From Deltaproteobacteria bacterium (GTDB taxonomy: Bacteria; Myxococcota_A; Polyangia; HGW-17; SLPX01), in NCBI GenBank assembly GCA_021162935.1, contig JAGGXR010000074.1:1-64000 (forward strand): a stretch of 64,000 nucleotides of DNA, given 5' to 3'. The notes beneath the pieces are model-generated. The model made no database searches and was not told the origin of the DNA. It was given only the letters and a program-made list of their open reading frames with translations. Below, in pieces: positions 1 through 64,000 of this stretch. Position 1 is the stretch's first letter, and every line of letters begins with the position of its first letter. The position numbers and the translations under genes were made by a program.

Positions 1-2353
1 CCACCTTGACGCATCGAAAGCCAGTGTTGTCGAAAACGGCCCGGTCGTCGTCGGACCGACACTTGTCCCGACTCACACAGCCTCGATTCCTGGCGCAGGC
101 CGACGAAACAGGCAATGTCATGCCCTTGGTCAAAGGTGGCAGGCCCCGCACGGCACGCCAGTCATCCACGCTCCCCAGCCACTTGATAAACCCTTCGGGC
201 GGATGATCCGGGTTGAAGGGATGGCGAAACCGGTCCGCCGTCCATTCCATGGCGTTGCCGCCGAGATCATAGATCACGCCCTTCCCGTCACGGACCACGT
301 CCTTTGGGCTGGACATAACCGGCTTGAGTCCACCACCGGCCGGCCCAGGAATGGCCACACCCTTACCAGGCCCAGAAAGAGCCGTCTCGCCCCATGGGTT
401 CTTGCGCAGATCCTTGCCCCGAGCGGTGTATTCCCATTCCGCTTCGGTGGGCAGCCGCGCACCGATGGATTGGCAGTACTTGGATGCCAGGTTCCACGGA
501 ACGCCCACGACAGGGTACTTGAGGAGGTCCTTGCCCAAGCCGCGCATCCTCTCGGATGGAGACACGACCCGATCCGGATGGCCTTCGGCCCACTTGTTGT
601 ACTCGGCCCAGGTCACCTCGTGCGTCTGCATGGCAACCGTCTGCGTGCAGCATGTCACGTTGGCGGTAGGGCGAAAGAAGAGGTCATCGTCCGGCCCAGA
701 AGCCAATCCAAGGGTGACCGGTTGAGTCGGTTTGGGAACCACGACCCACGCGTTGAGCCTTGCAGCACCAGGCCTCGCACCGGGACGGCCCGGTCCGGCC
801 CCATTCGGATTCGCCCCCTTCGTTCCCTTCTGCCCCTTGCTGTTGTCGGCCGTCTTCTTCTCGGTGGACGAGGAGCTGCCCTTGGATCGCAGCACGAAGT
901 ACCACAGGGCGCCGCCCCCGGCTCCGAGCACCAACACGGTGATGGCGACCACGACGGCAATGAGGCCGCCCTTGCTCGAAGCCCCCGGCGCGTTCTGCGT
1001 TCCGCTCAGACTGGCCCAACCGTTGGGAGGAGCCGTCGATCGACTCGGTTGGTTGCCCTGACCCATTTGTCCAGGCTGACCTGTCTGCCCAGGCTGACTG
1101 GGCTGCCGGGACTGACTCCAGCTGCCCTCCGCTCCCGCAGGACTCGGTCCCGTGGCGTTGGCAACCTGGACCGGGACCGGTCCAGCGCCCGTGGGTGCCA
1201 CGCCCCCAGAAATGCCGCTGGCCGGCATCACACCTGACGGGGTTGCGTACCCGGTTGGCGCATTGCCCATCTGTGCTGGGGTCACGGTCGGCAGGATCGC
1301 CACGTCGCCTGCCCCGCTCCCCGAGCCCTGCACCCCAAACGGCGCCGCAGACGACCCAGGCATCTGCGCATAGGATCCCACGGCACCCGGCGGGGGCGGG
1401 GTTGCCCCACCGGCCGGTTGCTCACCACCTGGTCGTGCCACAGCGGGCCCCTGCGCAAGGCCCGATGCCCCAAGGGCCTGCAAAGCCTGCCGAAACGCGG
1501 CGATCGATCGATACCGTTCTTCGGGACGCTTCGCCAGAGCGGTCATGAACAGGGCATCCACCGCCGGTGCGAGTCCGCGTAAAAGAGAACTGGGCGGCGG
1601 CGGCGGCGTACGCACCTGGTCCATGAGCACTTCGGTGAAGCTCTCGCCGACGAACATGGGTCTGCCCACGATCATGTGATAGAGGACCGCGGCCAACGAA
1701 TACACATCGGACCAGGGACCGATGTCCTTGGTGTGGCCAAGCGCCTGCTCAGGCGACATGTAGGCCGGCGTACCGAGGAGGGCGCCGGTTCGCGTCCCCA
1801 TGGCTGATCCACCGGTGGCTGGATCGGTCAACTTGGCAATGCCGAAATCCAGGAGCTTCGGCTCCAGGGTCCCGTCGTTTCGATGATGGAGAAAAATATT
1901 CTCCGGCTTGATGTCCCGATGGATGATGCCGGCTGCGTGAGCCGCTTCCAGGGCGTCCATGACCGGCCCCAGCGTCGTGATGGCCTCACCGAGGGGTATC
2001 GCCCCCCTGCGGTCCAGATGTTCTCTGAGGCTTTCTCCCTTGAGCAGCTCCATGATGTAGTAGCTGCGCCGATCGGGAAGCACCCCGAAGTCCATCACAT
2101 CGACGATGTTTCGATGGCCAATCCGACTGACCGCCTGGGCCTCGGCCTGGAATCGGGAAACCAGGTCGGCGTCCTCACTGCATGCCATGGAAAGCACCTT
2201 GACGGCAACCTCACGCCCGAGGATGGGATGACGGGCGAGGTACACCTCTCCCATACCGCCCTGCCCTACCATGCGCTCCACGTGATAGTTTCCAACCTGC
2301 TGTCCCGCCAGGCTTCCAACGCTGGAGGGATCGGCAGGAAAATCGTTGCTCAT
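1..2353 (-). CDS. Ser/Thr protein kinase fused to SUMF1/FGE-like domain (3' end off window)
   Basis: Read by translating the minus strand from the ATG at 2353-2351; the frame stays open to the window edge, about 784 residues. A Hanks-type kinase domain comes first: glycine loop [11 protein letters not shown] near residues 30-40, Lys52, catalytic HRDIKPEN at 145-152 and DFG at 169-171. A Pro/Gly/Gln-rich linker follows, then one membrane segment near 462-485, then a formylglycine-generating-enzyme-like (SUMF1) domain ending in GFRCVKV at the window edge. That places the kinase in the cytoplasm and the SUMF1 domain outside the inner membrane. This architecture is common in Myxococcota and Planctomycetota, where the SUMF1 part usually acts as a sensor or binding domain. 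Only a few C-terminal residues should be missing. Confidence 0.93.
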
Positions 2354-2755
2354 GTACCTCACCTCGAATGATGGCCCCTAGTGATGTCGAACCATAACCC
2401 ATGAGTCGCGATTCGCAAGATTCTGCATCGCCTCCAATCTCCACGATCGAAGCGTCACATGAATCGATCCATGAATGCTCCTGCTCAACGCCCCATCAAT
2501 ATACCGAATGCTTTGCATTCGCGCAACGAACCTAGAAACGAGACCAAAAACTGGGTGACCTGAGATGTCGCCGTTGGGACCCCCCAAAAAAAGGGCACCA
2601 TGAGCCGAATCGAGGCATGGCCGTTTTGTCCCAACGAAATGCCCCGACTTGAAAAACAGGCATCGTTATGCGATCCATGAACAGACGAGATGAAGGGCAC
2701 CGAACCAACCGGTCCTAGGGATGACGCACGGCAAACGAACCGATCGAGGGAACGC
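2354..2755. other. Divergent intergenic region
   Basis: About 400 bp between the kinase start and the zinc-ribbon protein start. It must hold both promoters. I see no convincing -35/-10 pair, hairpin or small gene. It is less GC-rich than the flanking genes, as expected for a control region. Confidence 0.4.
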
Positions 2756-4123
2756 ATGAGCAACACATATCGATTCGATATGAACATCACCATATGCCCC
2801 AACTGCCACCAAGCCGTCGAGGTGCCACCCCAAACCCAACAGGTCACCTGCCCGTCCTGCCGGCAGTCTTTCCAGACGCCAGCAAGAAAAACCGGTCGAC
2901 TCCAACTCGGCGACCCGAACCTGCCCGATACCGATAGAAGGGCCATGCTCGTCGCCCAGGACCACAAGCCCCTGTTTCCTCCGCCTCAAATTCAGGGTCT
3001 GTTCGCCGATGGCACCGTCCCGGAATGGAAGCTCGATGAGGCGCTCGCCACATGGAACGGAATGCGGACGAAACTCGCGTCCGGCCCCGACCCCATTGCA
3101 GCCGAAGCCCTCTATGTCCTGACCCTCGTCCTGGGCTCGAACCAGAAACTCGACGATCGGGTCCAGCGTGGACTCGCTGAATCCGCCGTGGCCGTGCTCA
3201 GCCTGCCGCGCCATGAGCAGGTTCTGCTCAGCCACCTGGCCATGGGGGCAGCCAGACGGGGCGATGCTCGTTCGGCCAGGTTATGGCTGCAGCGCTGCGA
3301 CATCCATGCCAACGACATCCAGGCCGATAGCGCCTGGCGCGTGGCCTCGGCGTTTGCCGCCACCGCAGCCGACCGATTCGAAGACGTGCTCGCCCTGCTC
3401 GAACCCGACGGCGTCCCATGGCCCATCGATGACAGCATGGACCCCATGGCAGTATGCCTGCGGGCCAACGCCCACGAACACCTCGGCAGAATCGACCAGG
3501 GAGCGGCCATCCTGGCGAGCTACTTCAAGGAAGGCGGCGTCTCCGGCCAAAACGCAATCCAGCAGATAGCCAGCCGCCCAGGTGCCGTGACGCTCTGCGA
3601 GATCAGCCTGGGCAAAGCCGAAGACGCGGCGAAGCAGGAGGCTGCCGTGGCTGCGGGCCGTATGAATCGTTTCATCGCCTTGATCCTGTTCGGGGTCGCT
3701 GCGTTCGACGCGTTGCTCACCAGCGTCATCATCTATGCAGGTTGGCCGACCAAAAATATGTCACAGTTTGCCCGCACGATCCGCATGCGCAACATGATGA
3801 TCAACGCCGGCATCTGGGGCGTCGTGTTCGTGGCACTCGTGGTGGCCGGTCTCGTCATCCTGATCAGAGGCCGGACCAAACAACGCATCGTCCAACAAGG
3901 AACCAAATGTCGGGCCAACATCTTGAGCCTGGAACGCACCGGCACCTATGTGAACAACATTCCGCAGTATCGCCTCGAACTGGAAGTGACCCTGCCCGGA
4001 CAAGCATCCTACCGGGCGAGCACCAAGCAACTTCTCGATCCGGCCGCCGCGGCCACAATGCTCGGTGCATCCATCGCCGTCTGGGTGGACCCCAAATACC
4101 CCAAAAAAGTGATCATTGCCTGA
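2756..4123 (+). CDS. Zinc-ribbon membrane protein with two TM segments
   Basis: 455 residues from the ATG at 2756, which has GAGGGAA five bases upstream; the frame is open back to an ATG at 2690 but without a ribosome site. The N-terminus is a zinc ribbon with CPNC at 14-17 and CPSC at 32-35. A helical middle of about 250 residues resembles a repeat or TPR-like region. Two membrane helices follow near 304-328 and 344-367. A small C-terminal beta-rich domain (about residues 370-455) resembles DUF3592-type extracytoplasmic domains. The function is unknown. Three other genes in the window (47.9, 48.4, 59.2 kb) also pair an N-terminal zinc ribbon with membrane helices. Confidence 0.8.
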   Translation: MSNTYRFDMNITICPNCHQAVEVPPQTQQVTCPSCRQSFQTPARKTGRLQLGDPNLPDTDRRAMLVAQDHKPLFPPPQIQGLFADGTVPEWKLDEALATWNGMRTKLASGPDPIAAEALYVLTLVLGSNQKLDDRVQRGLAESAVAVLSLPRHEQVLLSHLAMGAARRGDARSARLWLQRCDIHANDIQADSAWRVASAFAATAADRFEDVLALLEPDGVPWPIDDSMDPMAVCLRANAHEHLGRIDQGAAILASYFKEGGVSGQNAIQQIASRPGAVTLCEISLGKAEDAAKQEAAVAAGRMNRFIALILFGVAAFDALLTSVIIYAGWPTKNMSQFARTIRMRNMMINAGIWGVVFVALVVAGLVILIRGRTKQRIVQQGTKCRANILSLERTGTYVNNIPQYRLELEVTLPGQASYRASTKQLLDPAAAATMLGASIAVWVDPKYPKKVIIA

Positions 4124-4143
4124 CAGTGCCCCAGTGAATTCGT

Positions 4144-5061
4144 CTATGAGGTTTCTTCGTCCAGGGCCACGACCGCAGCCAGGGCGATGGAGTTGAACTT
4201 GACTTCGGCTTTGTCGGACCGTGACGGAATGAGCACCGGCACCTTGGTGCCCACGATGACCTGGCCGGGCACCGCGCCCTTGAAGTAGACGAGTCCCTTG
4301 CCCAGGAAGTTGACCGCATCGATCGTGGGCCCCACGAGGATGTCGGCCCGACCGGCGACGGGAGACTCGAATCCCTTGGTGCGAACCGACTCTTCGATGA
4401 TGGCGAGGTCCAAAGACAGAGGACCGTCCACCACGCAGCCCGAGATTTCTCCCGAACGATTCAACTCGGCCATCTTGGCGGCCTCGACCGTGTGGCGCAG
4501 ACCGGGATTCACCTTTTCCGATGCGCAGAGCATGGCCACCAACGGATTTTTGAATCCGAGTCGATGGTAGACCCACACGGCGTTCTCCACGATGGCCCGT
4601 TTCTGCTCGAAGGTGGGTTCGGGAATCACGCCGCCGTCGGTCACAGCCAAAAAACCCTCGGGCTTGTACGGATGGTCGAACAGACGCACGTCGGACAGGA
4701 TCCGTCCGGTCCGCAGCCCGGCCTTGCGATCCAAAACCGCCCGCAGCAGCGTGGAACTGGGCAGGTGCCCCTTGAGGATCACGTGAGCCTTGCCCTCGGA
4801 CGCCATCCGGGCCGCCGTTGCCGCAGCCTCCTGCTCGTCGGGACTATCGAGTATCTCGAAATCCGTCGGGTCTCCGCCTTCGCTGCGGACCAACTCCCGA
4901 ATCTGCGAGGCTCGGCCCACCAAGATGGCACGGGCCAGGTTTCGTCGATGGGATTCCACGGCAGCCTTGATGCTCGCCTCGTCCTCGGCGGCGGCGACCA
5001 CCATCACGAATCCCGCTTTTTGCCTTGCGGCTTTTCGTACGTCTTCAAAATTTTTCAACAT
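4144..5061 (-). CDS. ptb: Phosphate butyryltransferase / phosphate acyltransferase family
   Basis: 305 residues, the usual length for Ptb. It interconverts an acyl-CoA and acyl phosphate, typically butyryl-CoA, and normally works with butyrate kinase. Visible family features are the N-terminal VVAAAEDEASIKA, the LKGHLPSSTLLRAVL motif, the central VTDGGVIPEP motif and the C-terminal AGRADILVGPTIDA followed by GAVPGQVIVGTKVP. No kinase partner lies next to it; it is convergent with the zinc-ribbon gene and divergent from the nucleotidyltransferase. A phosphate acetyltransferase-like specificity cannot be excluded. Confidence 0.88.
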   Translation of the reverse strand: MLKNFEDVRKAARQKAGFVMVVAAAEDEASIKAAVESHRRNLARAILVGRASQIRELVRSEGGDPTDFEILDSPDEQEAAATAARMASEGKAHVILKGHLPSSTLLRAVLDRKAGLRTGRILSDVRLFDHPYKPEGFLAVTDGGVIPEPTFEQKRAIVENAVWVYHRLGFKNPLVAMLCASEKVNPGLRHTVEAAKMAELNRSGEISGCVVDGPLSLDLAIIEESVRTKGFESPVAGRADILVGPTIDAVNFLGKGLVYFKGAVPGQVIVGTKVPVLIPSRSDKAEVKFNSIALAAVVALDEETS

Positions 5062-5230
5062 GGCGGGATCACTATAGCCAGCAAACCCAGACAGGCAAGT
5101 CTCACCCCGATGAAAAATCGTTCAAAATTCAGCGAACAGGGATGGTTGCGCCGAAGGAGGAGTTGGAGTAGCGATCGAGCTTGAGGCAAAACACGCTCCG
5201 GTCCGAAGAACGCGGCACTGCAAAGGCGGC

Positions 5231-5338
5231 GAGCGAATCGAGCGAATCGAGCGAATCGAGCGAGTCGAGCGAGTCGAGCGAATCGAGCGAATCGAGCGAG
5301 TCGAGCGAACCGAGCGAGTCGAGCGAGTCGAGCGAATC
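5231..5338. repeat. 9-bp tandem repeat, 12 copies
   Basis: Twelve contiguous units of GAGCGARTC (R is A or G; one unit ends in ACC). The run sits between the divergent ptb and nucleotidyltransferase genes. A stop codon (TAG, 5346-5348) lies between the run and the downstream ATG in the same frame, so the repeat is not an N-terminal extension of that gene. Confidence 0.95.
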
Positions 5339-5408
5339 GAGAGCATAGACCGGGTCAAGGCCCGCCCGAACAGGACGGCCGGACCCTCCGGATCGAAAGA
5401 CGAAGTTC

Positions 5409-6935
5409 ATGACCACCGGGTCCGACAACCATACACGGGACAAGCAGCCCAAAGCCGAACCAGTCCGAGCGATTGGAACGGAAACCTCCGCACGGACAAA
5501 GCCGTCGGCCGTGCCTGAGAAGCCATCGGCGCCGCCTGTCACCCCACCGTCCGCCCCGGAAAAGCCGTCGGCCGCCCGAACAAAATCCTCGAGCAAACTG
5601 ACGAATGCTGCCACCGAGGTGGTCCGACGCCTCACTGATGCCGGGTTCGAAGCCTTTTTTGCCGGCGGGTCGGTCCGGGACATGCTCATGGGCCGCACGC
5701 CCGACGACATCGACATCGCCACGTCCGCGCGGCCCGACCAGGTCATGGAAATCTTCCGCAAGACCGTTGCCGTGGGCGCGGCCTTCGGGGTGGTGGTGGT
5801 CCTGCATCGCCGATTCGAATTCCAGGTGGCCACGTTCCGGTCCGATGGCGCCTACCTCGACGGCCGGCATCCTGACTCGGTGCACTTCTCCACGGCCCGC
5901 GAGGACGTGGAGCGTCGCGACTTCACCATCAACGGCATGCTCTACGATCCCACCACCGATCGGATCATGGACTGGGTAGGAGGCCGGGACGACCTGGCCG
6001 CCCGCGTCGTACGGGCCATCGGCGATCCAGCCGCTCGCATCAAAGAAGACCGACTGCGCATGCTGCGTGCCGTGCGATTCGCGGCCCGATTCGACTTTCG
6101 TATCGAACCAGCCGCATGGCGGGCCGTCTGCGAAGCGTCCGACCAGATTCTCCAAGTGAGTTGGGAGCGAATCCGCGACGAATTGACCAAGATGTTCGTG
6201 GGGCGCAGGCCACACGTCGCCTTGCGTCTGCTGGAATCGAGCGGGCTGTTGGCCCAGGTTCTGCCCGAGGTGGCAACGCTGCGCGACGTTGCCCAGTCGG
6301 CCAAACACCACCCCGAAGGCGACGTGCTTCGACACGTGGAGATCATGCTCGAAGAAATGGACCGCATCGCAGAAGAGCGAGGCGAGCGCCCGCCCGTCGA
6401 ATTGGCCATGGCGGTTCTGTTCCACGATCTGGGCAAAGCCACCTGCTCCAAATTCGAAGACGGCCGCATCACCACCAAGGGCCATGAGCGGGAAGGCGCC
6501 AAAATGGCGCGAACCATCACCGAACGTCTGCGCATGTCCAAGGCTCAGACCAAGACGATCGCCGCACTCGCGGCCGATCACATGAAACCCATGTTCGCCC
6601 CGCACATGCGCCCGGCCACGCTCAAGCGCCTCATGCGCGAAGACCACTTTCCGCTGCTCCTGGACCTGTTCTTCCTGGACAGCGTAGGCAAACGAGGCAA
6701 CCTGGACGGGTGGCGATGGCTCAAGGACCGATACGAATCCACACCCGAAACCGAGTTGCACCCACCCCGCCTCCTGACGGGCAAGGACCTCATCGACATG
6801 GGTTACGAGCCTGGGCCGAAATTCCAAGAAGTGCTGGACCGCATCGAAGAAGCCCAACTCGACGGCAATGTATCCAATGCAGACGACGCACGCCGCCTGG
6901 TCCGGCGCATCCTGGGACGGCCAAAGCCGCGTTAG
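5409..6935 (+). CDS. Poly(A) polymerase / CCA tRNA nucleotidyltransferase with HD domain
   Basis: 508 residues. After a Lys/Pro/Ala-rich extension of about 60 residues comes a class II nucleotidyltransferase head: GGSVRDMLMGR, then the metal-binding DDIDIAT. The RRDFTINGM motif and the RNA-binding segment (EDRLRMLRAVRFAARFDF) follow. Further on is an HD-type phosphohydrolase motif (LFHDLGK, with a later AADH). The family adds CCA to tRNA or adenylates RNA; sequence alone does not separate the two, though the HD domain is frequent in bacterial CCA enzymes. Its TAG stop is directly followed by the stop codon of the convergent proline dehydrogenase gene, with no spacer. Confidence 0.93.
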   Translation: MTTGSDNHTRDKQPKAEPVRAIGTETSARTKPSAVPEKPSAPPVTPPSAPEKPSAARTKSSSKLTNAATEVVRRLTDAGFEAFFAGGSVRDMLMGRTPDDIDIATSARPDQVMEIFRKTVAVGAAFGVVVVLHRRFEFQVATFRSDGAYLDGRHPDSVHFSTAREDVERRDFTINGMLYDPTTDRIMDWVGGRDDLAARVVRAIGDPAARIKEDRLRMLRAVRFAARFDFRIEPAAWRAVCEASDQILQVSWERIRDELTKMFVGRRPHVALRLLESSGLLAQVLPEVATLRDVAQSAKHHPEGDVLRHVEIMLEEMDRIAEERGERPPVELAMAVLFHDLGKATCSKFEDGRITTKGHEREGAKMARTITERLRMSKAQTKTIAALAADHMKPMFAPHMRPATLKRLMREDHFPLLLDLFFLDSVGKRGNLDGWRWLKDRYESTPETELHPPRLLTGKDLIDMGYEPGPKFQEVLDRIEEAQLDGNVSNADDARRLVRRILGRPKPR

Positions 6936-7868
6936 CTACTTGCCCACCAACGAGCGCATGAAGAACTTCACATTCGCGGGGCGCTCGGCGAGCCGACGCA
7001 TGAAGTAAGGATACCAGTGGGTTCCGTACGGCACGTAGATCCGCACGGGCTCATGCTTGGCGGCAAAGGCATCCTGCAGGTCGCGGCGGATTCCAAAGAG
7101 GAACTGGTACTCGTAGTTCCTTTGGTTCAGGCCCAACTCCTCGGCCCTCGCCTGCGCGTACTCCACGACCACGTCGTCATGGGATCCGATGGCCGTGCAG
7201 ACACCCAACGCGGCAGCCTCTGTCGTCATGAGCACGTCGAGCACCTCGATGAACGCGTCCTGAATCTCACGCTTGCCCGTGTAGGCGATGGCGTTGGGTT
7301 CCTTGTAGGCGCCTTTGACCACGCGTACCTTGGCGCCGAGGTTCACCAGGCGCCGCGCATCGTCGGCGCTGCGTCGCAGGTAGGCCTGCAAGGCGATGCC
7401 CACCCCGCCCTTTTTCATCTGCACCGCCTCGTACACGTCCAGGGTCCGGTCCACGTACTCACTCGACTCCATGTCGATCTCCACGGACACGCCCTGAGCC
7501 GCCGCCTCTTCGACCACCCGCATCGTGTTGTCCAGGACCACCTCGTCGCCAAGGTCCATCCCGAGCTGCGTCAGCTTGATGGAGATACTCGCATCGAGCC
7601 GTTCGTCGTGGATCGTCTTCGCCAACTGCATGTATACGTCCGTAGCCTCGTTCGCGTCTTCGAGGGTCGTCGTGTTCTCGCCCAGAAAATCCAGATTCGC
7701 CGCCATTGCGGCCTCGTTGAGGGCACGGGTCGCCTCCACCGCATGGGCCACCGTCTCTCCGGCCACAAACCGCCTGGCAGCCCGAGAAAACGCGCCGCCC
7801 TCGGAGACCGCCCCTTCGAAAATCTTGTTCCGCGAACACCACAACAGAAAAGAACGCATCGGTTTCAT
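6936..7868 (-). CDS. Proline dehydrogenase (monofunctional)
   Basis: 310 residues from the ATG at 7868, chosen because GGAGAG lies nine bases upstream; an in-frame start at 7955 would add 29 residues unlike the family. It oxidises proline to pyrroline-5-carboxylate using FAD and passes electrons to the membrane quinone pool. Visible motifs are SIKLTQLGMDL, DMESSEYVD, the ALQAYLRRS strand, VRVVKGAYKE and the substrate-binding C-terminus YVPYGTHWYPYFMRRLAERP. No P5C dehydrogenase is adjacent, so the second step must be encoded elsewhere. Confidence 0.92.
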   Translation of the reverse strand: MKPMRSFLLWCSRNKIFEGAVSEGGAFSRAARRFVAGETVAHAVEATRALNEAAMAANLDFLGENTTTLEDANEATDVYMQLAKTIHDERLDASISIKLTQLGMDLGDEVVLDNTMRVVEEAAAQGVSVEIDMESSEYVDRTLDVYEAVQMKKGGVGIALQAYLRRSADDARRLVNLGAKVRVVKGAYKEPNAIAYTGKREIQDAFIEVLDVLMTTEAAALGVCTAIGSHDDVVVEYAQARAEELGLNQRNYEYQFLFGIRRDLQDAFAAKHEPVRIYVPYGTHWYPYFMRRLAERPANVKFFMRSLVGK

Positions 7869-8062
7869 GGTCACCACATCTCTCCAACGTCCTGTTGCGT
7901 CGTTTCGCACCCTCCCGAAGCGAACGACCAACCAGTCCGAAACGTCCCGGGCCAATCGACCGGTCGCTCCGATTTTCGGTGGGCTTCATAGCTCACAAGT
8001 TTGTGGAAGGCAAACCAAAGAGACGGGCTGATGGGCGATGCTTCAAAATGGACCTTCCATGA

Positions 8063-8091
8063 TTGACATCCGCCGTGTGCGATGTTGTAAT
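8063..8091 (+). promoter_or_regulatory. Sigma-70-type promoter, TTGACA-17-TGTAAT
   Basis: A perfect -35 box (8063-8068), a 17-base spacer and a five-of-six -10 box (8086-8091) point towards the EGF lipoprotein gene. Transcription would start near 8098, so the three 19-bp repeats at 8125-8181 would lie in the 5' leader. Confidence 0.65.
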
Positions 8092-8124
8092 AAAAAATAC
8101 ATTCGTACCAAAACCGCCTGCGGC

Positions 8125-8181
8125 CATGAGTTGCGGCTGTCCTCATGAGTTGCGGCTGTCCTCATGAGTTGCGGCTGTCCT
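8125..8181. repeat. 19-bp tandem repeat, 3 perfect copies
   Basis: Three identical units of CATGAGTTGCGGCTGTCCT, followed by CATGA at 8182. Each unit carries an ATGA. The ORF begun at the second unit (8145) encodes 13 residues and stops at 8184-8186, overlapping the ATG at 8183 that is in frame with the lipoprotein gene. Confidence 0.95.
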
Positions 8182-8218
8182 CATGAAATTCGTCTGCAAC
8201 ACAGAAGGTATGATTCCC

Positions 8219-9844
8219 ATGAAAAGCGTGATTTCCAAATCGATGTTGCCGGTCATGATGGTCCTGACATCCCTGTCATGCTCCGATGATTCCACCTGCG
8301 CCGACAGCAAAGTTTGTGAAGGTGTTACGTGCTCAGGACATGGAGTCTGCGCAGCAAGCAATGCCGGAACGGCCATTTGCGTCTGTAACAAGGGCTATTA
8401 CACATCTCAGGCAGGGACGGAGTGCCTCGAAGAAGGCAGCAGCGACCCCTGTGAAGGGGTCACTTGCAGCGACCACGGAATCTGCACGATCGACAATGAC
8501 GAGGCCTTCTGCGACTGTGAAGACGGTTTCACGGCCCAGGGACTTTCATGCCTGCCCGAATCCGAGGCGCAATCCTTCTTCGCCGTTCCCACCTACATCA
8601 AGCTCAGCAATGCGGGTGGCTACGTGGCCTACGTCGAAATGGAACCGACGGCTGATGGAAATGGGCGGGAGTTTGCCAGCGGAGACTTTGTCGTCCAGGA
8701 TGTGGAAACGCACGCCCAAACGGTCATCGAACCATCCATCGAGATGATTACAAACCAGGCTGGCACGTTCTTCCCCGTGTTGTTCCAATTCGACGAGGCA
8801 GACCAAAAAATGGTTTATGTCCGAACGGACCGGGATACCACCACCACATCCGTTCCTGGGTCCCTGATCGACCTGGCGACAGGAAAGAAGACGCCCCTTG
8901 GCAAGCTGGGGGCGTGGGAACATTTCGCCACATTCGCCCCGGACCTCGGCTGGGGCCTCGTTCTCAAGCAAACCTATCACGCAGCTCACGGAGCCATCAA
9001 GCTGATGAAACCCTTGACGACTGATTCCACCTTGATCTCGGAGACCTGCACAGACCCCCATCTCAACAAGACCGTCGACGGAATGACTGTTGGAAACACG
9101 ACGTACATTGCTGCTGCGTCATGCACACGTGCAAATAGCACGACGACCTGGTCTTTGAAAATCTATCAGGACCCATCTGCGGGCGACCCTGTCGAAATCG
9201 CTCAGGTTGAGACCAAGGCCCTCTACATCAGGCCCAATGGAATCGCCTACGAGATTCAGGGCGCGAATGCGAAAGAAGTCTATTTTGCAGCGCTTACCGG
9301 CGGCACGCCTCTTCTCCTTGGGGAAGGTGATCTCAAGAGCATCTCCCCATCGGGAAGCTGGGTCCTCATCACCTGGGTGAGCGACGGTGGTATCCAAGGA
9401 AAATTGGTCAAGTATGACGGGTCCGCCGAACGCTCACTTGGCGCCATCCGCACCCCCACATGGACCGGTCAGGACACCCTATACTATGGAACGTCGGACA
9501 ACGAACTCACCCGGGTCGTCGACGGCGCCGCCCCCGAGGACCTGACAACCGCAGGGGTGAGCGCAATATTGCCCCTCGACAATGACAGAGTCTGGGGCGT
9601 AATCGGCGGTCCGGAGTTCCTCTATTCCTTGGTGGTACAGGACGACAACGGCAAGACGATCACGGTGGGCCTTCCTACCATGCGACAGGCCTTCGTCGTC
9701 GACTCATCCGGGGTCAAAAGCTTGGGTTCAGGCTCCTATTGGCAGGTCAGCTCCAGGTATGTTTTGCGTGGAGACTTCTACTACGATGTCCTTCGGGGTG
9801 GCATTCCCTCACCAGACAACGGCTTCTACCTGTACATCCCATGA
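8219..9844 (+). CDS. Secreted lipoprotein with two EGF-like domains
   Basis: 541 residues from the ATG at 8219, which has AGAAGG ten bases upstream; an in-frame ATG at 8183 would add 12 residues. A signal peptide ends in the lipobox SLSC. Two EGF-like modules follow (CEGVTCSGHGVC..., CEGVTCSDHGIC..., each with the six-Cys pattern). The remaining 450 residues are rich in beta strands and read like WD40/PD40-type propeller blades (repeated strand-turn patterns such as GSWVLITWVSDGG), but no enzyme motif is visible. It is probably a surface-exposed binding or adhesion protein. The promoter at 8063 should drive it. Confidence 0.8.
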   Translation: MKSVISKSMLPVMMVLTSLSCSDDSTCADSKVCEGVTCSGHGVCAASNAGTAICVCNKGYYTSQAGTECLEEGSSDPCEGVTCSDHGICTIDNDEAFCDCEDGFTAQGLSCLPESEAQSFFAVPTYIKLSNAGGYVAYVEMEPTADGNGREFASGDFVVQDVETHAQTVIEPSIEMITNQAGTFFPVLFQFDEADQKMVYVRTDRDTTTTSVPGSLIDLATGKKTPLGKLGAWEHFATFAPDLGWGLVLKQTYHAAHGAIKLMKPLTTDSTLISETCTDPHLNKTVDGMTVGNTTYIAAASCTRANSTTTWSLKIYQDPSAGDPVEIAQVETKALYIRPNGIAYEIQGANAKEVYFAALTGGTPLLLGEGDLKSISPSGSWVLITWVSDGGIQGKLVKYDGSAERSLGAIRTPTWTGQDTLYYGTSDNELTRVVDGAAPEDLTTAGVSAILPLDNDRVWGVIGGPEFLYSLVVQDDNGKTITVGLPTMRQAFVVDSSGVKSLGSGSYWQVSSRYVLRGDFYYDVLRGGIPSPDNGFYLYIP

Positions 9845-10173
9845 GGCTCGACCCGGCACCACGCTTTGAGGCGTGACGGAACACGACGCGGTCGCCCCAC
9901 GCCTTGCCATCCATTGCCAGGGGTCCTGCACGAACGTATTGCCTGCTCTGAAGATCTTGCCTGGTGTGAATGAATCATTGGAGCCCATATCGTCTTCCGT
10001 CGAGCATGTTTCCAAGACAGTTGATGAACGTCGGATTCGATCTGTGGCACGTCAAGATAGAAACGGAAAATGAGCCGGTTCAGCAAAGGGGCCGTGCTCA
10101 GATGTGCCGTGCCTAGAGGGACAGTGCCTACAGGAGCCGTGCGGCCTACAGGAGATGGGAGATATTTTTCCCT
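9845..10173. other. Convergent intergenic region
   Basis: About 330 bp between two convergent lipoprotein genes. It holds a weak hairpin just after the first stop (CACGC and GCGTG arms, 9860-9875) and a short imperfect repeat of CCTACAGGAG near 10126-10155. There is no coding signal. Confidence 0.4.
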
Positions 10174-13020
10174 TCAAGGATTCCGGTGCATCTTGAAGGC
10201 ACGGATGGCAGCCACGTGGCCGCCATACTGACCTGAGAAGGGGACGATGCGGATTTCGACGGGCTCGGTCACGGCAGCATAGGCGGCGATTTCAGGCAAG
10301 TGGAGCCGGTACTCCATGCCCCCCGAGGAGTTGTTCCTGGGGCTGACATAGACCTCCGCCCCTGCGGTCAGGCCTCCGATGCTCGTCATGATGGCATAGC
10401 GCCTTGGGGCATGGTAGTCGATGCGCTCGATGCTGAAGGCGACCAGGGCGCCGCGCAGGTCGAGTTGGATTCCACTGTGGGGCGTGATCACCGCCGTCCA
10501 ATACTGGTTGTGGTCCAAGGCATTGGCCAGGGTGGAGTCCGCTTCGTCGGCCGGGGCGTCCACCGAGAAAAACAGGCCGTCGTTGCCCGATTCGGGGTGT
10601 ATGCCCGACCCAGCCTGCCAACCGGACCAGTCCACGTCGTCGGCCAGGAAGGTGACCGACGTCCAGGGTAACATCGAGGAAGGATTCGCCCCCTTCATGT
10701 CACAGTCCACGAGCGTGTCTGGGCCGCCGTAAGCAGGCAGCACGAAGGTGCGCCAGGCGGCGTCTCCGTCTTGGTCCTGGACCCGAACATACAGGTAGCT
10801 CACTTCGTCTTGCTGGGGCGTGCCGGAAAGGTGCACGGAGCCTGGCGGGTCGTCAGGGAGTTCTGCGGTGAGTCCCGGGGCCAGGAGACTGCCCTGGATC
10901 GATGCGGTCAGAACGCCGTCGCCTCCCGAGGCGGTCAGCAACAGGTCCACGGGCTGGCTGACTTCCACGGGATCCAGCCGGCCTTCGCTGTCCAAGGACG
11001 GAACCTGGCCCGAAGGCTCGTCGGTGAGACGGATTCGATCGGCTTCGTCTCCCCAGTCCAGGAGAAATCGGTATTTGACCGCCTGGTTGGGATCCTGGTC
11101 GAGATATTCCAGGTGGCCCCATTGACCGTATTTGCCCCAGCGGCTGGCCAAAACGAAGGCGTTGTGCGTGGCCAAACCATGGGAAAGGGCCATGTTGAGG
11201 TGGATCCGGTACACGTCCGCCATGCGTGGGTGGCGGTTCATGTCATCCATGAACCGCGTGACCAGGGGACCTTTGACCGAATCGCGGTCTTCGATTTGGT
11301 TCGTGTAGATCGAGGGTCCGCCTTCGTATCCCACCAACGGCTTGGGGCTGTCGAACAGAGTCAGGGCGAGTTGGTGGAGTTCCTCGGGAAAGCCACCGCC
11401 TACTCCGGTGGAGTCTGGGCCATCGCCGGCCTGGGCATCTCCGGTGAGGAGCCGTTTGGTCCATTCGTCGAAAGCCTCTTCGATCTGTTGGTCGTGTTCC
11501 TGGCTGGTCCAGTAGGCTTCGTCCCCCTCTTTTCCGTCCAGCCAGGCCTGCTGGAACACGAAGTCCTGAATGCCGTTTCCAAAATAGGTGGTGGGTGACA
11601 CCACGTCCGGTTCGGTGGCAGGATCCAGGGTAGGACCGTAGTCTTTGAGTTCCTGGAGGAACTCCTCTGTGTAGGACATCCTGCCCGTCCAGACCGCTGC
11701 CACCCGCACCAGCCGCTGAGTTCCTTCGAACACCCTTTGGAAGATGGACCAGACTTCACTGAATCGACGGGCGTTGAATTGGGCCTTCGAGATGCCCAAT
11801 TGGTTCGCTTGGTCCTCGGCCCAGTTGCCCTGCGGGAAGGAGCCGCCGCCAGACCAGATTTCGTTCGAGTACTCCACGTAGGCCCTTAGATTGGGATCCA
11901 AAGGAGGATAGATGGGATCGGTGACCTCATGGTCGTAGGGTTCTGCGCCGTCGGAACCGTAGCGAATGAGCCTGGCGAGCTTTTCGATGAACTCGTCCGT
12001 GGCAAGATGCGGCACATTGATCCACAGGTCCAGCCCTGTCGCGTTGCACAGGGCAATCAAGTGTTCGTAGGCCACCCCGGTGGCTCTGTTTCCGCTGGCT
12101 CCATCCGCCGGAGGCCTTGGGTTGAGCACGCCAGTCTGGAAGACATGACTCGGCAGCCTGCGGTCCGCCCAGTCCTGCATCGGGCTGCCGTTGGTTCTTG
12201 TCCAGTCCATGAATCGAAGCACGCCCCAATTCCTGTCGCGCAAACGGGCCAGGAGCAAGGGATGGAAGAGCTGCCCCTCCAGGGACTTGTTTTCTGGATC
12301 CGCTGGATCCGCCAACCACACGTGCATTTCCGTAATGGGATCCGATTCGTCGATCTCGTGCACCGTGAGCCACTGCAAGTGGCTGTCGCGGTACAGATAC
12401 ACGCGCCGGCCGTCTGTGAGCGCCCCTGTCTCAGGCCCGGAGGACTCTGTTTGGAGATACTCGCCCCCGGAGGACAGTCGGATGTCGGCCGTGCCTTTCC
12501 AAGTGAGCACCACGTGGCCTTTGGCCAACTCGTCGCGCCCCTCTCCCACGTGCAGACCAAAGACAACAGCCCGATAATTCGTGCCCTGGGCCAAAGATTG
12601 GGGTAGCCCGTTTTCGTCGAACCTGGGATCGTTCCAACACTCGACAGCGCTTCCCCAGTCGCTGCCCGTCGCTTCGAGCCATTGCCCGCCCATGGCGAGG
12701 GCATCGGCAAAGTAGGCAATGGACCAGTAGGAAATTCCGCCCGGCTGGATGGCCACCGTGGGGAAAGATCGCTGGATGGCAGAGCCCCCGTCATCCTGGG
12801 ATCCCGCATCGCCCTGGGATCCGTCCCCAAGCACAGATGCATCGAGGGTCCCGGCGTCACCAGACCCGCCCCCGGAGTCGTCGCTGCAGGCCTGGGCAAA
12901 GGGCAAAAAGAGCATGGCCGCCGCAAGGGCCATGGCCGCCAGAGCCGAGCGTTTCCCTTGCCGGCTCAGATAATTGCTCCCGCGTCCAGAGCAGTCTTGG
13001 TTTGCGATTGTTCGAAACAT
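10174..13020 (-). CDS. Large lipoprotein, glycoside-hydrolase-like with Ig-like and C-terminal beta domains
   Basis: 948 residues from the ATG at 13020, with GAGAGGTG upstream; the frame is open to 13077. A long n-region and hydrophobic core end in the lipobox FAQAC, followed by a Ser/Gly/Asp linker. Residues of roughly 90-640 look like a TIM-barrel glycosidase: YVEYSNEIWSGG contains an Asn-Glu pair typical of acid/base glutamates, and DLWINVPHLATDEF and YEGGPSIY resemble other barrel strands, the latter a possible nucleophile. A putative Ig-like domain (about 690-770) and a C-terminal jelly-roll-like domain follow. Polysaccharide binding or cleavage at the cell surface is the likely role, but I cannot name the family. 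Confidence 0.7.
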   Translation of the reverse strand: MFRTIANQDCSGRGSNYLSRQGKRSALAAMALAAAMLFLPFAQACSDDSGGGSGDAGTLDASVLGDGSQGDAGSQDDGGSAIQRSFPTVAIQPGGISYWSIAYFADALAMGGQWLEATGSDWGSAVECWNDPRFDENGLPQSLAQGTNYRAVVFGLHVGEGRDELAKGHVVLTWKGTADIRLSSGGEYLQTESSGPETGALTDGRRVYLYRDSHLQWLTVHEIDESDPITEMHVWLADPADPENKSLEGQLFHPLLLARLRDRNWGVLRFMDWTRTNGSPMQDWADRRLPSHVFQTGVLNPRPPADGASGNRATGVAYEHLIALCNATGLDLWINVPHLATDEFIEKLARLIRYGSDGAEPYDHEVTDPIYPPLDPNLRAYVEYSNEIWSGGGSFPQGNWAEDQANQLGISKAQFNARRFSEVWSIFQRVFEGTQRLVRVAAVWTGRMSYTEEFLQELKDYGPTLDPATEPDVVSPTTYFGNGIQDFVFQQAWLDGKEGDEAYWTSQEHDQQIEEAFDEWTKRLLTGDAQAGDGPDSTGVGGGFPEELHQLALTLFDSPKPLVGYEGGPSIYTNQIEDRDSVKGPLVTRFMDDMNRHPRMADVYRIHLNMALSHGLATHNAFVLASRWGKYGQWGHLEYLDQDPNQAVKYRFLLDWGDEADRIRLTDEPSGQVPSLDSEGRLDPVEVSQPVDLLLTASGGDGVLTASIQGSLLAPGLTAELPDDPPGSVHLSGTPQQDEVSYLYVRVQDQDGDAAWRTFVLPAYGGPDTLVDCDMKGANPSSMLPWTSVTFLADDVDWSGWQAGSGIHPESGNDGLFFSVDAPADEADSTLANALDHNQYWTAVITPHSGIQLDLRGALVAFSIERIDYHAPRRYAIMTSIGGLTAGAEVYVSPRNNSSGGMEYRLHLPEIAAYAAVTEPVEIRIVPFSGQYGGHVAAIRAFKMHRNP

Positions 13021-13334
13021 GACACACCTCTCGGCCGGAAGGCCCTGGAACATCGATGACATCTCAGCAAGTATCATGGGAGCGAAGGGGCCTTGTCAAG
13101 GGCGCCCGGTTCCGCGGGCTTCAATCCATGCTGAGCGGCAATGAGAATTCCCCATCGAGGGTACGCAGATAGACCAAAAGCCAGGACGGTACGAGTCATG
13201 GCAGGTGTCAAAATTTCAGCGCCCGGTCAAGCAGTGGCAAACGTCGTAGGGGCTGGACGAGGAGGTATTTCTAAATGGCCGTCAAGGTTGCTGTGGACAG
13301 CCAGCGTTCACTGACAGACCAGCGTTCACTGCTC

Positions 13335-13396
13335 CTTGCATCCGCTGTTACTTGCATCCGCTGTTACTTGCATCCGCTGTTACTTGCATCCGCTGT
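13335..13396. repeat. 16-bp tandem repeat, 4 copies, at a gene 3' end
   Basis: Units of CTTGCATCCGCTGTTA at 13335, 13351, 13367 and 13383 (the last cut short by two bases). On the minus strand the unit reads Ser-Gly-Cys-Lys-stop. The copy at 13380-13396 holds the real end of the beta-helix lipoprotein gene; the other copies repeat this end downstream of its stop codon. A separate AGCGTTCACTG pair lies just beyond (13302-13332). Confidence 0.93.
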
Positions 13397-14963
13397 GGGT
13401 CACGATGAAGGCGCCGAAGAGGCGGCCCGGGTCGTCGTCGTCTGCAATACCTTCAGGCAGGCCGTTTGGCTGCGGTGGGTCAACCGTGCCCATCGGAAAC
13501 GCCACGGGCGCTCCGTCGTAGGTGCCCTCGACGAGGGCGGCGCCCCACAGGTCGAAAACACTGTGCACGCTGTAGGCTTCGCCAAGGTGGAGGATGTCAT
13601 GCAGGTCCACGTCGACCGAGGCGGCCTGGTCGTAGTTGTAGATGGCGACGCGCGCACGCGTGGGGTCGTATCGATTGGGGTGGACAAAGACCCTGGTGCC
13701 GCTGTCGGGCGGGGCGGTTTGAAAATCGTTTCCAGGAAAATCGGTGGGGGCCACGTTGTCCAGACCGCCGTAGAAGGTGTTGCCAGTGAAGGTGAGCGTC
13801 TCCCAATGGCCCCAAATCCACAAGCTTTCGACGAGGTAGTTGTCCACGAGGGTGGCGTCGATGTTCTCGACGTCGCCGCCGTAGCCCAGGCGCGTGCCGC
13901 GGCCACGGGACCAGCCAACGTTGCTCGTGAGGGTGAGCCTCGCGACGGGCTGAAAGCCGCCGACCAGGCAGTTGTCCTTGCGCTGGGAGGCGCGAGGATC
14001 TGAGGCGCCCGTCTGGAACCAGACGTTATCGGCGATGTCGAACCCCTGGATGGAACCGCCCTCGGTGTAGGCGTGGATGCCGGTGCCGAAGCCGAAGAAG
14101 ATGATGTTGTCTTCGATGTGTTTGGTGCCGGTTTCGTTCTGGGTGTAGATGGCGTGGCCGTGGCCGCGGCCAGGCGCGGTCCAGCCGTTGTTGTAGATGA
14201 TGTTGCCGTAGAGTTCGCTGTCCACCGACGGGGTCCAGAAGGAGAAGCCCTCGGCGGTGTCGTGCACGACGCAGTCGATGACCTTGACATGAGGCCCGAA
14301 GATAGTGATGCCGGCCAGAAGGGTGACATCGGTGGGGCTCGAGGTGTCCTGCTCCGAGACGCGGTCGGAGTCGCTGCTCAGGACCTCCAGGTCCTGGTAG
14401 ATGGTCCATGCGCCGTTGATGGTGAGGCCGGCCCCCTGGTCGGCCCCCACGTTGGAGTCCAAAATGACGCGCGCGCCGGGCATGGCGCGAACCGTGATGG
14501 GAGAGGCGTCGGTGCCTGTAAGGTCCGAGGTGAAGACTCCCGAGTAGGTGCCGGCCGCGATCCAGACGGTGTCGCCGGCACGGACCGGGCCGTCAGCCGA
14601 CAGGGCGGTGTCCAGGTCGATGGGGTCATCGACAGACCCCGCGCCCGTCGGAGTGCCTTCCAGGCTAACGTGGATGCCCACGGTCTGGGGCGGATCCAAG
14701 GGCACACAGGTACCGTTCGTGTTGCCGTTGACGTTCGTGTTGCCGTTGACGTTCGTGTTGCCGTTGCCGTTCGCGTTGCCGTTGATGTTCGCGTTGTTGC
14801 GGTCGTGGCCGCAGCCGAAGACGAGCGCACCGATCAACAGGACCAGCAGGGCCGCAGGAATGAACGGGCCGTGATACGAGCGACGGAAAACGAGCTTGTT
14901 CATGGGGCTCTTGATCGATCTCTTCATGGTTCTCTTCGTGGGCGCCTGCATCGGTGTTTTCAT
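13380..14963 (-). CDS. Lipoprotein with right-handed beta-helix domain
   Basis: 527 residues from the ATG at 14963, supported by GAGGAT six bases upstream; later in-frame ATGs at 14927 and 14903 are possible. The signal peptide ends in the lipobox VFGC. An Asn/Gly/Thr/Val linker (NGNTNVNGNTN...) encoded by 18-bp DNA repeats follows. The rest shows parallel beta-helix rungs: AGDTVWIAAGTYSGVF, ITVRAMPGARVILDS, then repeated V/I-x-N-x-I/V patterns such as ELYGNIIYNNG and IEDNIIFFGFG. Such folds bind or cleave acidic polysaccharides. It lacks the PL9 signature seen in the 32 kb gene, so I do not assign a reaction. Confidence 0.78.
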   Translation of the reverse strand: MKTPMQAPTKRTMKRSIKSPMNKLVFRRSYHGPFIPAALLVLLIGALVFGCGHDRNNANINGNANGNGNTNVNGNTNVNGNTNGTCVPLDPPQTVGIHVSLEGTPTGAGSVDDPIDLDTALSADGPVRAGDTVWIAAGTYSGVFTSDLTGTDASPITVRAMPGARVILDSNVGADQGAGLTINGAWTIYQDLEVLSSDSDRVSEQDTSSPTDVTLLAGITIFGPHVKVIDCVVHDTAEGFSFWTPSVDSELYGNIIYNNGWTAPGRGHGHAIYTQNETGTKHIEDNIIFFGFGTGIHAYTEGGSIQGFDIADNVWFQTGASDPRASQRKDNCLVGGFQPVARLTLTSNVGWSRGRGTRLGYGGDVENIDATLVDNYLVESLWIWGHWETLTFTGNTFYGGLDNVAPTDFPGNDFQTAPPDSGTRVFVHPNRYDPTRARVAIYNYDQAASVDVDLHDILHLGEAYSVHSVFDLWGAALVEGTYDGAPVAFPMGTVDPPQPNGLPEGIADDDDPGRLFGAFIVTHSGCK

Positions 14964-15638
14964 GGGTCATCCTCTGCGTCCGCCTGGGACGCTGCCTCCA
15001 TGTTTGGATCGCATCCTGCCGAATTGATGCATTGTTCCGGCAGGCCTGTGATGTCAAGGAGAACAAGAGAGCCGTGGGCATTGCTCAAGGACAATGCTGT
15101 CCGTGCTGTGCTCAGCCAAAGTCTGCATCCCGGAGCCAAGGGCCGTTGCGGGCCCCACGGCGGCTTGCTGCTCGACCTATCTGTTTTTCTTTCTTTGTTT
15201 TCTGGACAGAGCGCAAAAAAGCGACTATGCATTGCCTACCTAATCGGACTCCTTTCCTACGGTCGGTATCCACGCATCCGTTTCTGCAGGACCAAGGACA
15301 GCCAAGCGGGATAGCGAGCGACTCGCACCGACCAGACATCCGCTCGCACAAACTCGGACTCCAGACCGACCGCACGCAACGTGCCCGGCCAGCGTCCCAC
15401 AGCCGCGAGCGGAACACATTCCAGACATCAGCTCGCACAATCTCCGGGTGGATCACGAAGCATTGCGCTGAGACCCACCACGAAGGACCAGCAAGGAGCA
15501 CCTGCCGCTCGATGCGGCAAAACTCCTGTACAACGAACGAGGAGCGCCCATCGCACGATGCGATGCCGCTCCCAAGAATCAAACAGGAGCACGAGCGCTC
15601 GACGCGCCTTGGCGCTCCGCAGGACCAAGGACTTTGTT
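14964..15638. other. Long leader / intergenic region upstream of the RNA helicase
   Basis: About 675 bp between the divergent beta-helix gene and the helicase. It contains an imperfect 26-bp direct repeat (15332-15357 and 15421-15446, three mismatches, core GCTCGCACAA) and a T-rich tract near 15183-15201. An open frame extends from 15381 into the helicase, but its sequence is Arg/Ser/Thr-rich and unlike the family. Long untranslated leaders are known for cold-induced DEAD-box genes; whether that holds here is inference. Confidence 0.4.
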
Positions 15639-17699
15639 TTGACCAGTTTCTCGAACCTCGATCTCATTGACCCCTTGCAGCGCGCCATTGCGCACGAGGG
15701 ATACGATCAACCAACACCAATCCAGGCGCAGGCGATTCCACTCCTGCTCGAAGGCCGCGACGTGCTGGGCTGCGCCCAGACCGGAACGGGCAAGACCGCC
15801 GCCTTCGCGCTGCCGATCCTCCAGCATCTCGCCGAACGGCCAGCCCCCGAGGGCAAGCGGCGCATCCGCGTACTCGTTCTGTCACCGACCCGCGAACTGG
15901 CTGGCCAAATCGACGAGCGATTCGGCGCCTATGGCCGATACCTCCCCTTCCGCCACACCGTGATCTTCGGCGGCGTCAACCAAAGACGCCAGACGGACAT
16001 CCTGGATCGTGGCGTGGACATTCTCGTGGCGACTCCCGGCCGACTGCTCGACCTGGCGGGCCAGGGATACGTCCATCTGGCAGACGTGGAGTTCTTCGTG
16101 CTCGACGAAGCCGATCGGATGCTCGACATGGGCTTCATCCACGACATCCGACGCGTGCTCGGCATGATGCGGCATAAACGGCAGAACCTGCTGTTTTCGG
16201 CGACCATGCCGCGAACCATCGAATCTCTTGGCGCCGCCTTTCTGCAGGACCCGGCCTGGGTGGACATCAGCCCGAATGCAAAGACTGTCGATCAGATCAC
16301 GCAACGGGTCATGTACGTTGGACATGAAGACAAGCGACGGCTCATCGCCGACCTGCTCCGATCTGCCGAGACGGAACGGTCGCTCGTATTCACGAGGACG
16401 AAGCACGGCGCCAACCGGCTCGTCAAGCAACTCGACCGAGCCGGCATCAGCGCCGCCGCCATCCACGGCAACAAGAGCCAGGCGGCTCGTCGGCACGCCC
16501 TCGCCGGATTCCGCTCGGGCCAGATTCCAGTACTCGTGGCAACGGACCTGGCTGCTCGAGGCCTCGACGTGGAGGGGATCAGCCACGTGTTCAACTTCGA
16601 CCTGCCAAATGAACCCGAAACCTACGTGCACCGCATCGGACGAACGGGGCGAGCCGGGCGGGACGGCATCGCCATTTCGTTCTGCGACGAGACCGAAGGC
16701 TCCTACCTGCGCGACATCCAGAAACTCATCGGTTTCTCCGTCCAGGTCGAGCGGGACCACCCGTACCACGACGCCACCCTCGAACTCAGGCCGGGCGTCA
16801 ACCCGCCGCCACCCCCAGCGGCGCATTTTGGCCGTCAGGGGCGCGGCCAGCCGAGGGGCGGAACAGGATACCGATCAGGACAGGGAACGGGGCGCGGAAC
16901 AGGCCGTGAATCGGAACGCAGATGGGACAGCAACGACCGACCTCGCCGTGCCCAAGGCCAGATGGGCCGAGGCAGCAGGCCTGGCCAAGAAAGCGGCCGA
17001 GGGCCCAGGGCGGACCGAAGCGGCCGACCTGATCAGGGCAACAGCCGAGGTCCAGGCGACGACAGCCGACGTGAAAACGGCCGAGGCCCAGGTGGCTACG
17101 GCGGCGACAGCCGACGTGAAAACGGCCGAGGCCCAGGTGGCGACAACCAGCGCAGCAACAGCCGAGGCCCAGGTGGCTACGGCGGCGACACCCGACGTGA
17201 AAACGGCCGAGGCCCAGGTGGCTACGGCGGCGACACCCGACGCAGCAACAGCCGAGGCCCAAGTGGCGACAACCAGCGCAGCAACAGCCGAGGCCCAAGT
17301 GGCGACAACCAGCGCAGCAACAGCCGAGGCCCAGGTGGCGACAACCAGCGCAGCAACAGCCGAGGCCCAGGTGGCGACAACCAGCGCAGCAAGAGCCGAG
17401 GCCCAGGTGGCGACAACCAGCGCAGCAACAGCCGAGGCCCAGGTGGCGACAGCCAGCGCAGCAAGAGCCGAGGCCCAGGTGGCTACGGCGGCGACAGCCG
17501 ACGCAACAACAGCCGAGGCCCAGGTGGCGGCAACCAGCGCAGCAACAGCCGAGGCCCAACTGGCGGCAACCAGCGCAACAACAGCCGAGGCCCAACTGGT
17601 GGCAACCAGCGCAACAACAGCCGAGGCCCAACTGGTGGCAACCAGCGCAACAGTCGTCGTCGCAGTGGCGGACCAAATCGATCGTCTGCCGCCCGCTGA
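15639..17699 (+). CDS. rhlE: DEAD-box RNA helicase, RhlE type, with RGP-repeat tail
   Basis: 686 residues from a TTG at 15639, chosen because AAGGA lies seven bases upstream and the product then starts MTSFSNLDLIDPL, as RhlE proteins do. It has Q motif Gln29, Walker A AQTGTGKT (46-53), PTRELA, VLDEADRMLDMGF, SATMP and the C-terminal core's TDLAARGLD and HRIGRTGRAG. It unwinds short RNA duplexes with ATP and usually works in ribosome assembly and RNA decay. The last 240 or so residues are Arg/Gly/Asn/Ser repeats (SRGPGGDNQRSN-like), a basic disordered tail expected to bind RNA. The tail is encoded by near-perfect 36-bp repeats. Confidence 0.95.
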   Translation: MTSFSNLDLIDPLQRAIAHEGYDQPTPIQAQAIPLLLEGRDVLGCAQTGTGKTAAFALPILQHLAERPAPEGKRRIRVLVLSPTRELAGQIDERFGAYGRYLPFRHTVIFGGVNQRRQTDILDRGVDILVATPGRLLDLAGQGYVHLADVEFFVLDEADRMLDMGFIHDIRRVLGMMRHKRQNLLFSATMPRTIESLGAAFLQDPAWVDISPNAKTVDQITQRVMYVGHEDKRRLIADLLRSAETERSLVFTRTKHGANRLVKQLDRAGISAAAIHGNKSQAARRHALAGFRSGQIPVLVATDLAARGLDVEGISHVFNFDLPNEPETYVHRIGRTGRAGRDGIAISFCDETEGSYLRDIQKLIGFSVQVERDHPYHDATLELRPGVNPPPPPAAHFGRQGRGQPRGGTGYRSGQGTGRGTGRESERRWDSNDRPRRAQGQMGRGSRPGQESGRGPRADRSGRPDQGNSRGPGDDSRRENGRGPGGYGGDSRRENGRGPGGDNQRSNSRGPGGYGGDTRRENGRGPGGYGGDTRRSNSRGPSGDNQRSNSRGPSGDNQRSNSRGPGGDNQRSNSRGPGGDNQRSKSRGPGGDNQRSNSRGPGGDSQRSKSRGPGGYGGDSRRNNSRGPGGGNQRSNSRGPTGGNQRNNSRGPTGGNQRNNSRGPTGGNQRNSRRRSGGPNRSSAAR
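17030..17690 (+). repeat. Coding tandem repeats of the helicase tail
   Basis: A run of 36-bp units, with some longer variants, built on AACAGCCGAGGCCCAGGTGG. The unit is a multiple of three, so copy changes keep the frame. The other forward frame and the reverse strand also stay open over this run, giving spurious Ala/Glu- and Cys-rich ORFs. Confidence 0.9.
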
Positions 17700-17727
17700 C
17701 GACCCCAGCCGTCGTCGTTCACCTTCC

Positions 17728-17750
17728 TGGGCCGCTCGTTGAGCGGCCCA
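17728..17750. terminator. Intrinsic hairpin after the helicase gene
   Basis: A perfect 10-bp stem (TGGGCCGCTC / GAGCGGCCCA) with a GTT loop lies 28 bp past the helicase stop. The downstream tract CCACCCCTTCTTTCC has few T residues, so the stem rather than a U-tract would do the work. Confidence 0.6.
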
Positions 17751-17912
17751 CCACCCCTTCTTTCCACGTCATCCACTCCCCAGACCGATCGATCCGTGCA
17801 TGAAACCTGTTCTCGGTTGGTATCATCCTCGCGCCCGGAGGGGCTGCCCCACGATCACCACATCGCGTCAGGATCTCTCGAAATGGGAATGAAAAGAGGA
17901 CGATAGGACGGA

Positions 17913-19442
17913 TCAGAACTCGCTGTTGATCTGGATGATGAACATGTGCACGTCCTTCTTGGCGGTCTGGTCGGTCAGCACATTGTCGCCATACTTCACA
18001 TCCGTCCAGGATGTGTGGCCCGAGTAGTTCTCACCGTTCTTCTGGTAGATGTAGTCGATCTTGAAGTGGGAATGGATCCCTTCGAGGAACACGTTCAGGC
18101 CGCCAGTGATACGCCAGGCGTTATTCTTGTCCATCGACTTATTCACATTGAGGTAGTCGAACCGAACGAGGGGCTCGACCCACTTGCCGAGCGGCAGGCC
18201 GACATGTGCCCAGAATGCATAGCCGGTGTAGGAATCCCTGTTCTTGGCCCACGGGATGAACCTTCTGAACACGAACTCGCCCATGCTGTTCAGGCCCACG
18301 GACTTGTTGAACCGGCGGACGTACTTGAGCATGAAGCCCGTCTTGATGTCCGTGTCCGCCTTGTTCTTGACCGAGTCTTCCTCGGTGCAGGTAGAAGCAG
18401 CGAGATTGCCCGAGTCGTAGCTGCAATGAGGAAAGGCAACCCAGGTGTTCACGCCGAACCAAAGGCCTCTTGCCCCACCCTTATTGAAGCCGTACTCCAC
18501 GCGGGCCAGGACGTCCTTGTAGTTGTTGTCATCGGTCCATCCGTTCTTCGGGCCGGTAAACACACCCGCATAGACGGCCAACTTGCCGGAGCCAAGCTGC
18601 TTCTTGTAGGCGACTTCGAGGCCCATCTGCCGCCAAGGAGCATAGCCGCCCTCGGTCATGTAAATGGGATACTCGGCGGTTTCCAGCCTGGTGATGAGCG
18701 TTGGCATCATCAAGGTGTAGTTCGGCAGATAGCGGCCGAAGATGAGGCTCAGGCCTGGGACCCACGGAAGGTCGTAGATGAACTTCACATCGAGCATGAA
18801 GGGCTTTTGCACCGCATCGCCCTGGAACACGTACTTGAGATTCTTGCTGAACAGATGGCCCAGAAGAATGAGCCGAATACGTTGCATCTCCACGGCCATG
18901 TTCTGGTCTGCGCCGGTGGCGCCGCCCTTCTTCGTCTGGTACTTGCTGGAGAAGGTTCCCCGAAGCGGCATGATGAATCGAGCCGACAGGAGTCCCAGGA
19001 TCCGCAGGGTGCCGAAACTGGACTTGACCGGCGGAATCGCAGGTTTGACCACGCCTGAACTCGACGCCGGGGTGATGGCCTTGCCCTTGACGGGAACGGG
19101 CGTCAGCACGACCGCCTCGGTCTTGCGCGGCTTCTCCACGGGGCGAGGCTTAGCCGCCGGACGCGGCTTCTCCACGGGACGAGGCGCTGGCTGAGTGGCC
19201 GGCTGGGCCGCTGGCTGCGTCGCCGGCGGAGTGGCTGGCGTGGTGGCCGGCTGCGTCGCCGGCGGAGTGGCTGGCGTGGTGGACGGCTGCGCCGTCGGTG
19301 GAGTGGCCGGCGGAGTCCCGGGCTGGCCGGGCTGCGTGCCGGGCTGGCCCGTCGCTGGCTGAGCGAGGGCAGGAACAGCCAGAGCAACCGAGAAGAGAAT
19401 CGTTGCGAACAGGAAACCTATCGATCCTTTCGAGCGCTTCAC
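17913..19442 (-). CDS. OprP/O-like outer-membrane porin
   Basis: 509 residues from a GTG at 19442 with AAGGAGGTG upstream, an excellent ribosome site. A signal peptide (to about LAVPALAQP) is followed by 100 residues rich in Pro, Ala, Thr and Gln, encoded by 36-bp repeats, then a beta-barrel: alternating aromatic strands, FMLDVKFIYDL, LSLIFGRYLPN, PLVRFDYLN, and a C-terminal Phe (IIQINSEF), the usual barrel signal. This matches the phosphate-selective porin O/P family. The Pro/Ala-rich segment may span the periplasm or reach the cell wall. Substrate cannot be read from the sequence. Confidence 0.82.
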   Translation of the reverse strand: MKRSKGSIGFLFATILFSVALAVPALAQPATGQPGTQPGQPGTPPATPPTAQPSTTPATPPATQPATTPATPPATQPAAQPATQPAPRPVEKPRPAAKPRPVEKPRKTEAVVLTPVPVKGKAITPASSSGVVKPAIPPVKSSFGTLRILGLLSARFIMPLRGTFSSKYQTKKGGATGADQNMAVEMQRIRLILLGHLFSKNLKYVFQGDAVQKPFMLDVKFIYDLPWVPGLSLIFGRYLPNYTLMMPTLITRLETAEYPIYMTEGGYAPWRQMGLEVAYKKQLGSGKLAVYAGVFTGPKNGWTDDNNYKDVLARVEYGFNKGGARGLWFGVNTWVAFPHCSYDSGNLAASTCTEEDSVKNKADTDIKTGFMLKYVRRFNKSVGLNSMGEFVFRRFIPWAKNRDSYTGYAFWAHVGLPLGKWVEPLVRFDYLNVNKSMDKNNAWRITGGLNVFLEGIHSHFKIDYIYQKNGENYSGHTSWTDVKYGDNVLTDQTAKKDVHMFIIQINSEF

Positions 19443-19669
19443 AGTTCACCTCCTTGTTTGGCAACCAACTATCAAAAAAACTCGTTACCAACGAGGCCAT
19501 GCCTTCGAGACCGCCGAACGAACCGCGACCGCGTGGGATCGCCTGCCCGATGGGCAGCCATCGCATGCGCATGTCTCGACCCACAAACAGGTCGCCTTGT
19601 AACAGGGTTGCCAGCTTTTGTGAAGCGTGTTTTCCTGGCACAAGAAATCGTAAAAGATGGAGATCCACC

Positions 19670-20551
19670 ATGACGACAGCCCCCAACAATGGCCACGAGG
19701 ACATCACCGCCCCACCCGATTCGCGAAACACATCACAGACCTCGAACGGTGTCGATGCCCCAAGCACGGCCCCACCAGCCGGTTCGGATCCTGCGAAGGG
19801 CTCCTCCAACCATCGAGCAGGCCACGACGCCCCCCTGGAATCGACTACCGATCGAGGCCTTGTAAAATCCCTGTCCGTGGTCATCGTTGCTTTTAATGAA
19901 GAGGGCGCCTTGCCCCGAACCATCGACGACGCGATCTCCTACCTGGACGCGGCCATTGCGGATCCGGAACTCGTCATCGTGGACGACGGATCCCAAGACG
20001 GCACCTGGCAGGTGGCCCAGCAAGCAACCGAACGACGGCCCTGGATCCAGGTCGCTCGGCATCCAAGCAACCGTGGCATGGGCGCTGCCCTCAAGACGGG
20101 CTACGCCATGGCGACCAAGCCGTACGTCACCTTCCTTCCGGGCGATGGGCAGATCCGGTCTGACAGCCTTTCGGCCCTGGTCGCCCTCGCCCCCGAGGCC
20201 GACCTGGTCGTCTCCATGTACAGCAAAAGGGACGACGGACTGCCGCGCGCCATCCTCTCCCGCGGACTGCGGATCACGACGCGCATCGTGGCGGGCACAT
20301 GGGTCACGAGCCAGGGACCCTACCTATTTCGCCGCAGCGCCATCGAAAACCTGCGCCTCCAATCCAACACCTTCTTCTTGAACCTGGAACTTCCCATCCG
20401 AGCCGAACGGGCCGGCAGACGCATCGCCGTAGCCACCATGGAAGCCGTGCCCCGCCAGGCCGGCGACTCCAAGGTCGTCTCCATCCGCAAGATCGCCAGG
20501 GTCTTCTCCGACCTGGTCCGGCTGCGATGGGACGACCTCACGCACCGGTAA
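19670..20551 (+). CDS. Family 2 glycosyltransferase (dolichyl-phosphate-mannose-synthase-like)
   Basis: 293 residues from the ATG at 19670, with GGAG upstream. The first 65 residues are disordered. The catalytic domain begins SLSVVIVAFNEEGALP and has the nucleotide-sugar/metal motif VIVDDGSQDGT, the acceptor-side FLPGDGQ and TSQGPYLFRR. There is no membrane helix, so it is cytosolic or peripheral. It probably transfers a sugar to a polyprenyl phosphate or lipid carrier. It shares its family, but not close sequence, with the gene at 47 kb. Confidence 0.88.
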   Translation: MTTAPNNGHEDITAPPDSRNTSQTSNGVDAPSTAPPAGSDPAKGSSNHRAGHDAPLESTTDRGLVKSLSVVIVAFNEEGALPRTIDDAISYLDAAIADPELVIVDDGSQDGTWQVAQQATERRPWIQVARHPSNRGMGAALKTGYAMATKPYVTFLPGDGQIRSDSLSALVALAPEADLVVSMYSKRDDGLPRAILSRGLRITTRIVAGTWVTSQGPYLFRRSAIENLRLQSNTFFLNLELPIRAERAGRRIAVATMEAVPRQAGDSKVVSIRKIARVFSDLVRLRWDDLTHR

Positions 20552-20943
20552 CATTCACCCATCGTTGAGCATCACGCACCGGTGAGCTTGAGCATCAACG
20601 TGGAGATCCACCTTCCTCGCAATGCAAGGCGAGCCACACCAAACCAAAGGTCACGAAGAGCAGCCACAGAGGCAGCGAGGCTGCGCGCCCCGTCATGGAG
20701 CAGCCGCGGCCCGGTTCAGCACAAGCCATGGTCTCGGATCCATTCGGCACGAGCCATTCACCGCTGACAGGCTGCTCCATCCGTGCTATCAATAAACTCC
20801 ATCGTAAAACCTGGCAGCAAAACCTGGCAGCGAAACACAGCAGGTGCGAATGAGGCAGAAGCGATGGATGGACGGATGCAGGAAAACCGCGAGCGATTGG
20901 CCATCGTCTGGCAACGACGGCGAGGCCGATCGAGGAACCGACG
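20552..20943. other. Intergenic region before the MoxR block
   Basis: About 390 bp. A 13-bp direct repeat (AAAACCTGGCAGC, near 20807 and 20820) lies in its second half. On the minus strand an ORF of 33 residues from an ATG at 20694 has a hydrophobic core (LPLWLLFVTFGLVWLAL), but no ribosome site is seen; I treat it as unproven. Confidence 0.35.
20764..20792 (+). promoter_or_regulatory. Candidate promoter of the MoxR block, CTGACA-17-TATCAA
   Basis: Five of six -35 bases, a 17-base spacer and four of six -10 bases, about 150 bp before the MoxR start. It is the best match in this intergenic region. Confidence 0.4.
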
Positions 20944-22116
20944 ATGGTAGAAACCAACTCCGACCCAGCCGTGAGGGCGCTCCAGGCGACCGGACAGAAG
21001 GGCCAGGCCCCAGACCCTGATCCGTCGTCTGCCGGAGAGCCCCAAACTGCAGGCCGACCCAAGACGGATGGTCCCTCTCAAACCACAACGGCAGGCCGAC
21101 CCAAGACGGATGGTCCCTCTCAAACCACAACGGCAGGCCGACCCAAAATCGACCAATCCAACCACACGCCGTCCATCGCGGATGCGATCCGAGTGGTTGC
21201 CGCGCTGCGTCAGGGGGTGACCCGGGCCTTCCTGGGTAAATCCGACGTGCTGGACCTGGCCCTGTCCTGCCTGCTCGCCCGAGGCCATCTCCTCATCGAA
21301 GACGTTCCCGGGGTGGGCAAAACCACCCTAGCCCAGGCCCTGGCGCGATCCATGGGCGGCACGTTCCGCAGGATCCAATTCACCGCCGACCTCATGCCCT
21401 CGGACGTGTTGGGCGTTTCGGTCTACGACCAACAGTCGGACTTCGTATTCCGGCCTGGCCCGATCTTCGCCAACGTGGTCCTGGCGGACGAGGTCAACCG
21501 GGCCTCGCCCAGAACGCAGAGCGCGCTGCTCGAAGCCATGAACGAAGGTCAGGTCACCGTAGACAACGACACGATGCGACTCGAACATCCCTTCTTCGTG
21601 GTGGCAACCCAAAATCCGGTGGAGCACTTCGGCACCTATCCCCTGCCCGACTCCCAGATGGACCGGTTCACGATCAGGACCAAAATCGGGTACCCGACCC
21701 ATGAACAGGAACAGCAAATCCTCACGAGCCACCAAGACCGGAACCCGTCTGCTCGACTCACGGCAGTGACGGATCCGCTCCAGGTGGCCATGGCGCAGGA
21801 TGCGGTTGTGACCATCCACGCAGACGAGAGCCTCCAACAGTACGTGCTCGCAATCGTCGATGCGACGCGCAGGTCCAACCGCGTCGCGGTGGGCGTCTCC
21901 ACCAGAGGCGCCAAGGCCTGGTACCAGGTGGCCAAGGCGCATGCCCTGGTCGTGGGACGCGACTTCTGCACGCCCGACGATTTCAAACAGACGGCCATGG
22001 CCGCCCTCGCCCACCGTCTGGTCGTGGCAACGACGTACGAAACGCTGTCGGAAACGAGAAAAGAGGCCCAGACCATTTTGGCAGACATCCTCGAAGACGT
22101 CCCGGTCCCAGTCTAG
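20944..22116 (+). CDS. MoxR-family AAA+ ATPase
   Basis: 390 residues, ATG with GAGGAA upstream. An N-terminal disordered segment of about 70 residues includes a repeated 14-residue unit (AGRPKTDGPSQTTT). The AAA+ core has Walker A EDVPGVGKTT, Walker B VVLADEVNRASP, sensor 1 ATQNPVEHFGTYPLPDSQMDRF and the lid domain. MoxR proteins act as chaperones that help mature or insert partner complexes, and are nearly always beside DUF58 proteins. Here the DUF58 and transglutaminase partners lie 6.4 kb downstream on the same strand. Confidence 0.95.
   Translation: MVETNSDPAVRALQATGQKGQAPDPDPSSAGEPQTAGRPKTDGPSQTTTAGRPKTDGPSQTTTAGRPKIDQSNHTPSIADAIRVVAALRQGVTRAFLGKSDVLDLALSCLLARGHLLIEDVPGVGKTTLAQALARSMGGTFRRIQFTADLMPSDVLGVSVYDQQSDFVFRPGPIFANVVLADEVNRASPRTQSALLEAMNEGQVTVDNDTMRLEHPFFVVATQNPVEHFGTYPLPDSQMDRFTIRTKIGYPTHEQEQQILTSHQDRNPSARLTAVTDPLQVAMAQDAVVTIHADESLQQYVLAIVDATRRSNRVAVGVSTRGAKAWYQVAKAHALVVGRDFCTPDDFKQTAMAALAHRLVVATTYETLSETRKEAQTILADILEDVPVPV
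21050..21146 (+). repeat. 42-bp coding tandem repeat in the MoxR gene
   Basis: Two identical 42-bp units (21050-21091, 21092-21133) and the first 13 bases of a third, starting CAGGCCGACCCAA. They encode AGRPKTDGPSQTTT in the disordered N-terminus. Confidence 0.95.
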
Positions 22117-22240
22117 AAATCCTAGAATCGATCACTCGCCTCAAGCCGTCCGAGAACCTGCCAGCCATTTCGTCACGTCGGTCGGTACCCGTATGAGAGA
22201 CTACGGTAAAAACACACTGGCTCCGGAGAAGATCTGAACA

Positions 22241-22267
22241 ATGAGACCACAATGAGACCACAATGAC
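22241..22267 (+). promoter_or_regulatory. 11-bp repeat forming ATGA-linked mini-ORFs before a start codon
   Basis: AATGAGACCAC occurs twice, then AATGA. The ATGs at 22241 and 22252 each open ATG AGA CCA CAA TGA (peptide MRPQ). Each TGA overlaps the next ATG, the last being the start of the TULIP-like gene at 22263. GGAGAAG lies upstream of the first ATG. This could couple translation stepwise into the main gene. Confidence 0.6.
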
Positions 22268-24500
22268 GCCAAGGAGACTCGCAGTGGGAAGCATCGTTTC
22301 AATCGGCACCTTGATCCTCTTGATCTGGTATGCCGCACCCGATCCATCGGCACGACAGCATGTACCACGGATGCCAACTCGTTCAGCGAGCGGCACAAGT
22401 GGCAGCATCGGCGGTTTGGACAGGAGCCGAAATCCATTTACATCCCTGAAGCGCAGGGGATCGGTCTTGCTCTCGGTGAAGCCACGATGGATCGCACCTG
22501 GCGGCCGGTTCCGCATCCGTGTCCAGGCCTTCGATCTGCAAGGCAAACAAACCACGTCATGGAGACTCCGGGTACAACCAGTGCAACCAGTCGGAATGGC
22601 TGGCCGGCCGAACGTGGGGCAGCGGATCCAAACGGGCAGGAACGCACTCGTACTGAGCATCGGTCAAATGGGGAGGTACCAGGTGACCGCCAAGAATCTC
22701 GTATCCGGTCAGACCAAGATGGTGCAGGTCGTCGTGGACCACAGTCCCTGCCGAATCATCGTAGACAAGCCTCAGCGCGCTGCCGCCATCACGGGCCAAG
22801 ATGGTTCTCGCATTCCGGTGGAAGGATCTATCGTAGGCCCGATCCCGAGTACCTGCCGGCTGTGGATCGGAGGGAAACCTGTGGCCGTACCGGCAAACGG
22901 CCAGTTCCACACAGCGGTCCAAGCCCACATCGGCATGAATGTGATCGATCTGAAAACTCAGGACGAGGCGGGACACCGATTTCGGCTGGCGCAATCCTTC
23001 CTCATGGCACGAAAGTACACCGATGGTGCGCTGACCAGCGACCTGTCTGTGTCGTTGGGTCCCGCCGTCTTCCGACTCATCGCATCGCTTGCGGCCAAAC
23101 GAATCGCGAAGTTCGACTTTGCTGCCAGTCTTCCTCACCCGACGGTCGCAGAATGGTACGCTTCAGCGGATGTCCGAAGGATCGTCCTGGGCGCCGTCTC
23201 CACGACGGTGCGGCCAGGGCCGAACAAGAGTCTGGATATGGAACTCGTCGTGTCCTCCCCGACGAAAATCCTTGGGAGCGTGGTAGCCCTCGGGATGCCG
23301 AAAGCACTGGCCTTCGCTATCGTGATTGATTCCATCAGGATTCGCGCCCGCTACCGCCTGAGCCTGTCGCAACGCGGGCCCGAATTCGTCCTGACATCGA
23401 AGTCCGTTGCTTTGGGCCCCATGGAAAGAGAACTTCAGTGGTTGCCTGACAGTCTCATTCCAGACATGAAAGACCGGATTGAGCAGGCCATGACATCAGC
23501 CCTCAAGACCACAATCCCGGCACGACTCGACGCGATGATGCGCCACGTCACGACGCAACTCAGTGACATACGAACGGGTCCAAAGAGCCTGATTGGTCCA
23601 CTCACCCTCGCCGTTCGACTCACCGGGATCAAGGGCTTGGGCCAAGGCATGGTGCTCGACGCGCAGGTGACCGTCGGCCAGGAACCGGCCCACGCGCTCC
23701 GGACATTTCCCGGAATGCCGGTTCGAACGTCTTCACCCCATCGAAAGGCACATTCAGCAAAGGGCATCGCCTTGTGGCTTGACGAGGCGGGGCTCAACAA
23801 GCTCCTCTATTCCCTGTGGATCGCCGGTCGATTCCGCGCCGAGTTTACGCTGGGCACCAGCCACTTTGCCATCCCGATTCCGCTTCCTCGTGGTGGATTC
23901 CTTACTTTTCTGAAACCGATTCTCGATGGGCTTTCGGAGAAATTGGGGCTTGACCCACGAAACGGTCGTTGGGATCTGTCTCTGCCCGACATCCGGGCCG
24001 AACTCGCCCTCGACAGCCTGCTGCCACCGGTGGCCCGGATCCAAAACAGGGCTGTTCATGTCTCCTTTGGCGACACGCAGGCACATCTCTATCTGTCCAG
24101 CTCATGGGGAAGCATGACCATCATGGCCTACGTGTCCGGTTCTGTTCTCTTCACGCAACACAGTGACAGGAACGGCGCCCGGTTCAGCCTGAGCGTCGAG
24201 CGCCTCGTGACCGACGTGGACACAGTCATCCCGAACGCGCTGAATCCGGAAAAACTCGAACCATTCGTTGATGCCTTCCTGCGGAATGCAGACACCCTGC
24301 TGACCCTCATTGCTCCTCGTTTGTCAGACCGCCTTATGCTCGGTCGTCTGCCCGGCATGACATGGAAAATGGACGGAACACAACTCGGGATCGTGGGTGT
24401 CATTCAAGCACGAGGCCTGAAGCTCAGGATCGACCATGGCGCCGTCGGTCTTGAGGCTGCAATCGGCATGAAAAATCTGCACAAAGGAGTGAGCCAATGA
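22263..24500 (+). CDS. Large secreted/membrane-anchored protein, possible TULIP/BPI-like fold
   Basis: 745 residues. A basic n-region and one hydrophobic helix (VGSIVSIGTLILLIWYA) form an uncleaved anchor or signal peptide. Residues about 60-260 are beta-rich and Ig-like (APGGRFRIRVQAFDLQGKQT; then SIVGPIPSTCRLWIGGKPV). The remainder resembles two TULIP-type halves. Amphipathic strands around 330-400, a helix with VVALGMPKALAFAI, and later GIALWLDEAGLNKLLYSLW recall the opening helix of BPI-family second domains. Such proteins bind lipid or LPS in a long groove. This fold is my inference from pattern, not a firm match. No enzyme motif is seen. Confidence 0.6.
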   Translation: MTPRRLAVGSIVSIGTLILLIWYAAPDPSARQHVPRMPTRSASGTSGSIGGLDRSRNPFTSLKRRGSVLLSVKPRWIAPGGRFRIRVQAFDLQGKQTTSWRLRVQPVQPVGMAGRPNVGQRIQTGRNALVLSIGQMGRYQVTAKNLVSGQTKMVQVVVDHSPCRIIVDKPQRAAAITGQDGSRIPVEGSIVGPIPSTCRLWIGGKPVAVPANGQFHTAVQAHIGMNVIDLKTQDEAGHRFRLAQSFLMARKYTDGALTSDLSVSLGPAVFRLIASLAAKRIAKFDFAASLPHPTVAEWYASADVRRIVLGAVSTTVRPGPNKSLDMELVVSSPTKILGSVVALGMPKALAFAIVIDSIRIRARYRLSLSQRGPEFVLTSKSVALGPMERELQWLPDSLIPDMKDRIEQAMTSALKTTIPARLDAMMRHVTTQLSDIRTGPKSLIGPLTLAVRLTGIKGLGQGMVLDAQVTVGQEPAHALRTFPGMPVRTSSPHRKAHSAKGIALWLDEAGLNKLLYSLWIAGRFRAEFTLGTSHFAIPIPLPRGGFLTFLKPILDGLSEKLGLDPRNGRWDLSLPDIRAELALDSLLPPVARIQNRAVHVSFGDTQAHLYLSSSWGSMTIMAYVSGSVLFTQHSDRNGARFSLSVERLVTDVDTVIPNALNPEKLEPFVDAFLRNADTLLTLIAPRLSDRLMLGRLPGMTWKMDGTQLGIVGVIQARGLKLRIDHGAVGLEAAIGMKNLHKGVSQ

Positions 24501-24566
24501 GAGGTCCGCTGGTCGTGCTTGCACAGCGACCACGCGGCCACTATAGTGGCTGCACGGAGGATACCA

Positions 24567-25142
24567 ATGAACACGAAGGCTGCGATCACGAGATGGGCCA
24601 TTCTGTCCGCAGTGGCCATGCTGGCCATGACAGGCTGCAAGGAAAAGTCGAAGACGAACAAAAAAGCGACGATGCCGGACAAGGATCAGGTCAAGGCGAT
24701 GGTCTCGGAAGCCAGGGTGTCACTGCGGGCCATTTCAACCGCTGCCGAGACGTACTTCGAGACAAAGCATATGAAACGAGACGGCACGCCCATTCCCAAT
24801 CAATTTCCCGACACGGTCGGACTCACGCCGCCAACGCCCTGCTGCAAACAGCCCGACCACGTCTGCAAGGGTGGTGACTGGACGGACCCAACCTGGATGA
24901 CCATGAAGTTCTCCATCGCCGATCCCCACTATTTCCAATATGAGTTCGCCTCCTGCGGGTCCGGAAAAAACGCCAAGTACGTGGCCCGCGCCGTTGCAGA
25001 CCCTCTGTGCAACGGGAAGTACCTCGTGGTCGAGACGCGGCGATCGGGGAAATCGCTCGGGTCCTCAGCGGCCCACGGCCCAGCGCCCATCAAAGTTTCC
25101 ACGGTGACCTCGGTGCCCAAGCTCCATCTGGAATGCAAGTAA
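24567..25142 (+). CDS. Lipoprotein with type IV pilin-like C-terminal domain
   Basis: 191 residues from the ATG at 24567, with GGAGG upstream. The signal peptide ends in the lipobox AMTGC (Cys24). A helix (DKDQVKAMVSEARVSLRAIST) leads to a domain with CCKQPDHVC, GGDWTDPTWMTMKFSIADP, HYFQYEFASCGSGKNAKYVA and ADPLCNGKYLVVE. This order (Trp-rich strand, YFQYEF strand, A-x-ADP loop) is that of deltaproteobacterial PilA-type pilin heads. It lacks the pilin GF-x4-E cleavage site and carries a lipid anchor instead. It lies between the TULIP-like gene and the serpins. Confidence 0.72.
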   Translation: MNTKAAITRWAILSAVAMLAMTGCKEKSKTNKKATMPDKDQVKAMVSEARVSLRAISTAAETYFETKHMKRDGTPIPNQFPDTVGLTPPTPCCKQPDHVCKGGDWTDPTWMTMKFSIADPHYFQYEFASCGSGKNAKYVARAVADPLCNGKYLVVETRRSGKSLGSSAAHGPAPIKVSTVTSVPKLHLECK

Positions 25143-25334
25143 CCCGACAGCTCCACGCCTCCCCCCCCCAACTCATAGGCCCATGGCCCATTTCGTGCGT
25201 CTACAGGTCTACAGGAGAGTGGATAGTGCTGACGCTGACTTCGTGGTATCAATGAGGGCACTCAATGAGGACGATAGGGCGAAACCATGAACGAAAAGCA
25301 GCGAAGAGGGAAGGCGAAAGGACGGGGATCGACC

Positions 25335-26771
25335 ATGACGAACCGCACCAACACCAAAACCACCAGGCTCCACATGTTCGCAGCGTCGGCTCTGGCGGCA
25401 ATGCTGACGACGGCAATGCTGGCGTCAACGAGTTCCTGTGGCAAACAGGCCAACAAGACGAAGTCAAGCAAGCAGGCCGGACCAAACAAGCAACAGAAGT
25501 CGAAAAACAGAATGCAGCCCAACAAGCCGGGCGCATCCACAACTGCTCAGCAGGGCAAGACGCCGACAGCGCGCCATCCGAACCAAGGGTCTGCGACCGA
25601 ATCCAGTCCGGCAAATCCAAAGCAAGGATCGTTTCCGGCAGCTTCCAACAAGGAACTCTCCGCCTTGACGGCCGGGCTGAACCAGTTTGCCCTGGACCTC
25701 TACGGCAAGATGTCCAAAAAGCCGGGCAACCTCTTCTTTTCGCCCTGGAGCATTTCCGTGGCCCTGGCCATGACGCACCTGGGTGCCCGAGGCAAGACGG
25801 CAGCCGAGATGGAAAGCACGCTGCACCTGCCCAAAACGCATGTGGACCGAACATTCGGCACGATGCTCAAGGCCCTGACGACGGGTCTGCCCAAGGCCGT
25901 CGTGTTGAACATGGCGAATCGCATTTTCTGGCAGGTGCGCTATCGACTGGTCGCTCGGTTCGTCAAAGACGTGGCACGGTACTACGGTTCGACCGCGCAA
26001 TCGGTGGATTACAAAAAGGCCGCCGCCGCAGTCGCCACCATCAACAAATGGGTCAGCAAGCAAACCAACGGCCGCATTCCGAACCTCCTCTCGACCAACA
26101 GCGTCACTGACGACACCAGACTCGTGCTCGTCAATGCCATCTACTTCAAGGGCATCTGGAAAACAAAATTCAAGAAACGCGCGACCAATAAGCAGAACTT
26201 TTTCACATCACCGAAGACTCCAGTCAAAGTGGACATGATGCATGGAACCATTCGAGCGCGGTATGGTCATGTCAAGGGATACAAAATTCTGTCCCTGCCC
26301 TATTCGGGGAAACGGGTTGCCATGGTGATTCTGCTGCCCGATCGCAAGGACGGACTGGCGGCCATGGAGAAGACCCTGACGGGCCGCAGGCTGGCAACCA
26401 CGCTCCAGCTCACCAGGAGCCACAAGGTGCATGTCTCTCTGCCCAAGTTCCATTTGAGCTACAAGCTGGACCTGAAGTCGGTCCTCATGGCTCTGGGCAT
26501 GAAGCTGCCCTTCGACAGGAGCCATGCCGATTTTTCAGGCGTCACCAAGGCACGGGAAGGGCTGGCCATCTCCGCAGTCATCCATCAGGCGAACTGCGAT
26601 GTGGACGAACAGGGCACCGTGGCTGCCGCCGCCACGGCGGTGACCCACATTCGCGGGCGGGGTGCCGCTCCGCGAGTGCTCGTATTCAACGCGAACCATC
26701 CCTTCATTCTCATGATTCGGGACCAACAAACAGGGGCCATCCTGTTCATGGGAAGGCTCGCCAAACCATGA
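25335..26771 (+). CDS. Serpin (serine protease inhibitor), lipoprotein 1
   Basis: 478 residues from the ATG at 25335; the frame is open to an ATG at 25287. The signal peptide ends in the lipobox TSSC, then comes a Lys/Gln/Asn-rich linker of about 90 residues. The serpin core has the NLFFSPWSISVALAM helix, LVLVNAIYFKGIWKTKF, the hinge DEQGTVAAAATAV and the closing HPFILMIRDQQTGAILFMGR. The small-residue hinge indicates an inhibitory serpin that can insert its loop. Counting from P17 Glu puts P1 at Gly, flanked by Arg at P2 and P1' (IRGRG), so trypsin-like targets are likely. Surface-tethered. Confidence 0.95.
   Translation: MTNRTNTKTTRLHMFAASALAAMLTTAMLASTSSCGKQANKTKSSKQAGPNKQQKSKNRMQPNKPGASTTAQQGKTPTARHPNQGSATESSPANPKQGSFPAASNKELSALTAGLNQFALDLYGKMSKKPGNLFFSPWSISVALAMTHLGARGKTAAEMESTLHLPKTHVDRTFGTMLKALTTGLPKAVVLNMANRIFWQVRYRLVARFVKDVARYYGSTAQSVDYKKAAAAVATINKWVSKQTNGRIPNLLSTNSVTDDTRLVLVNAIYFKGIWKTKFKKRATNKQNFFTSPKTPVKVDMMHGTIRARYGHVKGYKILSLPYSGKRVAMVILLPDRKDGLAAMEKTLTGRRLATTLQLTRSHKVHVSLPKFHLSYKLDLKSVLMALGMKLPFDRSHADFSGVTKAREGLAISAVIHQANCDVDEQGTVAAAATAVTHIRGRGAAPRVLVFNANHPFILMIRDQQTGAILFMGRLAKP
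25746..25921 (+). repeat. 176-bp block shared between the two serpin genes (copy 1)
   Basis: Matches 27210-27385 at 172 of 176 positions without gaps, while sequence just outside diverges sharply. See the matching entry. Confidence 0.93.
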
Positions 26772-26834
26772 CGGGGATCAAAGGCCGAGAACCAGGACAG
26801 ACGAAACCGATCTGAAAACGGAGGAACATTTCCC

Positions 26835-28232
26835 ATGAACAACGCCAATCATACGACAAAAAACAGTGCGACTCTCTGGCCCGTGGTCGATCTGGTCATC
26901 GCGCTGGCCGTTGCTCTGCCCGGGACGAGTTCGTGCGGCAGACAAGCAACCAAACAGGCCACGAAGAACGGCACGGCGAACCAGCAAGCAGGCACGAACC
27001 ATCAGTCGTCGGGAAAGCCGTCCACAGGGCCAACCACACAAGGCGCCGACACACCAAACATGCCTCGGCCTGGAACCACGATTCTGAGGCCGGTTTTTCC
27101 GGCTCCAACCAAACAGGAACTTGGCGCCGTTGTTTCTGGCGCGAATCAATTCGCCGTGGATCTCTATCAAAAGCTCTCCGAGAAACAAGGAAACCTGTTC
27201 TTCTCTCCATGGAGCATTTCCGTAGCCCTGGCCATGACGCACCTGGGTGCCCGAGGCAAGACGGCAGCCGAGATGGAAAGCACGCTGCACCTGCCCAAAA
27301 CGCATGTAGGCCGAACCTTCGGCACGATGCTCAAGGCCCTGACGACGGGTCTGCCCAAGGCCGTCGTGTTGAACATGGCGAATCGGCTCTTTCCCCAGGC
27401 CCATTACCCACTCAAGCCTGTATTCACCAACGGCCTCGACATGTTCTACAGTGCCGCTCCCGTTGCGGTGGACTACGGCAACCGCGCTGCGGCGATTGCC
27501 ACGATCAACAAATGGGTCAAGGAACAAACAGCCGGCAGGATCGCACACCTTCTCAAGGAACCAGACCTGTCACCGCGAACCAAACTCGTCCTCGTCAACA
27601 CCATCTTCTTCAAGGGCATCTGGGAAACGACGTTTCGCAAAAACAGGACGAGCAAAACGCCCTTCTTCGTCACAAGCTACAAGTCGCTTCCGGTTCATAT
27701 GATGCACGGATCCATCGACGCTCGATACGCTGAGACTCCTGACTCCAAAACCCTCGAACTGGACTATGCAGGCCACAGATTCTCCATGGTGATCGTGCTC
27801 CCCAATAAAAGAAACGGACTCGCAGCGCTCGAAAAAAGCCTCACCAACGCCGAGTTGGGCAGGATGCTGACCTCCATGACCAATCGCAAAGTCGAGGTCT
27901 CTCTGCCCAGAATGCACTTGAATCGCCGGCAGAAACTGAACGACGTTCTCAAATCCCTGGGCATCAAGCTGGCCTTCAGCGAAAAACGAGCGGACTTTTC
28001 GGGCATGAGCGCCGTCAAGCCTGGACTCTTCATTTTCAGCGTCGTCCACCAGGCGAACTGCGACGTGGACGAACAGGGGACGGTGGCCGCCGCCGCCACG
28101 GCAGTCGTCATGGCGACCAAAGGAATGGCGCCGAGAAGAGTCACCTTCAACGCCGATCATCCCTTCATCTTCCTGATCCGGGAACGAACGACCGGGGCCA
28201 TCCTGTTCATGGGCCGATTCGCCGAGCCGTAG
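26835..28232 (+). CDS. Serpin (serine protease inhibitor), lipoprotein 2
   Basis: 465 residues, ATG with GGAGG upstream, 63 bp after the first serpin. The signal peptide ends in the lipobox TSSC. The core again has FFSPWSISVALAM, LVLVNTIFFKGIWETTF, the hinge DEQGTVAAAATAV and HPFIFLIRERTTGAILFMGR. The reactive loop differs (VVMATKGMAPRR); counting from P17 gives P1 Lys, again suggesting a trypsin-like target but not the same one. The N-terminal linker is shorter. Tandem duplicate of the preceding gene. Confidence 0.95.
   Translation: MNNANHTTKNSATLWPVVDLVIALAVALPGTSSCGRQATKQATKNGTANQQAGTNHQSSGKPSTGPTTQGADTPNMPRPGTTILRPVFPAPTKQELGAVVSGANQFAVDLYQKLSEKQGNLFFSPWSISVALAMTHLGARGKTAAEMESTLHLPKTHVGRTFGTMLKALTTGLPKAVVLNMANRLFPQAHYPLKPVFTNGLDMFYSAAPVAVDYGNRAAAIATINKWVKEQTAGRIAHLLKEPDLSPRTKLVLVNTIFFKGIWETTFRKNRTSKTPFFVTSYKSLPVHMMHGSIDARYAETPDSKTLELDYAGHRFSMVIVLPNKRNGLAALEKSLTNAELGRMLTSMTNRKVEVSLPRMHLNRRQKLNDVLKSLGIKLAFSEKRADFSGMSAVKPGLFIFSVVHQANCDVDEQGTVAAAATAVVMATKGMAPRRVTFNADHPFIFLIRERTTGAILFMGRFAEP
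27210..27385 (+). repeat. 176-bp block shared between the two serpin genes (copy 2)
   Basis: Four mismatches over 176 bases against 25746-25921. The block encodes the conserved helix from WSISVALAM to VLNMANR. Confidence 0.93.
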
Positions 28233-28550
28233 CAATCCGCACATCGCCCTCCTCTCAACCACTTCGTTCTCCTGCCATCGCCTCACTCTCCTGCCGTCCC
28301 TCACGATGGAAGTCGAAAGGACTGGCCTTCTTCGAACTCATTGACACGATCGGACCCGCCGACCACACTCGAACCTGCGGACAGAGTCGCACGAGCAGGA
28401 TCGATGGTCGCAAGAGCGATCGCTCCATCGATCAATGGAAGGCCATCGATCCACGGAAAGCCTTGGAGCATTGTGCGTCATGGACGCAACGGAAAGCCTT
28501 GGAGCATTGTGCGTCATGGACGCTCGTGCGTCATGGGAGCCAGACGAGCC
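28233..28550. other. Region between serpin 2 and DUF58, with 36-bp repeat
   Basis: About 318 bp. An in-frame extension of DUF58 reaches back to 28341 but is unlike the family. It contains a 36-bp tandem duplication (28455-28490 and 28491-28522) starting GGAAAGCCTTGGAGCATTGT. In frame it would encode GKPWSIVRHGRN twice. Confidence 0.5.
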
Positions 28551-29618
28551 ATGTTCAAGCGTAACACCAGCACCGGGTACCGTCTTTCGAAACGCTCGGT
28601 CCAGGTGACCAGGCAGGGCTGGTACTTCATTTTGCTGTCACTCGGCGTGGGACTGTCGGCCTTGCGCACGGGCAACAACAATCTGTTCCTGGCGCTCGGC
28701 ACCATGCTTGGGACGATCCTGGTCAGCGGAGCGCTGGCGTCCCTGAACCTGTCTCGCATCGAGGTCCGACGTCGCCTGCCGAACCACCTACGTTCCTGCA
28801 CACCGTTTCTGGCGGAGTTGACCCTGCACAACACCAAACGTTGGCTCCCGTCCTTTGCGATCGAAGTGGAGGACATGGCCCAGGGCCGGCCGCTGGATCG
28901 GCGATGTTTCTTTCTGAAGGTGTCGGCGGGGCGCTCGCAGAGCACGTCGTACCGGCATGCGTTCTGGCGCCGCGGACGCCAGAGCATGACGGGCACAAGG
29001 ATTTCGACCTGCTATCCTTTTGGGTTCATTCGTCGGTCGCGGATCATCCCAAACCGGCAGGATGTGCTCATCCTACCAAACGCTGTCCGGACGACTGCCA
29101 GGCCGAAACAGGGCGCCATGTTCGAGGCGGCCTGGACCAGGGCACGGCGCAGCCGACGAGGCGACCCATACAGCCTGCGGCCCTTCCGTATAGGCGATGA
29201 CCCGTCATCCATCCACCACAAGGCGTCGGCCCATGCGGGGCGCCCCATCGTGCGCGAATTCGAGGACAGATCCGGACGTCGTGTGGCCATTGTTCTGGAC
29301 AATCGCTTGATTCTGAAAAGAAGCTATCTGTCGGCGGCCGACGAGGTCGAGGACGCCATCTCCCGTGCGGCCTTCCTGGCGGAGGACCTCCTTCGCAAGG
29401 GGCTCCAGGTCTCGATCATCCACCGCTCGGGGCGGGTTCCGTTTGGTGCCGGTCCGGAACAACTCGGCATCATCTTGAGACACCTGGCCCTGATGTCGTA
29501 CGCGGATGGAACCAGCCCGCAGCCGCGCCTGCCCCAAGGCGTGGCCATCATCCAGGTCGAGCTTGGTTGGACCCAGAGCCAGGAAGGATCACTGAAGCCG
29601 CAACAGGAGGCCGCATGA
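28551..29618 (+). CDS. DUF58 family protein
   Basis: 355 residues from the ATG at 28551; ATGs at 28533 and 28341 are in frame. Two N-terminal membrane helices (WYFILLSLGVGLSAL, LALGTMLGTILVSGALAS) with the GNNNLFLALG motif are followed by a beta-rich region and the DUF58 signature (GDPYSLRPFRIGDDPSSIHHKASA, REFED). A degenerate von Willebrand-A-like region follows. DUF58 proteins pair with MoxR. Its TGA overlaps the ATG of the transglutaminase gene (ATGA), so the two are translationally coupled. Confidence 0.92.
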   Translation: MFKRNTSTGYRLSKRSVQVTRQGWYFILLSLGVGLSALRTGNNNLFLALGTMLGTILVSGALASLNLSRIEVRRRLPNHLRSCTPFLAELTLHNTKRWLPSFAIEVEDMAQGRPLDRRCFFLKVSAGRSQSTSYRHAFWRRGRQSMTGTRISTCYPFGFIRRSRIIPNRQDVLILPNAVRTTARPKQGAMFEAAWTRARRSRRGDPYSLRPFRIGDDPSSIHHKASAHAGRPIVREFEDRSGRRVAIVLDNRLILKRSYLSAADEVEDAISRAAFLAEDLLRKGLQVSIIHRSGRVPFGAGPEQLGIILRHLALMSYADGTSPQPRLPQGVAIIQVELGWTQSQEGSLKPQQEAA

Positions 29619-31924
29619 CCGACGCCTCCACAAACAATGCGTCTGCAGAAACCGAACGTTCGGGCTTGGGTGTCCAGGTACGTGCCGGGAAGAATGGCCG
29701 GGGCATGCGCTTCGACTTTGCGGATCGAATCGCCATCTTCGCCATGGCACTGGCCGGTCTGGCGTCGGTGCTGTCCAGTGGACGCCTGTCCGGTCCGCCT
29801 GCCATGCTGTTGATCGGAGCGACGATCGTAGCCTGGTTCGTGCCCGAACGGGTCATGGTGCGCCGCTCGTGGATTCTGGGTTGGACCCTCGTCACGGTGG
29901 CGATCCTGTTCCTCTGCACGGTGAATGCTGCGGTCACCGGATCCCTCATCCAATCGGCGGTGTGGTTCATCCTGTCGCTCACCACGATCAAGCTGTACAA
30001 CCGAGCCAAGGCAGTGGATCGGTTCCACCTTTACATCACGACCCTCATGTCGGTGGTGGGGGCAGCCTCGCTCAACATGGGGCCGTCGTACCTCGTGTTC
30101 CTGATCCTGCATACGATCGCAGCAGTCTGGGTACTCATTCTGTACGAACTCAGACGGGAAATGGAGACGAGCCATCTCGTGCTCCATGCCGGCCCTTCAT
30201 CGAGCCATCGCATCGACCCGGAACGGGTCTTTCGATCCAAGCGAATCGTGGGGCCCGTCTTCTTCGCAGCCACGAGCCTGGCTGCCTTGGCCGTGTTCCT
30301 GTTCACTGGGCTGACCTTCGTCATCTTCCCGCGCATGGGCCTGGCCGGCCACGCAATGGCCTCAGGCGGGCTCCAGGCCGGATTCGGTGGGGACGTGGCC
30401 CTGAACCAGCACGGCCTCATCCGGGACAACCCGACCGTGGTCATGCGCGTGACGTTCCAGCCGAACCTGCCTCCCGAGGTGCTCGATAGAATCCTGTGGC
30501 GTGGGGTCACCTATGACCGGTACGAAGCAGGCCGTTGGAATCGCAGCAGGAGCATGGCGCCAACGGCCATGATCGACGAGCACACGCTGTGCAAGCCGCA
30601 CCGTCGCGACCAGGTGGTACGCCAGTCCATCCTCCTGTCCGGAGCCACGGGCACGATTCTGGTGGCGGCGCACCGCGTGCTCGCCATCGAACCGAGCCGG
30701 TCAGGCACCCCATGGTTTTTACAGACGAAGCCAGGTCAGGTCTTTCTGACGTCCAACCTCGCGGCGGCCCGACGCTATCGGGCCTGGTCCCTGATCCGCC
30801 TCGCCGCTGACCCCGACCGATCCCTGCCGGCCGACCCATGTTTCGAAGACTCATGGACTTCCATTCCTCTGCTGGCGGACCGTCGGGCCTACCTCGCCCT
30901 GCCCGACGACCTCGGGCCGCGCTTCTACGCGCTGGTCGGGCGGCTCACCCGACGTGCCTTCCAGAACCACCGAGCCGCTCTGTCCTCGGGTGGAAGTCTT
31001 CGAGGCAGTGCGGAGGACCGCATCCGTGCGGCAATGGCTTACCTTGCGCCCAAGCACGGCTTTCGATATACGAGGCGGCTCGTCAAGACCCCCAAGGGGG
31101 CGGACCCGGTCGTCCACTTCCTCCTCAAGACAAAGGCCGGCCATTGCGAGTACTTCGCATCGGGGCTCGCCCTGCTGCTGCGGGCCATGCGGATTCCGAC
31201 CCGCCTCGTCACCGGATTCGTTGGGGGACGTTGGAACCCGTACGGACATTACCTCGCCGTCCGCGAAGGCGACGCCCATGCCTGGGTCGAGGCATGGCTC
31301 CCCCACAAAGGCTGGGTCGCCCTGGACCCCACCCCGCCCGCTGGTCGGCACCCAGTGGTGCATCGCGGAGCCTGGTACCGACTCCAGCTTTGGCTCGACA
31401 CCTTCCGACGAGCCTACCTGCGCTGGATCCTGGACTACGATGTGGGCTCCCAGATCGCGATCCTGCAGCGGCTGTGGCGAACACCGAGACAGTGGCGCAC
31501 TGCGGTTGTCCTGTCCTTCGGAGGCCTCATCGTCATCGTGCTCCTGGTCAAACTCATGGGCCGGAGCCGACAGGATCCGAACCGAAAAAGAACGCCGCGA
31601 GCGCCGAGCCCGGCGATCCGCGTCTACCACAGGATGCTACGAGCCCTGGAACGTCGCGCCGGGCCGAGGCGCGCAGGAACCACGCCACTCGAATACGTCA
31701 ACGGACTGCCGACCTGGCTCCACTCCGTGGCGCAGGCAGCCCAACGGGCCACCGAGACCTACTATGAACTGCGGTATGCACCTTCTGGCTCGGACGGTTC
31801 GGGGGGCCAGCGCCGTTCGCTGAGCCGCATCGATGAAGAGCGTGGAGACGCCGAGCGACGCCTCACCGGCCAAGTCGAAGAGGTCCTGGCCGGTCTGCGC
31901 CGTCTCAAACCCACGAAATCATAA
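29615..31924 (+). CDS. TgpA-type membrane transglutaminase-like protein
   Basis: 769 residues from the ATG at 29615 with AGGAGG just upstream. About six N-terminal membrane helices, a periplasmic transglutaminase domain and one further helix (VVLSFGGLIVIVLLVKLM) before a cytoplasmic tail. The triad is intact: Cys in KAGHCEYFASGLALLLR, His in REGDAHAWVEAW and Asp in LDPTP. Relatives (DUF3488/TgpA) act in envelope biogenesis and are often essential. It ends the block begun by MoxR at 20.9 kb. Confidence 0.94.
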   Translation: MTDASTNNASAETERSGLGVQVRAGKNGRGMRFDFADRIAIFAMALAGLASVLSSGRLSGPPAMLLIGATIVAWFVPERVMVRRSWILGWTLVTVAILFLCTVNAAVTGSLIQSAVWFILSLTTIKLYNRAKAVDRFHLYITTLMSVVGAASLNMGPSYLVFLILHTIAAVWVLILYELRREMETSHLVLHAGPSSSHRIDPERVFRSKRIVGPVFFAATSLAALAVFLFTGLTFVIFPRMGLAGHAMASGGLQAGFGGDVALNQHGLIRDNPTVVMRVTFQPNLPPEVLDRILWRGVTYDRYEAGRWNRSRSMAPTAMIDEHTLCKPHRRDQVVRQSILLSGATGTILVAAHRVLAIEPSRSGTPWFLQTKPGQVFLTSNLAAARRYRAWSLIRLAADPDRSLPADPCFEDSWTSIPLLADRRAYLALPDDLGPRFYALVGRLTRRAFQNHRAALSSGGSLRGSAEDRIRAAMAYLAPKHGFRYTRRLVKTPKGADPVVHFLLKTKAGHCEYFASGLALLLRAMRIPTRLVTGFVGGRWNPYGHYLAVREGDAHAWVEAWLPHKGWVALDPTPPAGRHPVVHRGAWYRLQLWLDTFRRAYLRWILDYDVGSQIAILQRLWRTPRQWRTAVVLSFGGLIVIVLLVKLMGRSRQDPNRKRTPRAPSPAIRVYHRMLRALERRAGPRRAGTTPLEYVNGLPTWLHSVAQAAQRATETYYELRYAPSGSDGSGGQRRSLSRIDEERGDAERRLTGQVEEVLAGLRRLKPTKS

Positions 31925-32017
31925 CGACGTCTACGGAAACTCAGTCCATGATGGGTGGTCGGGCTGGCGCTGTTTGTCGGGCTGGAAGGTTTGAAACTCG
32001 ATCACGAAGAAAGGTCG

Positions 32018-33700
32018 TCAACGAGAGACGTCGGCATAGGCGCCGATGTCTTCGAACCCTCCACCTGAAGTGGGATGGAGAAAATCAGACGAATCGGGAT
32101 CCGTGCTGATAAACGTCACGTCCCCTTCCCTGTTCCAGGAATTGTCGTCAAAAGTCCCCGATGAGGAATGGAGCCTTCCTCCGTCCGCCGCCAGGGCGAT
32201 GTTGTGGTCCAGGGTCGTCGTGTCTCCAGACGCAAACTCGACCGCCCCGTTATGATAGGACGTGTTGTAGGAAAAGGTCACGTCCACGCCAGAGTTGTAC
32301 GTAAAACCCCGTTTGACGTTCTCATAGGCGATGCAATGCGCCACCACGGCACCTTCGGAGGGTGGCTGACCTCCGGCCTTGAAGCCGTTCCCGTTCCCAT
32401 TCGTGCCATAGCCGTTGGAATACGCCATGCTGAACGCAAAAGTCGTGTGGGTGGAACGCCAGCAATCAAACCCGTCGTCCGAGTTGTGGTAGGAAAGACA
32501 ATGTTTTATGACATTTCCTTCGCCCGACGAGATGGAAACCCCATCTGCATTGTCTCCGTCGTTGAACCCCGGAATAGCTGTCCCTTCGTCGTAATTGTCG
32601 TGCACGATACAATTGCGAAGCACATTGTAGGATCCATATGCGCCGTAAGGGAATTCATCGTAGGGGCTGACGATCTGGATTCCAGTCAGGCCGTTATGAT
32701 GGCTTTCTATGCCGTCGACCAAGTTATGACAGCCACGAATATAGAGTCCCTGTCGCGGCATATTGCGAATCTCGATACGCCTGAAGACATTGTAGTGGGC
32801 ATAGATCCGGAGAAAAACGTCGTCGCCCACGTTATTGCTCGCCCCGTCCAGTATGGCCTGTTCACCGGGATAGCTCTCGAATACGATGGGATGGTCCTCA
32901 GTGCCGTCCACACGGAGATTCCAAGAATGATCGATGTCGTAGACACCGTCGCGCAAAAAAACCACGTCTCCCGGTTCGACGACGTCCAGGACCGTCCAGA
33001 GATCACAGGGATGGGCCTCGGTGCAGTCGGTGCCCTCGCCGTCTGGCGCAACGAACAAGGTACCGTCTGCAACCGGCGTCGAATCCGTGGGCAAAGGACC
33101 GATGGTCTGATCGTCCGACACACATGACAGTTCGTCGGCATGATAACCATCTTCGCATTCGCAGGCGGCCTGGCCGTCGGTCACCACGCAAGTCCCATGC
33201 CCCGAACAGTCCACGCCGTCACAAGTATCGGCGGCATCCTCCAGGCAGGCAAGGCCTTCGGCATGGTAGCCGTCCTCGCATTCGCAGGCGGCCTGCCCAT
33301 CGGTCACCACGCAAGTCCCGTGTCCCGAGCAGTCCACGCCGTCACAAGTATCGGCCGTATCCTCCAGGCAGGCAAGGCCTTCGGCATGGTAGCCGTCCTC
33401 GCATTCGCACGAGGCCTGGCCGTCGGTCACAACACAGGTTCCATGCCCTGAACAATTCTGCCCGATGCATGCATCGGGAACGACACAAATTCGCTCCTCG
33501 TTGCATTCCAGGCCCACCTCGCAGGTACCGTCCTCGAAACAAGCCTCCCCTTCCTGCCCCTTGCCCGGACCAGAGCCGGAATCATCGGAACAGGCACCGA
33601 TCAGACCCAGGCCCGCAGCACCCCAAACCAACATGGGGACCATCAGCCCCCACAAAAAACCACCTGTCGCCCGCCTACGAGATTCGATCTTCCTGTGCAT
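32018..33700 (-). CDS. PL9-like polysaccharide lyase lipoprotein with three EGF-like repeats
   Basis: 560 residues from the ATG at 33700, with GGGAGCGG upstream. The signal peptide ends in IGAC. Three EGF-like modules of 41 residues (SGHGTCVVTDGQA...) follow. The catalytic part is a right-handed beta-helix: GDVVFLRDGVYDI, EDHPIVFESYPGEQAILDG, then NSDDGFDCWRS and NGNGFKAGG. These last two match the PL9 signature, where the Asp cluster binds calcium and the Lys is the base. It should cleave uronate polysaccharides such as pectate at the cell surface. Confidence in the lyase family is good; substrate is unknown. Confidence 0.8.
   Translation of the reverse strand: MHRKIESRRRATGGFLWGLMVPMLVWGAAGLGLIGACSDDSGSGPGKGQEGEACFEDGTCEVGLECNEERICVVPDACIGQNCSGHGTCVVTDGQASCECEDGYHAEGLACLEDTADTCDGVDCSGHGTCVVTDGQAACECEDGYHAEGLACLEDAADTCDGVDCSGHGTCVVTDGQAACECEDGYHADELSCVSDDQTIGPLPTDSTPVADGTLFVAPDGEGTDCTEAHPCDLWTVLDVVEPGDVVFLRDGVYDIDHSWNLRVDGTEDHPIVFESYPGEQAILDGASNNVGDDVFLRIYAHYNVFRRIEIRNMPRQGLYIRGCHNLVDGIESHHNGLTGIQIVSPYDEFPYGAYGSYNVLRNCIVHDNYDEGTAIPGFNDGDNADGVSISSGEGNVIKHCLSYHNSDDGFDCWRSTHTTFAFSMAYSNGYGTNGNGNGFKAGGQPPSEGAVVAHCIAYENVKRGFTYNSGVDVTFSYNTSYHNGAVEFASGDTTTLDHNIALAADGGRLHSSSGTFDDNSWNREGDVTFISTDPDSSDFLHPTSGGGFEDIGAYADVSR
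33136..33455. repeat. 123-bp coding repeat encoding EGF modules
   Basis: Three head-to-tail copies at 123-bp spacing, each encoding one 41-residue EGF-like module of the PL9-like lipoprotein. Copies differ at few positions, so the expansion is recent. Confidence 0.92.
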
Positions 33701-34053
33701 GACACCGCTCCCTTTTTTTCTGGACCGACACATATTCCTTGAGAGGACCGCATTCGCGGTTTTTCTCCTTCATGCGACCAACCTAATTCCCCATCACTTT
33801 ATCCCAGGTCAATCGTCTGGGCCAGATCAGGTTTTGCGGAAAAGAACAGGGCTACGACCACAAAAAATGCCAACTGTGGGAGACAGTCCCATTGCGGCAG
33901 ACTGGTGCAAAGAGAATCGTCTGTGGTTTCGTCGTGTCCTCATTATCTTGGTCCTTGTCTTGTCAGGTGGTCTGAGGGCAGAAAGTGACGAGCAGGATTT
34001 CGGACCAATGGCCCAACCCCGGTCGGGCACATGGTTTACGGAAACAGACTCCT
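33701..34053. other. Intergenic region upstream of the PL9-like gene
   Basis: About 350 bp, visibly more AT-rich than most of the window. On the minus strand a TTGACC box lies near 33810 but I find no good -10 partner. No coding signal. Confidence 0.35.
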
Positions 34054-34893
34054 CTACTCTTGGATGCGCGAGCCGAGAAAGACCATGTCTCCCCATCCTT
34101 CCGGATCATTGGAACCGGCTCCAGTGCTGTTCCACCAAAAATCCTGCCGATATTCGTCATTGAACCTGTCGTTGAGAGAAACGTCCATCCCCCAAATGTC
34201 ACCGGCTCTGGGAGGATCGATGCCCATATCGGACCATGACAGGAAAAACTCAATGCGATATCCTTGGTCCACGTCCGAGCGGTCATTGACCGTCCCTTCC
34301 ATGATGACGGCGATTGACAGATTTGGATCCCAGGATTTCTCTCCGTCGCCCGAGTCCGTGGTGACCCCCATGATCGAGACAATGATGTGGAAGTCACCTG
34401 GTTGGCCATGGTCGGTTCCACCATTATTTTCCGTGTCCAGCATCAAATCAAACCCATCGTCCTTCCAGGTTTCTCCTTCGTGTTCCGTTTCTATCGCGCT
34501 CAGTTCATGATCCTGTGCTTCGATACCCAGATAGAGCCCGGTGGCGTCCCATAGGTATCGGCATTCGGACATGGCTCCCGTCAGTTCGTTGGCCAACAGG
34601 ATGCGCTGTGCCCCTTCGTATTCGTCCAGATTTCCGTCGATGAGGGGAGTCCTATCAGCGTGCCTGACGAAATATCGCGTCGCGACCCGACAATCCCCGG
34701 AGCATCCGTCGCCGTCGAGTTGATTGCCGTCGTCGCAGGCTTCGTTTTCATCCACCAGACCGTCCCCACAGGTGATCGGTTTGGGGAATTTCAGATTACA
34801 AGCAACCAGAGATACGAAAGCAAGGAGGAAGAGCAGGAGCCCTGCGGATGCTCTCCGTGGAATATTGTTGCCTGTCTGGTACGATCCTGACAT
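34054..34893 (-). CDS. Lipoprotein with DUF4215 repeat and CBM9-like domain
   Basis: 279 residues from the ATG at 34893; a GTG at 34920 would add nine. The signal peptide ends in the lipobox LVAC. One DUF4215 Cys-rich repeat (CGDGLVDENEACDDGNQLDGDGC...) is followed by a domain beginning PLIDGNLDEYEGAQ, continuing CRYLWDATGLYLGIEAQD, WKDDGFDLMLDTENNGG and ending WGDMVFLGSR. This is the layout of family 9 carbohydrate-binding modules (the DGxLDE start and the DDxxELFLD-like strand). It likely binds sugars on the surface and may assist the neighbouring lyase. Confidence 0.82.
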   Translation of the reverse strand: MSGSYQTGNNIPRRASAGLLLFLLAFVSLVACNLKFPKPITCGDGLVDENEACDDGNQLDGDGCSGDCRVATRYFVRHADRTPLIDGNLDEYEGAQRILLANELTGAMSECRYLWDATGLYLGIEAQDHELSAIETEHEGETWKDDGFDLMLDTENNGGTDHGQPGDFHIIVSIMGVTTDSGDGEKSWDPNLSIAVIMEGTVNDRSDVDQGYRIEFFLSWSDMGIDPPRAGDIWGMDVSLNDRFNDEYRQDFWWNSTGAGSNDPEGWGDMVFLGSRIQE

Positions 34894-35024
34894 GGACTTT
34901 GTTTTTTGGTGTTTTTCCACTAAATTTTACACATATCAGTTGGTGTCCATGCGTGTTCGTTTAGGATGAAAAATTTGACTGATTTTACGGAACCTGTCAA
35001 GGACAGCACTTCCCCCAAATCCAG

Positions 35025-35303
35025 GGATCAAAAAAGCGGAAGACGTGCTCGACGCCGCCGAAGGGAGGCTTGGCGTAGACGTCCCAGTCGGTCCGGTAGA
35101 GCCCGGTCGCGAAAGCCGATCCACGCGAGCGGATCGGCCAACTCGGCGGTGCTGCCGGCCAGATCGAGCTTGCCGAGGACGTTGACCGGGAGGATGTGGC
35201 GCTCACGCCCTGCAACCCAGCGCATGCCGCCTGGCGAATGGTCGCCTCGAACAGGTCCTCGACCCGGTGGAGACTCGGCTGTTCTTCGGGCCACGGCATG
35301 AGG
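35025..35303 (-). pseudogene. Decayed IS91-family transposase fragment
   Basis: Minus-strand translation gives, in one frame, HILPVNVLGKLDLAGSTAEL then ADPLAWIGFRDRA. After a frame change it gives LYRTDWDVYAKPPFGGVEHV then FRFF. The second part is the conserved RTDWVVYAKPPFGGPEQVL segment of IS91-type (Y2) transposases, and the first matches the PVKVLSRLFR...LADPAAF region just before it. At least one frameshift, an internal deletion and missing ends show it is dead. No element ends are visible. Confidence 0.65.
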
Positions 35304-35484
35304 GCATTCATGCGTTGTCCTACGTGCCATAATGGCACGAATGCACATGAGACCAGAGACAAGTTGTCATCCGAATCGTCGGAAACAGAAATGGCACTTG
35401 AGATGAGGACGGTCGCTCTGCGGCCCGGGGCGGCACTTTGCGAGTCCATGGCGCGCCGCGTACCAGATCCGTTCGGGATGCTGT

Positions 35485-35514
35485 TTGCTCCGGCATCGAG
35501 CTTGCATATATTAT
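35485..35514 (+). promoter_or_regulatory. Candidate promoter, TTGCTC-18-TATTAT
   Basis: The AT-rich run CTTGCATATATTATGG stands out in the sequence before the 35.6 kb operon. TATTAT (35509-35514) is a five-of-six -10 box; TTGCTC is a four-of-six -35 box. Confidence 0.4.
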
Positions 35515-35627
35515 GGGGCTGGTATAGACGAGGCTTTCACGGTATGGAGCAACAAGGACCAACTGGATGCTGAAACGAATCGAACAGCGCAATGGAGCAC
35601 CCAGGAAGGGTTCATGATGGAGCAGGT

Positions 35628-37139
35628 ATGAAGATTCTACGAATAGCGGCCCTGGCGGCGGCCCTGATCGTGCTTGGAGCCCCCCTGGCCCGGGCCCAAC
35701 AATTCACGTTCAAAGAATACAATGGCCAGGATGACGATGACCTGAGCGACGTGGAGCTGACCAAGTTTTTCAACATGGCCCGATGTCTCTGCGATGCCGA
35801 TGACCCGACCCTGCCTACGAGCTTCTACGTAAAAGTCGGTTCACCCGGCCCCTACCAGGATCAGGACGTGTACTTCCTGCTGGGTGACAATTGTGACACG
35901 GACACGAACCGGCCGAACTGCCACGAATTCAACTCGATCAACTACTCGAACTTCAACGTCGATCGAACCCTCTATCTGCCGGTGAACTGGATCGTGGATC
36001 CGGTCGATGGGCAGTGCAAGCAGGTCCGGGACGGTTCCACCCTATTTCTGTTCATGACCCCTGAAAAGGATACGGCCGTGGCCACGTACGCCATCGAAAA
36101 CGTGGACACCCAGTCGCCGGATCCACCCACCGTGACCTCGGTGACGAGCGGCGAATCGGCTCTGAACGTCCATTGGGATCGGCCCACGACGAACGACGAG
36201 GACATCGCCTATTTCGACGTGCTCTGTGAGGTAAACGGCCAGGCCCCCTCGGTGTCGTCCAGTTCGCTGGCGGACTGGGTGGGCACCGAAGAAATCTGTG
36301 GCAAGACCCTGACCCCCGAGGACATCCAAACCACCGACGGAGGGGTGGACGCTGGCCTGGACGGTGGCGTCGATGGATCTGCGGACCTGGACGGTGGCGT
36401 CGATGGATCTGCGGACCTGGACGGCGGCGTGGATGGATCTGTGGACGCCAGCATGCAGCCACCTGCAGCCGATGGTGCCGCCGATGACGGCGCCAGCCAA
36501 GCAGATGGCGGCGCTGGAGACGCTTCTGCGGCATCGTGCTTCGGCACCCTCGCGGAAGGCGACTGGCCCAAGGCCTGCTTCGTGTGCGGCTCGGCCGGGC
36601 CGACAGCCACGGACCTGCGCATCTCGGGCCTGCCCAACGGCGTGGACGTCCAGATGGCCGTGGTCGCTGTGGATACCAACGGGAACCCAAGCCTCGTCTC
36701 GAACGTGATGACGGGCACCCCCATGCCCACCAACGACTTCGCCGAGCATTACAGTGAAGCCGGCGGCAAAGGAGACGCTGGTTTCTGTTTCGTGGCCACC
36801 GTTGCCTACGGGTCCTACGACCATCCAAATGTACGCATCCTGCGACGTTGGCGCGACGGCGTGCTCCTCCACTCGGGCTGGGGTCGAGCCTTCGTGCGCT
36901 GGTACTACCGCAACGGGCGCCGCCTGGCGGCCCCATTCCATGGCCGGCCATGGGCCAGGGCCCTACTCAGAGCGGCCCTGCTGCCCCTGGTAGCCATCGC
37001 CTATCTCTGGACGAACCTGGGCAGTGCGGTGCTGGCCTTCGCCTTCTTCACCATGCTCGCCGGCCTGCTCTTTTGGCGCCGGAGGCGACGATTGCTCCGC
37101 GCGGTCGCTGTTCGTTCCACCAAGGGAGATGCATCATGA
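35628..37139 (+). CDS. Secreted protein with Asp/Gly repeats and C-terminal CFI-box-like segment
   Basis: 503 residues from the ATG at 35628, GGAG upstream. A cleavable signal peptide (to about LARAQQ) is followed by a conserved extracellular domain (FTFKEYNGQDDDDLSDVELTKFFN; CLCDADDP), a fibronectin-III-like region (SPDPPTVTSVTSGESALNVHWD) and a 10-residue Asp/Gly repeat. The C-terminus has CFVATVAYGSYDHPNVRILR then RWRDGVLLHSGWGRAFVRWYY. This is the CFI-box-type motif, usually near the C-terminus and followed by a membrane helix and Arg cluster, all present. Position and start resemble the MXAN_2561 family, whose partner follows directly. Confidence 0.78.
   Translation: MKILRIAALAAALIVLGAPLARAQQFTFKEYNGQDDDDLSDVELTKFFNMARCLCDADDPTLPTSFYVKVGSPGPYQDQDVYFLLGDNCDTDTNRPNCHEFNSINYSNFNVDRTLYLPVNWIVDPVDGQCKQVRDGSTLFLFMTPEKDTAVATYAIENVDTQSPDPPTVTSVTSGESALNVHWDRPTTNDEDIAYFDVLCEVNGQAPSVSSSSLADWVGTEEICGKTLTPEDIQTTDGGVDAGLDGGVDGSADLDGGVDGSADLDGGVDGSVDASMQPPAADGAADDGASQADGGAGDASAASCFGTLAEGDWPKACFVCGSAGPTATDLRISGLPNGVDVQMAVVAVDTNGNPSLVSNVMTGTPMPTNDFAEHYSEAGGKGDAGFCFVATVAYGSYDHPNVRILRRWRDGVLLHSGWGRAFVRWYYRNGRRLAAPFHGRPWARALLRAALLPLVAIAYLWTNLGSAVLAFAFFTMLAGLLFWRRRRRLLRAVAVRSTKGDAS
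36360..36449 (+). repeat. 30-bp coding tandem repeat, 3 copies
   Basis: Units starting GACGGTGGCGTCGATGGATC; the first two are identical and the third has diverged. They encode DGGVDGSADL in the linker of the CFI-box protein. Confidence 0.93.
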
Positions 37140-38257
37140 CGAGAACCCATTGTTCCGCCGTGGCGATCCCAACCCTTCTGACCGCCTGTGCAGCCATCGT
37201 GCTCATCGGTCTACCGGCCTGGGCTGCTCCCGACGATCAGCCGACCGATCACACGACCACCACGGACCAGGAGGGGACTGCAACGAACGTCGGCCATGAT
37301 CAGGCTGAAAACCGCCCAAACAGCGCCGACGACCAGCCGGGAGAAAACGATTCGGAACGGCCCGATGAACTGTCGAAGGAAAACCGGTCTGGATCGAACG
37401 AGGCCGGAGAAGCAGCGACGACGCGTGACGCAACCGGTTCGGCATCAGGCGCTCACTCGACATCCGCAGGGTCGAGGCAAAACACCGACGAATCGGAACC
37501 CCTGCCAGCCGAGTCGCTCGTGGCCGACTTTCGTACCCGAAAGGACATCGAAAGCCCGCGCCACTGGATGTTCGAACTGAAGTTTGGTCCCTACAAGCCG
37601 GACGTGGATGCGGAATCCGGTCTGTCGGGCCACCCCTATCGAGACGTATTCGAATGCCTGCCTGGTCACTCGTGCAGCAAGTGGGCAGGATACACGGTCA
37701 TGTCCCAGGCCGAGCTGGACTTCCAGGTCTGGAAGGGCTTCGGTTCTCTGGGTATCGCCGGCACCATCGGCTACTTCCGCATCAAGGGCAAGGCGCTCCA
37801 GCCCGAAGACCCATCTGTGCCCTACGACCCGGATTCGAATCCCTACATTTACTCGGGCGACACGACGACCATGAATCTGCTGCCCTTCGTGCTCCAGGTG
37901 GTCTATCGGTGGGACTACGCAGCGATCAAATGGGGCGTTCCCATCGTGCCTTACGTGAAGGGAGGCGCGGTCTGCACCGTGTGGTGGATCGAAAACGGCA
38001 ATGGAGACGTGGCTCGATTCGGCAACGGCACCAAGGCCAGAGGCACCACGTTCGGGTACGAGATCAACCTGGGAATCGCCTTTCTGCTCGATGTGCTCGA
38101 GCCGTCCGCCGCCAAAACGATGGACCGAGAAATCGGGATCAACCACAGCTACCTGTTTGCGGAGTTCGTCCATTCACAGGTCCGCTGGGCGGTGCACGAC
38201 CGCATGCGTCTGGGCATGCCGGCCACCTTCCTGGCGGGCCTCGCGTTGGAGTTCTAG
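37136..38257 (+). CDS. Outer-membrane beta-barrel protein, MXAN_2562-like
   Basis: 373 residues; its ATG overlaps the preceding TGA (ATGA), with AAGGGAG upstream. A signal peptide (to about LPAWAA) and about 100 disordered hydrophilic residues precede a barrel starting WMFELKFGPYKPDVDAESG. Alternating strands follow, ending MRLGMPATFLAGLALEF with a terminal Phe. The opening FELKFGPYxPDVD and the gene order after an MXAN_2561-like protein match the MXAN_2562 family of myxobacterial outer-membrane proteins. Function unknown. Confidence 0.8.
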   Translation: MTRTHCSAVAIPTLLTACAAIVLIGLPAWAAPDDQPTDHTTTTDQEGTATNVGHDQAENRPNSADDQPGENDSERPDELSKENRSGSNEAGEAATTRDATGSASGAHSTSAGSRQNTDESEPLPAESLVADFRTRKDIESPRHWMFELKFGPYKPDVDAESGLSGHPYRDVFECLPGHSCSKWAGYTVMSQAELDFQVWKGFGSLGIAGTIGYFRIKGKALQPEDPSVPYDPDSNPYIYSGDTTTMNLLPFVLQVVYRWDYAAIKWGVPIVPYVKGGAVCTVWWIENGNGDVARFGNGTKARGTTFGYEINLGIAFLLDVLEPSAAKTMDREIGINHSYLFAEFVHSQVRWAVHDRMRLGMPATFLAGLALEF

Positions 38258-38260
38258 ATT

Positions 38261-39292
38261 TTGGTCAGGACGCCCCAGCCGCCCAGGCGCATCCTGCTCA
38301 CGGTGGCGTACGACGGCACGAACTTCTCCGGATGGCAGGTTCAACCAAACGTCCGCACGGTCCAGGGGGAACTGGAGGCCGCCGTCTCTGAGATGGAGGG
38401 CCGCCGGGTGCGTGTACGCGGCGCCGGTCGCACCGATGCCGGCGTGCATGCGCTGGGCCAGGCCGCAACATTCACCACGTCTGGGTCGATTCCGCCCATG
38501 GGATATCTCAAAGGGCTGGTCTCCCTGCTTCCCGATGACATGGCCGTCACCGCGATCCGGCAGGTGCCCGACCACTTCGTCATCCAGACCTGGCCCGTGA
38601 TCAAGCTCTACCGCTACACGTTCTACGAATCCGTGTTTCGCGACCCGTTTCTGGAACGCTACGCCATCAGGACCCATGTCCACCTGGACGTGGACTCCAT
38701 GAACCGGGCCGCGCAGTATCTGCTTGGCGCCCACGACTTCTCGTCTTTTCGTGCGGCGGACTGTGAACGGAAGACCGCGGTGCGCCGCATCGACCAACTC
38801 ACGGTCACCCGGTCGTCCAACCTGGTCACCCTGGACGTCATGGGGCCGGGCTTTCTGAAGAACATGGTACGTATCGTCGCCGGAACACTGCTCCAGGTGG
38901 GCCTGGGGCGTTGGCCCGCCACCCGGATCGCCGACATTCTCGAAGCCAGGGACCGAACCAAGGGCGGCCCCACGGCCCGAGCCAAGGGACTCTGCCTCGT
39001 CTGGGTGCGGTATCGAGACATCGAGCCTGCCGTCCCGCCCGGCAACTGGCTGGATCCGACCTGGCCCATGATTCTGGGACCTGCTGCGGGCGCAGCCCCC
39101 GAGCCAGCGCCCATTTTGGACTTCACCACGAAATCGGCGACCTGGGACGACGAACCGACGGCCGACCCGCCCGACGCCCCGGCAGGCAAACGAGACGACG
39201 TTTCAGATGGTGACCCCACCGGCCCACGGGCCGGCGAGCACGAGAGCGGCCCCACGGGGAAACCACCCGGCACGGGAAACGAGCAGCCATGA
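38261..39292 (+). CDS. truA: tRNA pseudouridine synthase A
   Basis: 343 residues from a TTG at 38261, three bases after the preceding stop and eight bases after GGAG; no ATG fits the conserved start RRILLTVAYDGTNFSGWQVQ. The catalytic Asp is in RGAGRTDAGVHALGQ. LYRYTFYES, AHDFSSFRA and FLKNMVRIVAGTLLQVG complete the fold. It isomerises uridines 38-40 of the tRNA anticodon arm. About 80 C-terminal residues beyond the enzyme core are disordered and Pro/Asp/Gly-rich, an addition not usual for TruA. Confidence 0.95.
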   Translation: MVRTPQPPRRILLTVAYDGTNFSGWQVQPNVRTVQGELEAAVSEMEGRRVRVRGAGRTDAGVHALGQAATFTTSGSIPPMGYLKGLVSLLPDDMAVTAIRQVPDHFVIQTWPVIKLYRYTFYESVFRDPFLERYAIRTHVHLDVDSMNRAAQYLLGAHDFSSFRAADCERKTAVRRIDQLTVTRSSNLVTLDVMGPGFLKNMVRIVAGTLLQVGLGRWPATRIADILEARDRTKGGPTARAKGLCLVWVRYRDIEPAVPPGNWLDPTWPMILGPAAGAAPEPAPILDFTTKSATWDDEPTADPPDAPAGKRDDVSDGDPTGPRAGEHESGPTGKPPGTGNEQP

Positions 39293-40038
39293 GGTGGCAC
39301 AGGCGAAAAACCCTGAAGAAGTCGAAACCACGCGACGACCGATCCCTGACGGACCGGATCCGCGCCTCGCTCCTCACCATGCGCGCCCAGTCCCGAGTGG
39401 TGACCATCGTGACCCTGCTGGGAATCTCGGCCTATTTTCTGTCCGTCCTGGCTTCCATCCCCACGACCGTCGCGCTCGTGCGCGTGCTTCCCCAAACCTT
39501 ATCGTCCACCCTGTCCAAACTTCTGGTGGGCACTCTTGCCCTGGATCTGCCCAAGCTCATCGTTCTTGCGGCCATGGCGTATCCCATGGGCCGACTCCTG
39601 GCGGTCCGCCCCTGGATCGCCGTCCTGGGAACCATGATCGGCATCTACGTCATGGATGGCGCCGTCAGCTGGGTGATGGGCTCACTCGACGCGGTCTGGC
39701 TGAACCGATACGCGGCGCCCAGCCGCCTCACGTTGATCGTGGTCACCTACCTGCTCACCTGGTGGCTCGCCCACCTGGGATGGAGGTCCAAACAGAAGCG
39801 TTCGGGTTTTGGCTCTCGATCCGAAACGCTGCAGGATGCCGGTCATTCGGCCGACAGCACGCAGACCAGTCCAGACGAACAGACATCGACCCGAGACGAT
39901 CGAGACGAAGAAAAGGGTCAGGTCGCGGCTGCCATGGAACAACCAATCGCTCAGCCCGAGCAGAACCAGCCAGACGTTCAGCCTGAACAGAACGCTCAGC
40001 CCGAGCAGAACGATCCAGACGGGCCCAACGAGACATGA
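39289..40038 (+). CDS. Small integral membrane protein with Gln/Glu/Pro tail
   Basis: 249 residues; the ATG overlaps the truA stop (ATGA), so it is coupled. Four hydrophobic segments (VVTIVTLLGISAYFLSVLA; LPKLIVLAAMAYPMGRLLA; WIAVLGTMIGIYVMDGAVSWV; LTLIVVTYLLTWWLAHLG) are followed by a hydrophilic tail with repeats of QPEQN. The last 284 bp overlap the 3' end of the convergent CapA-like gene. I do not recognise the family. Confidence 0.75.
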   Translation: MRWHRRKTLKKSKPRDDRSLTDRIRASLLTMRAQSRVVTIVTLLGISAYFLSVLASIPTTVALVRVLPQTLSSTLSKLLVGTLALDLPKLIVLAAMAYPMGRLLAVRPWIAVLGTMIGIYVMDGAVSWVMGSLDAVWLNRYAAPSRLTLIVVTYLLTWWLAHLGWRSKQKRSGFGSRSETLQDAGHSADSTQTSPDEQTSTRDDRDEEKGQVAAAMEQPIAQPEQNQPDVQPEQNAQPEQNDPDGPNET

Positions 40039-41161
40039 CCGTCAGGTTCGTGCCGTATCGGGCCGACTGTTGGGCCAGACGGCCCAGGACCCGTCGGGCC
40101 ATGAACCCACGAAGCAGCCGCGGCTGAAACCAGACGTATGGATTCCAGTTGACCGTGTAGATGGGAAGCGCATAGGCTGCCTGCCACCGCCCGTCTGGTG
40201 ACAGATCCACCAGCCCAACCAGGGAGAAGCGAGCCCGAATGTTGCCGGACCCGAAGGTGAAGTTTCCAAGCGAATAGAAAATGGGCACGCCTCGGTACCG
40301 CTCCATGGGTCCCATAATGTGCGTGCCACAGGCCACCACGATCTGGGCGCCCGCCTCGACCGCCTCGTGGCAGAGTTCCCGCTCGAAATCCGTGGGCAGG
40401 GCCTGATAGCGGCCGCCGATGTGCAGAAACACCACGACCAAGTCCGCCTGACTCCTGGCTGCTGCAATGTCGCGACGGAGTGCCTCGGGACGTGCCAGGG
40501 CCGCGCCAGCGCGCCTCGGCCCCGCTGCCAGGCCGACCATGGACTGGATGCGGCCCGCAACCAACGTGTAGGGAGCGAGGTACCCGAGTAGGGCGACCCG
40601 AAGGGGCCCCACGTCCATGACCATGGCCCGATGCGCCTGCCGTTCGTTCCTGCCACCGCCGAAGGCGACAATCCCATTGTGCCCCAGATACCACCGCGTC
40701 TCGTCCAGACCGGCCGCGCCGCAGTCCAGACTGTGGTTGTTGGCCAAGGTCATGGCGCGAAAGCCGGCTCGATGGAGCGCGCCAGCCACTTCGGGCGGCA
40801 TCTTGTACGACCATCGCTTCGCCCGATTCCGTCGGGCCCGAACCGCGATGGGCCCTTCAAGATTTCCCACGAGCAGGTCCGCCGAGGCGAGCAACGGGCG
40901 CACGGCGCCAAACGGATAGTCGTAGCCCTTGCGTTTCAGGATGCGACGGCCCGCGTCCGCGAGCATCACGTCCCCGACAAAGGCAAGCCGAATTGCCCCC
41001 TTCTTGGGCGGCACGCGCACATCCTTGGCTCGCGCCAGAAACAACGGCGTCATGGGGAAAAAATAGAAGTACTCGGTGAACGCAAGCGCGACCATGGGCA
41101 AGGAACAGGCCAAGACGACGGCCCAACGTCGCCGGGACCAACGTGCCAAAGGCCAATTCAT
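39755..41161 (-). CDS. CapA-like metallophosphatase-family protein
   Basis: 468 residues from the ATG at 41161. An N-terminal helix (WAVVLACSLPMVALAFTEYF) anchors it. The PGA_cap domain follows: RLAFVGDVMLADAGRRI, ADLLVGNLEGPI, MTLANNHSLDCGAAGLDET, VVVFLHIGGRY, VVACGTHIMGPMERY and YSLGNFTFGSG. These are the metal and active-site loops of the poly-gamma-glutamate/capsule CapA family, whose exact reaction is unsettled. The domain ends near 40040. The last 95 residues, Arg/Ala/Ser-rich, are read antisense to the neighbouring membrane-protein tail and may not be conserved. Confidence 0.88.
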   Translation of the reverse strand: MNWPLARWSRRRWAVVLACSLPMVALAFTEYFYFFPMTPLFLARAKDVRVPPKKGAIRLAFVGDVMLADAGRRILKRKGYDYPFGAVRPLLASADLLVGNLEGPIAVRARRNRAKRWSYKMPPEVAGALHRAGFRAMTLANNHSLDCGAAGLDETRWYLGHNGIVAFGGGRNERQAHRAMVMDVGPLRVALLGYLAPYTLVAGRIQSMVGLAAGPRRAGAALARPEALRRDIAAARSQADLVVVFLHIGGRYQALPTDFERELCHEAVEAGAQIVVACGTHIMGPMERYRGVPIFYSLGNFTFGSGNIRARFSLVGLVDLSPDGRWQAAYALPIYTVNWNPYVWFQPRLLRGFMARRVLGRLAQQSARYGTNLTVMSRWARLDRSARAERSVQAERLAGSARAERLVVPWQPRPDPFLRLDRLGSMSVRLDWSACCRPNDRHPAAFRIESQNPNASVWTSIPGGRATR

Positions 41162-41500
41162 GAGTACTCGACCACGACGAAATTGAACTTCATCCGAATC
41201 CTCGCAATCCATTGCGCCCAGGAAACAGGCAACAGCATCCATTTTTGCCCTGCAGACAGCCTGCTCCAACGCATATATTCTCGTTTCCACAATGCAATCA
41301 AGCAATTTGCCGCATCCAACCAAAGCACATGCCCGTCTCGCACACCCTCCCGGACGACAAGAACCCCCTCTCCGGGCCGAGCACAGTCCCGGTGACAGGA
41401 TCTTGGCTGACACGGTCGACCGGTCCCCCCCCTTGTAGCGGTCGGACGATACGGCTACGAGAATCAAGTAAATCCTCATGGCTGTAGCATAAGATTTTTC

Positions 41501-41528
41501 TGGACAGGGGCGGATCGATAAATAGACT
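41501..41528 (+). promoter_or_regulatory. Candidate promoter, TGGACA-16-TAGACT
   Basis: Five of six -35 and four of six -10 bases. The -10 box touches the palindrome at 41526, which would place an operator at the transcription start. Confidence 0.35.
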
Positions 41529-41539
41529 GACAGGTCAGT
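41526..41539. promoter_or_regulatory. Palindromic operator candidate ACTGAC-AG-GTCAGT
   Basis: A 14-base inverted repeat with perfect six-base arms, 142 bp before the activator start. TGAC-NN-GTCA palindromes are typical of TetR/AcrR-family sites controlling acyl-CoA genes. That fits the gene's predicted role, but no regulator gene is in the window. Confidence 0.45.
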
Positions 41540-41681
41540 TCAATCAACTCTGTCCTCCCCCTTTGGGAGCGAGCAAAGTGCGGCCCCAGGTGGGGCCACG
41601 AATATGATCCGAAACGGATTTCAGGGTATCGCCCCGAGACGGGCCCAGACCCTGATGGACATCATGAAAGGAGCATTGCAG

Positions 41682-44600
41682 ATGAGCCTTCCGTACATGG
41701 GCATCGACATTGGATCCCTCTTCTTCAAGGTATATATCTCAAACGGCCCAGAAAACTGGCCCAAGCACCTCTATCGACCCCATCACGGAAACCCCTACGA
41801 GGTCTTCCGCCAGGACATCGCTCCTTTGCTCAAGGAACATTCCTGCCATGTGATCGTCACGGGAAGTGTGGCAGACACGATTGCGAGTCGCCTGCATCTG
41901 ACGCCCGTCGATACCTTGAAGGCGACGGTCGAGGCGGTGACGAACCGATACCCGAATACGCGCAACATCATCGATATCGGAGGTGGAAGCGTCACGCTCA
42001 TCCGTCTCGACGAGCAGGGCAAGTTCCAGACCTATTCCACGAACACCCTCTGCGCTGCTGGAACCGGTTCGTTCCTGGACGAACAGGCGACCAGGCTGTC
42101 GGTGAGCTACGAGGATATGTCCCACTTTGCGGCTATCGAAAATCCGCCGACCATCGCCACCAGATGCACGGTGTTCGCCAAATCAGACCTGATCCACCGC
42201 CAGCAGGAAGGCTACTCCAAGGAGCAGATGTGGGCGGGTCTGTGCCGCGGCATGTCCACCACCATGCTGCAGACGCTGCTCAAAGGCGCTCCTTTGCGTG
42301 GTGAGACGGTCATTACCGGTGGCGTGGCCCAAAACCAGGTGGTCATGCATTGGCTGAACCAGGTCAACGGAGTATCGGTCCATGCCTTCGACGAGGCGCA
42401 TCTGTCGGGAGCCATCGGCTGCGTGGAGTTGGCGCAACGCGGCGCCGCACCGTCTGAAATCCGGGGCGGATCCGACCTTATCATGGGAACATCCGATTTC
42501 GAATACAAGCCGCAGGAATCTGAGTCAGACCGAGCCAAGCCCCTCATGCTCAACAAAACCAACTACCCTGACTTCACTGTGACTCGCGAGTACATCGACG
42601 AGCAGGACACCGAGGTCCGGTGCTACAATTGGCCTGAAAACGGCGAGATCGAAACCTACATGGGCATCGACATAGGATCAACGAGCACAAAGGCCCTCCT
42701 CATCGATAAGAATGGCGATGTCTACCTGGACATCTACCGCAAGACCGCGGGCGAGCCTATCGAGGCCACCAAACGCCTGTTCGAGACCATCGAGGCTCTG
42801 TCCAAGGAAACGAACACCAAGGTGACCGTCAAGGGCTGCGGCACCACGGGTTCGGGACGGAAGATCGTAGGCGCCGTGGTTGGCGCCGACCGCGTGATCA
42901 ACGAAATCACGGCCCACGTGGCAGGCGCCATGAAGGTGGACCCCACCATCGAAACCATCTTCGAAATTGGCGGCCAGGACGCCAAGTACATGCGGACCAT
43001 CAACGGCCACATCGCTGACTCGAACATGAATTACGTATGTGCCGCCGGAACGGGCTCCTTCGTCGAAGAGCAGGCTCGCAAGCTTGGTTTCGACTACAAA
43101 GCCATCGGAGCCAAACTCATCGGAATCGCCCCGCCCCGCAGTTCGGACCGCTGCACCGTCTTCATGGAGCAGGACATGCACCGCCTCCTTCGCCAAGGGT
43201 ACTCCAAGGAAGAAGCCATGGCCGCGGTCATGTACTCGGTGGTCAAGAACTATCTCAATCGAGTCGTGGGCAATCGTCCGGTCAGCCAAAAACGCGTGTT
43301 CTTCCAAGGCGCCACGGCCAGAAACAAAGCGCTGGTGGCTGCCTTCGAAAACCTGCTCGACGTCGAAATCGTGGTCTCGCCTCTGTGCCACCAGATGGGT
43401 GCCTACGGCGTCGCGCTCGTGACTCAACAGTCGATGGAGCAGGCGAACGAAGAAACCGTGTTCTTCGGACTAGACCTCTCGCGTCGCTCCATCACCATGA
43501 CTCAGGAAGTATGCGAGTTGTGTGCAAACAAGTGCCGGATCACCTTCGCACACATCGAAGGAGTCGAGGCCACCCCGAGTTGGGGCTATGCCTGCGGTCG
43601 CGACCCGGACGACGACAAGATGAAGATCACCAAGAACTACGACCTGTTCCGCAAGCGTCGTAAGCTCATGCACAAAAACCGCGGGCCCGAGTTACCCAAG
43701 GACGCTCCCGTGGTGGGCATTCCCATGTCCCTGACCATGTACACGTACCTGCCCTTCTGGAAGACCTTCCTGGCGCACCTGGGATACCGGACAAAAATCT
43801 CCGGCAAGACCACGCCCGAAGTCGGGCAGAAGGGTGTCGAGATCACTGGGGCTGATTTCTGCTATCCGGTCAAAATCTCGCATGGCCACGTGCGCACCCT
43901 GATCGAAAAGGGCGTGGACAAAATTCTCGTTCCGGCATTGATCAGTGGCAAGAATAACGAAAAGAGAGCCACGAACTCCCTGTATTGCCCGTACGTGGAA
44001 GGACAACCGGGCTATATTCGGACGGCGCTCGAACTTGCCGGCATCGAAACCGTCGCCATCCTGGCGCCTCCGGTGGATTTCCGCTGGGACGAAGCGCGAG
44101 CCGCACGAGAGTTTGCCGAATCCCTTGGGAAGACCCTGAACGCAACAAAGCGCCAATTCGCCAAGGCATGGACCTTCGGACTCAAAGCCCAGCAGGAATT
44201 CGAGCAGGAAATGCAGGACACTGGACGCCAGGCGCTCGAAGACCTCGAAAAGAACAATCAGTACGGACTGGTCATCCTGGGCAGACCATACAACACCGCG
44301 GATCCAGGAGCCAACCTGGACCTGCCGAACACGATCGCCGAAATGGGCGGTGAGCTCGTCATTCCCATCGACATGATGCCGTTTTCTCAAGACATGGTGC
44401 CGGACGAATTCGTCAATATCTACTGGGCATACGGCCAGCGCATCCTCGTGGCGGCAAGGACCGTGGCGGAAAATCCGCGACTCAACGCGGTTTACATGAC
44501 GAACTTCAGTTGTGGACCGGACAGCTTCCTCCAAACCTACGCGGAAAAAGTAATGGGCACCAAACCCATGCTCATCCTCGAACTGGACGAACATGGTTCG

Positions 44601-45962
44601 GACGGCGGATACCAGACCAGAATCGAAGCCTTCCTGGACGTGCTTCGTCAACGCCGACATGCCCCTGAAGGAGCCCAGCGCCTCCGGCTGCCCTTTGTCA
44701 CCGAACAGCAACTCAAGGACCGCACCATCTGGATTCCGCCCATGCACAGCGTGGCGTCGACTTTCTTCGCGGCCGCCTTCCGCCGACATGGACTCAAATC
44801 AGAAGCCCTTCCCATGGAGGACCGAGAGGCCTATGAAATGGGCCGGCGTTCCAGTCGCGGATCCGAATGTCTGCCCACGGCAACCACCATCGGAGGCCTC
44901 CTGAAAAAGTTTCGGGACATCGATGCGGATCCAACCAAGCATGCCTATTTCATGGCAACGGCGACGGGGCCCTGTCGATTCGGCCAGTACACCCTTCTCC
45001 ACAGGATGATCCTTGACAAGGCAGGCTACGAGGACGTTCCCATCCTGGCCCCGGCTTCGTACAACTCGTATCAGGGTCTGTCCGAACCGCTACGCCGGAG
45101 CCTCTGGGACGCCATCATGGCTTCGGACATCCTGTACAAAATGCGTTGCAAGACCAAGCCTTATGAGGCGACCCCCGGCACCACCGAAGCGCTCACCGAG
45201 CAGTACATTCGGCGCATGGAGCGGGCCATCGAATCCAGTGGCGACCTCGAAGACCTCGTGGCCCAGGCGGGCCGTGACTTCCTGGCCGTCCCGAGGGTAC
45301 CAGGACTGACCAAGCCACTCATCGGCGTGGTCGGTGAGATCTACGTGCGAAACAATACCTTCAGTAATGAAGACGTGGTGGGCGTGATCGAGGCAAACGG
45401 AGGTGAGGCCTGGGTGGCTCCAATTTCCGAATGGTTCCTCTACACATCGTACATGCAGCAGTGGTTCGCAAAGCGAAACGGCTGGAAGAGTGTGCTCACC
45501 CAGGCCCATAGCCTCTTGCTGAACCATTTCCTCTTCCGGAGCGAGAAACGCTGGCTGGACCTAGCAGGACCCATCCTCGCGGACCGACACGAGCCACCGG
45601 TGGAATCGACCGTGACGGCTGGCGCCGAATACATCGACCCGCAGTTCGAAGGCGAAGCCATCCTGACAGTGGGCCGAGCCATCGAATTCTCCAAGCAGGG
45701 AGCCAAGATGGCCGTAAACTGCTCGCCATTCGGCTGCATGCCCGGCCAGACCACGACGGCCATCTTCCAGAAGGTCCAGCAGGAACTCGGCATGCCGGTC
45801 CTCAATATGTTCTACGATGGAACGGGCGACCTGAACTCGCGCATCGCAGTGTTCATGGCGAACCTCACGGACCAGACTCCAATCACGAAGGCTGAAGTGG
45901 AACCCACATTGCCCATGCCCGAAATCGGCATCCATCCCGACCATACCCGCGCCACGAACTAG
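41682..45962 (+). CDS. 2-hydroxyacyl-CoA dehydratase activator fusion (two BadF/BcrA ATPase domains plus DUF2229/HgdB-like)
   Basis: 1426 residues from the ATG at 41682, AAGGAG upstream. Two ASKHA ATPase domains: one begins MGIDIGSLFFKVYI, the second (about residue 327) MGIDIGSTSTKALLIDK. Each has CAAGTGSF and, about 40 residues on, RCTVF, the two cysteines that hold a [4Fe-4S] cluster between monomers in HgdC/CompA. A CELCANKC motif follows, then a DUF2229 region (VGIPMSLTMYTYLPFWKTF, GADFCYPVKISHGH) and an HgdB-like part with NCSPFGCMPGQTT. Such proteins use ATP to push low-potential electrons into radical dehydratases. Long fusions are common in anaerobes and some deltaproteobacteria. The substrate is unknown. 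Confidence 0.93.
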   Translation: MSLPYMGIDIGSLFFKVYISNGPENWPKHLYRPHHGNPYEVFRQDIAPLLKEHSCHVIVTGSVADTIASRLHLTPVDTLKATVEAVTNRYPNTRNIIDIGGGSVTLIRLDEQGKFQTYSTNTLCAAGTGSFLDEQATRLSVSYEDMSHFAAIENPPTIATRCTVFAKSDLIHRQQEGYSKEQMWAGLCRGMSTTMLQTLLKGAPLRGETVITGGVAQNQVVMHWLNQVNGVSVHAFDEAHLSGAIGCVELAQRGAAPSEIRGGSDLIMGTSDFEYKPQESESDRAKPLMLNKTNYPDFTVTREYIDEQDTEVRCYNWPENGEIETYMGIDIGSTSTKALLIDKNGDVYLDIYRKTAGEPIEATKRLFETIEALSKETNTKVTVKGCGTTGSGRKIVGAVVGADRVINEITAHVAGAMKVDPTIETIFEIGGQDAKYMRTINGHIADSNMNYVCAAGTGSFVEEQARKLGFDYKAIGAKLIGIAPPRSSDRCTVFMEQDMHRLLRQGYSKEEAMAAVMYSVVKNYLNRVVGNRPVSQKRVFFQGATARNKALVAAFENLLDVEIVVSPLCHQMGAYGVALVTQQSMEQANEETVFFGLDLSRRSITMTQEVCELCANKCRITFAHIEGVEATPSWGYACGRDPDDDKMKITKNYDLFRKRRKLMHKNRGPELPKDAPVVGIPMSLTMYTYLPFWKTFLAHLGYRTKISGKTTPEVGQKGVEITGADFCYPVKISHGHVRTLIEKGVDKILVPALISGKNNEKRATNSLYCPYVEGQPGYIRTALELAGIETVAILAPPVDFRWDEARAAREFAESLGKTLNATKRQFAKAWTFGLKAQQEFEQEMQDTGRQALEDLEKNNQYGLVILGRPYNTADPGANLDLPNTIAEMGGELVIPIDMMPFSQDMVPDEFVNIYWAYGQRILVAARTVAENPRLNAVYMTNFSCGPDSFLQTYAEKVMGTKPMLILELDEHGSDGGYQTRIEAFLDVLRQRRHAPEGAQRLRLPFVTEQQLKDRTIWIPPMHSVASTFFAAAFRRHGLKSEALPMEDREAYEMGRRSSRGSECLPTATTIGGLLKKFRDIDADPTKHAYFMATATGPCRFGQYTLLHRMILDKAGYEDVPILAPASYNSYQGLSEPLRRSLWDAIMASDILYKMRCKTKPYEATPGTTEALTEQYIRRMERAIESSGDLEDLVAQAGRDFLAVPRVPGLTKPLIGVVGEIYVRNNTFSNEDVVGVIEANGGEAWVAPISEWFLYTSYMQQWFAKRNGWKSVLTQAHSLLLNHFLFRSEKRWLDLAGPILADRHEPPVESTVTAGAEYIDPQFEGEAILTVGRAIEFSKQGAKMAVNCSPFGCMPGQTTTAIFQKVQQELGMPVLNMFYDGTGDLNSRIAVFMANLTDQTPITKAEVEPTLPMPEIGIHPDHTRATN

Positions 45963-45980
45963 CTGGCGCTGTTCAAGCCC

Positions 45981-47036
45981 ATGGCCGCCACCACCAACTC
46001 CCTTTCCGATCGTGCGCGTGCCCTGCACGCAGAGTCGGTGGTGGTGGACCTCCATGCCGACACGGCCAGCCTCATGCGAATGGGCTACGACTTTCTGGCC
46101 GAACACCGCCCTCCCCTTCCCGGCTCGGCCTTCGGATTCCACGTGGATCAGCCGCGGATGCTCCGCGGCGGCCAGACGGCCCAAGTCTTCGGTCTCGTCA
46201 CGTTTCCCATCCGCAAAAAGGGGCTGTTCCGATCCGCGCTGCACCAGATCGACCTCGTCCAGCAGGCGGCGACGCGCTCGAACGGCGGGTTGACCTTCGT
46301 CACCGAAGCAGAACAGATCGAGCAGGCCAAAATCACGGGGACGACAGCGGCTCTGTGCGGACTGGAAGGCGTCCACGCCCTGGAAGGTCATCGGGACAAC
46401 CTGATCACGCTGGCCACCCACGGATTGCGGCTCATGGGACTTTCCCACTTCTCGGCCAACGAGGCGGCCCATCCTGCCAAGGGTTGGAGGAGTTCACGTC
46501 ATGCAGGCCTCACCGAATTCGGTGCTGATCTCGTCCGACTCTGCAATGAACTGGGCGTCTTGGTGGACCTGGCGCACATCAACCGACCAGGTTTTTTTGA
46601 GGCAACCCGTCTGTCCCTCGACCCGGTGGTCGTTTCCCACACAGGGGTGTGCGGGGCACATGACATGTGGAGGAACATCGACGACGAACAAATCCGCGCC
46701 GTCGCGGACACGGGCGGCTGCATTGGCATCATCTATTCGCGTCACTTCTTGGGCGGCAGCACCGTCGAAGCCCTAGCCGACCACATCGTCCATTGCTACG
46801 ACATCGGCGGCGAGGACTGCCCGGCTCTGGGTTCCGACTTCGACGGGCTCATCGTGCCGCCTCGCGATCTCCCCGATGCAGCGCACCTACCCAGAATCAC
46901 CGAAGCACTCGTTCAACGAGGTTTGACCGACCGGGTCATCACTAAGATCATGGGTGGCAACGTTCTTCGCGTCCTGCGATCCGTGCCCACGAAAGGCTAT
47001 CGCCCCGACGAGACCAAAACTCCGATTGAAGTCTGA
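45981..47036 (+). CDS. Membrane dipeptidase family (M19)
   Basis: 351 residues, 18 bp after the activator gene, so probably co-transcribed. Zinc-site motifs of the M19 family are present: VVVDLHADTASL (HxD), GLEGVHAL (bridging Glu), VVSHTGVCG and the ALGSDFDGL loop. It has no signal peptide, so it is cytosolic. M19 enzymes cleave dipeptides, including D-amino-acid ones. Its last 40 bases overlap the convergent glycosyltransferase gene. Confidence 0.93.
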   Translation: MAATTNSLSDRARALHAESVVVDLHADTASLMRMGYDFLAEHRPPLPGSAFGFHVDQPRMLRGGQTAQVFGLVTFPIRKKGLFRSALHQIDLVQQAATRSNGGLTFVTEAEQIEQAKITGTTAALCGLEGVHALEGHRDNLITLATHGLRLMGLSHFSANEAAHPAKGWRSSRHAGLTEFGADLVRLCNELGVLVDLAHINRPGFFEATRLSLDPVVVSHTGVCGAHDMWRNIDDEQIRAVADTGGCIGIIYSRHFLGGSTVEALADHIVHCYDIGGEDCPALGSDFDGLIVPPRDLPDAAHLPRITEALVQRGLTDRVITKIMGGNVLRVLRSVPTKGYRPDETKTPIEV

Positions 47037-47890
47037 CGATTGAAGGCAGGGTGCATCACGTCACGACGCGGCATCTCGTTGGCAGGCAGACTGATCCAGA
47101 CCACGACAGGCCCACTCGGCTCGTCGGCTTCGCGATCGAAAAGCCATCGAAGCAACGCCGGCCAGGCAAACCGAGGCCAATGCTCTCTGACCAGACGTCG
47201 CAACCAACTCTTCGTAAGCACCCAGCCAATGGGATAGAAGGCCGTCTTGATTCGAATGCCCGACTCGGCTCCGTTGTATATGGGGCGAACCGAAACATCC
47301 CGCACATGGGCACCGACGCCATGGAGCCGCGCCAGCACGTCGTTGCAGTACCCGTACCCGCGGTGGAAGGCCCCGAGGCGACGTGCAGCATCGGTCGTGA
47401 TTGCCGTGTACCCGCATTGAGAATCGAAAGAACCTCGATAGCCCGAACTGTATCTGGTCACCCAACTCAACAACATATTCCCCACGATGCGCTGCAACGG
47501 CATGACGGACCAGACGTCCCGATGCAGGAATCGGTTACCCTTGACGTAATCGGCTCTGCCAAACAAGATAGGGGCCATCAACGCAGACAGGTCACTGGGA
47601 TCCATCTGCCCATCCCCCCCCATGACAATGGACATGTCAGATCCGAGTCTTTCGGCCTGTCGATATCCGGTGGCAATGGCCGCCCCGACCCCTCGATTGA
47701 CGTTGTGACGAACCAACACGAGCCCGGGCCGCTGCAAGCCACGCACCACCGCTGCAGTACGATCCGTGGAGGCGTCATCCACCACCACGACCCAGTCCAC
47801 CTGGGACGGCACACCCAAGACGACCTGGGCAATCCAGGATTCCTCGTTGTACGCGGGTACGACGACCGCAATGCGATGACCATGAAACAT
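46997..47890 (-). CDS. Family 2 glycosyltransferase
   Basis: 297 residues. IAVVVPAYNEESWIAQVV, VVVDDASTDRT, GGDGQMDPSDL and the later SQCGYTAITTDAARRLG are GT2 motifs of the polyprenyl-phosphate glycosyltransferase subgroup. No clear C-terminal membrane helices except WALLRWLF-like segments. It is followed closely upstream (three bases) by the first zinc-ribbon membrane gene, so the three minus-strand genes at 47-49.8 kb look like one operon. Confidence 0.9.
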   Translation of the reverse strand: MFHGHRIAVVVPAYNEESWIAQVVLGVPSQVDWVVVVDDASTDRTAAVVRGLQRPGLVLVRHNVNRGVGAAIATGYRQAERLGSDMSIVMGGDGQMDPSDLSALMAPILFGRADYVKGNRFLHRDVWSVMPLQRIVGNMLLSWVTRYSSGYRGSFDSQCGYTAITTDAARRLGAFHRGYGYCNDVLARLHGVGAHVRDVSVRPIYNGAESGIRIKTAFYPIGWVLTKSWLRRLVREHWPRFAWPALLRWLFDREADEPSGPVVVWISLPANEMPRRDVMHPAFNRQTSIGVLVSSGR

Positions 47891-47893
47891 GGG

Positions 47894-48448
47894 CTACAGC
47901 GTCCCCTGCCACTTCTCCCCGACCCATCCCCCGACATAGGCCAGGCCGACGCACACGGGCAGCATGAGCACGATGGACGTGAGCCGCAAATCGAACACGG
48001 GCACACCGCCTCCCCCGACCACGGCCACCCGAACCAGACGCCGCGCCACGGCGAACACCAACATGCAAGACAGGGCCCCTGCCACGGCGGGTTCCTTGAG
48101 CGTCACCCCCGCCGACATCCGCCCCACCACGATGCCGCCCACGAAAAATGAAGAAGCCACCACGACCAGGAGCAGAAAGAGCCTACGCCCTGCGGACCAT
48201 TCGAGTAGACGAGGCCCCAGTGCCCAGTTCATGCCGAAAACGAACACCAGCGCTGCCGCGGTGATGATGGCGACCCCTCCGACCATCCACTTCCAGTCAA
48301 ACGCCGGCGGCTCCGTCCTCTCGAATAGCGACGAACGAAGGATGGTCCCACATCTCTTGCAGAAACGGGCGGACCGGGCGTTGCGCTTGCCACAGGCAGG
48401 GCACTTCTTGCCCAGACCCAGGAGATGAATCAGATCGTTCCCTGCCAT
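47894..48448 (-). CDS. Zinc-ribbon membrane protein, short paralogue
   Basis: 184 residues. An N-terminal zinc ribbon (CPACGKRNARSARFCKRCG) precedes four or five membrane segments. The C-terminal half (GGIVVGRMSAGVTLKEPAVAG ... YVGGWVGEKWQGTL) is closely similar to the end of the next gene. It overlaps that gene's 3' end by 19 bp, so the two are coupled. The shared C-terminal membrane module suggests both act together. Function unknown. Confidence 0.78.
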   Translation of the reverse strand: MAGNDLIHLLGLGKKCPACGKRNARSARFCKRCGTILRSSLFERTEPPAFDWKWMVGGVAIITAAALVFVFGMNWALGPRLLEWSAGRRLFLLLVVVASSFFVGGIVVGRMSAGVTLKEPAVAGALSCMLVFAVARRLVRVAVVGGGGVPVFDLRLTSIVLMLPVCVGLAYVGGWVGEKWQGTL

Positions 48449-49836
48449 TTCTCACCGACCCAGCCGCCGAAGAAGGCGGCGCCTGCAAAGGCAGGGACAC
48501 CGATGATGGAGCTGAAGATGACCACGGAAAAGTCGGCCCCGATCATGAAGAGGAACACAAAGTAGATGATACCGGCGAAGATTCCGGCGGTGGCCGGTTC
48601 CTTCATGGTGATGCCTGGAGACAACCGGCCGGTGAACATCCCACCCAGAAAATAGACCACCAGCGAAATCGCCAGCATGATCCAGAAACCAACATGGCCT
48701 GTCGGCTTGTCGTCCTTTTTCGTCGTCTTGATGTTAGGACGCCCCGACGACTTACTCTCGACGTAATAGTAGCCAGGATTCCGCGTCGCGGTGTCGCCCG
48801 AAACGAAACGGACTCGCAGCGACACAGGGCCCGGCTTGTCCACGACGGGGGCAAACACGAAGGCAATCCGCCTTTCGGCCTTGCTCAGGTCGCGCTTGAC
48901 CCGATCCACACTCTCCTTCCAGGCCTTGAGTTCCGCCTTGTACGCCTTCGCAGACTCGCCCTTCTGACGCTTGGGCTTCGCCTTCAGCTTGGCTGCCAAC
49001 TCCTTGTGTCGGTCCGGATAGGTTCTCGAAAAACACCCGAGCCCGCTGGGCTTGCAGCGTTTCGCGTCCCTAGCGAGATCGGCCAAGGTGGCATCACATG
49101 CCTTGCATCGCGCCTGTTCTCCTTGGAGGAATCGCAGCCGCGACTGACACGCATCACATGCGGTCTTTGCATTCCGAAACGCGATCATGGTGGCCGGACA
49201 CTTCATGCAGACACCCTTGAGCGCCTCTGGAAGTGTCGGAACCTGTTCGAGTTTGCAATAGCCGCCGCACTTCTGGACACATTGGTCACACTGAAGCTTC
49301 TGCTTCTTGAGGGCGTCCGCCTTCTTGCAGATCTGCTGATTGCAGGTTTTTACCTCCTCGGAAAACTTCTTCGCATCTGCGCAGAAGCCTGCACACACGG
49401 TCTTCTGCCTCTTGAGTTCTTCTGGCAGATACGGGGCAGCCTTCTTCTTGCCAAAATAAATGGCCGTGACCTTGGCAGCCGTGTCACGCCCCTTGTTGTC
49501 CAACTTGAGGCTGAGTTGGACCCTGTCGTTGCTCTTGTGGTAGCCGTAGTCAGGGTCTACCGACTCGATGCTCGCTTCGAAGAGACTCTGCCGCGGCGGC
49601 CCGGTAAGGAACTTCTTCCCGGCCAACTGCCAGATCACGAAAATGGTCGCAAACTGCAGCGTCAAAATGATGGCACCGCCGATCACCGCCCACTTGGCGT
49701 CGTAGCTCGCGCCCATGGTCTGCCTCATCACTTCCATTTCATTGGCAACCGGGAGCGGACTTCCACATTTCTCGCAAATCGGCAGGTCTCCGTGATTCAC
49801 ATTACCGCACTTGGGACATCGAATCGCGTTGCTCAT
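48430..49836 (-). CDS. Zinc-ribbon membrane protein with Cys-rich extracytoplasmic domain
   Basis: 468 residues. Zinc ribbon CPKCGNVNHGDLPICEKCG, a membrane helix (AVIGGAIILTLQFATIFVIW), then about 300 residues outside, then several helices and the ending FGGWVGEKWQGTI shared with the preceding entry's gene. The outer part has a beta domain (QSLFEASIESVDPDYGYHKS ... VQLSLKL) split by a Lys-rich helical insert with 16 cysteines, including CDQC, CMKC, CDAC and CKAC. No CxxCH haem motif is present. Disulfides or metal binding are possible. I do not recognise the family. Confidence 0.78.
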   Translation of the reverse strand: MSNAIRCPKCGNVNHGDLPICEKCGSPLPVANEMEVMRQTMGASYDAKWAVIGGAIILTLQFATIFVIWQLAGKKFLTGPPRQSLFEASIESVDPDYGYHKSNDRVQLSLKLDNKGRDTAAKVTAIYFGKKKAAPYLPEELKRQKTVCAGFCADAKKFSEEVKTCNQQICKKADALKKQKLQCDQCVQKCGGYCKLEQVPTLPEALKGVCMKCPATMIAFRNAKTACDACQSRLRFLQGEQARCKACDATLADLARDAKRCKPSGLGCFSRTYPDRHKELAAKLKAKPKRQKGESAKAYKAELKAWKESVDRVKRDLSKAERRIAFVFAPVVDKPGPVSLRVRFVSGDTATRNPGYYYVESKSSGRPNIKTTKKDDKPTGHVGFWIMLAISLVVYFLGGMFTGRLSPGITMKEPATAGIFAGIIYFVFLFMIGADFSVVIFSSIIGVPAFAGAAFFGGWVGEKWQGTI

Positions 49837-50129
49837 TTTCCCCTCATGTTCCTAGCCAACACACCAATATCGCAAAGATGACTGTTTTCCTTCGACAAAC
49901 GAGACATCTGAGGATACTAGCGACTTTTCACTTCGTTTTCCAGTCAAAAACTCTGTTTCCTGTCGGGCGTCGAAACGACTTTCCGACCTTCCTTATGGAA
50001 GCGTTTCCCACGTGTCGTCCAACATAATGGACGAATCCACGATCGTCGAAGCAAACGATTTTGAACCATGCACATAAAACAACGCCGATCTAGGCTCATT
50101 TTCTGTTATAAAGGAGATTGTTCTGCGAG

Positions 50130-51710
50130 ATGAATCACGACACCATGAACACCGTGCGGATCACAGTCTTCGCCTTGGTCGCCTTGTCGACAGCCCTGTG
50201 CCCCTTCGGGTGCAACCGGGGCCCCGTGGGGCGAGCCCCCGTGCTCGTGGTGGGACGTGCGAGGGACGCCATCACCCTGGACCCAGCGAGAGCGACCGAC
50301 GTGGATTCGTCGGATGTCATCATGCAGATCTACGACACATTGGTTGCCTACGCCCCCATGACGTTCAAAGTGATTCCCTCGCTGGCTGTCTCCTGGTCCA
50401 AGAGCACGGACCTGCGCACATGGACCTTCCAGATCAGAAAGGGCGTCCTATTCCAGGACGGCACCCGTCTGGATGCCGACGCCGTCGTCTACTCATTTTT
50501 GCGTCAGAGTCGCGGCGGCGTCCACCAAAAGGATTTCGTCTACTGGAACAGTTCATTCGCGAGCATCATCAAAGACGTCACCAAGGTCAGTCCCTATTCG
50601 GTACGGTTCGTGCTGACCCGACCATTCGCCCCGTTCCTCGCATCCCTCGCCATGTTTCCCGTCTCCATCGTTAGCCCCAAATCGGCTCGCAGCCACCATG
50701 ATGACTTGAGTCAGCATCCCGTGGGAACAGGGCCATTCCAGTTCGTCTCCTGGGACAAGACGTCGGGAGTCATCACTTTGAAAGCGTTTCCCAAATATTG
50801 GGGAGGCAAACCCGGGGTGAAGCGAATCGTGTTCCGCCAGATTCGTAATTCAAAACATCGCCTGCTTGCGCTAGAAAGTGGGGCGGCCCATATCGTCCGC
50901 GATCTGGACCCAACCACACTGCAACTCATCCGCCTCCACCCGGAACTCAGGGTCATGTCGACCATGGGCAACACGGTCAGCTACGTGGCCTTGAACACAT
51001 CGCGTCCGCCCTTCAACAATCCATACGCCCGGTGGGCGGTGAACCGCGCCATCCGGAAGCGGATTCTCGTCAAACTCATCTACCAGGGTTTGGCCGAACC
51101 GGCGACAGGCCCCATACCTCCGGTCCTGTCCTGGGCCTACGCAAAAAACGTCACCAAATACCCGTACGAACCTCAGCGAGCCAGACGTGAACTCGCCGCG
51201 GCGGGCTACCACGATGACCCGGCCCATCGGCCGACCCTCTACGTCATGGACAGCCCAAGACCCTATCTGCCCAAGCCGCTCCTTGCAGCCAGAATGATTG
51301 CAAGTGACCTCAAGCGGGTGGGCATGCCGGTTCGGATTGTTGCTCAAAGCTTCAAGCAGCACAAAATCAGCATGAAACGAGGTGAGCATGACCTGGCCCT
51401 CTACGGCTGGGTCGGAGACAACGGCGATCCAGACAACTTCCTGTACGTCCTGTTGTCTCCAAGGAGTCCGCTGAACATGGCGTTCTGGCAAGACGCCTCC
51501 TATGCCAGACTCGTCGAGGCAGCACGGGAAGCAAAGGGTACTCGGCAACGGGCATCGTACTACCGCAAGGCCCAAGCCATTGCCACACGGCAGGCACCCT
51601 GGATTCCCCTCGCCTACACCAAGGTGGTCGTGGCAGTCTCCTCCCGCGTGGTCGGGTTCAAACTCAGCCCGTCGACGATACTGCACCTCGCCCGCGTGAA
51701 GATAAGGTAA
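50130..51710 (+). CDS. Oligopeptide-type ABC substrate-binding lipoprotein (SBP family 5)
   Basis: 526 residues from the ATG at 50130, AAGGAG 13 bases upstream. The signal peptide ends in the lipobox PFGC. Family 5 features: ITLDPARATDVDSSDVIMQI then YDTL, LAVSWSKSTDLRTWTFQIRK, GVLFQDGTRLDADAVVYS, HPVGTGPFQFVSWD, YVALNTSRPPFNNPYARWAV and the C-terminal APWIPLAYTK. It should bind peptides or similar ligands in the periplasm. No permease or ATPase genes are adjacent. Two sensor kinases follow at 9 and 3 bp spacing, which suggests a signalling rather than transport role. Confidence 0.92.
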   Translation: MNHDTMNTVRITVFALVALSTALCPFGCNRGPVGRAPVLVVGRARDAITLDPARATDVDSSDVIMQIYDTLVAYAPMTFKVIPSLAVSWSKSTDLRTWTFQIRKGVLFQDGTRLDADAVVYSFLRQSRGGVHQKDFVYWNSSFASIIKDVTKVSPYSVRFVLTRPFAPFLASLAMFPVSIVSPKSARSHHDDLSQHPVGTGPFQFVSWDKTSGVITLKAFPKYWGGKPGVKRIVFRQIRNSKHRLLALESGAAHIVRDLDPTTLQLIRLHPELRVMSTMGNTVSYVALNTSRPPFNNPYARWAVNRAIRKRILVKLIYQGLAEPATGPIPPVLSWAYAKNVTKYPYEPQRARRELAAAGYHDDPAHRPTLYVMDSPRPYLPKPLLAARMIASDLKRVGMPVRIVAQSFKQHKISMKRGEHDLALYGWVGDNGDPDNFLYVLLSPRSPLNMAFWQDASYARLVEAAREAKGTRQRASYYRKAQAIATRQAPWIPLAYTKVVVAVSSRVVGFKLSPSTILHLARVKIR

Positions 51711-51719
51711 GGCGGCACC

Positions 51720-54533
51720 ATGAGCGCGAGCGCCAAGAAACGGTCGAAGCAAGGCAAAAACGGCCCAAAGCTGGGGCTTCAAACCAAGCTCGCGCTCTGG
51801 TTGGCCTTCGCCGGACTCGTCCCGCTGGTCGCCGTGAGCGCCTTCAGCCTCAAAACCGTCACTGACAGCCTCAACACGAGTATCAAGAAGGACACGAAGC
51901 GAAATCTCAACATCGCCATGAACCTCCTGCTCCGCCGAATTCAACAGACGGCAGCGGACGTCAACCATCTGTCATACTCTCCGGACGTTCAGGCTCTGTT
52001 CAAGAAACCGATCGGAAAAGAAGTCCAGCCCACGATCATAAACAAGACACTCGACAAGTTCACAGGAGAGGTGGCGGCGGGGCTGATTGAACTGGCCACC
52101 CCTTCCGGTCACGTGTTCGCCCGGCACAGTCTCGGTTCCCCGATACTGGCATCCAGACTCGCCGCCAAAGACCGGTCGGACATCATCCTCAAGGGGCTCG
52201 ACTACGAACACGAGGTGGACCTCTGTCGAATGCCCAACGAAACCGTGGTCCGGGCCGTTGCTCCGGTCATCGACAGCCAATTCCATTTGCTCGGCGTCAT
52301 CATGCTCAGCCTTCCCCTGGACTACCACATGGCTGAACTGCTCAAGGCAACCCTTGGGACACACACCCTGTTCTACGTCGCCAACGCAGCCGGATCGCTC
52401 AAACCCGTGGCATCTTCCATCGCCACGCCCAACGGCAAGCGGTACCGCGGCTTCTACCTGTCATCGGCCGTGGCACACACACTGGGCCACTATCGATCGG
52501 CGTACATGAATGGAACGGCCTTCGGTGGATCTTACTCCCTGGGCATCATGCCGCTCGTCAATGCAGGCAACGGTCGCGGCAGGAAACTCGTGGGAGCCCT
52601 CGCAGTGGCGGTGAACAAGCATGCTTTGGTGCAGAGTCGACGCCGCGCCTATCAAACAACCTTCATCCTCGCCCTCCTCGTCCTGGCCGCTGCTCTCGCC
52701 GTCGCCTATCTCGCAGCGAAAGGTCTAACGCGCCCCCTCTCCATCCTCCACCGCAGCGCCATGGACGTCGCACAGGGAGATATGGACACGGTCATTTCAG
52801 TAGGAGCGCGAGACGAAATTGGAGACCTTGCAGAGGCCTTCAATTATATGACGGCATCCCTGAGACAGAACCAGCGAAGGTTGGCCGCCCGTGTCTCGGA
52901 AATCATCATTTTGCACACCATCGGACGAGCCATCACCTCCGTCGTGGACCTCGATCGAGTCATCGAAACGGCGGTCAACGAAGTGAAACAAGCATTGGGC
53001 GCGGACGTTGTCGTCCTCTTCCTCACGGATCCAGATCAAAAATTCTGGCTGAGCGGAGGGGCGGGGGTGACGGAAATCGAGGCCGACACGTGGGAAGCCA
53101 CCGCCGCTCCGATCCTGCCTCGACTCGTGTCCGTGGGAACTCCCCCCATGACGTGCGCTGATGTTGCCAGCGACCATTCCGACATGGCAAAATTCGGCAG
53201 GAAATTGAATGCCACCGGATCGTTCATGCTCGTCCCCATCGAGCACCAGGGCTCACTGCTGGGCGTCATGATCCTCAACAGACGACCACCAGTGGTTCCG
53301 TTCGGAGACGGAGAACTGCGCCTGCTGGGCACCCTTGCAGACCAGGTCGGAACTGCCATCATCAACGCCATGCTCTACGAAGAGGTCCGAGCCTTCAACG
53401 AACGACTCGAACAGATGGTCGAAGAACGGACGTCTGAACTGAAACAGGCGAATGCCGAACTGGCGCGCACCCTGGAAAACCTCAAGCAGACCCAGGCAGA
53501 ACTCATTCTGTCCGAGCGTCTGGCCGGCATGGGCACGCTGGTGGCCGGCATCGCCCACGAAATCAACAATCCTGCAGGCGCCATCCAGGGAGCGATCGAG
53601 ACTATTTTCCGTCGGACCGAACGCCTGGCGGACCTCACGACTCAACTGCTCGATTCGAGTGTGGGCGCCCTCACGCTCGAAGTGCTCACCATGGGTCTGC
53701 ACGACGTCCTGACCGCGCCGCCCCCCGAGGTCGCTGCAATGTCGTCGGATGATGCGCAGGAGCAGCGGCTCGCGGAACTGCTCAAGCAGAAGTCGGTTCC
53801 AAGGGCGCAGGTCCTCGCCCGAAGGCTGGCCTCGGCCGACGCAGTCCAGCAGGCAATCAACACCATCAAAACCATCGAGGGCACCAACGCAGAAATCGTG
53901 ATCCAAATCATCGCCGAAGCCATGACGGTCCGCCGAGACATCGCGGCCATCGACACGTCCATCCGGACCATCAACAGAATCGTCTCCGCGCTGCGTTCCT
54001 ACAGCCACCTGGACCAGACTCGAATCGAGCGAACCGACGTGCATGAAGGCATCGAGACGACCTTGGTCATCTTGAACAATCGGCTCAAGTACAACATCAA
54101 GCTGATCAAAAAGTACGGAAAAATCCCGAAAGTCCTGGTCTATGCCGACGAGCTGAATCAGGTCTGGACCAATCTCATCACAAACGCAACTGATGCGATC
54201 GAGCATTCACATGGCTCGGGAACCATCACCATTGAGACCGCACGTGCGGACAACGAGTATGTCGTGGTCCGCATCATCGACGACGGGCCGGGCATCTCTG
54301 CCGACGTGCTGCCGAGAATTTTCAAGCCATTCTTCACGACGAAGCCCAAGGGACGCGGCACTGGGCTCGGGCTGGGCATCGTCGAACGAATCGTATCGAA
54401 ACACGGCGGACGCATCGATGCGGAATCCCGGCCGGGCCGCACCTGTTTCTCAGTATATCTTCCCATGAACGGTCCGCCCACGGCCGTTTCCAAACAAGGA
54501 CCGACAGACCAATCCGTCGATGCTGCAGGTTGA
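51720..54533 (+). CDS. Membrane sensor histidine kinase (Cache-like, HAMP, GAF, HisKA-like, HATPase)
   Basis: 937 residues. Basic N-terminus, helix (ALWLAFAGLVPLVAVSAFSL), extracytoplasmic Cache-like domain of about 270 residues, second helix (FILALLVLAAALAVAYLA), HAMP (LTRPLSILHRSAMDVAQGDM), GAF domain (about 400-560), coiled coil, H-box GIAHEINNPAGAIQG, N-box TNLITNATDAIEH, and DDGPGIS / GRGTGLGLGIV. An insert of roughly 150 residues separates the H-box helix from the second helix of the dimer domain, which is longer than usual. It starts nine bases after the binding-protein stop. Confidence 0.94.
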   Translation: MSASAKKRSKQGKNGPKLGLQTKLALWLAFAGLVPLVAVSAFSLKTVTDSLNTSIKKDTKRNLNIAMNLLLRRIQQTAADVNHLSYSPDVQALFKKPIGKEVQPTIINKTLDKFTGEVAAGLIELATPSGHVFARHSLGSPILASRLAAKDRSDIILKGLDYEHEVDLCRMPNETVVRAVAPVIDSQFHLLGVIMLSLPLDYHMAELLKATLGTHTLFYVANAAGSLKPVASSIATPNGKRYRGFYLSSAVAHTLGHYRSAYMNGTAFGGSYSLGIMPLVNAGNGRGRKLVGALAVAVNKHALVQSRRRAYQTTFILALLVLAAALAVAYLAAKGLTRPLSILHRSAMDVAQGDMDTVISVGARDEIGDLAEAFNYMTASLRQNQRRLAARVSEIIILHTIGRAITSVVDLDRVIETAVNEVKQALGADVVVLFLTDPDQKFWLSGGAGVTEIEADTWEATAAPILPRLVSVGTPPMTCADVASDHSDMAKFGRKLNATGSFMLVPIEHQGSLLGVMILNRRPPVVPFGDGELRLLGTLADQVGTAIINAMLYEEVRAFNERLEQMVEERTSELKQANAELARTLENLKQTQAELILSERLAGMGTLVAGIAHEINNPAGAIQGAIETIFRRTERLADLTTQLLDSSVGALTLEVLTMGLHDVLTAPPPEVAAMSSDDAQEQRLAELLKQKSVPRAQVLARRLASADAVQQAINTIKTIEGTNAEIVIQIIAEAMTVRRDIAAIDTSIRTINRIVSALRSYSHLDQTRIERTDVHEGIETTLVILNNRLKYNIKLIKKYGKIPKVLVYADELNQVWTNLITNATDAIEHSHGSGTITIETARADNEYVVVRIIDDGPGISADVLPRIFKPFFTTKPKGRGTGLGLGIVERIVSKHGGRIDAESRPGRTCFSVYLPMNGPPTAVSKQGPTDQSVDAAG

Positions 54534-54536
54534 TCC

Positions 54537-56159
54537 ATGCGCCTGTCCATCGCCACCAAAGTATTCATGGGATTCATTGCCGTCATGGTCCTGTTCGGCG
54601 GCGTTTCCACGTACAGCCTGATCCGGATGCACCAGGTCCAAGAAGACCTCCGAGTCCTCAATCGGGTCTATCTGCGCCTCAACGAGGCCTACGTACAGCT
54701 CAACCTCACCATGACCGAGGTCCACACCCTGCAAAACAACCTCATCAACCTTCTGGATTCCATGCCCGAAGGTCGCAACCCGGTCATGGTGGTCCGTTGG
54801 ATTCGAATGGCCAGAAAACATCGCATCAAGCGAATCAGCCAGGCCATTCGCGTCGCCCGACACGCGGCAACCCTGACGCCGCCGCGACGAGACGCCGTGT
54901 TCATCGAGCATCTGATCAAGGAACTGACAAGCATACGAGCCGGTTTCAAGGCGACCGACCCACTCTACGACCGGCTCTTCGATCACACCCAAGCGAACCC
55001 AGGGCAGCCTCTGCCCGCTCAAATCCAGGTCACGGGATCCGGTCTACGCAGACACGAACACTCGGTTTTTACGACCCTGCGAACGCTCAGTAACCAGCTC
55101 CGCCAACGGCTGTCCGGAAACCTGGTCCCTGCCGTCCTCAGAACCGCCACGCGACTGGAACGCACCGAGACGAGAGCCTTCTATGCCACCATGGTTTGGG
55201 TGGTCCTGGCCGTCATCGTGGGTCTCATCCTGACTTGGATGAGCCAGCTCACCCTCCGTCCCCTGGCCAAGCTGGCCGACGACGCCCGGCGCGTCGCACG
55301 AGGTGAATACGAACTGGACATCCAGGTCCGTTCCCACGACGAAGTGGGCAGTCTGGCCCGCGAGTTCAAACAAATGGCGGATGCGCTCCGTGAACGAGAA
55401 CGACGCCTCATCGAAACGGAACGGATCGCAGCCCGATCCGAACGCATGGCGGTCATGGGCCATCTGGCCGCCCAGATCACGCATGAAATTCGAAACCCCC
55501 TGTCCGCCATCGGACTGAATGCAGAAATGCTCGAAGAGGAACTCTCCCAGACCGATCTGGACCGAGACACCGTGGATCTGACCAGACGCATCCAGAAAGA
55601 GGTCGATCGTCTCACGGATATCACGGAGGAATACCTCCAGTTCGCTCGCCTGCCACGACCGAAACTCGACATGGAGCAGCCGGACGAGGTCGTGCGACAG
55701 ACCTGCGCCCTCGTGCAGGAAGATTTTTCCCAGGCAGGCGTCCAAATCATCATCCAGGCAGCACCTGACCTGCCGACCATTCCCATGGACGAAAACCAGA
55801 TCCGACAGGCCGTACTCAACATCATCAAGAATGCCAAAGAAGCCATGGATCGCGGAGGCACCATCCAGGTGCATATCAACCAGACCACGATGCCCCAGGG
55901 TGAGGTCACTGAAGGCAGACCGATTGGTTCGATCCCGGCCATCGAGATCCGCATCGACGACGACGGCCCGGGCATCCCTGAAGAGAGCCTGCAGCAACTC
56001 TTCGAGCCCTTCTATTCCACGAAAGATAGGGGGACCGGGCTGGGACTTGCCATCACCGCCCAGATCATCTCGGAACACGGCGGCACCCTGGCCGCAGCCA
56101 ACGCGCCCGAAGGCGGCGCATCGTTCCGCATCCTGATCCCCCAAAAACAAAAGGGGTAG
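54537..56159 (+). CDS. Membrane sensor histidine kinase (HAMP, HisKA, HATPase)
   Basis: 540 residues, ATG three bases after the preceding stop. Helix (VFMGFIAVMVLFGGVSTYSL), a helical extracytoplasmic domain of about 170 residues (four-helix-bundle-like), helix (TMVWVVLAVIVGLILTWM), HAMP (LRPLAKLADDARRVARGEYE), H-box QITHEIRNPLSAIGL, N-box NIIKNAKEAM, DDDGPGIP and RGTGLGLAI. Typical of NtrB/ZraS-type kinases. No response regulator is encoded nearby. The stop codon abuts the palindromic element at 56158. Confidence 0.95.
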   Translation: MRLSIATKVFMGFIAVMVLFGGVSTYSLIRMHQVQEDLRVLNRVYLRLNEAYVQLNLTMTEVHTLQNNLINLLDSMPEGRNPVMVVRWIRMARKHRIKRISQAIRVARHAATLTPPRRDAVFIEHLIKELTSIRAGFKATDPLYDRLFDHTQANPGQPLPAQIQVTGSGLRRHEHSVFTTLRTLSNQLRQRLSGNLVPAVLRTATRLERTETRAFYATMVWVVLAVIVGLILTWMSQLTLRPLAKLADDARRVARGEYELDIQVRSHDEVGSLAREFKQMADALRERERRLIETERIAARSERMAVMGHLAAQITHEIRNPLSAIGLNAEMLEEELSQTDLDRDTVDLTRRIQKEVDRLTDITEEYLQFARLPRPKLDMEQPDEVVRQTCALVQEDFSQAGVQIIIQAAPDLPTIPMDENQIRQAVLNIIKNAKEAMDRGGTIQVHINQTTMPQGEVTEGRPIGSIPAIEIRIDDDGPGIPEESLQQLFEPFYSTKDRGTGLGLAITAQIISEHGGTLAAANAPEGGASFRILIPQKQKG

Positions 56160-56318
56160 GAGGCTGTTCAAAATAGGGTTGCCAATTTGGGGCGTGGAGG
56201 CGCCCGTCTGGCACGAAGCGACGAGGGCGCGTACCGGGTGGTACGCAACCGAGGAGCGACAAAGCCAGGCGGGATGGGTCGGCGTTCCAGATGGCAGATT
56301 TATTCTGATCAGCCTCCT
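56158..56318. repeat. 161-bp near-palindromic element between convergent stop codons
   Basis: The ends are inverted repeats: AGGAGGCTGTTCAAAATA on the left, and the right end reads AGGAGGCTGATCAGAATA on the other strand. Further matching blocks (TGCCA, CTGGC) run inward to an apical perfect hairpin GCGTACC-GGGT-GGTACGC (56230-56247). The whole unit can fold into one long stem. It starts inside the kinase stop (TAG, 56157-56159) and ends on the racemase stop (56318-56320). A partial copy is at 63001. It may be a MITE or REP-like element serving as a bidirectional terminator. Confidence 0.8.
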
Positions 56319-57478
56319 TAGACCACGACCCTGGGGATGCCGGGACGGATTCTGGCCACCACCTCATAGTTGATGCTCCCCACCATCTCGGCGAGTTCAT
56401 CCGCGGTCACGGCGTCGTTTCCCTGTCCGCCCAGAAGGACCACCTCTTCTTCGGGTTGGACGCCGGGGATGTCGGTAACGTCCACCATGAAAAGGTTCAT
56501 GCAGATTCGACCACGCACGGGCGCTCGACGGCCTTGGATCAGAACATGACCTCGATTCGAGAGGTGACGATCGTATCCGTCCGAGTACCCCACGGGCAGC
56601 ACGGCGATCTTGGTCTCACGCGTGGTCAGGTACGTGCCGCCATAGCCGACGCGCCGCCCGGCCGCCACGGTCTTCACCTGGCTGACCCGACACTTCCAGG
56701 TAAGCACGGGATGCAGGCCGTCTGCCTCCTCGCGCCCATGTTCCATCAGAAAGGAAAGGAGCGTCTCCTTAGAGGGCCACAGTCCATACTGGCTGATACC
56801 CAACCGGACCATGGATCCGTAGGTCCTCGAAAAGAGCAGGGACGCCGCACTGCAGGCACTGTGCACCTTGGAAAACGACAGTCCCAAGGAACGCGCCGTC
56901 TCCAAGGCGTCTTCGAAGAGCGTCATCTGCGACAGGGCATAGTCATGTCTGGTCGTGTCTTCGATGTTCGCAAAATGGGTATAGATGCCCTCGGGCACAC
57001 AGTGACTGCAATCAGCCAATGCACCCAGGAAGGCGTGCAGTTCCGCCCCTTCGAGGCCCTGACGGTAGGTCCCGGTCTCCACCTTCACGTGGACCCGGGC
57101 CCGACGTTGCTGATGCGCCGCCTGCCGATTCAACTCGGCGAGACTGTCCCTGTCGTAGACCACCTGTCCCAAACCGAGCGCCACCACTTCGCCCAATCGG
57201 CTCTTCGGCGTGTAACCGAGGATCAGAATGTCGCGACTCACACCCCAGGATCGAAGAACGGCGGCCTCGTCCAGACTATGGACGGCGAAGGAGTTCACGC
57301 CTGCGTCCAGCGCCATGGATACGATGGGCTCGACCCCGTGCCCATAAGCATTCGCCTTGACCACCGCGGAAATCTCACGGTCGCCCAACAGGCGTCTGAA
57401 GAACCAGATGTTGCCCTCGTAGGCGCTTCGGTCCAATTCGATCCACTGATTCCAACTCGACCGATCCATCGGAGCCAT
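56318..57478 (-). CDS. alr: Alanine racemase
   Basis: 386 residues from the ATG at 57478, chosen for AGGA six bases upstream and the conserved start WIELDRSAYEGNI; the frame is open to 57640. The PLP lysine is in AVVKANAYGHG. SLDEAAVLR, GIYTHFANIED, MVRLGISQYGLWPS, the catalytic-Tyr region RVGYGGTYLTT, VLPVGYSDGYDR and RGRICMNLFMVDVTD are all present. It makes D-alanine for peptidoglycan in the cytoplasm. Confidence 0.94.
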   Translation of the reverse strand: MAPMDRSSWNQWIELDRSAYEGNIWFFRRLLGDREISAVVKANAYGHGVEPIVSMALDAGVNSFAVHSLDEAAVLRSWGVSRDILILGYTPKSRLGEVVALGLGQVVYDRDSLAELNRQAAHQQRRARVHVKVETGTYRQGLEGAELHAFLGALADCSHCVPEGIYTHFANIEDTTRHDYALSQMTLFEDALETARSLGLSFSKVHSACSAASLLFSRTYGSMVRLGISQYGLWPSKETLLSFLMEHGREEADGLHPVLTWKCRVSQVKTVAAGRRVGYGGTYLTTRETKIAVLPVGYSDGYDRHLSNRGHVLIQGRRAPVRGRICMNLFMVDVTDIPGVQPEEEVVLLGGQGNDAVTADELAEMVGSINYEVVARIRPGIPRVVV

Positions 57479-57602
57479 TGCTTTCCTATCCGTCCGTCCC
57501 CATCCCTGTTGGTCCCTGCAGAATCGAAGCGCCCATAATCGACTCGTTCCGACTGCAGGTCCGTGACGTCCCCAACCGTCTGGTTTCAATCGCAGGCTCC
57601 AT

Positions 57603-57646
57603 CCGTCCATGGACGGCAACCTGCATCCCATGGACGGCAACCCGCA
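57603..57646. repeat. 21-bp tandem pair before the racemase gene
   Basis: CCATGGACGGCAACCTGCAT and a copy with one change sit side by side, next to the palindrome CCGTCCATGGACGG. The run lies between the racemase start and the end of the DUF4215 lipoprotein gene. Confidence 0.8.
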
Positions 57647-58984
57647 TCAAGGCCACGGCTTACTGCCCCCCAGCCGGACTGTCAATCGATACTGCGAACA
57701 GGTGGACGTGACGCCCGACGCACGCTTCACTCCGATGTAGACGTTCCGCCCCAGTTCATCGCACCCCGTGTCACACTGATCGAAGACGAAGCTATACTGC
57801 GTGTACGCGGTCATGCTGTTGCACTCCCGCACCCCATCGCTGCAATCGTCCACGTTGCCCGATCCCAATTCCACCTCGAAGGCAAACTCGTTGCCTGGAT
57901 TCTCGTCGAACCACACGTAGACGGAAAGCTGCCCGTCGGCAGCAACCGCTCCAACCCGATACCAGTTCTCACCTCCGCTGTGCAGGAGATTTCCCTTGAA
58001 GGTAAACTCCTGCGGTTCGGTTGCGTCGTTCGTGAGCACCACCGGGTCACCGCCTCCACAGATCAGCCCGCTCTGAGGCGCGTTCGGCAGGCTGCAGACA
58101 TCGGGGGCACAGTCCACCTCGCCAGCCGCCTGACAGGAGCCCAATCCGTTGCAGTACCGAGACATGTGCAGGACCGAGCCTTCACAACGAGCTTCGCCGC
58201 ATTGCACCTCCGCCCCATACCGACGGCAGGCGCCGTGACCATCGCAGGTCCCGTCGTATCCACAGGTCTGTTCCAGATCCTGATCGCAGTCCGCTCTCGG
58301 ATCCGTCCCGGCATCGGCAGGCGCACAATGCCCCGTCTGGTCGCAGACGTGACAGAGCATGCAGTCCTCGTTCTTCTGGCAGACCCCCGTATTGGCGCGA
58401 CAGTCATCCGAGCAGGCACTCTGCCCAGGCGGCTTTCCGTCATCACAAAACTCGCCACGATCGAGCTGCCCGTTTCCACAGAGAGTCAGGTCCTGACCGC
58501 AGTCACCGCGACAGGCATCGCCATCGACTCGATTTCCATCGTCACAGACCTCCCCTGGATCCAACTGACCGTCTCCGCATTTCGTCAAGTCGCGGCTGCA
58601 GTCACTGCTGCAGGTGTCGCCATCTTCGCGGTTTCCGTCGTCGCAAATCTCTCCCTGATCCAGAGTGCCATTGCCACAGAGGGTCATGTCCTGGCCGCAA
58701 TCGCCGCGACATCCGTCCCCATCCTCCCGATTCCCGTCGTCACAGACTTCGCCAGGATCCAGCACACCGTTTCCACACCCCTTGGAAACAGCCTTCCCCT
58801 CCGAGGTGTCGTCCGCACTGGTGCAGTCGGGATCCTGCGGATAATCGATGAGCCCGTCTCCGTCGTTATCCTTGCCATCTCGACATGCGGGTGTCGAGTG
58901 GGACGCCCCCTTGGCGCAGCCGGAAGCCACCACGATTCCGCCGAGGAACGCTGCACACCAAATCACATGCAACCGAATCCGCAT
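57647..58984 (-). CDS. Lipoprotein with four DUF4215 Cys-rich repeats
   Basis: 445 residues from the ATG at 58984; an ATG at 59014 adds ten residues. The signal peptide ends in the lipobox [25 protein letters not shown] calcium-binding-like motif is followed by four 33-residue DUF4215 repeats ([16 protein letters not shown]...). Then come a Cys-rich stretch and a C-terminal beta domain ([20 protein letters not shown] ... [12 protein letters not shown]) resembling bacterial pre-peptidase C-terminal folds. The repeats are typical of Myxococcota surface proteins. Function unknown. Confidence 0.83.
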
Positions 58985-59180
58985 GCCAGCACCAAACACG
59001 CTCAGGTCCACCATTCGGACCCACCGTCCATCACTTCAGCCTTCTCTCCATGACACGTGCCGTCGGTCCATGACGACACTTCCATGCTGACTCCAAGTAT
59101 ACCAGCAGGCCCCGTTTTTCGAAAGAACGCGGACGAATCGGCGAAAGACGGTATGAACCGTCTCCCGGACAAGAAGCGAA

Positions 59181-59714
59181 TCAACCGAACGGCAGGAGGG
59201 CCACGAACAGCAAACCGAGGCTCACAAGTATCCATCCAACGATCCCACCCCACAGACTGCCCAGATACCGACGTCGGATGAAAAGATTCGGAAACGAGAC
59301 GCGAAATCCTCCAAGCGCCGCCACCAACGGCCCCAGGATGCCGAGCACCACAGCTCGCGCCGTGCTCCCCCCACGCGCAATACCCATCGGTCCGAGGGCC
59401 ACGGCAAGCACCACCAAGACAAACAGGGCAATGATGTAGATCAGAATCCTCATACCCACGTTCTTGCTCTCCGCCTGGATCTTTCCCACCTCACGAATGG
59501 CGTTGTGGCAGTTGAAGCACACGATCGTGTACTTGTGCAGGATCGTCCCACAATGCGGGCATTCCACGTACTGATCGCCGTACGGGCCAAGCTGCTCCGC
59601 ACCAAGGTAACAGTCATGGCAGAACGTCTTTTCCTTGAGCGAATAGACGTCCCGATCCTGAAGCGTCACCCCGCATCCTTCGCAAGTCCGGACCCTCGCC
59701 TGTGCTTCCATCAT
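59181..59714 (-). CDS. Zinc-ribbon membrane protein
   Basis: 177 residues. Two metal-binding units (CEGCGVTLQDRDVYSLKEKT then FCHDC; CPHCGTILHKYTIVCFNC) occupy the first 75 residues. Three hydrophobic segments follow (ILIYIIALFVLVVLAVALG; VVLGILGPLVAALGG; WGGIVGWILVSLGLLFVALL). This layout recurs at 2.8, 47.9 and 48.4 kb. Function unknown. Confidence 0.8.
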   Translation of the reverse strand: MMEAQARVRTCEGCGVTLQDRDVYSLKEKTFCHDCYLGAEQLGPYGDQYVECPHCGTILHKYTIVCFNCHNAIREVGKIQAESKNVGMRILIYIIALFVLVVLAVALGPMGIARGGSTARAVVLGILGPLVAALGGFRVSFPNLFIRRRYLGSLWGGIVGWILVSLGLLFVALLPFG

Positions 59715-59879
59715 CTCAAACCGCCGCTTTTCTGACGAAACACCAGATCAAAAAACTCGACCGGCGTCCGTCGTTACGAACTCACCCTTTACGTGGGCAA
59801 CCACACGAGGTGCGACCTTTCCACGTCAAGCCCGTTCCCGGGACCTGAAGGCGCATATTTTCCCTTTTTGAGCCCCAGG

Positions 59880-61739
59880 TCAAGCCCCGAGCAACGTGTC
59901 TACTTTCTGCTCGAAACTCGTCACGACGTCGAGTTGGCCCTCGATGGCTTCCACGTCGCGCTCCATGGAGACCGCGGCCCCGCGTCGACGATCAGCAGCC
60001 TCCTTCATGGCGCCCTGAGTGGCATGAATGGTCTGGTCCAGACGGTCGTCGAGTTCCAAGGCGAACCGACCGAAGGAATCCTTGAGACTCTGGATGAGGG
60101 TCCAACGCAGATTCTCCACGTTGCGGTCCACAAGGGCCTCCACCTGCGCCCTGAGCCTCTTGGACCTACGACGACGTCTCCAACCGGCAGGCAGAAATCG
60201 ATCCAGAGCCCCGGGGGAAATGGGGCTCAACCCGGTCTGCCACTTGTGGGTCTCCCAAAACGGTTCGGCCTTGACGCCGAAGGCGCGGCTGCCGTCGGGC
60301 GCTTCATACGGAAGATCCAGCACCTCGGCAGCCCCCTGCCGGACCCCCTCGATTAAGGCATCCGCCCGTTCCTGCGCAGGCGCCAGCACCTCGGCACTCC
60401 GCTCTGAAAGCACCCCAGAAAACGCACCGAACTCGTGCTCGAACAGCGCAGGAATGGCACGGGACAGGGTCTGACGCACCGCTTCCTCGTCCTGGCCCTC
60501 GTCCAGGGCCTGCTTCAGATCGGACAGCAGCTCCGCCATGGCGCGCGCATGCAGCTCATGGGTCAGACGCTCCATCTCCACGGTGAGACGATTCAGGTCA
60601 CCGGCCAGGACGTCGTGAGAAACCTGTCGCTCCCGCTCGGCCCGCTCCACGGTCTCGCGGAACAGAGCAAGGCGTTGCTCCAATTCCTCGATGGGCATCT
60701 CCACGGCCCGCTGTCGAACCTGTATCTGGAGACGGACCTGGGTCAGAATCCGCCTGGTTTTGGCCAGTACGGCTCGCCTGAGTTGCTCGGTCTTCTCCTT
60801 GCGTGCAAACTCGGCCAACCGATTGGAAAGCGATCCAACGCCGCTCGCCAGCCTTGCCTGCTCATCTCCGCCGCGTCCAGCGGCGAGCCCAAGCCGAGCA
60901 GAGACGGTAAAAATGATTGGCTCCCTGCTCTCCAGTTCCTTCTTCAGCACATCTTTGAGGAAGGCGATGGACTTGTCTCGATCACGGCCTTCCAGATAGT
61001 CGATCTTGTTCAAAACAAAAAAAATCGTGTCGATGCGCCCTCGGACCTCGCGAAGAAAACCGAGTTCCACTTCAGTGATGGGAGGATCGGGTGACAGAAC
61101 GAACAGGGCACCGTCACACAGGGGCAAAAAGTTCAGGGTCGCCTGGGTGTTGTGCTGAAAGACCGACCCGATACCAGGAGTGTCGATGAGCACGATCCCG
61201 TCGGCCAAAATCTGGGCCGGATGGATCACATCCACCCCGACCACATCCTTTTCATTGCCTGGATTCTCCTCCTCGCTGACGTATTGGGCCAAGTAGACGA
61301 CCAGATCGTCTGGCGCCCCTTCCCGGTGCTCCACCCGTCCGTCACCGAAGCGCACGTCCGCACCGCGATTCGCACCATAACGAACATACGTAGGGATGGC
61401 CGTCACGGGGACCACAGATGTGGGAAGGATCTCCTCGCCCAATAGGGCGTTGAGCAGCGTGCTCTTGCCCCGCTTGAACTGGCCGAGAATGGCCAGGAAG
61501 TAGCGTCCGGATTCGGCCCTGGCGCGCAGATCGTCCAGTTCGTCGGCCCAGTGGGTACAGTCCGGCCCAAGCCCCCTGACGAACAACTCCACCTCTCCGA
61601 GCAAAGGTTCCTGCAAGCCTCCCGATGCGCGGTGCGGGGCACGGCCATTGGTCTGCATTGCGACCGAAGGAGCAGCCGAAGCCGTCGGACTTCCCAAACC
61701 GCCCCCTGCTGATCTGTCGGCCATCATACTTTTCGACAT
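59880..61739 (-). CDS. Dynamin-like GTPase
   Basis: 619 residues from the ATG at 61739, GGGAGG upstream; the frame opens at 61757. After about 60 disordered residues comes a dynamin-type GTPase: P-loop GQFKRGKSTLLNALLG, switch I TSVVPVTAIPT, DTPGIGSV and G4 NKIDYLEG. Long helices with many Arg/Glu (QVSHDVLAGDLNRLTVEMER) form the stalk, with a basic patch WRRRRRSKRLRAQ. Bacterial relatives remodel or protect membranes; this one has no membrane helix and would bind peripherally. Confidence 0.92.
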   Translation of the reverse strand: MSKSMMADRSAGGGLGSPTASAAPSVAMQTNGRAPHRASGGLQEPLLGEVELFVRGLGPDCTHWADELDDLRARAESGRYFLAILGQFKRGKSTLLNALLGEEILPTSVVPVTAIPTYVRYGANRGADVRFGDGRVEHREGAPDDLVVYLAQYVSEEENPGNEKDVVGVDVIHPAQILADGIVLIDTPGIGSVFQHNTQATLNFLPLCDGALFVLSPDPPITEVELGFLREVRGRIDTIFFVLNKIDYLEGRDRDKSIAFLKDVLKKELESREPIIFTVSARLGLAAGRGGDEQARLASGVGSLSNRLAEFARKEKTEQLRRAVLAKTRRILTQVRLQIQVRQRAVEMPIEELEQRLALFRETVERAERERQVSHDVLAGDLNRLTVEMERLTHELHARAMAELLSDLKQALDEGQDEEAVRQTLSRAIPALFEHEFGAFSGVLSERSAEVLAPAQERADALIEGVRQGAAEVLDLPYEAPDGSRAFGVKAEPFWETHKWQTGLSPISPGALDRFLPAGWRRRRRSKRLRAQVEALVDRNVENLRWTLIQSLKDSFGRFALELDDRLDQTIHATQGAMKEAADRRRGAAVSMERDVEAIEGQLDVVTSFEQKVDTLLGA

Positions 61740-62122
61740 GTCGCACCTCCCAACCATGTGCTTCGGCTGGCATCGAAATTGTACGAGATTCGATACCCTC
61801 CAAGCAGAAGCCGTGATCAGGAGTCATTAGCCAAGCGCGGCACTCGCAGGGGACTCCATCCCTGGTCTCCATGTTTTTGTTTAGCCGAAACCACGTTCGT
61901 CGGCAAGCAATCCATCGAAAATTTTGAGCCGGGTCAACCCGATCCGCCCGCCTTGTAGAAACGATGCTTGATTTTGTCGATGACTCGTTGTCTAATTGCA
62001 ATCGTTTCAGGCCCAGGCAACGGCGGGTGGCCGTTCGCAAGGGTGACACGGATTCGAGCCATCCAGAACATTGGAGTCGCCGGTTCGATTTTACCTTCGA
62101 GACCTCTCATTCCAAGGGTTCC
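61740..62122. other. Divergent intergenic region, dynamin / diguanylate cyclase
   Basis: About 380 bp. It contains the promoter described at 61968. An in-frame ATG at 61964 would add 53 residues to the cyclase, but these are unlike the family and the extension would cover the promoter. Nothing else is seen. Confidence 0.4.
61968..61996 (+). promoter_or_regulatory. Candidate promoter, TTGATT-17-TCTAAT
   Basis: Four of six -35 bases, a 17-base spacer, and a five-of-six -10 box, 127 bp before the cyclase start. Confidence 0.45.
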
Positions 62123-63001
62123 ATGAAAGACAAGACGGTCGTCACAGTCATCCACCAGTTGCCGAGCAAGGTGACCTCCCGCAAGGAAGCCTGTCTTGTC
62201 GTGATCTATGGACCGGACCTCGGAAAAAAGTTCAACCTGGAGGGGCCGTCGTACATCATCGGACGCTCCTCGAAATGCGACATTCAGATCGACCAGGAAT
62301 CCGTGAGCCGGAACCACGCAAAGGTGATAAACAGCGGAAAGACTGCCATCATGCGGGATCTCGGTTCAACGAACGGCACCTATGTCAACGACCAACTCAT
62401 CGATGAACGGGTTCTTCGCGACGGCGACTTCGTCAAGATCGGTCGGACCATCTTCAAATTCCTTTCGGGCGACAACATCGAACACGCCTACCATGAAGAA
62501 ATTTACCGATTGACCACCGTGGACGGCTTGACCCAAGTCTACAACAAGCGGTATCTCATGGAGACCTTGGACCGCGAGATCGGCCGGGCCCACCGATATG
62601 GGCGGCCCTTGTCGATCATCATGTTCGACATCGACCACTTCAAGAACATCAATGACACGTACGGCCACCTTGCTGGCGACTACGTCCTCAAGGAAATGTC
62701 CCAGACCATCAAGGCAAGCATCCGCCGCGAGGACATCATGGGGCGATACGGCGGCGAAGAATTCGTGGTCGCCCTGCCGGAAATCGACCAGTACAACGCC
62801 ATGGTCTTCGCAGAAAAGGTGCGTCGTCTCGTGGAACGGCACCGATTCCTGTTCGAGGATGTGATCATCAAGGTCACCATCAGCATCGGCGTCTCCGCAT
62901 CCTGGCCCGAGCTTCGGTCCCCGGAAGAATTCATCAAGAAGGCAGATATCAACCTCTACAAGGCCAAGAACTCGGGCAGAAACCGCTGCATCGGCGACTA
63001 A
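62123..63001 (+). CDS. FHA-GGDEF diguanylate cyclase
   Basis: 292 residues from the ATG at 62123, which follows AAGGG. FHA domain (about 30-120): [37 protein letters not shown], the phosphothreonine-binding loops. GGDEF domain (about 135-290): [20 protein letters not shown], active site [16 protein letters not shown] and [15 protein letters not shown]. An RxxD inhibitory site (RRED) lies five residues before GGEEF, so product feedback is likely. It makes cyclic di-GMP, probably controlled by binding a phosphorylated protein such as a Ser/Thr-kinase substrate. Confidence 0.96.
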
Positions 63002-63047
63002 GGAGTCTATTCAAAATAGGGTTGCCAATTTGGGGCGTCGAGGCGCC
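63001..63047. repeat. Partial second copy of the palindromic element
   Basis: Aligns to 56158-56204 over 47 bases with three mismatches; the inner 38 bases (from TTCAAAATAGGGTTGCCAAT) have one mismatch. Like the first copy it begins in the last base(s) of a stop codon. After 63047 the sequences part and no right arm is visible before the next gene. Confidence 0.9.
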
Positions 63048-63139
63048 ACAAATCGGCCGATGGCTCGATGGAGATTCGTCCTGTCGTTCACAGATGAATC
63101 GAACGATGGAAGGAGAATCCTGCCACCAACAATACAAAT

Positions 63140-63994
63140 CTATCGATGGAAGGCGGAACGTCGCTCGGACAGAGCCTCATCCACCATGTTCTGAACCGTA
63201 CTCCGAATGGACTCGGTGAGTCGATTGACCAGAATTCGATCCTCGGCGGAATCCGGGGCATGAATTTCATGGAGGCGAATGGGATCACCGAACCAAATCA
63301 CCCACTTGGACGGCAGTGGAATGGTGCCGACGAGGCCCAGCCAGGGAAACGTGGGCGTGACGGGAAGATACGGAACCCCGAAAAATCTAGTCAGGCGGGT
63401 CCACTTCGTCAGCATCGGATAGACCTCTTCGGCTCCGACCACGGCCACGGGAATGATGGGCGTCCTGGTGCGCAACGCCAACTTGACGAAACCTCCTCGT
63501 CCGAAACGCTGCAACTGATATCGCTTGGCGAAAGGCTTGCTCATCCCCTGGATCCCCTCGGGAAACACAGCGGCCAGTTGTCCGGAATCCAGCAAACGCA
63601 TGGCATTGTCCTGGCAGGCACGAACCCCACCGAGTCGATTCAAGGCGGCACCGATGAATGGAAAATGAAAGACCGCGTCTTCGACCAACGGTCTGACCAG
63701 CCGCCGGGAGCGATGGTCTCGGTGGACCGCATAGATAAGCATCGTCGCATCGAATGGAACCGTTCCGGAATGGTTCGCCACGAGCAGGGCTCTGCCCTCA
63801 GACGGAATGTTCGAGAGTCCAAGGGTCTCGACCCGCCAATACTTCGCGTACAGGAATTCGAGCCACCCCTCAGCAGACTCGAAAAAGGCGGGGTCGGCGC
63901 CGAACGGATCCACGTCCAGGGATCGATGCCCCGAAGACAGACCGCTCCACCAACTCGCCCTCGGCATGAAATGGGTCAGGGACCGCAGCGCCAC
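63140..63994 (-). CDS. PlsC-type 1-acylglycerol-3-phosphate acyltransferase family protein (5' end near window edge)
   Basis: About 284 residues to the first usable start; the frame is open to the window end, so the true start may lie outside. The acyltransferase motifs are ALLVANHSGTVPFDA (an HSGxxPFD variant of the catalytic HxxxxD), VFPEGIQGMSKPF (acyl-acceptor site) and PIIPVAVVGAEEVYP. It transfers an acyl chain to a lysophospholipid or similar acceptor at the inner membrane. The variant motif is typical of a myxobacterial and actinobacterial subgroup rather than housekeeping PlsC. Confidence 0.88.
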   Translation of the reverse strand: MALRSLTHFMPRASWWSGLSSGHRSLDVDPFGADPAFFESAEGWLEFLYAKYWRVETLGLSNIPSEGRALLVANHSGTVPFDATMLIYAVHRDHRSRRLVRPLVEDAVFHFPFIGAALNRLGGVRACQDNAMRLLDSGQLAAVFPEGIQGMSKPFAKRYQLQRFGRGGFVKLALRTRTPIIPVAVVGAEEVYPMLTKWTRLTRFFGVPYLPVTPTFPWLGLVGTIPLPSKWVIWFGDPIRLHEIHAPDSAEDRILVNRLTESIRSTVQNMVDEALSERRSAFHR

Positions 63995-64000
63995 CGCAGC

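Follow-up and report, generated by a model that had tools for sequence, protein, structure and literature searches.

A Mobile Hairpin Element Lying Flush with Convergent Stop Codons Belongs to a Family Whose Structured Core Recurs across Bacterial Phyla

RESULTS

A 159-bp Near-palindrome Separates Convergent Kinase and Racemase Genes

The window analyzed, a 64,000-nucleotide stretch of a deltaproteobacterial genome, contains a histidine kinase gene and an alanine racemase gene that converge on a palindromic element. Alignment of copies from the same genome set the ends of this element at positions 56159 and 56317, giving a 159-bp near-palindrome without coding capacity. The features of the locus, together with a related sequence further downstream, are as follows.

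54537–56159, + strand: histidine kinase gene with HAMP, HisKA, and HATPase_c domains; the stop, TAG (56157–56159), consists of two flank bases and the first G of the element
56156–56158, no strand: left target-site copy; it reads GTA at present and differs from the right copy, TTA, by one base
56159–56317, + strand: full element, GGAGGCTG...CAGCCTCC, 159 bp (core strand as window + strand, orientation 2)
56159–56175, + strand: left terminal inverted repeat (TIR), GGAGGCTGTTCAAAATA
56190–56285, − strand: the conserved, structured core, recognized by covariance model R1 (E = 1.1e-15)
56301–56317, − strand: right TIR, GGAGGCTGATCAGAATA
56318–56320, no strand: right target-site copy, TTA; read on the − strand, it forms the TAA stop of the racemase gene
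56318–57640, − strand: alanine racemase gene with both of its domains complete; its real start may be internal to the open reading frame
63002–63047, + strand: truncated copy consisting of the left arm, which starts right after the TAA stop (62999–63001) of a GGDEF gene

The inverted ends and long hairpin reported in a preliminary description of this locus are real. Folding of the 161-base stretch yielded a single long hairpin of −94.1 kcal/mol, compared with a shuffle mean of −57.7 kcal/mol (z = −9.5), a stability equalled in 0 of 200 shuffles. The same description had a 161-bp unit (56158–56318) that begins in the kinase stop codon and ends on the racemase stop codon. The bounds move in to 56159–56317, so that the kinase TAG includes the first G of the element and the racemase stop lies entirely outside it. 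The left target-site copy ends with base 56158, and the right copy starts with base 56318.

The C-terminal domains of both the kinase and the racemase are complete. When the flanks are joined on one TTA, the sequence reads CAA AAG GGT TAG, and both the end of the kinase (QKQKG-stop) and the TAA of the racemase are unchanged. An insertion at the convergent overlap TTAG would thus have altered neither protein.

A repeat search of the window also revealed tandem repeats at 17038–17688, 5230–5346, and 33114–33482, with periods of 36, 9, and 123 bp, respectively, all multiples of three.

Copies and Derivatives in This and Other Genomes

Covariance-model searches of the 5.13-Mb, 168-contig genome detected ∼40 core-bearing copies, and BLAST gave about the same count. 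Fifteen other copies are at least 91% identical to the element at 56159–56317, and the GGAGGCTG...CAGCCTCC termini are present in nearly all copies. The suggestion of a small mobile family is therefore borne out by ∼40 copies with TIRs and TNA duplications, accompanied by tandem, half, and TIR-only derivatives. The second copy that had been placed at 63 kb is indeed related to the element, but it is a truncated left arm only, with a good match to ∼63047 and a doubtful tail beyond.

TIR-only elements of 41–42 bp also occur in this genome. Across genomes, such minimal elements span 41–87 bp and contain hardly more than the two terminal repeats; those that were read have target duplications. Their existence indicates that the ends are common to derivatives with quite different interiors. 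The minimal elements are listed below.

G127:C55:182175–182226
G127:C73:140–202
G127:C73:226057–226115
G058:C13:33026–33112
G000:C100:51084–51125

Half-elements, four right and one left, each have their break no more than a few bases from the hairpin tip; they are listed below.

L209, 1624–1707
L210, 1631–1715
L211, 1624–1710
L212, reverse strand
G000:C34:9231–9303

The tip looks like a preferred breakpoint in all five, which raises the question of cruciform or hairpin cleavage. That the half-elements are the ends of full-length insertion sequences (IS) was considered and rejected because the sequences beyond the hairpin tip are mutually unrelated.

Adjacent copies were also encountered. L004 is an adjacent pair, and back-to-back tandem copies were seen in L174 (genome G028) and at G082:C6:151642–151845, the two copies of L174 having one TTA in common. 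Such tandems would arise if the target duplicated by an earlier copy received a later insertion. A subfamily of the present genome (L020, L026, L028, and L030) carries the same core within the ends GTCGGCTG...CAGCCGAC instead of GGAGGCTG...CAGCCTCC, and its flanks fit TNA less well.

Target Duplications Are Direct and Mostly TNA

In copies from this genome, the triplets immediately outside GGAGG..CCTCC are mostly TNA. The left and right triplets were identical in 13 of 37 copies, compared with 6.3 when the right flanks were shuffled among elements with composition kept (p = 0.0026). A match between one flank and the reverse complement of the other was found in just 1 of the 37, indicating that the duplications are direct. 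For copies with GG/GT-type ends in other genomes, identical triplets were present in 27 of 41 copies versus 11.0 shuffled, a value reached in 0 of 5000 shuffles. Elements of a sister group, whose ends are GCAG or GGAGCC, showed a 4-bp duplication instead, mostly CTAG (14/26 versus 8.9, p = 0.0002). At the present locus, the left copy GTA (56156–56158) is one that we take to be a later mutation of TTA.

Element Edges Are Enriched at Stop Codons of Mostly Complete Genes

The stop of a called gene lies exactly at the junction in at least 13 of the 37 copies of this genome. By comparison, 27 of the 372 non-coding TNA sites in the window are such stop positions (7.3%; binomial p = 1e-6), and a null restricted to TNA sites within 200 bp of a gene end gave 27/167 (p = 0.004); both null rates are approximate, because gene calling was simple and must have overlooked some genes. 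In other genomes, approximately one-third of the genes oriented toward a copy end within 2 bases of its estimated edge. Other full-length copies, ∼30–40 in this genome, thus exist and are enriched exactly at gene 3′ ends, the opposite of the two outcomes that the preliminary description had named as contrary to its account (no other full-length copy, or no such enrichment).

The TNA target accounts for the exact fit. Duplication of TAA or TGA regenerates the stop, and TTA next to the leading G of the element spells TAG. Among junction genes in which a Pfam domain is clear, most are complete or nearly so, including those for DapA, SecF, OmpA, a CoA-transferase, a DUF444 protein, a Na/Ca exchanger, and DnaG (DnaB-binding domain), which argues that truncation is not the main cause of the fit.

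The Core Is Conserved across Phyla within Differing Terminal Repeats

The core of ∼95 nucleotides recurs in Acidobacteriota, Gammaproteobacteria, Gemmatimonadota, and Myxococcales metagenome-assembled genomes (MAGs), where it lies inside differing terminal repeats. A pattern scan of GTDB species genomes returned at least 117 stretches. Among the matches listed, most were from Acidobacteriota MAGs; others came from Gammaproteobacteria (Sedimenticola and Chromatiales), Myxococcales, a single Gemmatimonadetes, and a single deltaproteobacterial MAG. Any one MAG record could reflect a binning error, which is less plausible for the many. Three matches of the scan (L045, L063, and L085) look like chance matches. 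Within the phylum of the present genome, the family is patchily distributed, occurring in 40 of 189 genomes.

The layout of the core is GATSCATC, a 9-bp stem, NGCGTTGC, a variable hairpin, GCGCCTT, a stem, and GGCGCCTCG. Among 26 distinct sequences retrieved with the covariance model and independently of the pattern, 212 of 234 stem positions are paired, versus 133 shuffled (0/2000), a statistic that ignores sequence relatedness and draws on a model that itself contains these pairs. Several pair types are present at most stem positions of these 26 sequences and the unpaired motifs hardly vary; the stems have therefore changed in a compensatory way while the unpaired motifs were kept. The outer 17–20 bp, by contrast, vary between groups. 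An interior better conserved than the ends to which a transposase would bind is the reverse of what is expected of a simple MITE (miniature inverted-repeat transposable element) formed by internal deletion.

A first count of wobble pairs by strand, made in floating register, gave a strong strand asymmetry. The counts were 9 versus 1 in the sample not selected by pattern and 12 versus 11 in the pattern-selected sample in fixed register, and the asymmetry is only a hint. Rfam gave no match in the window, the weak matches falling far below gathering scores. Searches of plasmid and phage records with the core consensus yielded no match, and those of IMG/VR yielded 0 and 1 match, so that phages are not an evident vehicle.

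Enlarged copies of 208–416 bp are present in the Sedimenticola MAG G218 (L226–L231), with extra small palindromes at a fixed place in the core loop. The hairpin of these copies grows in modules, and the TNA duplications are kept.

Candidate Transposase Partners

In the genome of a relative, G058, the ends AGGAGCCTGACCCAAGAC lie 1405 bp apart, flanked by CTAG on both sides, and enclose a 415-amino acid transposase of the IS1182 family (NF033551, E = 1e-90; PF05598 and PF01609). The IS has its TIRs and CTAG duplication in common with core-bearing elements of G058 and is a candidate autonomous partner for the CTAG subgroup. This IS lacks the core, and the part that it has in common with a core-bearing MITE of G058 is only the outer ∼22 bp. 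Elements composed of the ends and little else, 52–87 bp in length, also exist. Derivation of the MITE by internal deletion of the IS is not supported for this one pair, the homology between the two not extending beyond these outer bases.

Searches of the present genome with DDE_Tnp_1, DUF4096, and IS1182 models revealed no complete element with the TIR of the family. Similarly, G028 and G218, which are rich in TNA-type copies, gave no DDE_Tnp_1 hit at E = 1e-6, and another transposase family may serve the TNA type; G028 is 99% complete and has many copies that are nearly identical. None of the transposase loci of G002, G153, G198, and G222 carried the TIRs of its own genome. In a Sedimenticola MAG, a 3.2-kb TIR pair was examined and discarded, as it encloses two membrane-protein-like genes and no recognizable transposase.

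DISCUSSION

On anatomical grounds, the element lying between the two convergent genes belongs to the MITEs, which are non-autonomous transposons. Very probably it was moved in trans by a DDE-type transposase and inserted at TNA, with copies at stop codons being those that survive. In such a mechanism, the transposase would recognize the terminal repeats of ∼17–20 bp, and insertion at TNA would duplicate three target bases. Targets compatible with a stop would comprise TAA and TGA, both of the form TNA, and the complements TTA and TCA, with TTA also yielding TAG through the leading G of the element. Insertion at a stop codon would leave the protein unchanged, allowing copies to survive in a compact genome; at the present locus, the target would have been the overlapping convergent stops TTAG, with both gene ends kept. 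Survival filtering is presumably the main cause of the enrichment at stop codons, to which a true insertion preference could contribute in part. The interior is a conserved folded module, and our best guess is that it acts as a cruciform or folded single strand in the transposition or maintenance of the element itself rather than on behalf of the neighboring genes. Standing against the MITE account are the failure to find an autonomous partner with the same TIR in this genome, the lack of DDE_Tnp_1 hits in G028 and G218, and a left target copy that reads GTA and not TTA. Nor does a plain MITE model account for a core that is conserved across phyla.

A strong hairpin flush with two convergent genes, in a family generally enriched at gene 3′ ends, could also be a bidirectional terminator or a protective 3′-end hairpin kept by the host for both transcripts, and the preliminary description had proposed that it terminates both genes. 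This proposal fares poorly. No intrinsic terminator (a GC-rich stem followed by a T run) was found on either strand at 55900–56600, and the core has no preferred orientation relative to the preceding gene, being sense in 32 and antisense in 29 tandem arrangements in which the flanking genes were scored by codon usage; the same counts show no orientation bias of the kind that would point to a 3′-untranslated RNA function. As the distribution is patchy and the fit is already explained by target duplication, a host-serving role of this kind is unlikely, whereas the element may conceivably influence mRNA 3′ ends in a passive way. Less likely still is insertion inside reading frames, the edge of the element supplying a new stop to shortened genes. 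It is true that one frame across the TNA-G junction reads as a stop, and some junction genes have no Pfam domains by which to judge; against this, the domains of most junction genes reach or approach the protein end, and at this locus the kinase ends at the identical stop once the element is removed and its flanks are joined.

The cross-phylum conservation bears on a further explanation, that the core is a conserved structured module (folded RNA or single-stranded DNA), bound by a widely shared putative factor and carried within the TIRs of different transposases. It would account for a core that is conserved while terminal repeats vary, for compensatory stem changes around fixed unpaired motifs, and for the absence of the core from the sole IS with matching ends, and the 9-to-1 wobble count in the sample not selected by pattern points the same way. 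The disappearance of that asymmetry in the pattern-selected sample, the lack of an Rfam match, and the lack of any known factor weigh on the other side, and we regard such a module as possible rather than probable. The trans-mobilized MITE inserting at TNA remains the preferred reading.

A target duplication of TNA, being a possible stop codon, provides a single rule by which mobile repeats can come to lie flush with stops without damage. A structured core common to MITEs of several phyla with differing ends is hard to square with the notion that MITEs are merely internally deleted IS, and the conservation of MITE interiors becomes a directly testable question. If the core is indeed an independent module of the kind outlined above, it would be a satellite that changes vehicles, having spread across several bacterial phyla within the TIRs of different transposase families, and that rests harmlessly on stop codons.

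The element resembles REP, BIME, and REPIN sequences in being palindromic, intergenic, and present in many copies, and those sequences have likewise often been proposed as terminators or mRNA stabilizers (PMC3733652, PMC2817692, PMC3116915). However, REPs are 20–40-bp units with GTAG or CGTC tags (PMC3733652) and are associated with tyrosine transposases (PMC2817692), so that the earlier label "REP-like" assigns a 159-bp unit with TIRs and TNA duplications to the wrong class. Closer counterparts are the bacterial MITEs Chunjie of Geobacter uraniireducens and QMITE1 and QMITE2 of Coxiella burnetii, which are short and gene-less with TIRs, target duplications, tens of copies, and stable hairpins; QMITE2 is also found mainly in 3′ untranslated and intergenic regions (PMC10969869, PMC5896051). 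Judged by its description, QMITE2 is set apart by variable duplications of 7–11 nucleotides and a GTAG REP, in contrast to the 3-bp TNA duplication of the present element, the CTAG duplication of its sister group, and a core common to several phyla. MITEPye1 of Paracoccus yeei, with IS1182-family ends, 4-bp duplications, and a long stem-loop, resembles the CTAG subgroup in G058 and G127 but, compared by description only, occurs in 1–3 copies in chromosomes and has no cross-phylum core described (PMC11578231). The class 4 multicopy sequences of Geobacter metallireducens, described as CCYTC pentanucleotide repeats, could, judged by this description alone, be an earlier sighting of the family (PMC2700814). 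Searches of the literature for core strings and related terms returned no published description of the family; as far as that literature shows, what is new is a structured core that is conserved across phyla inside different terminal repeats.
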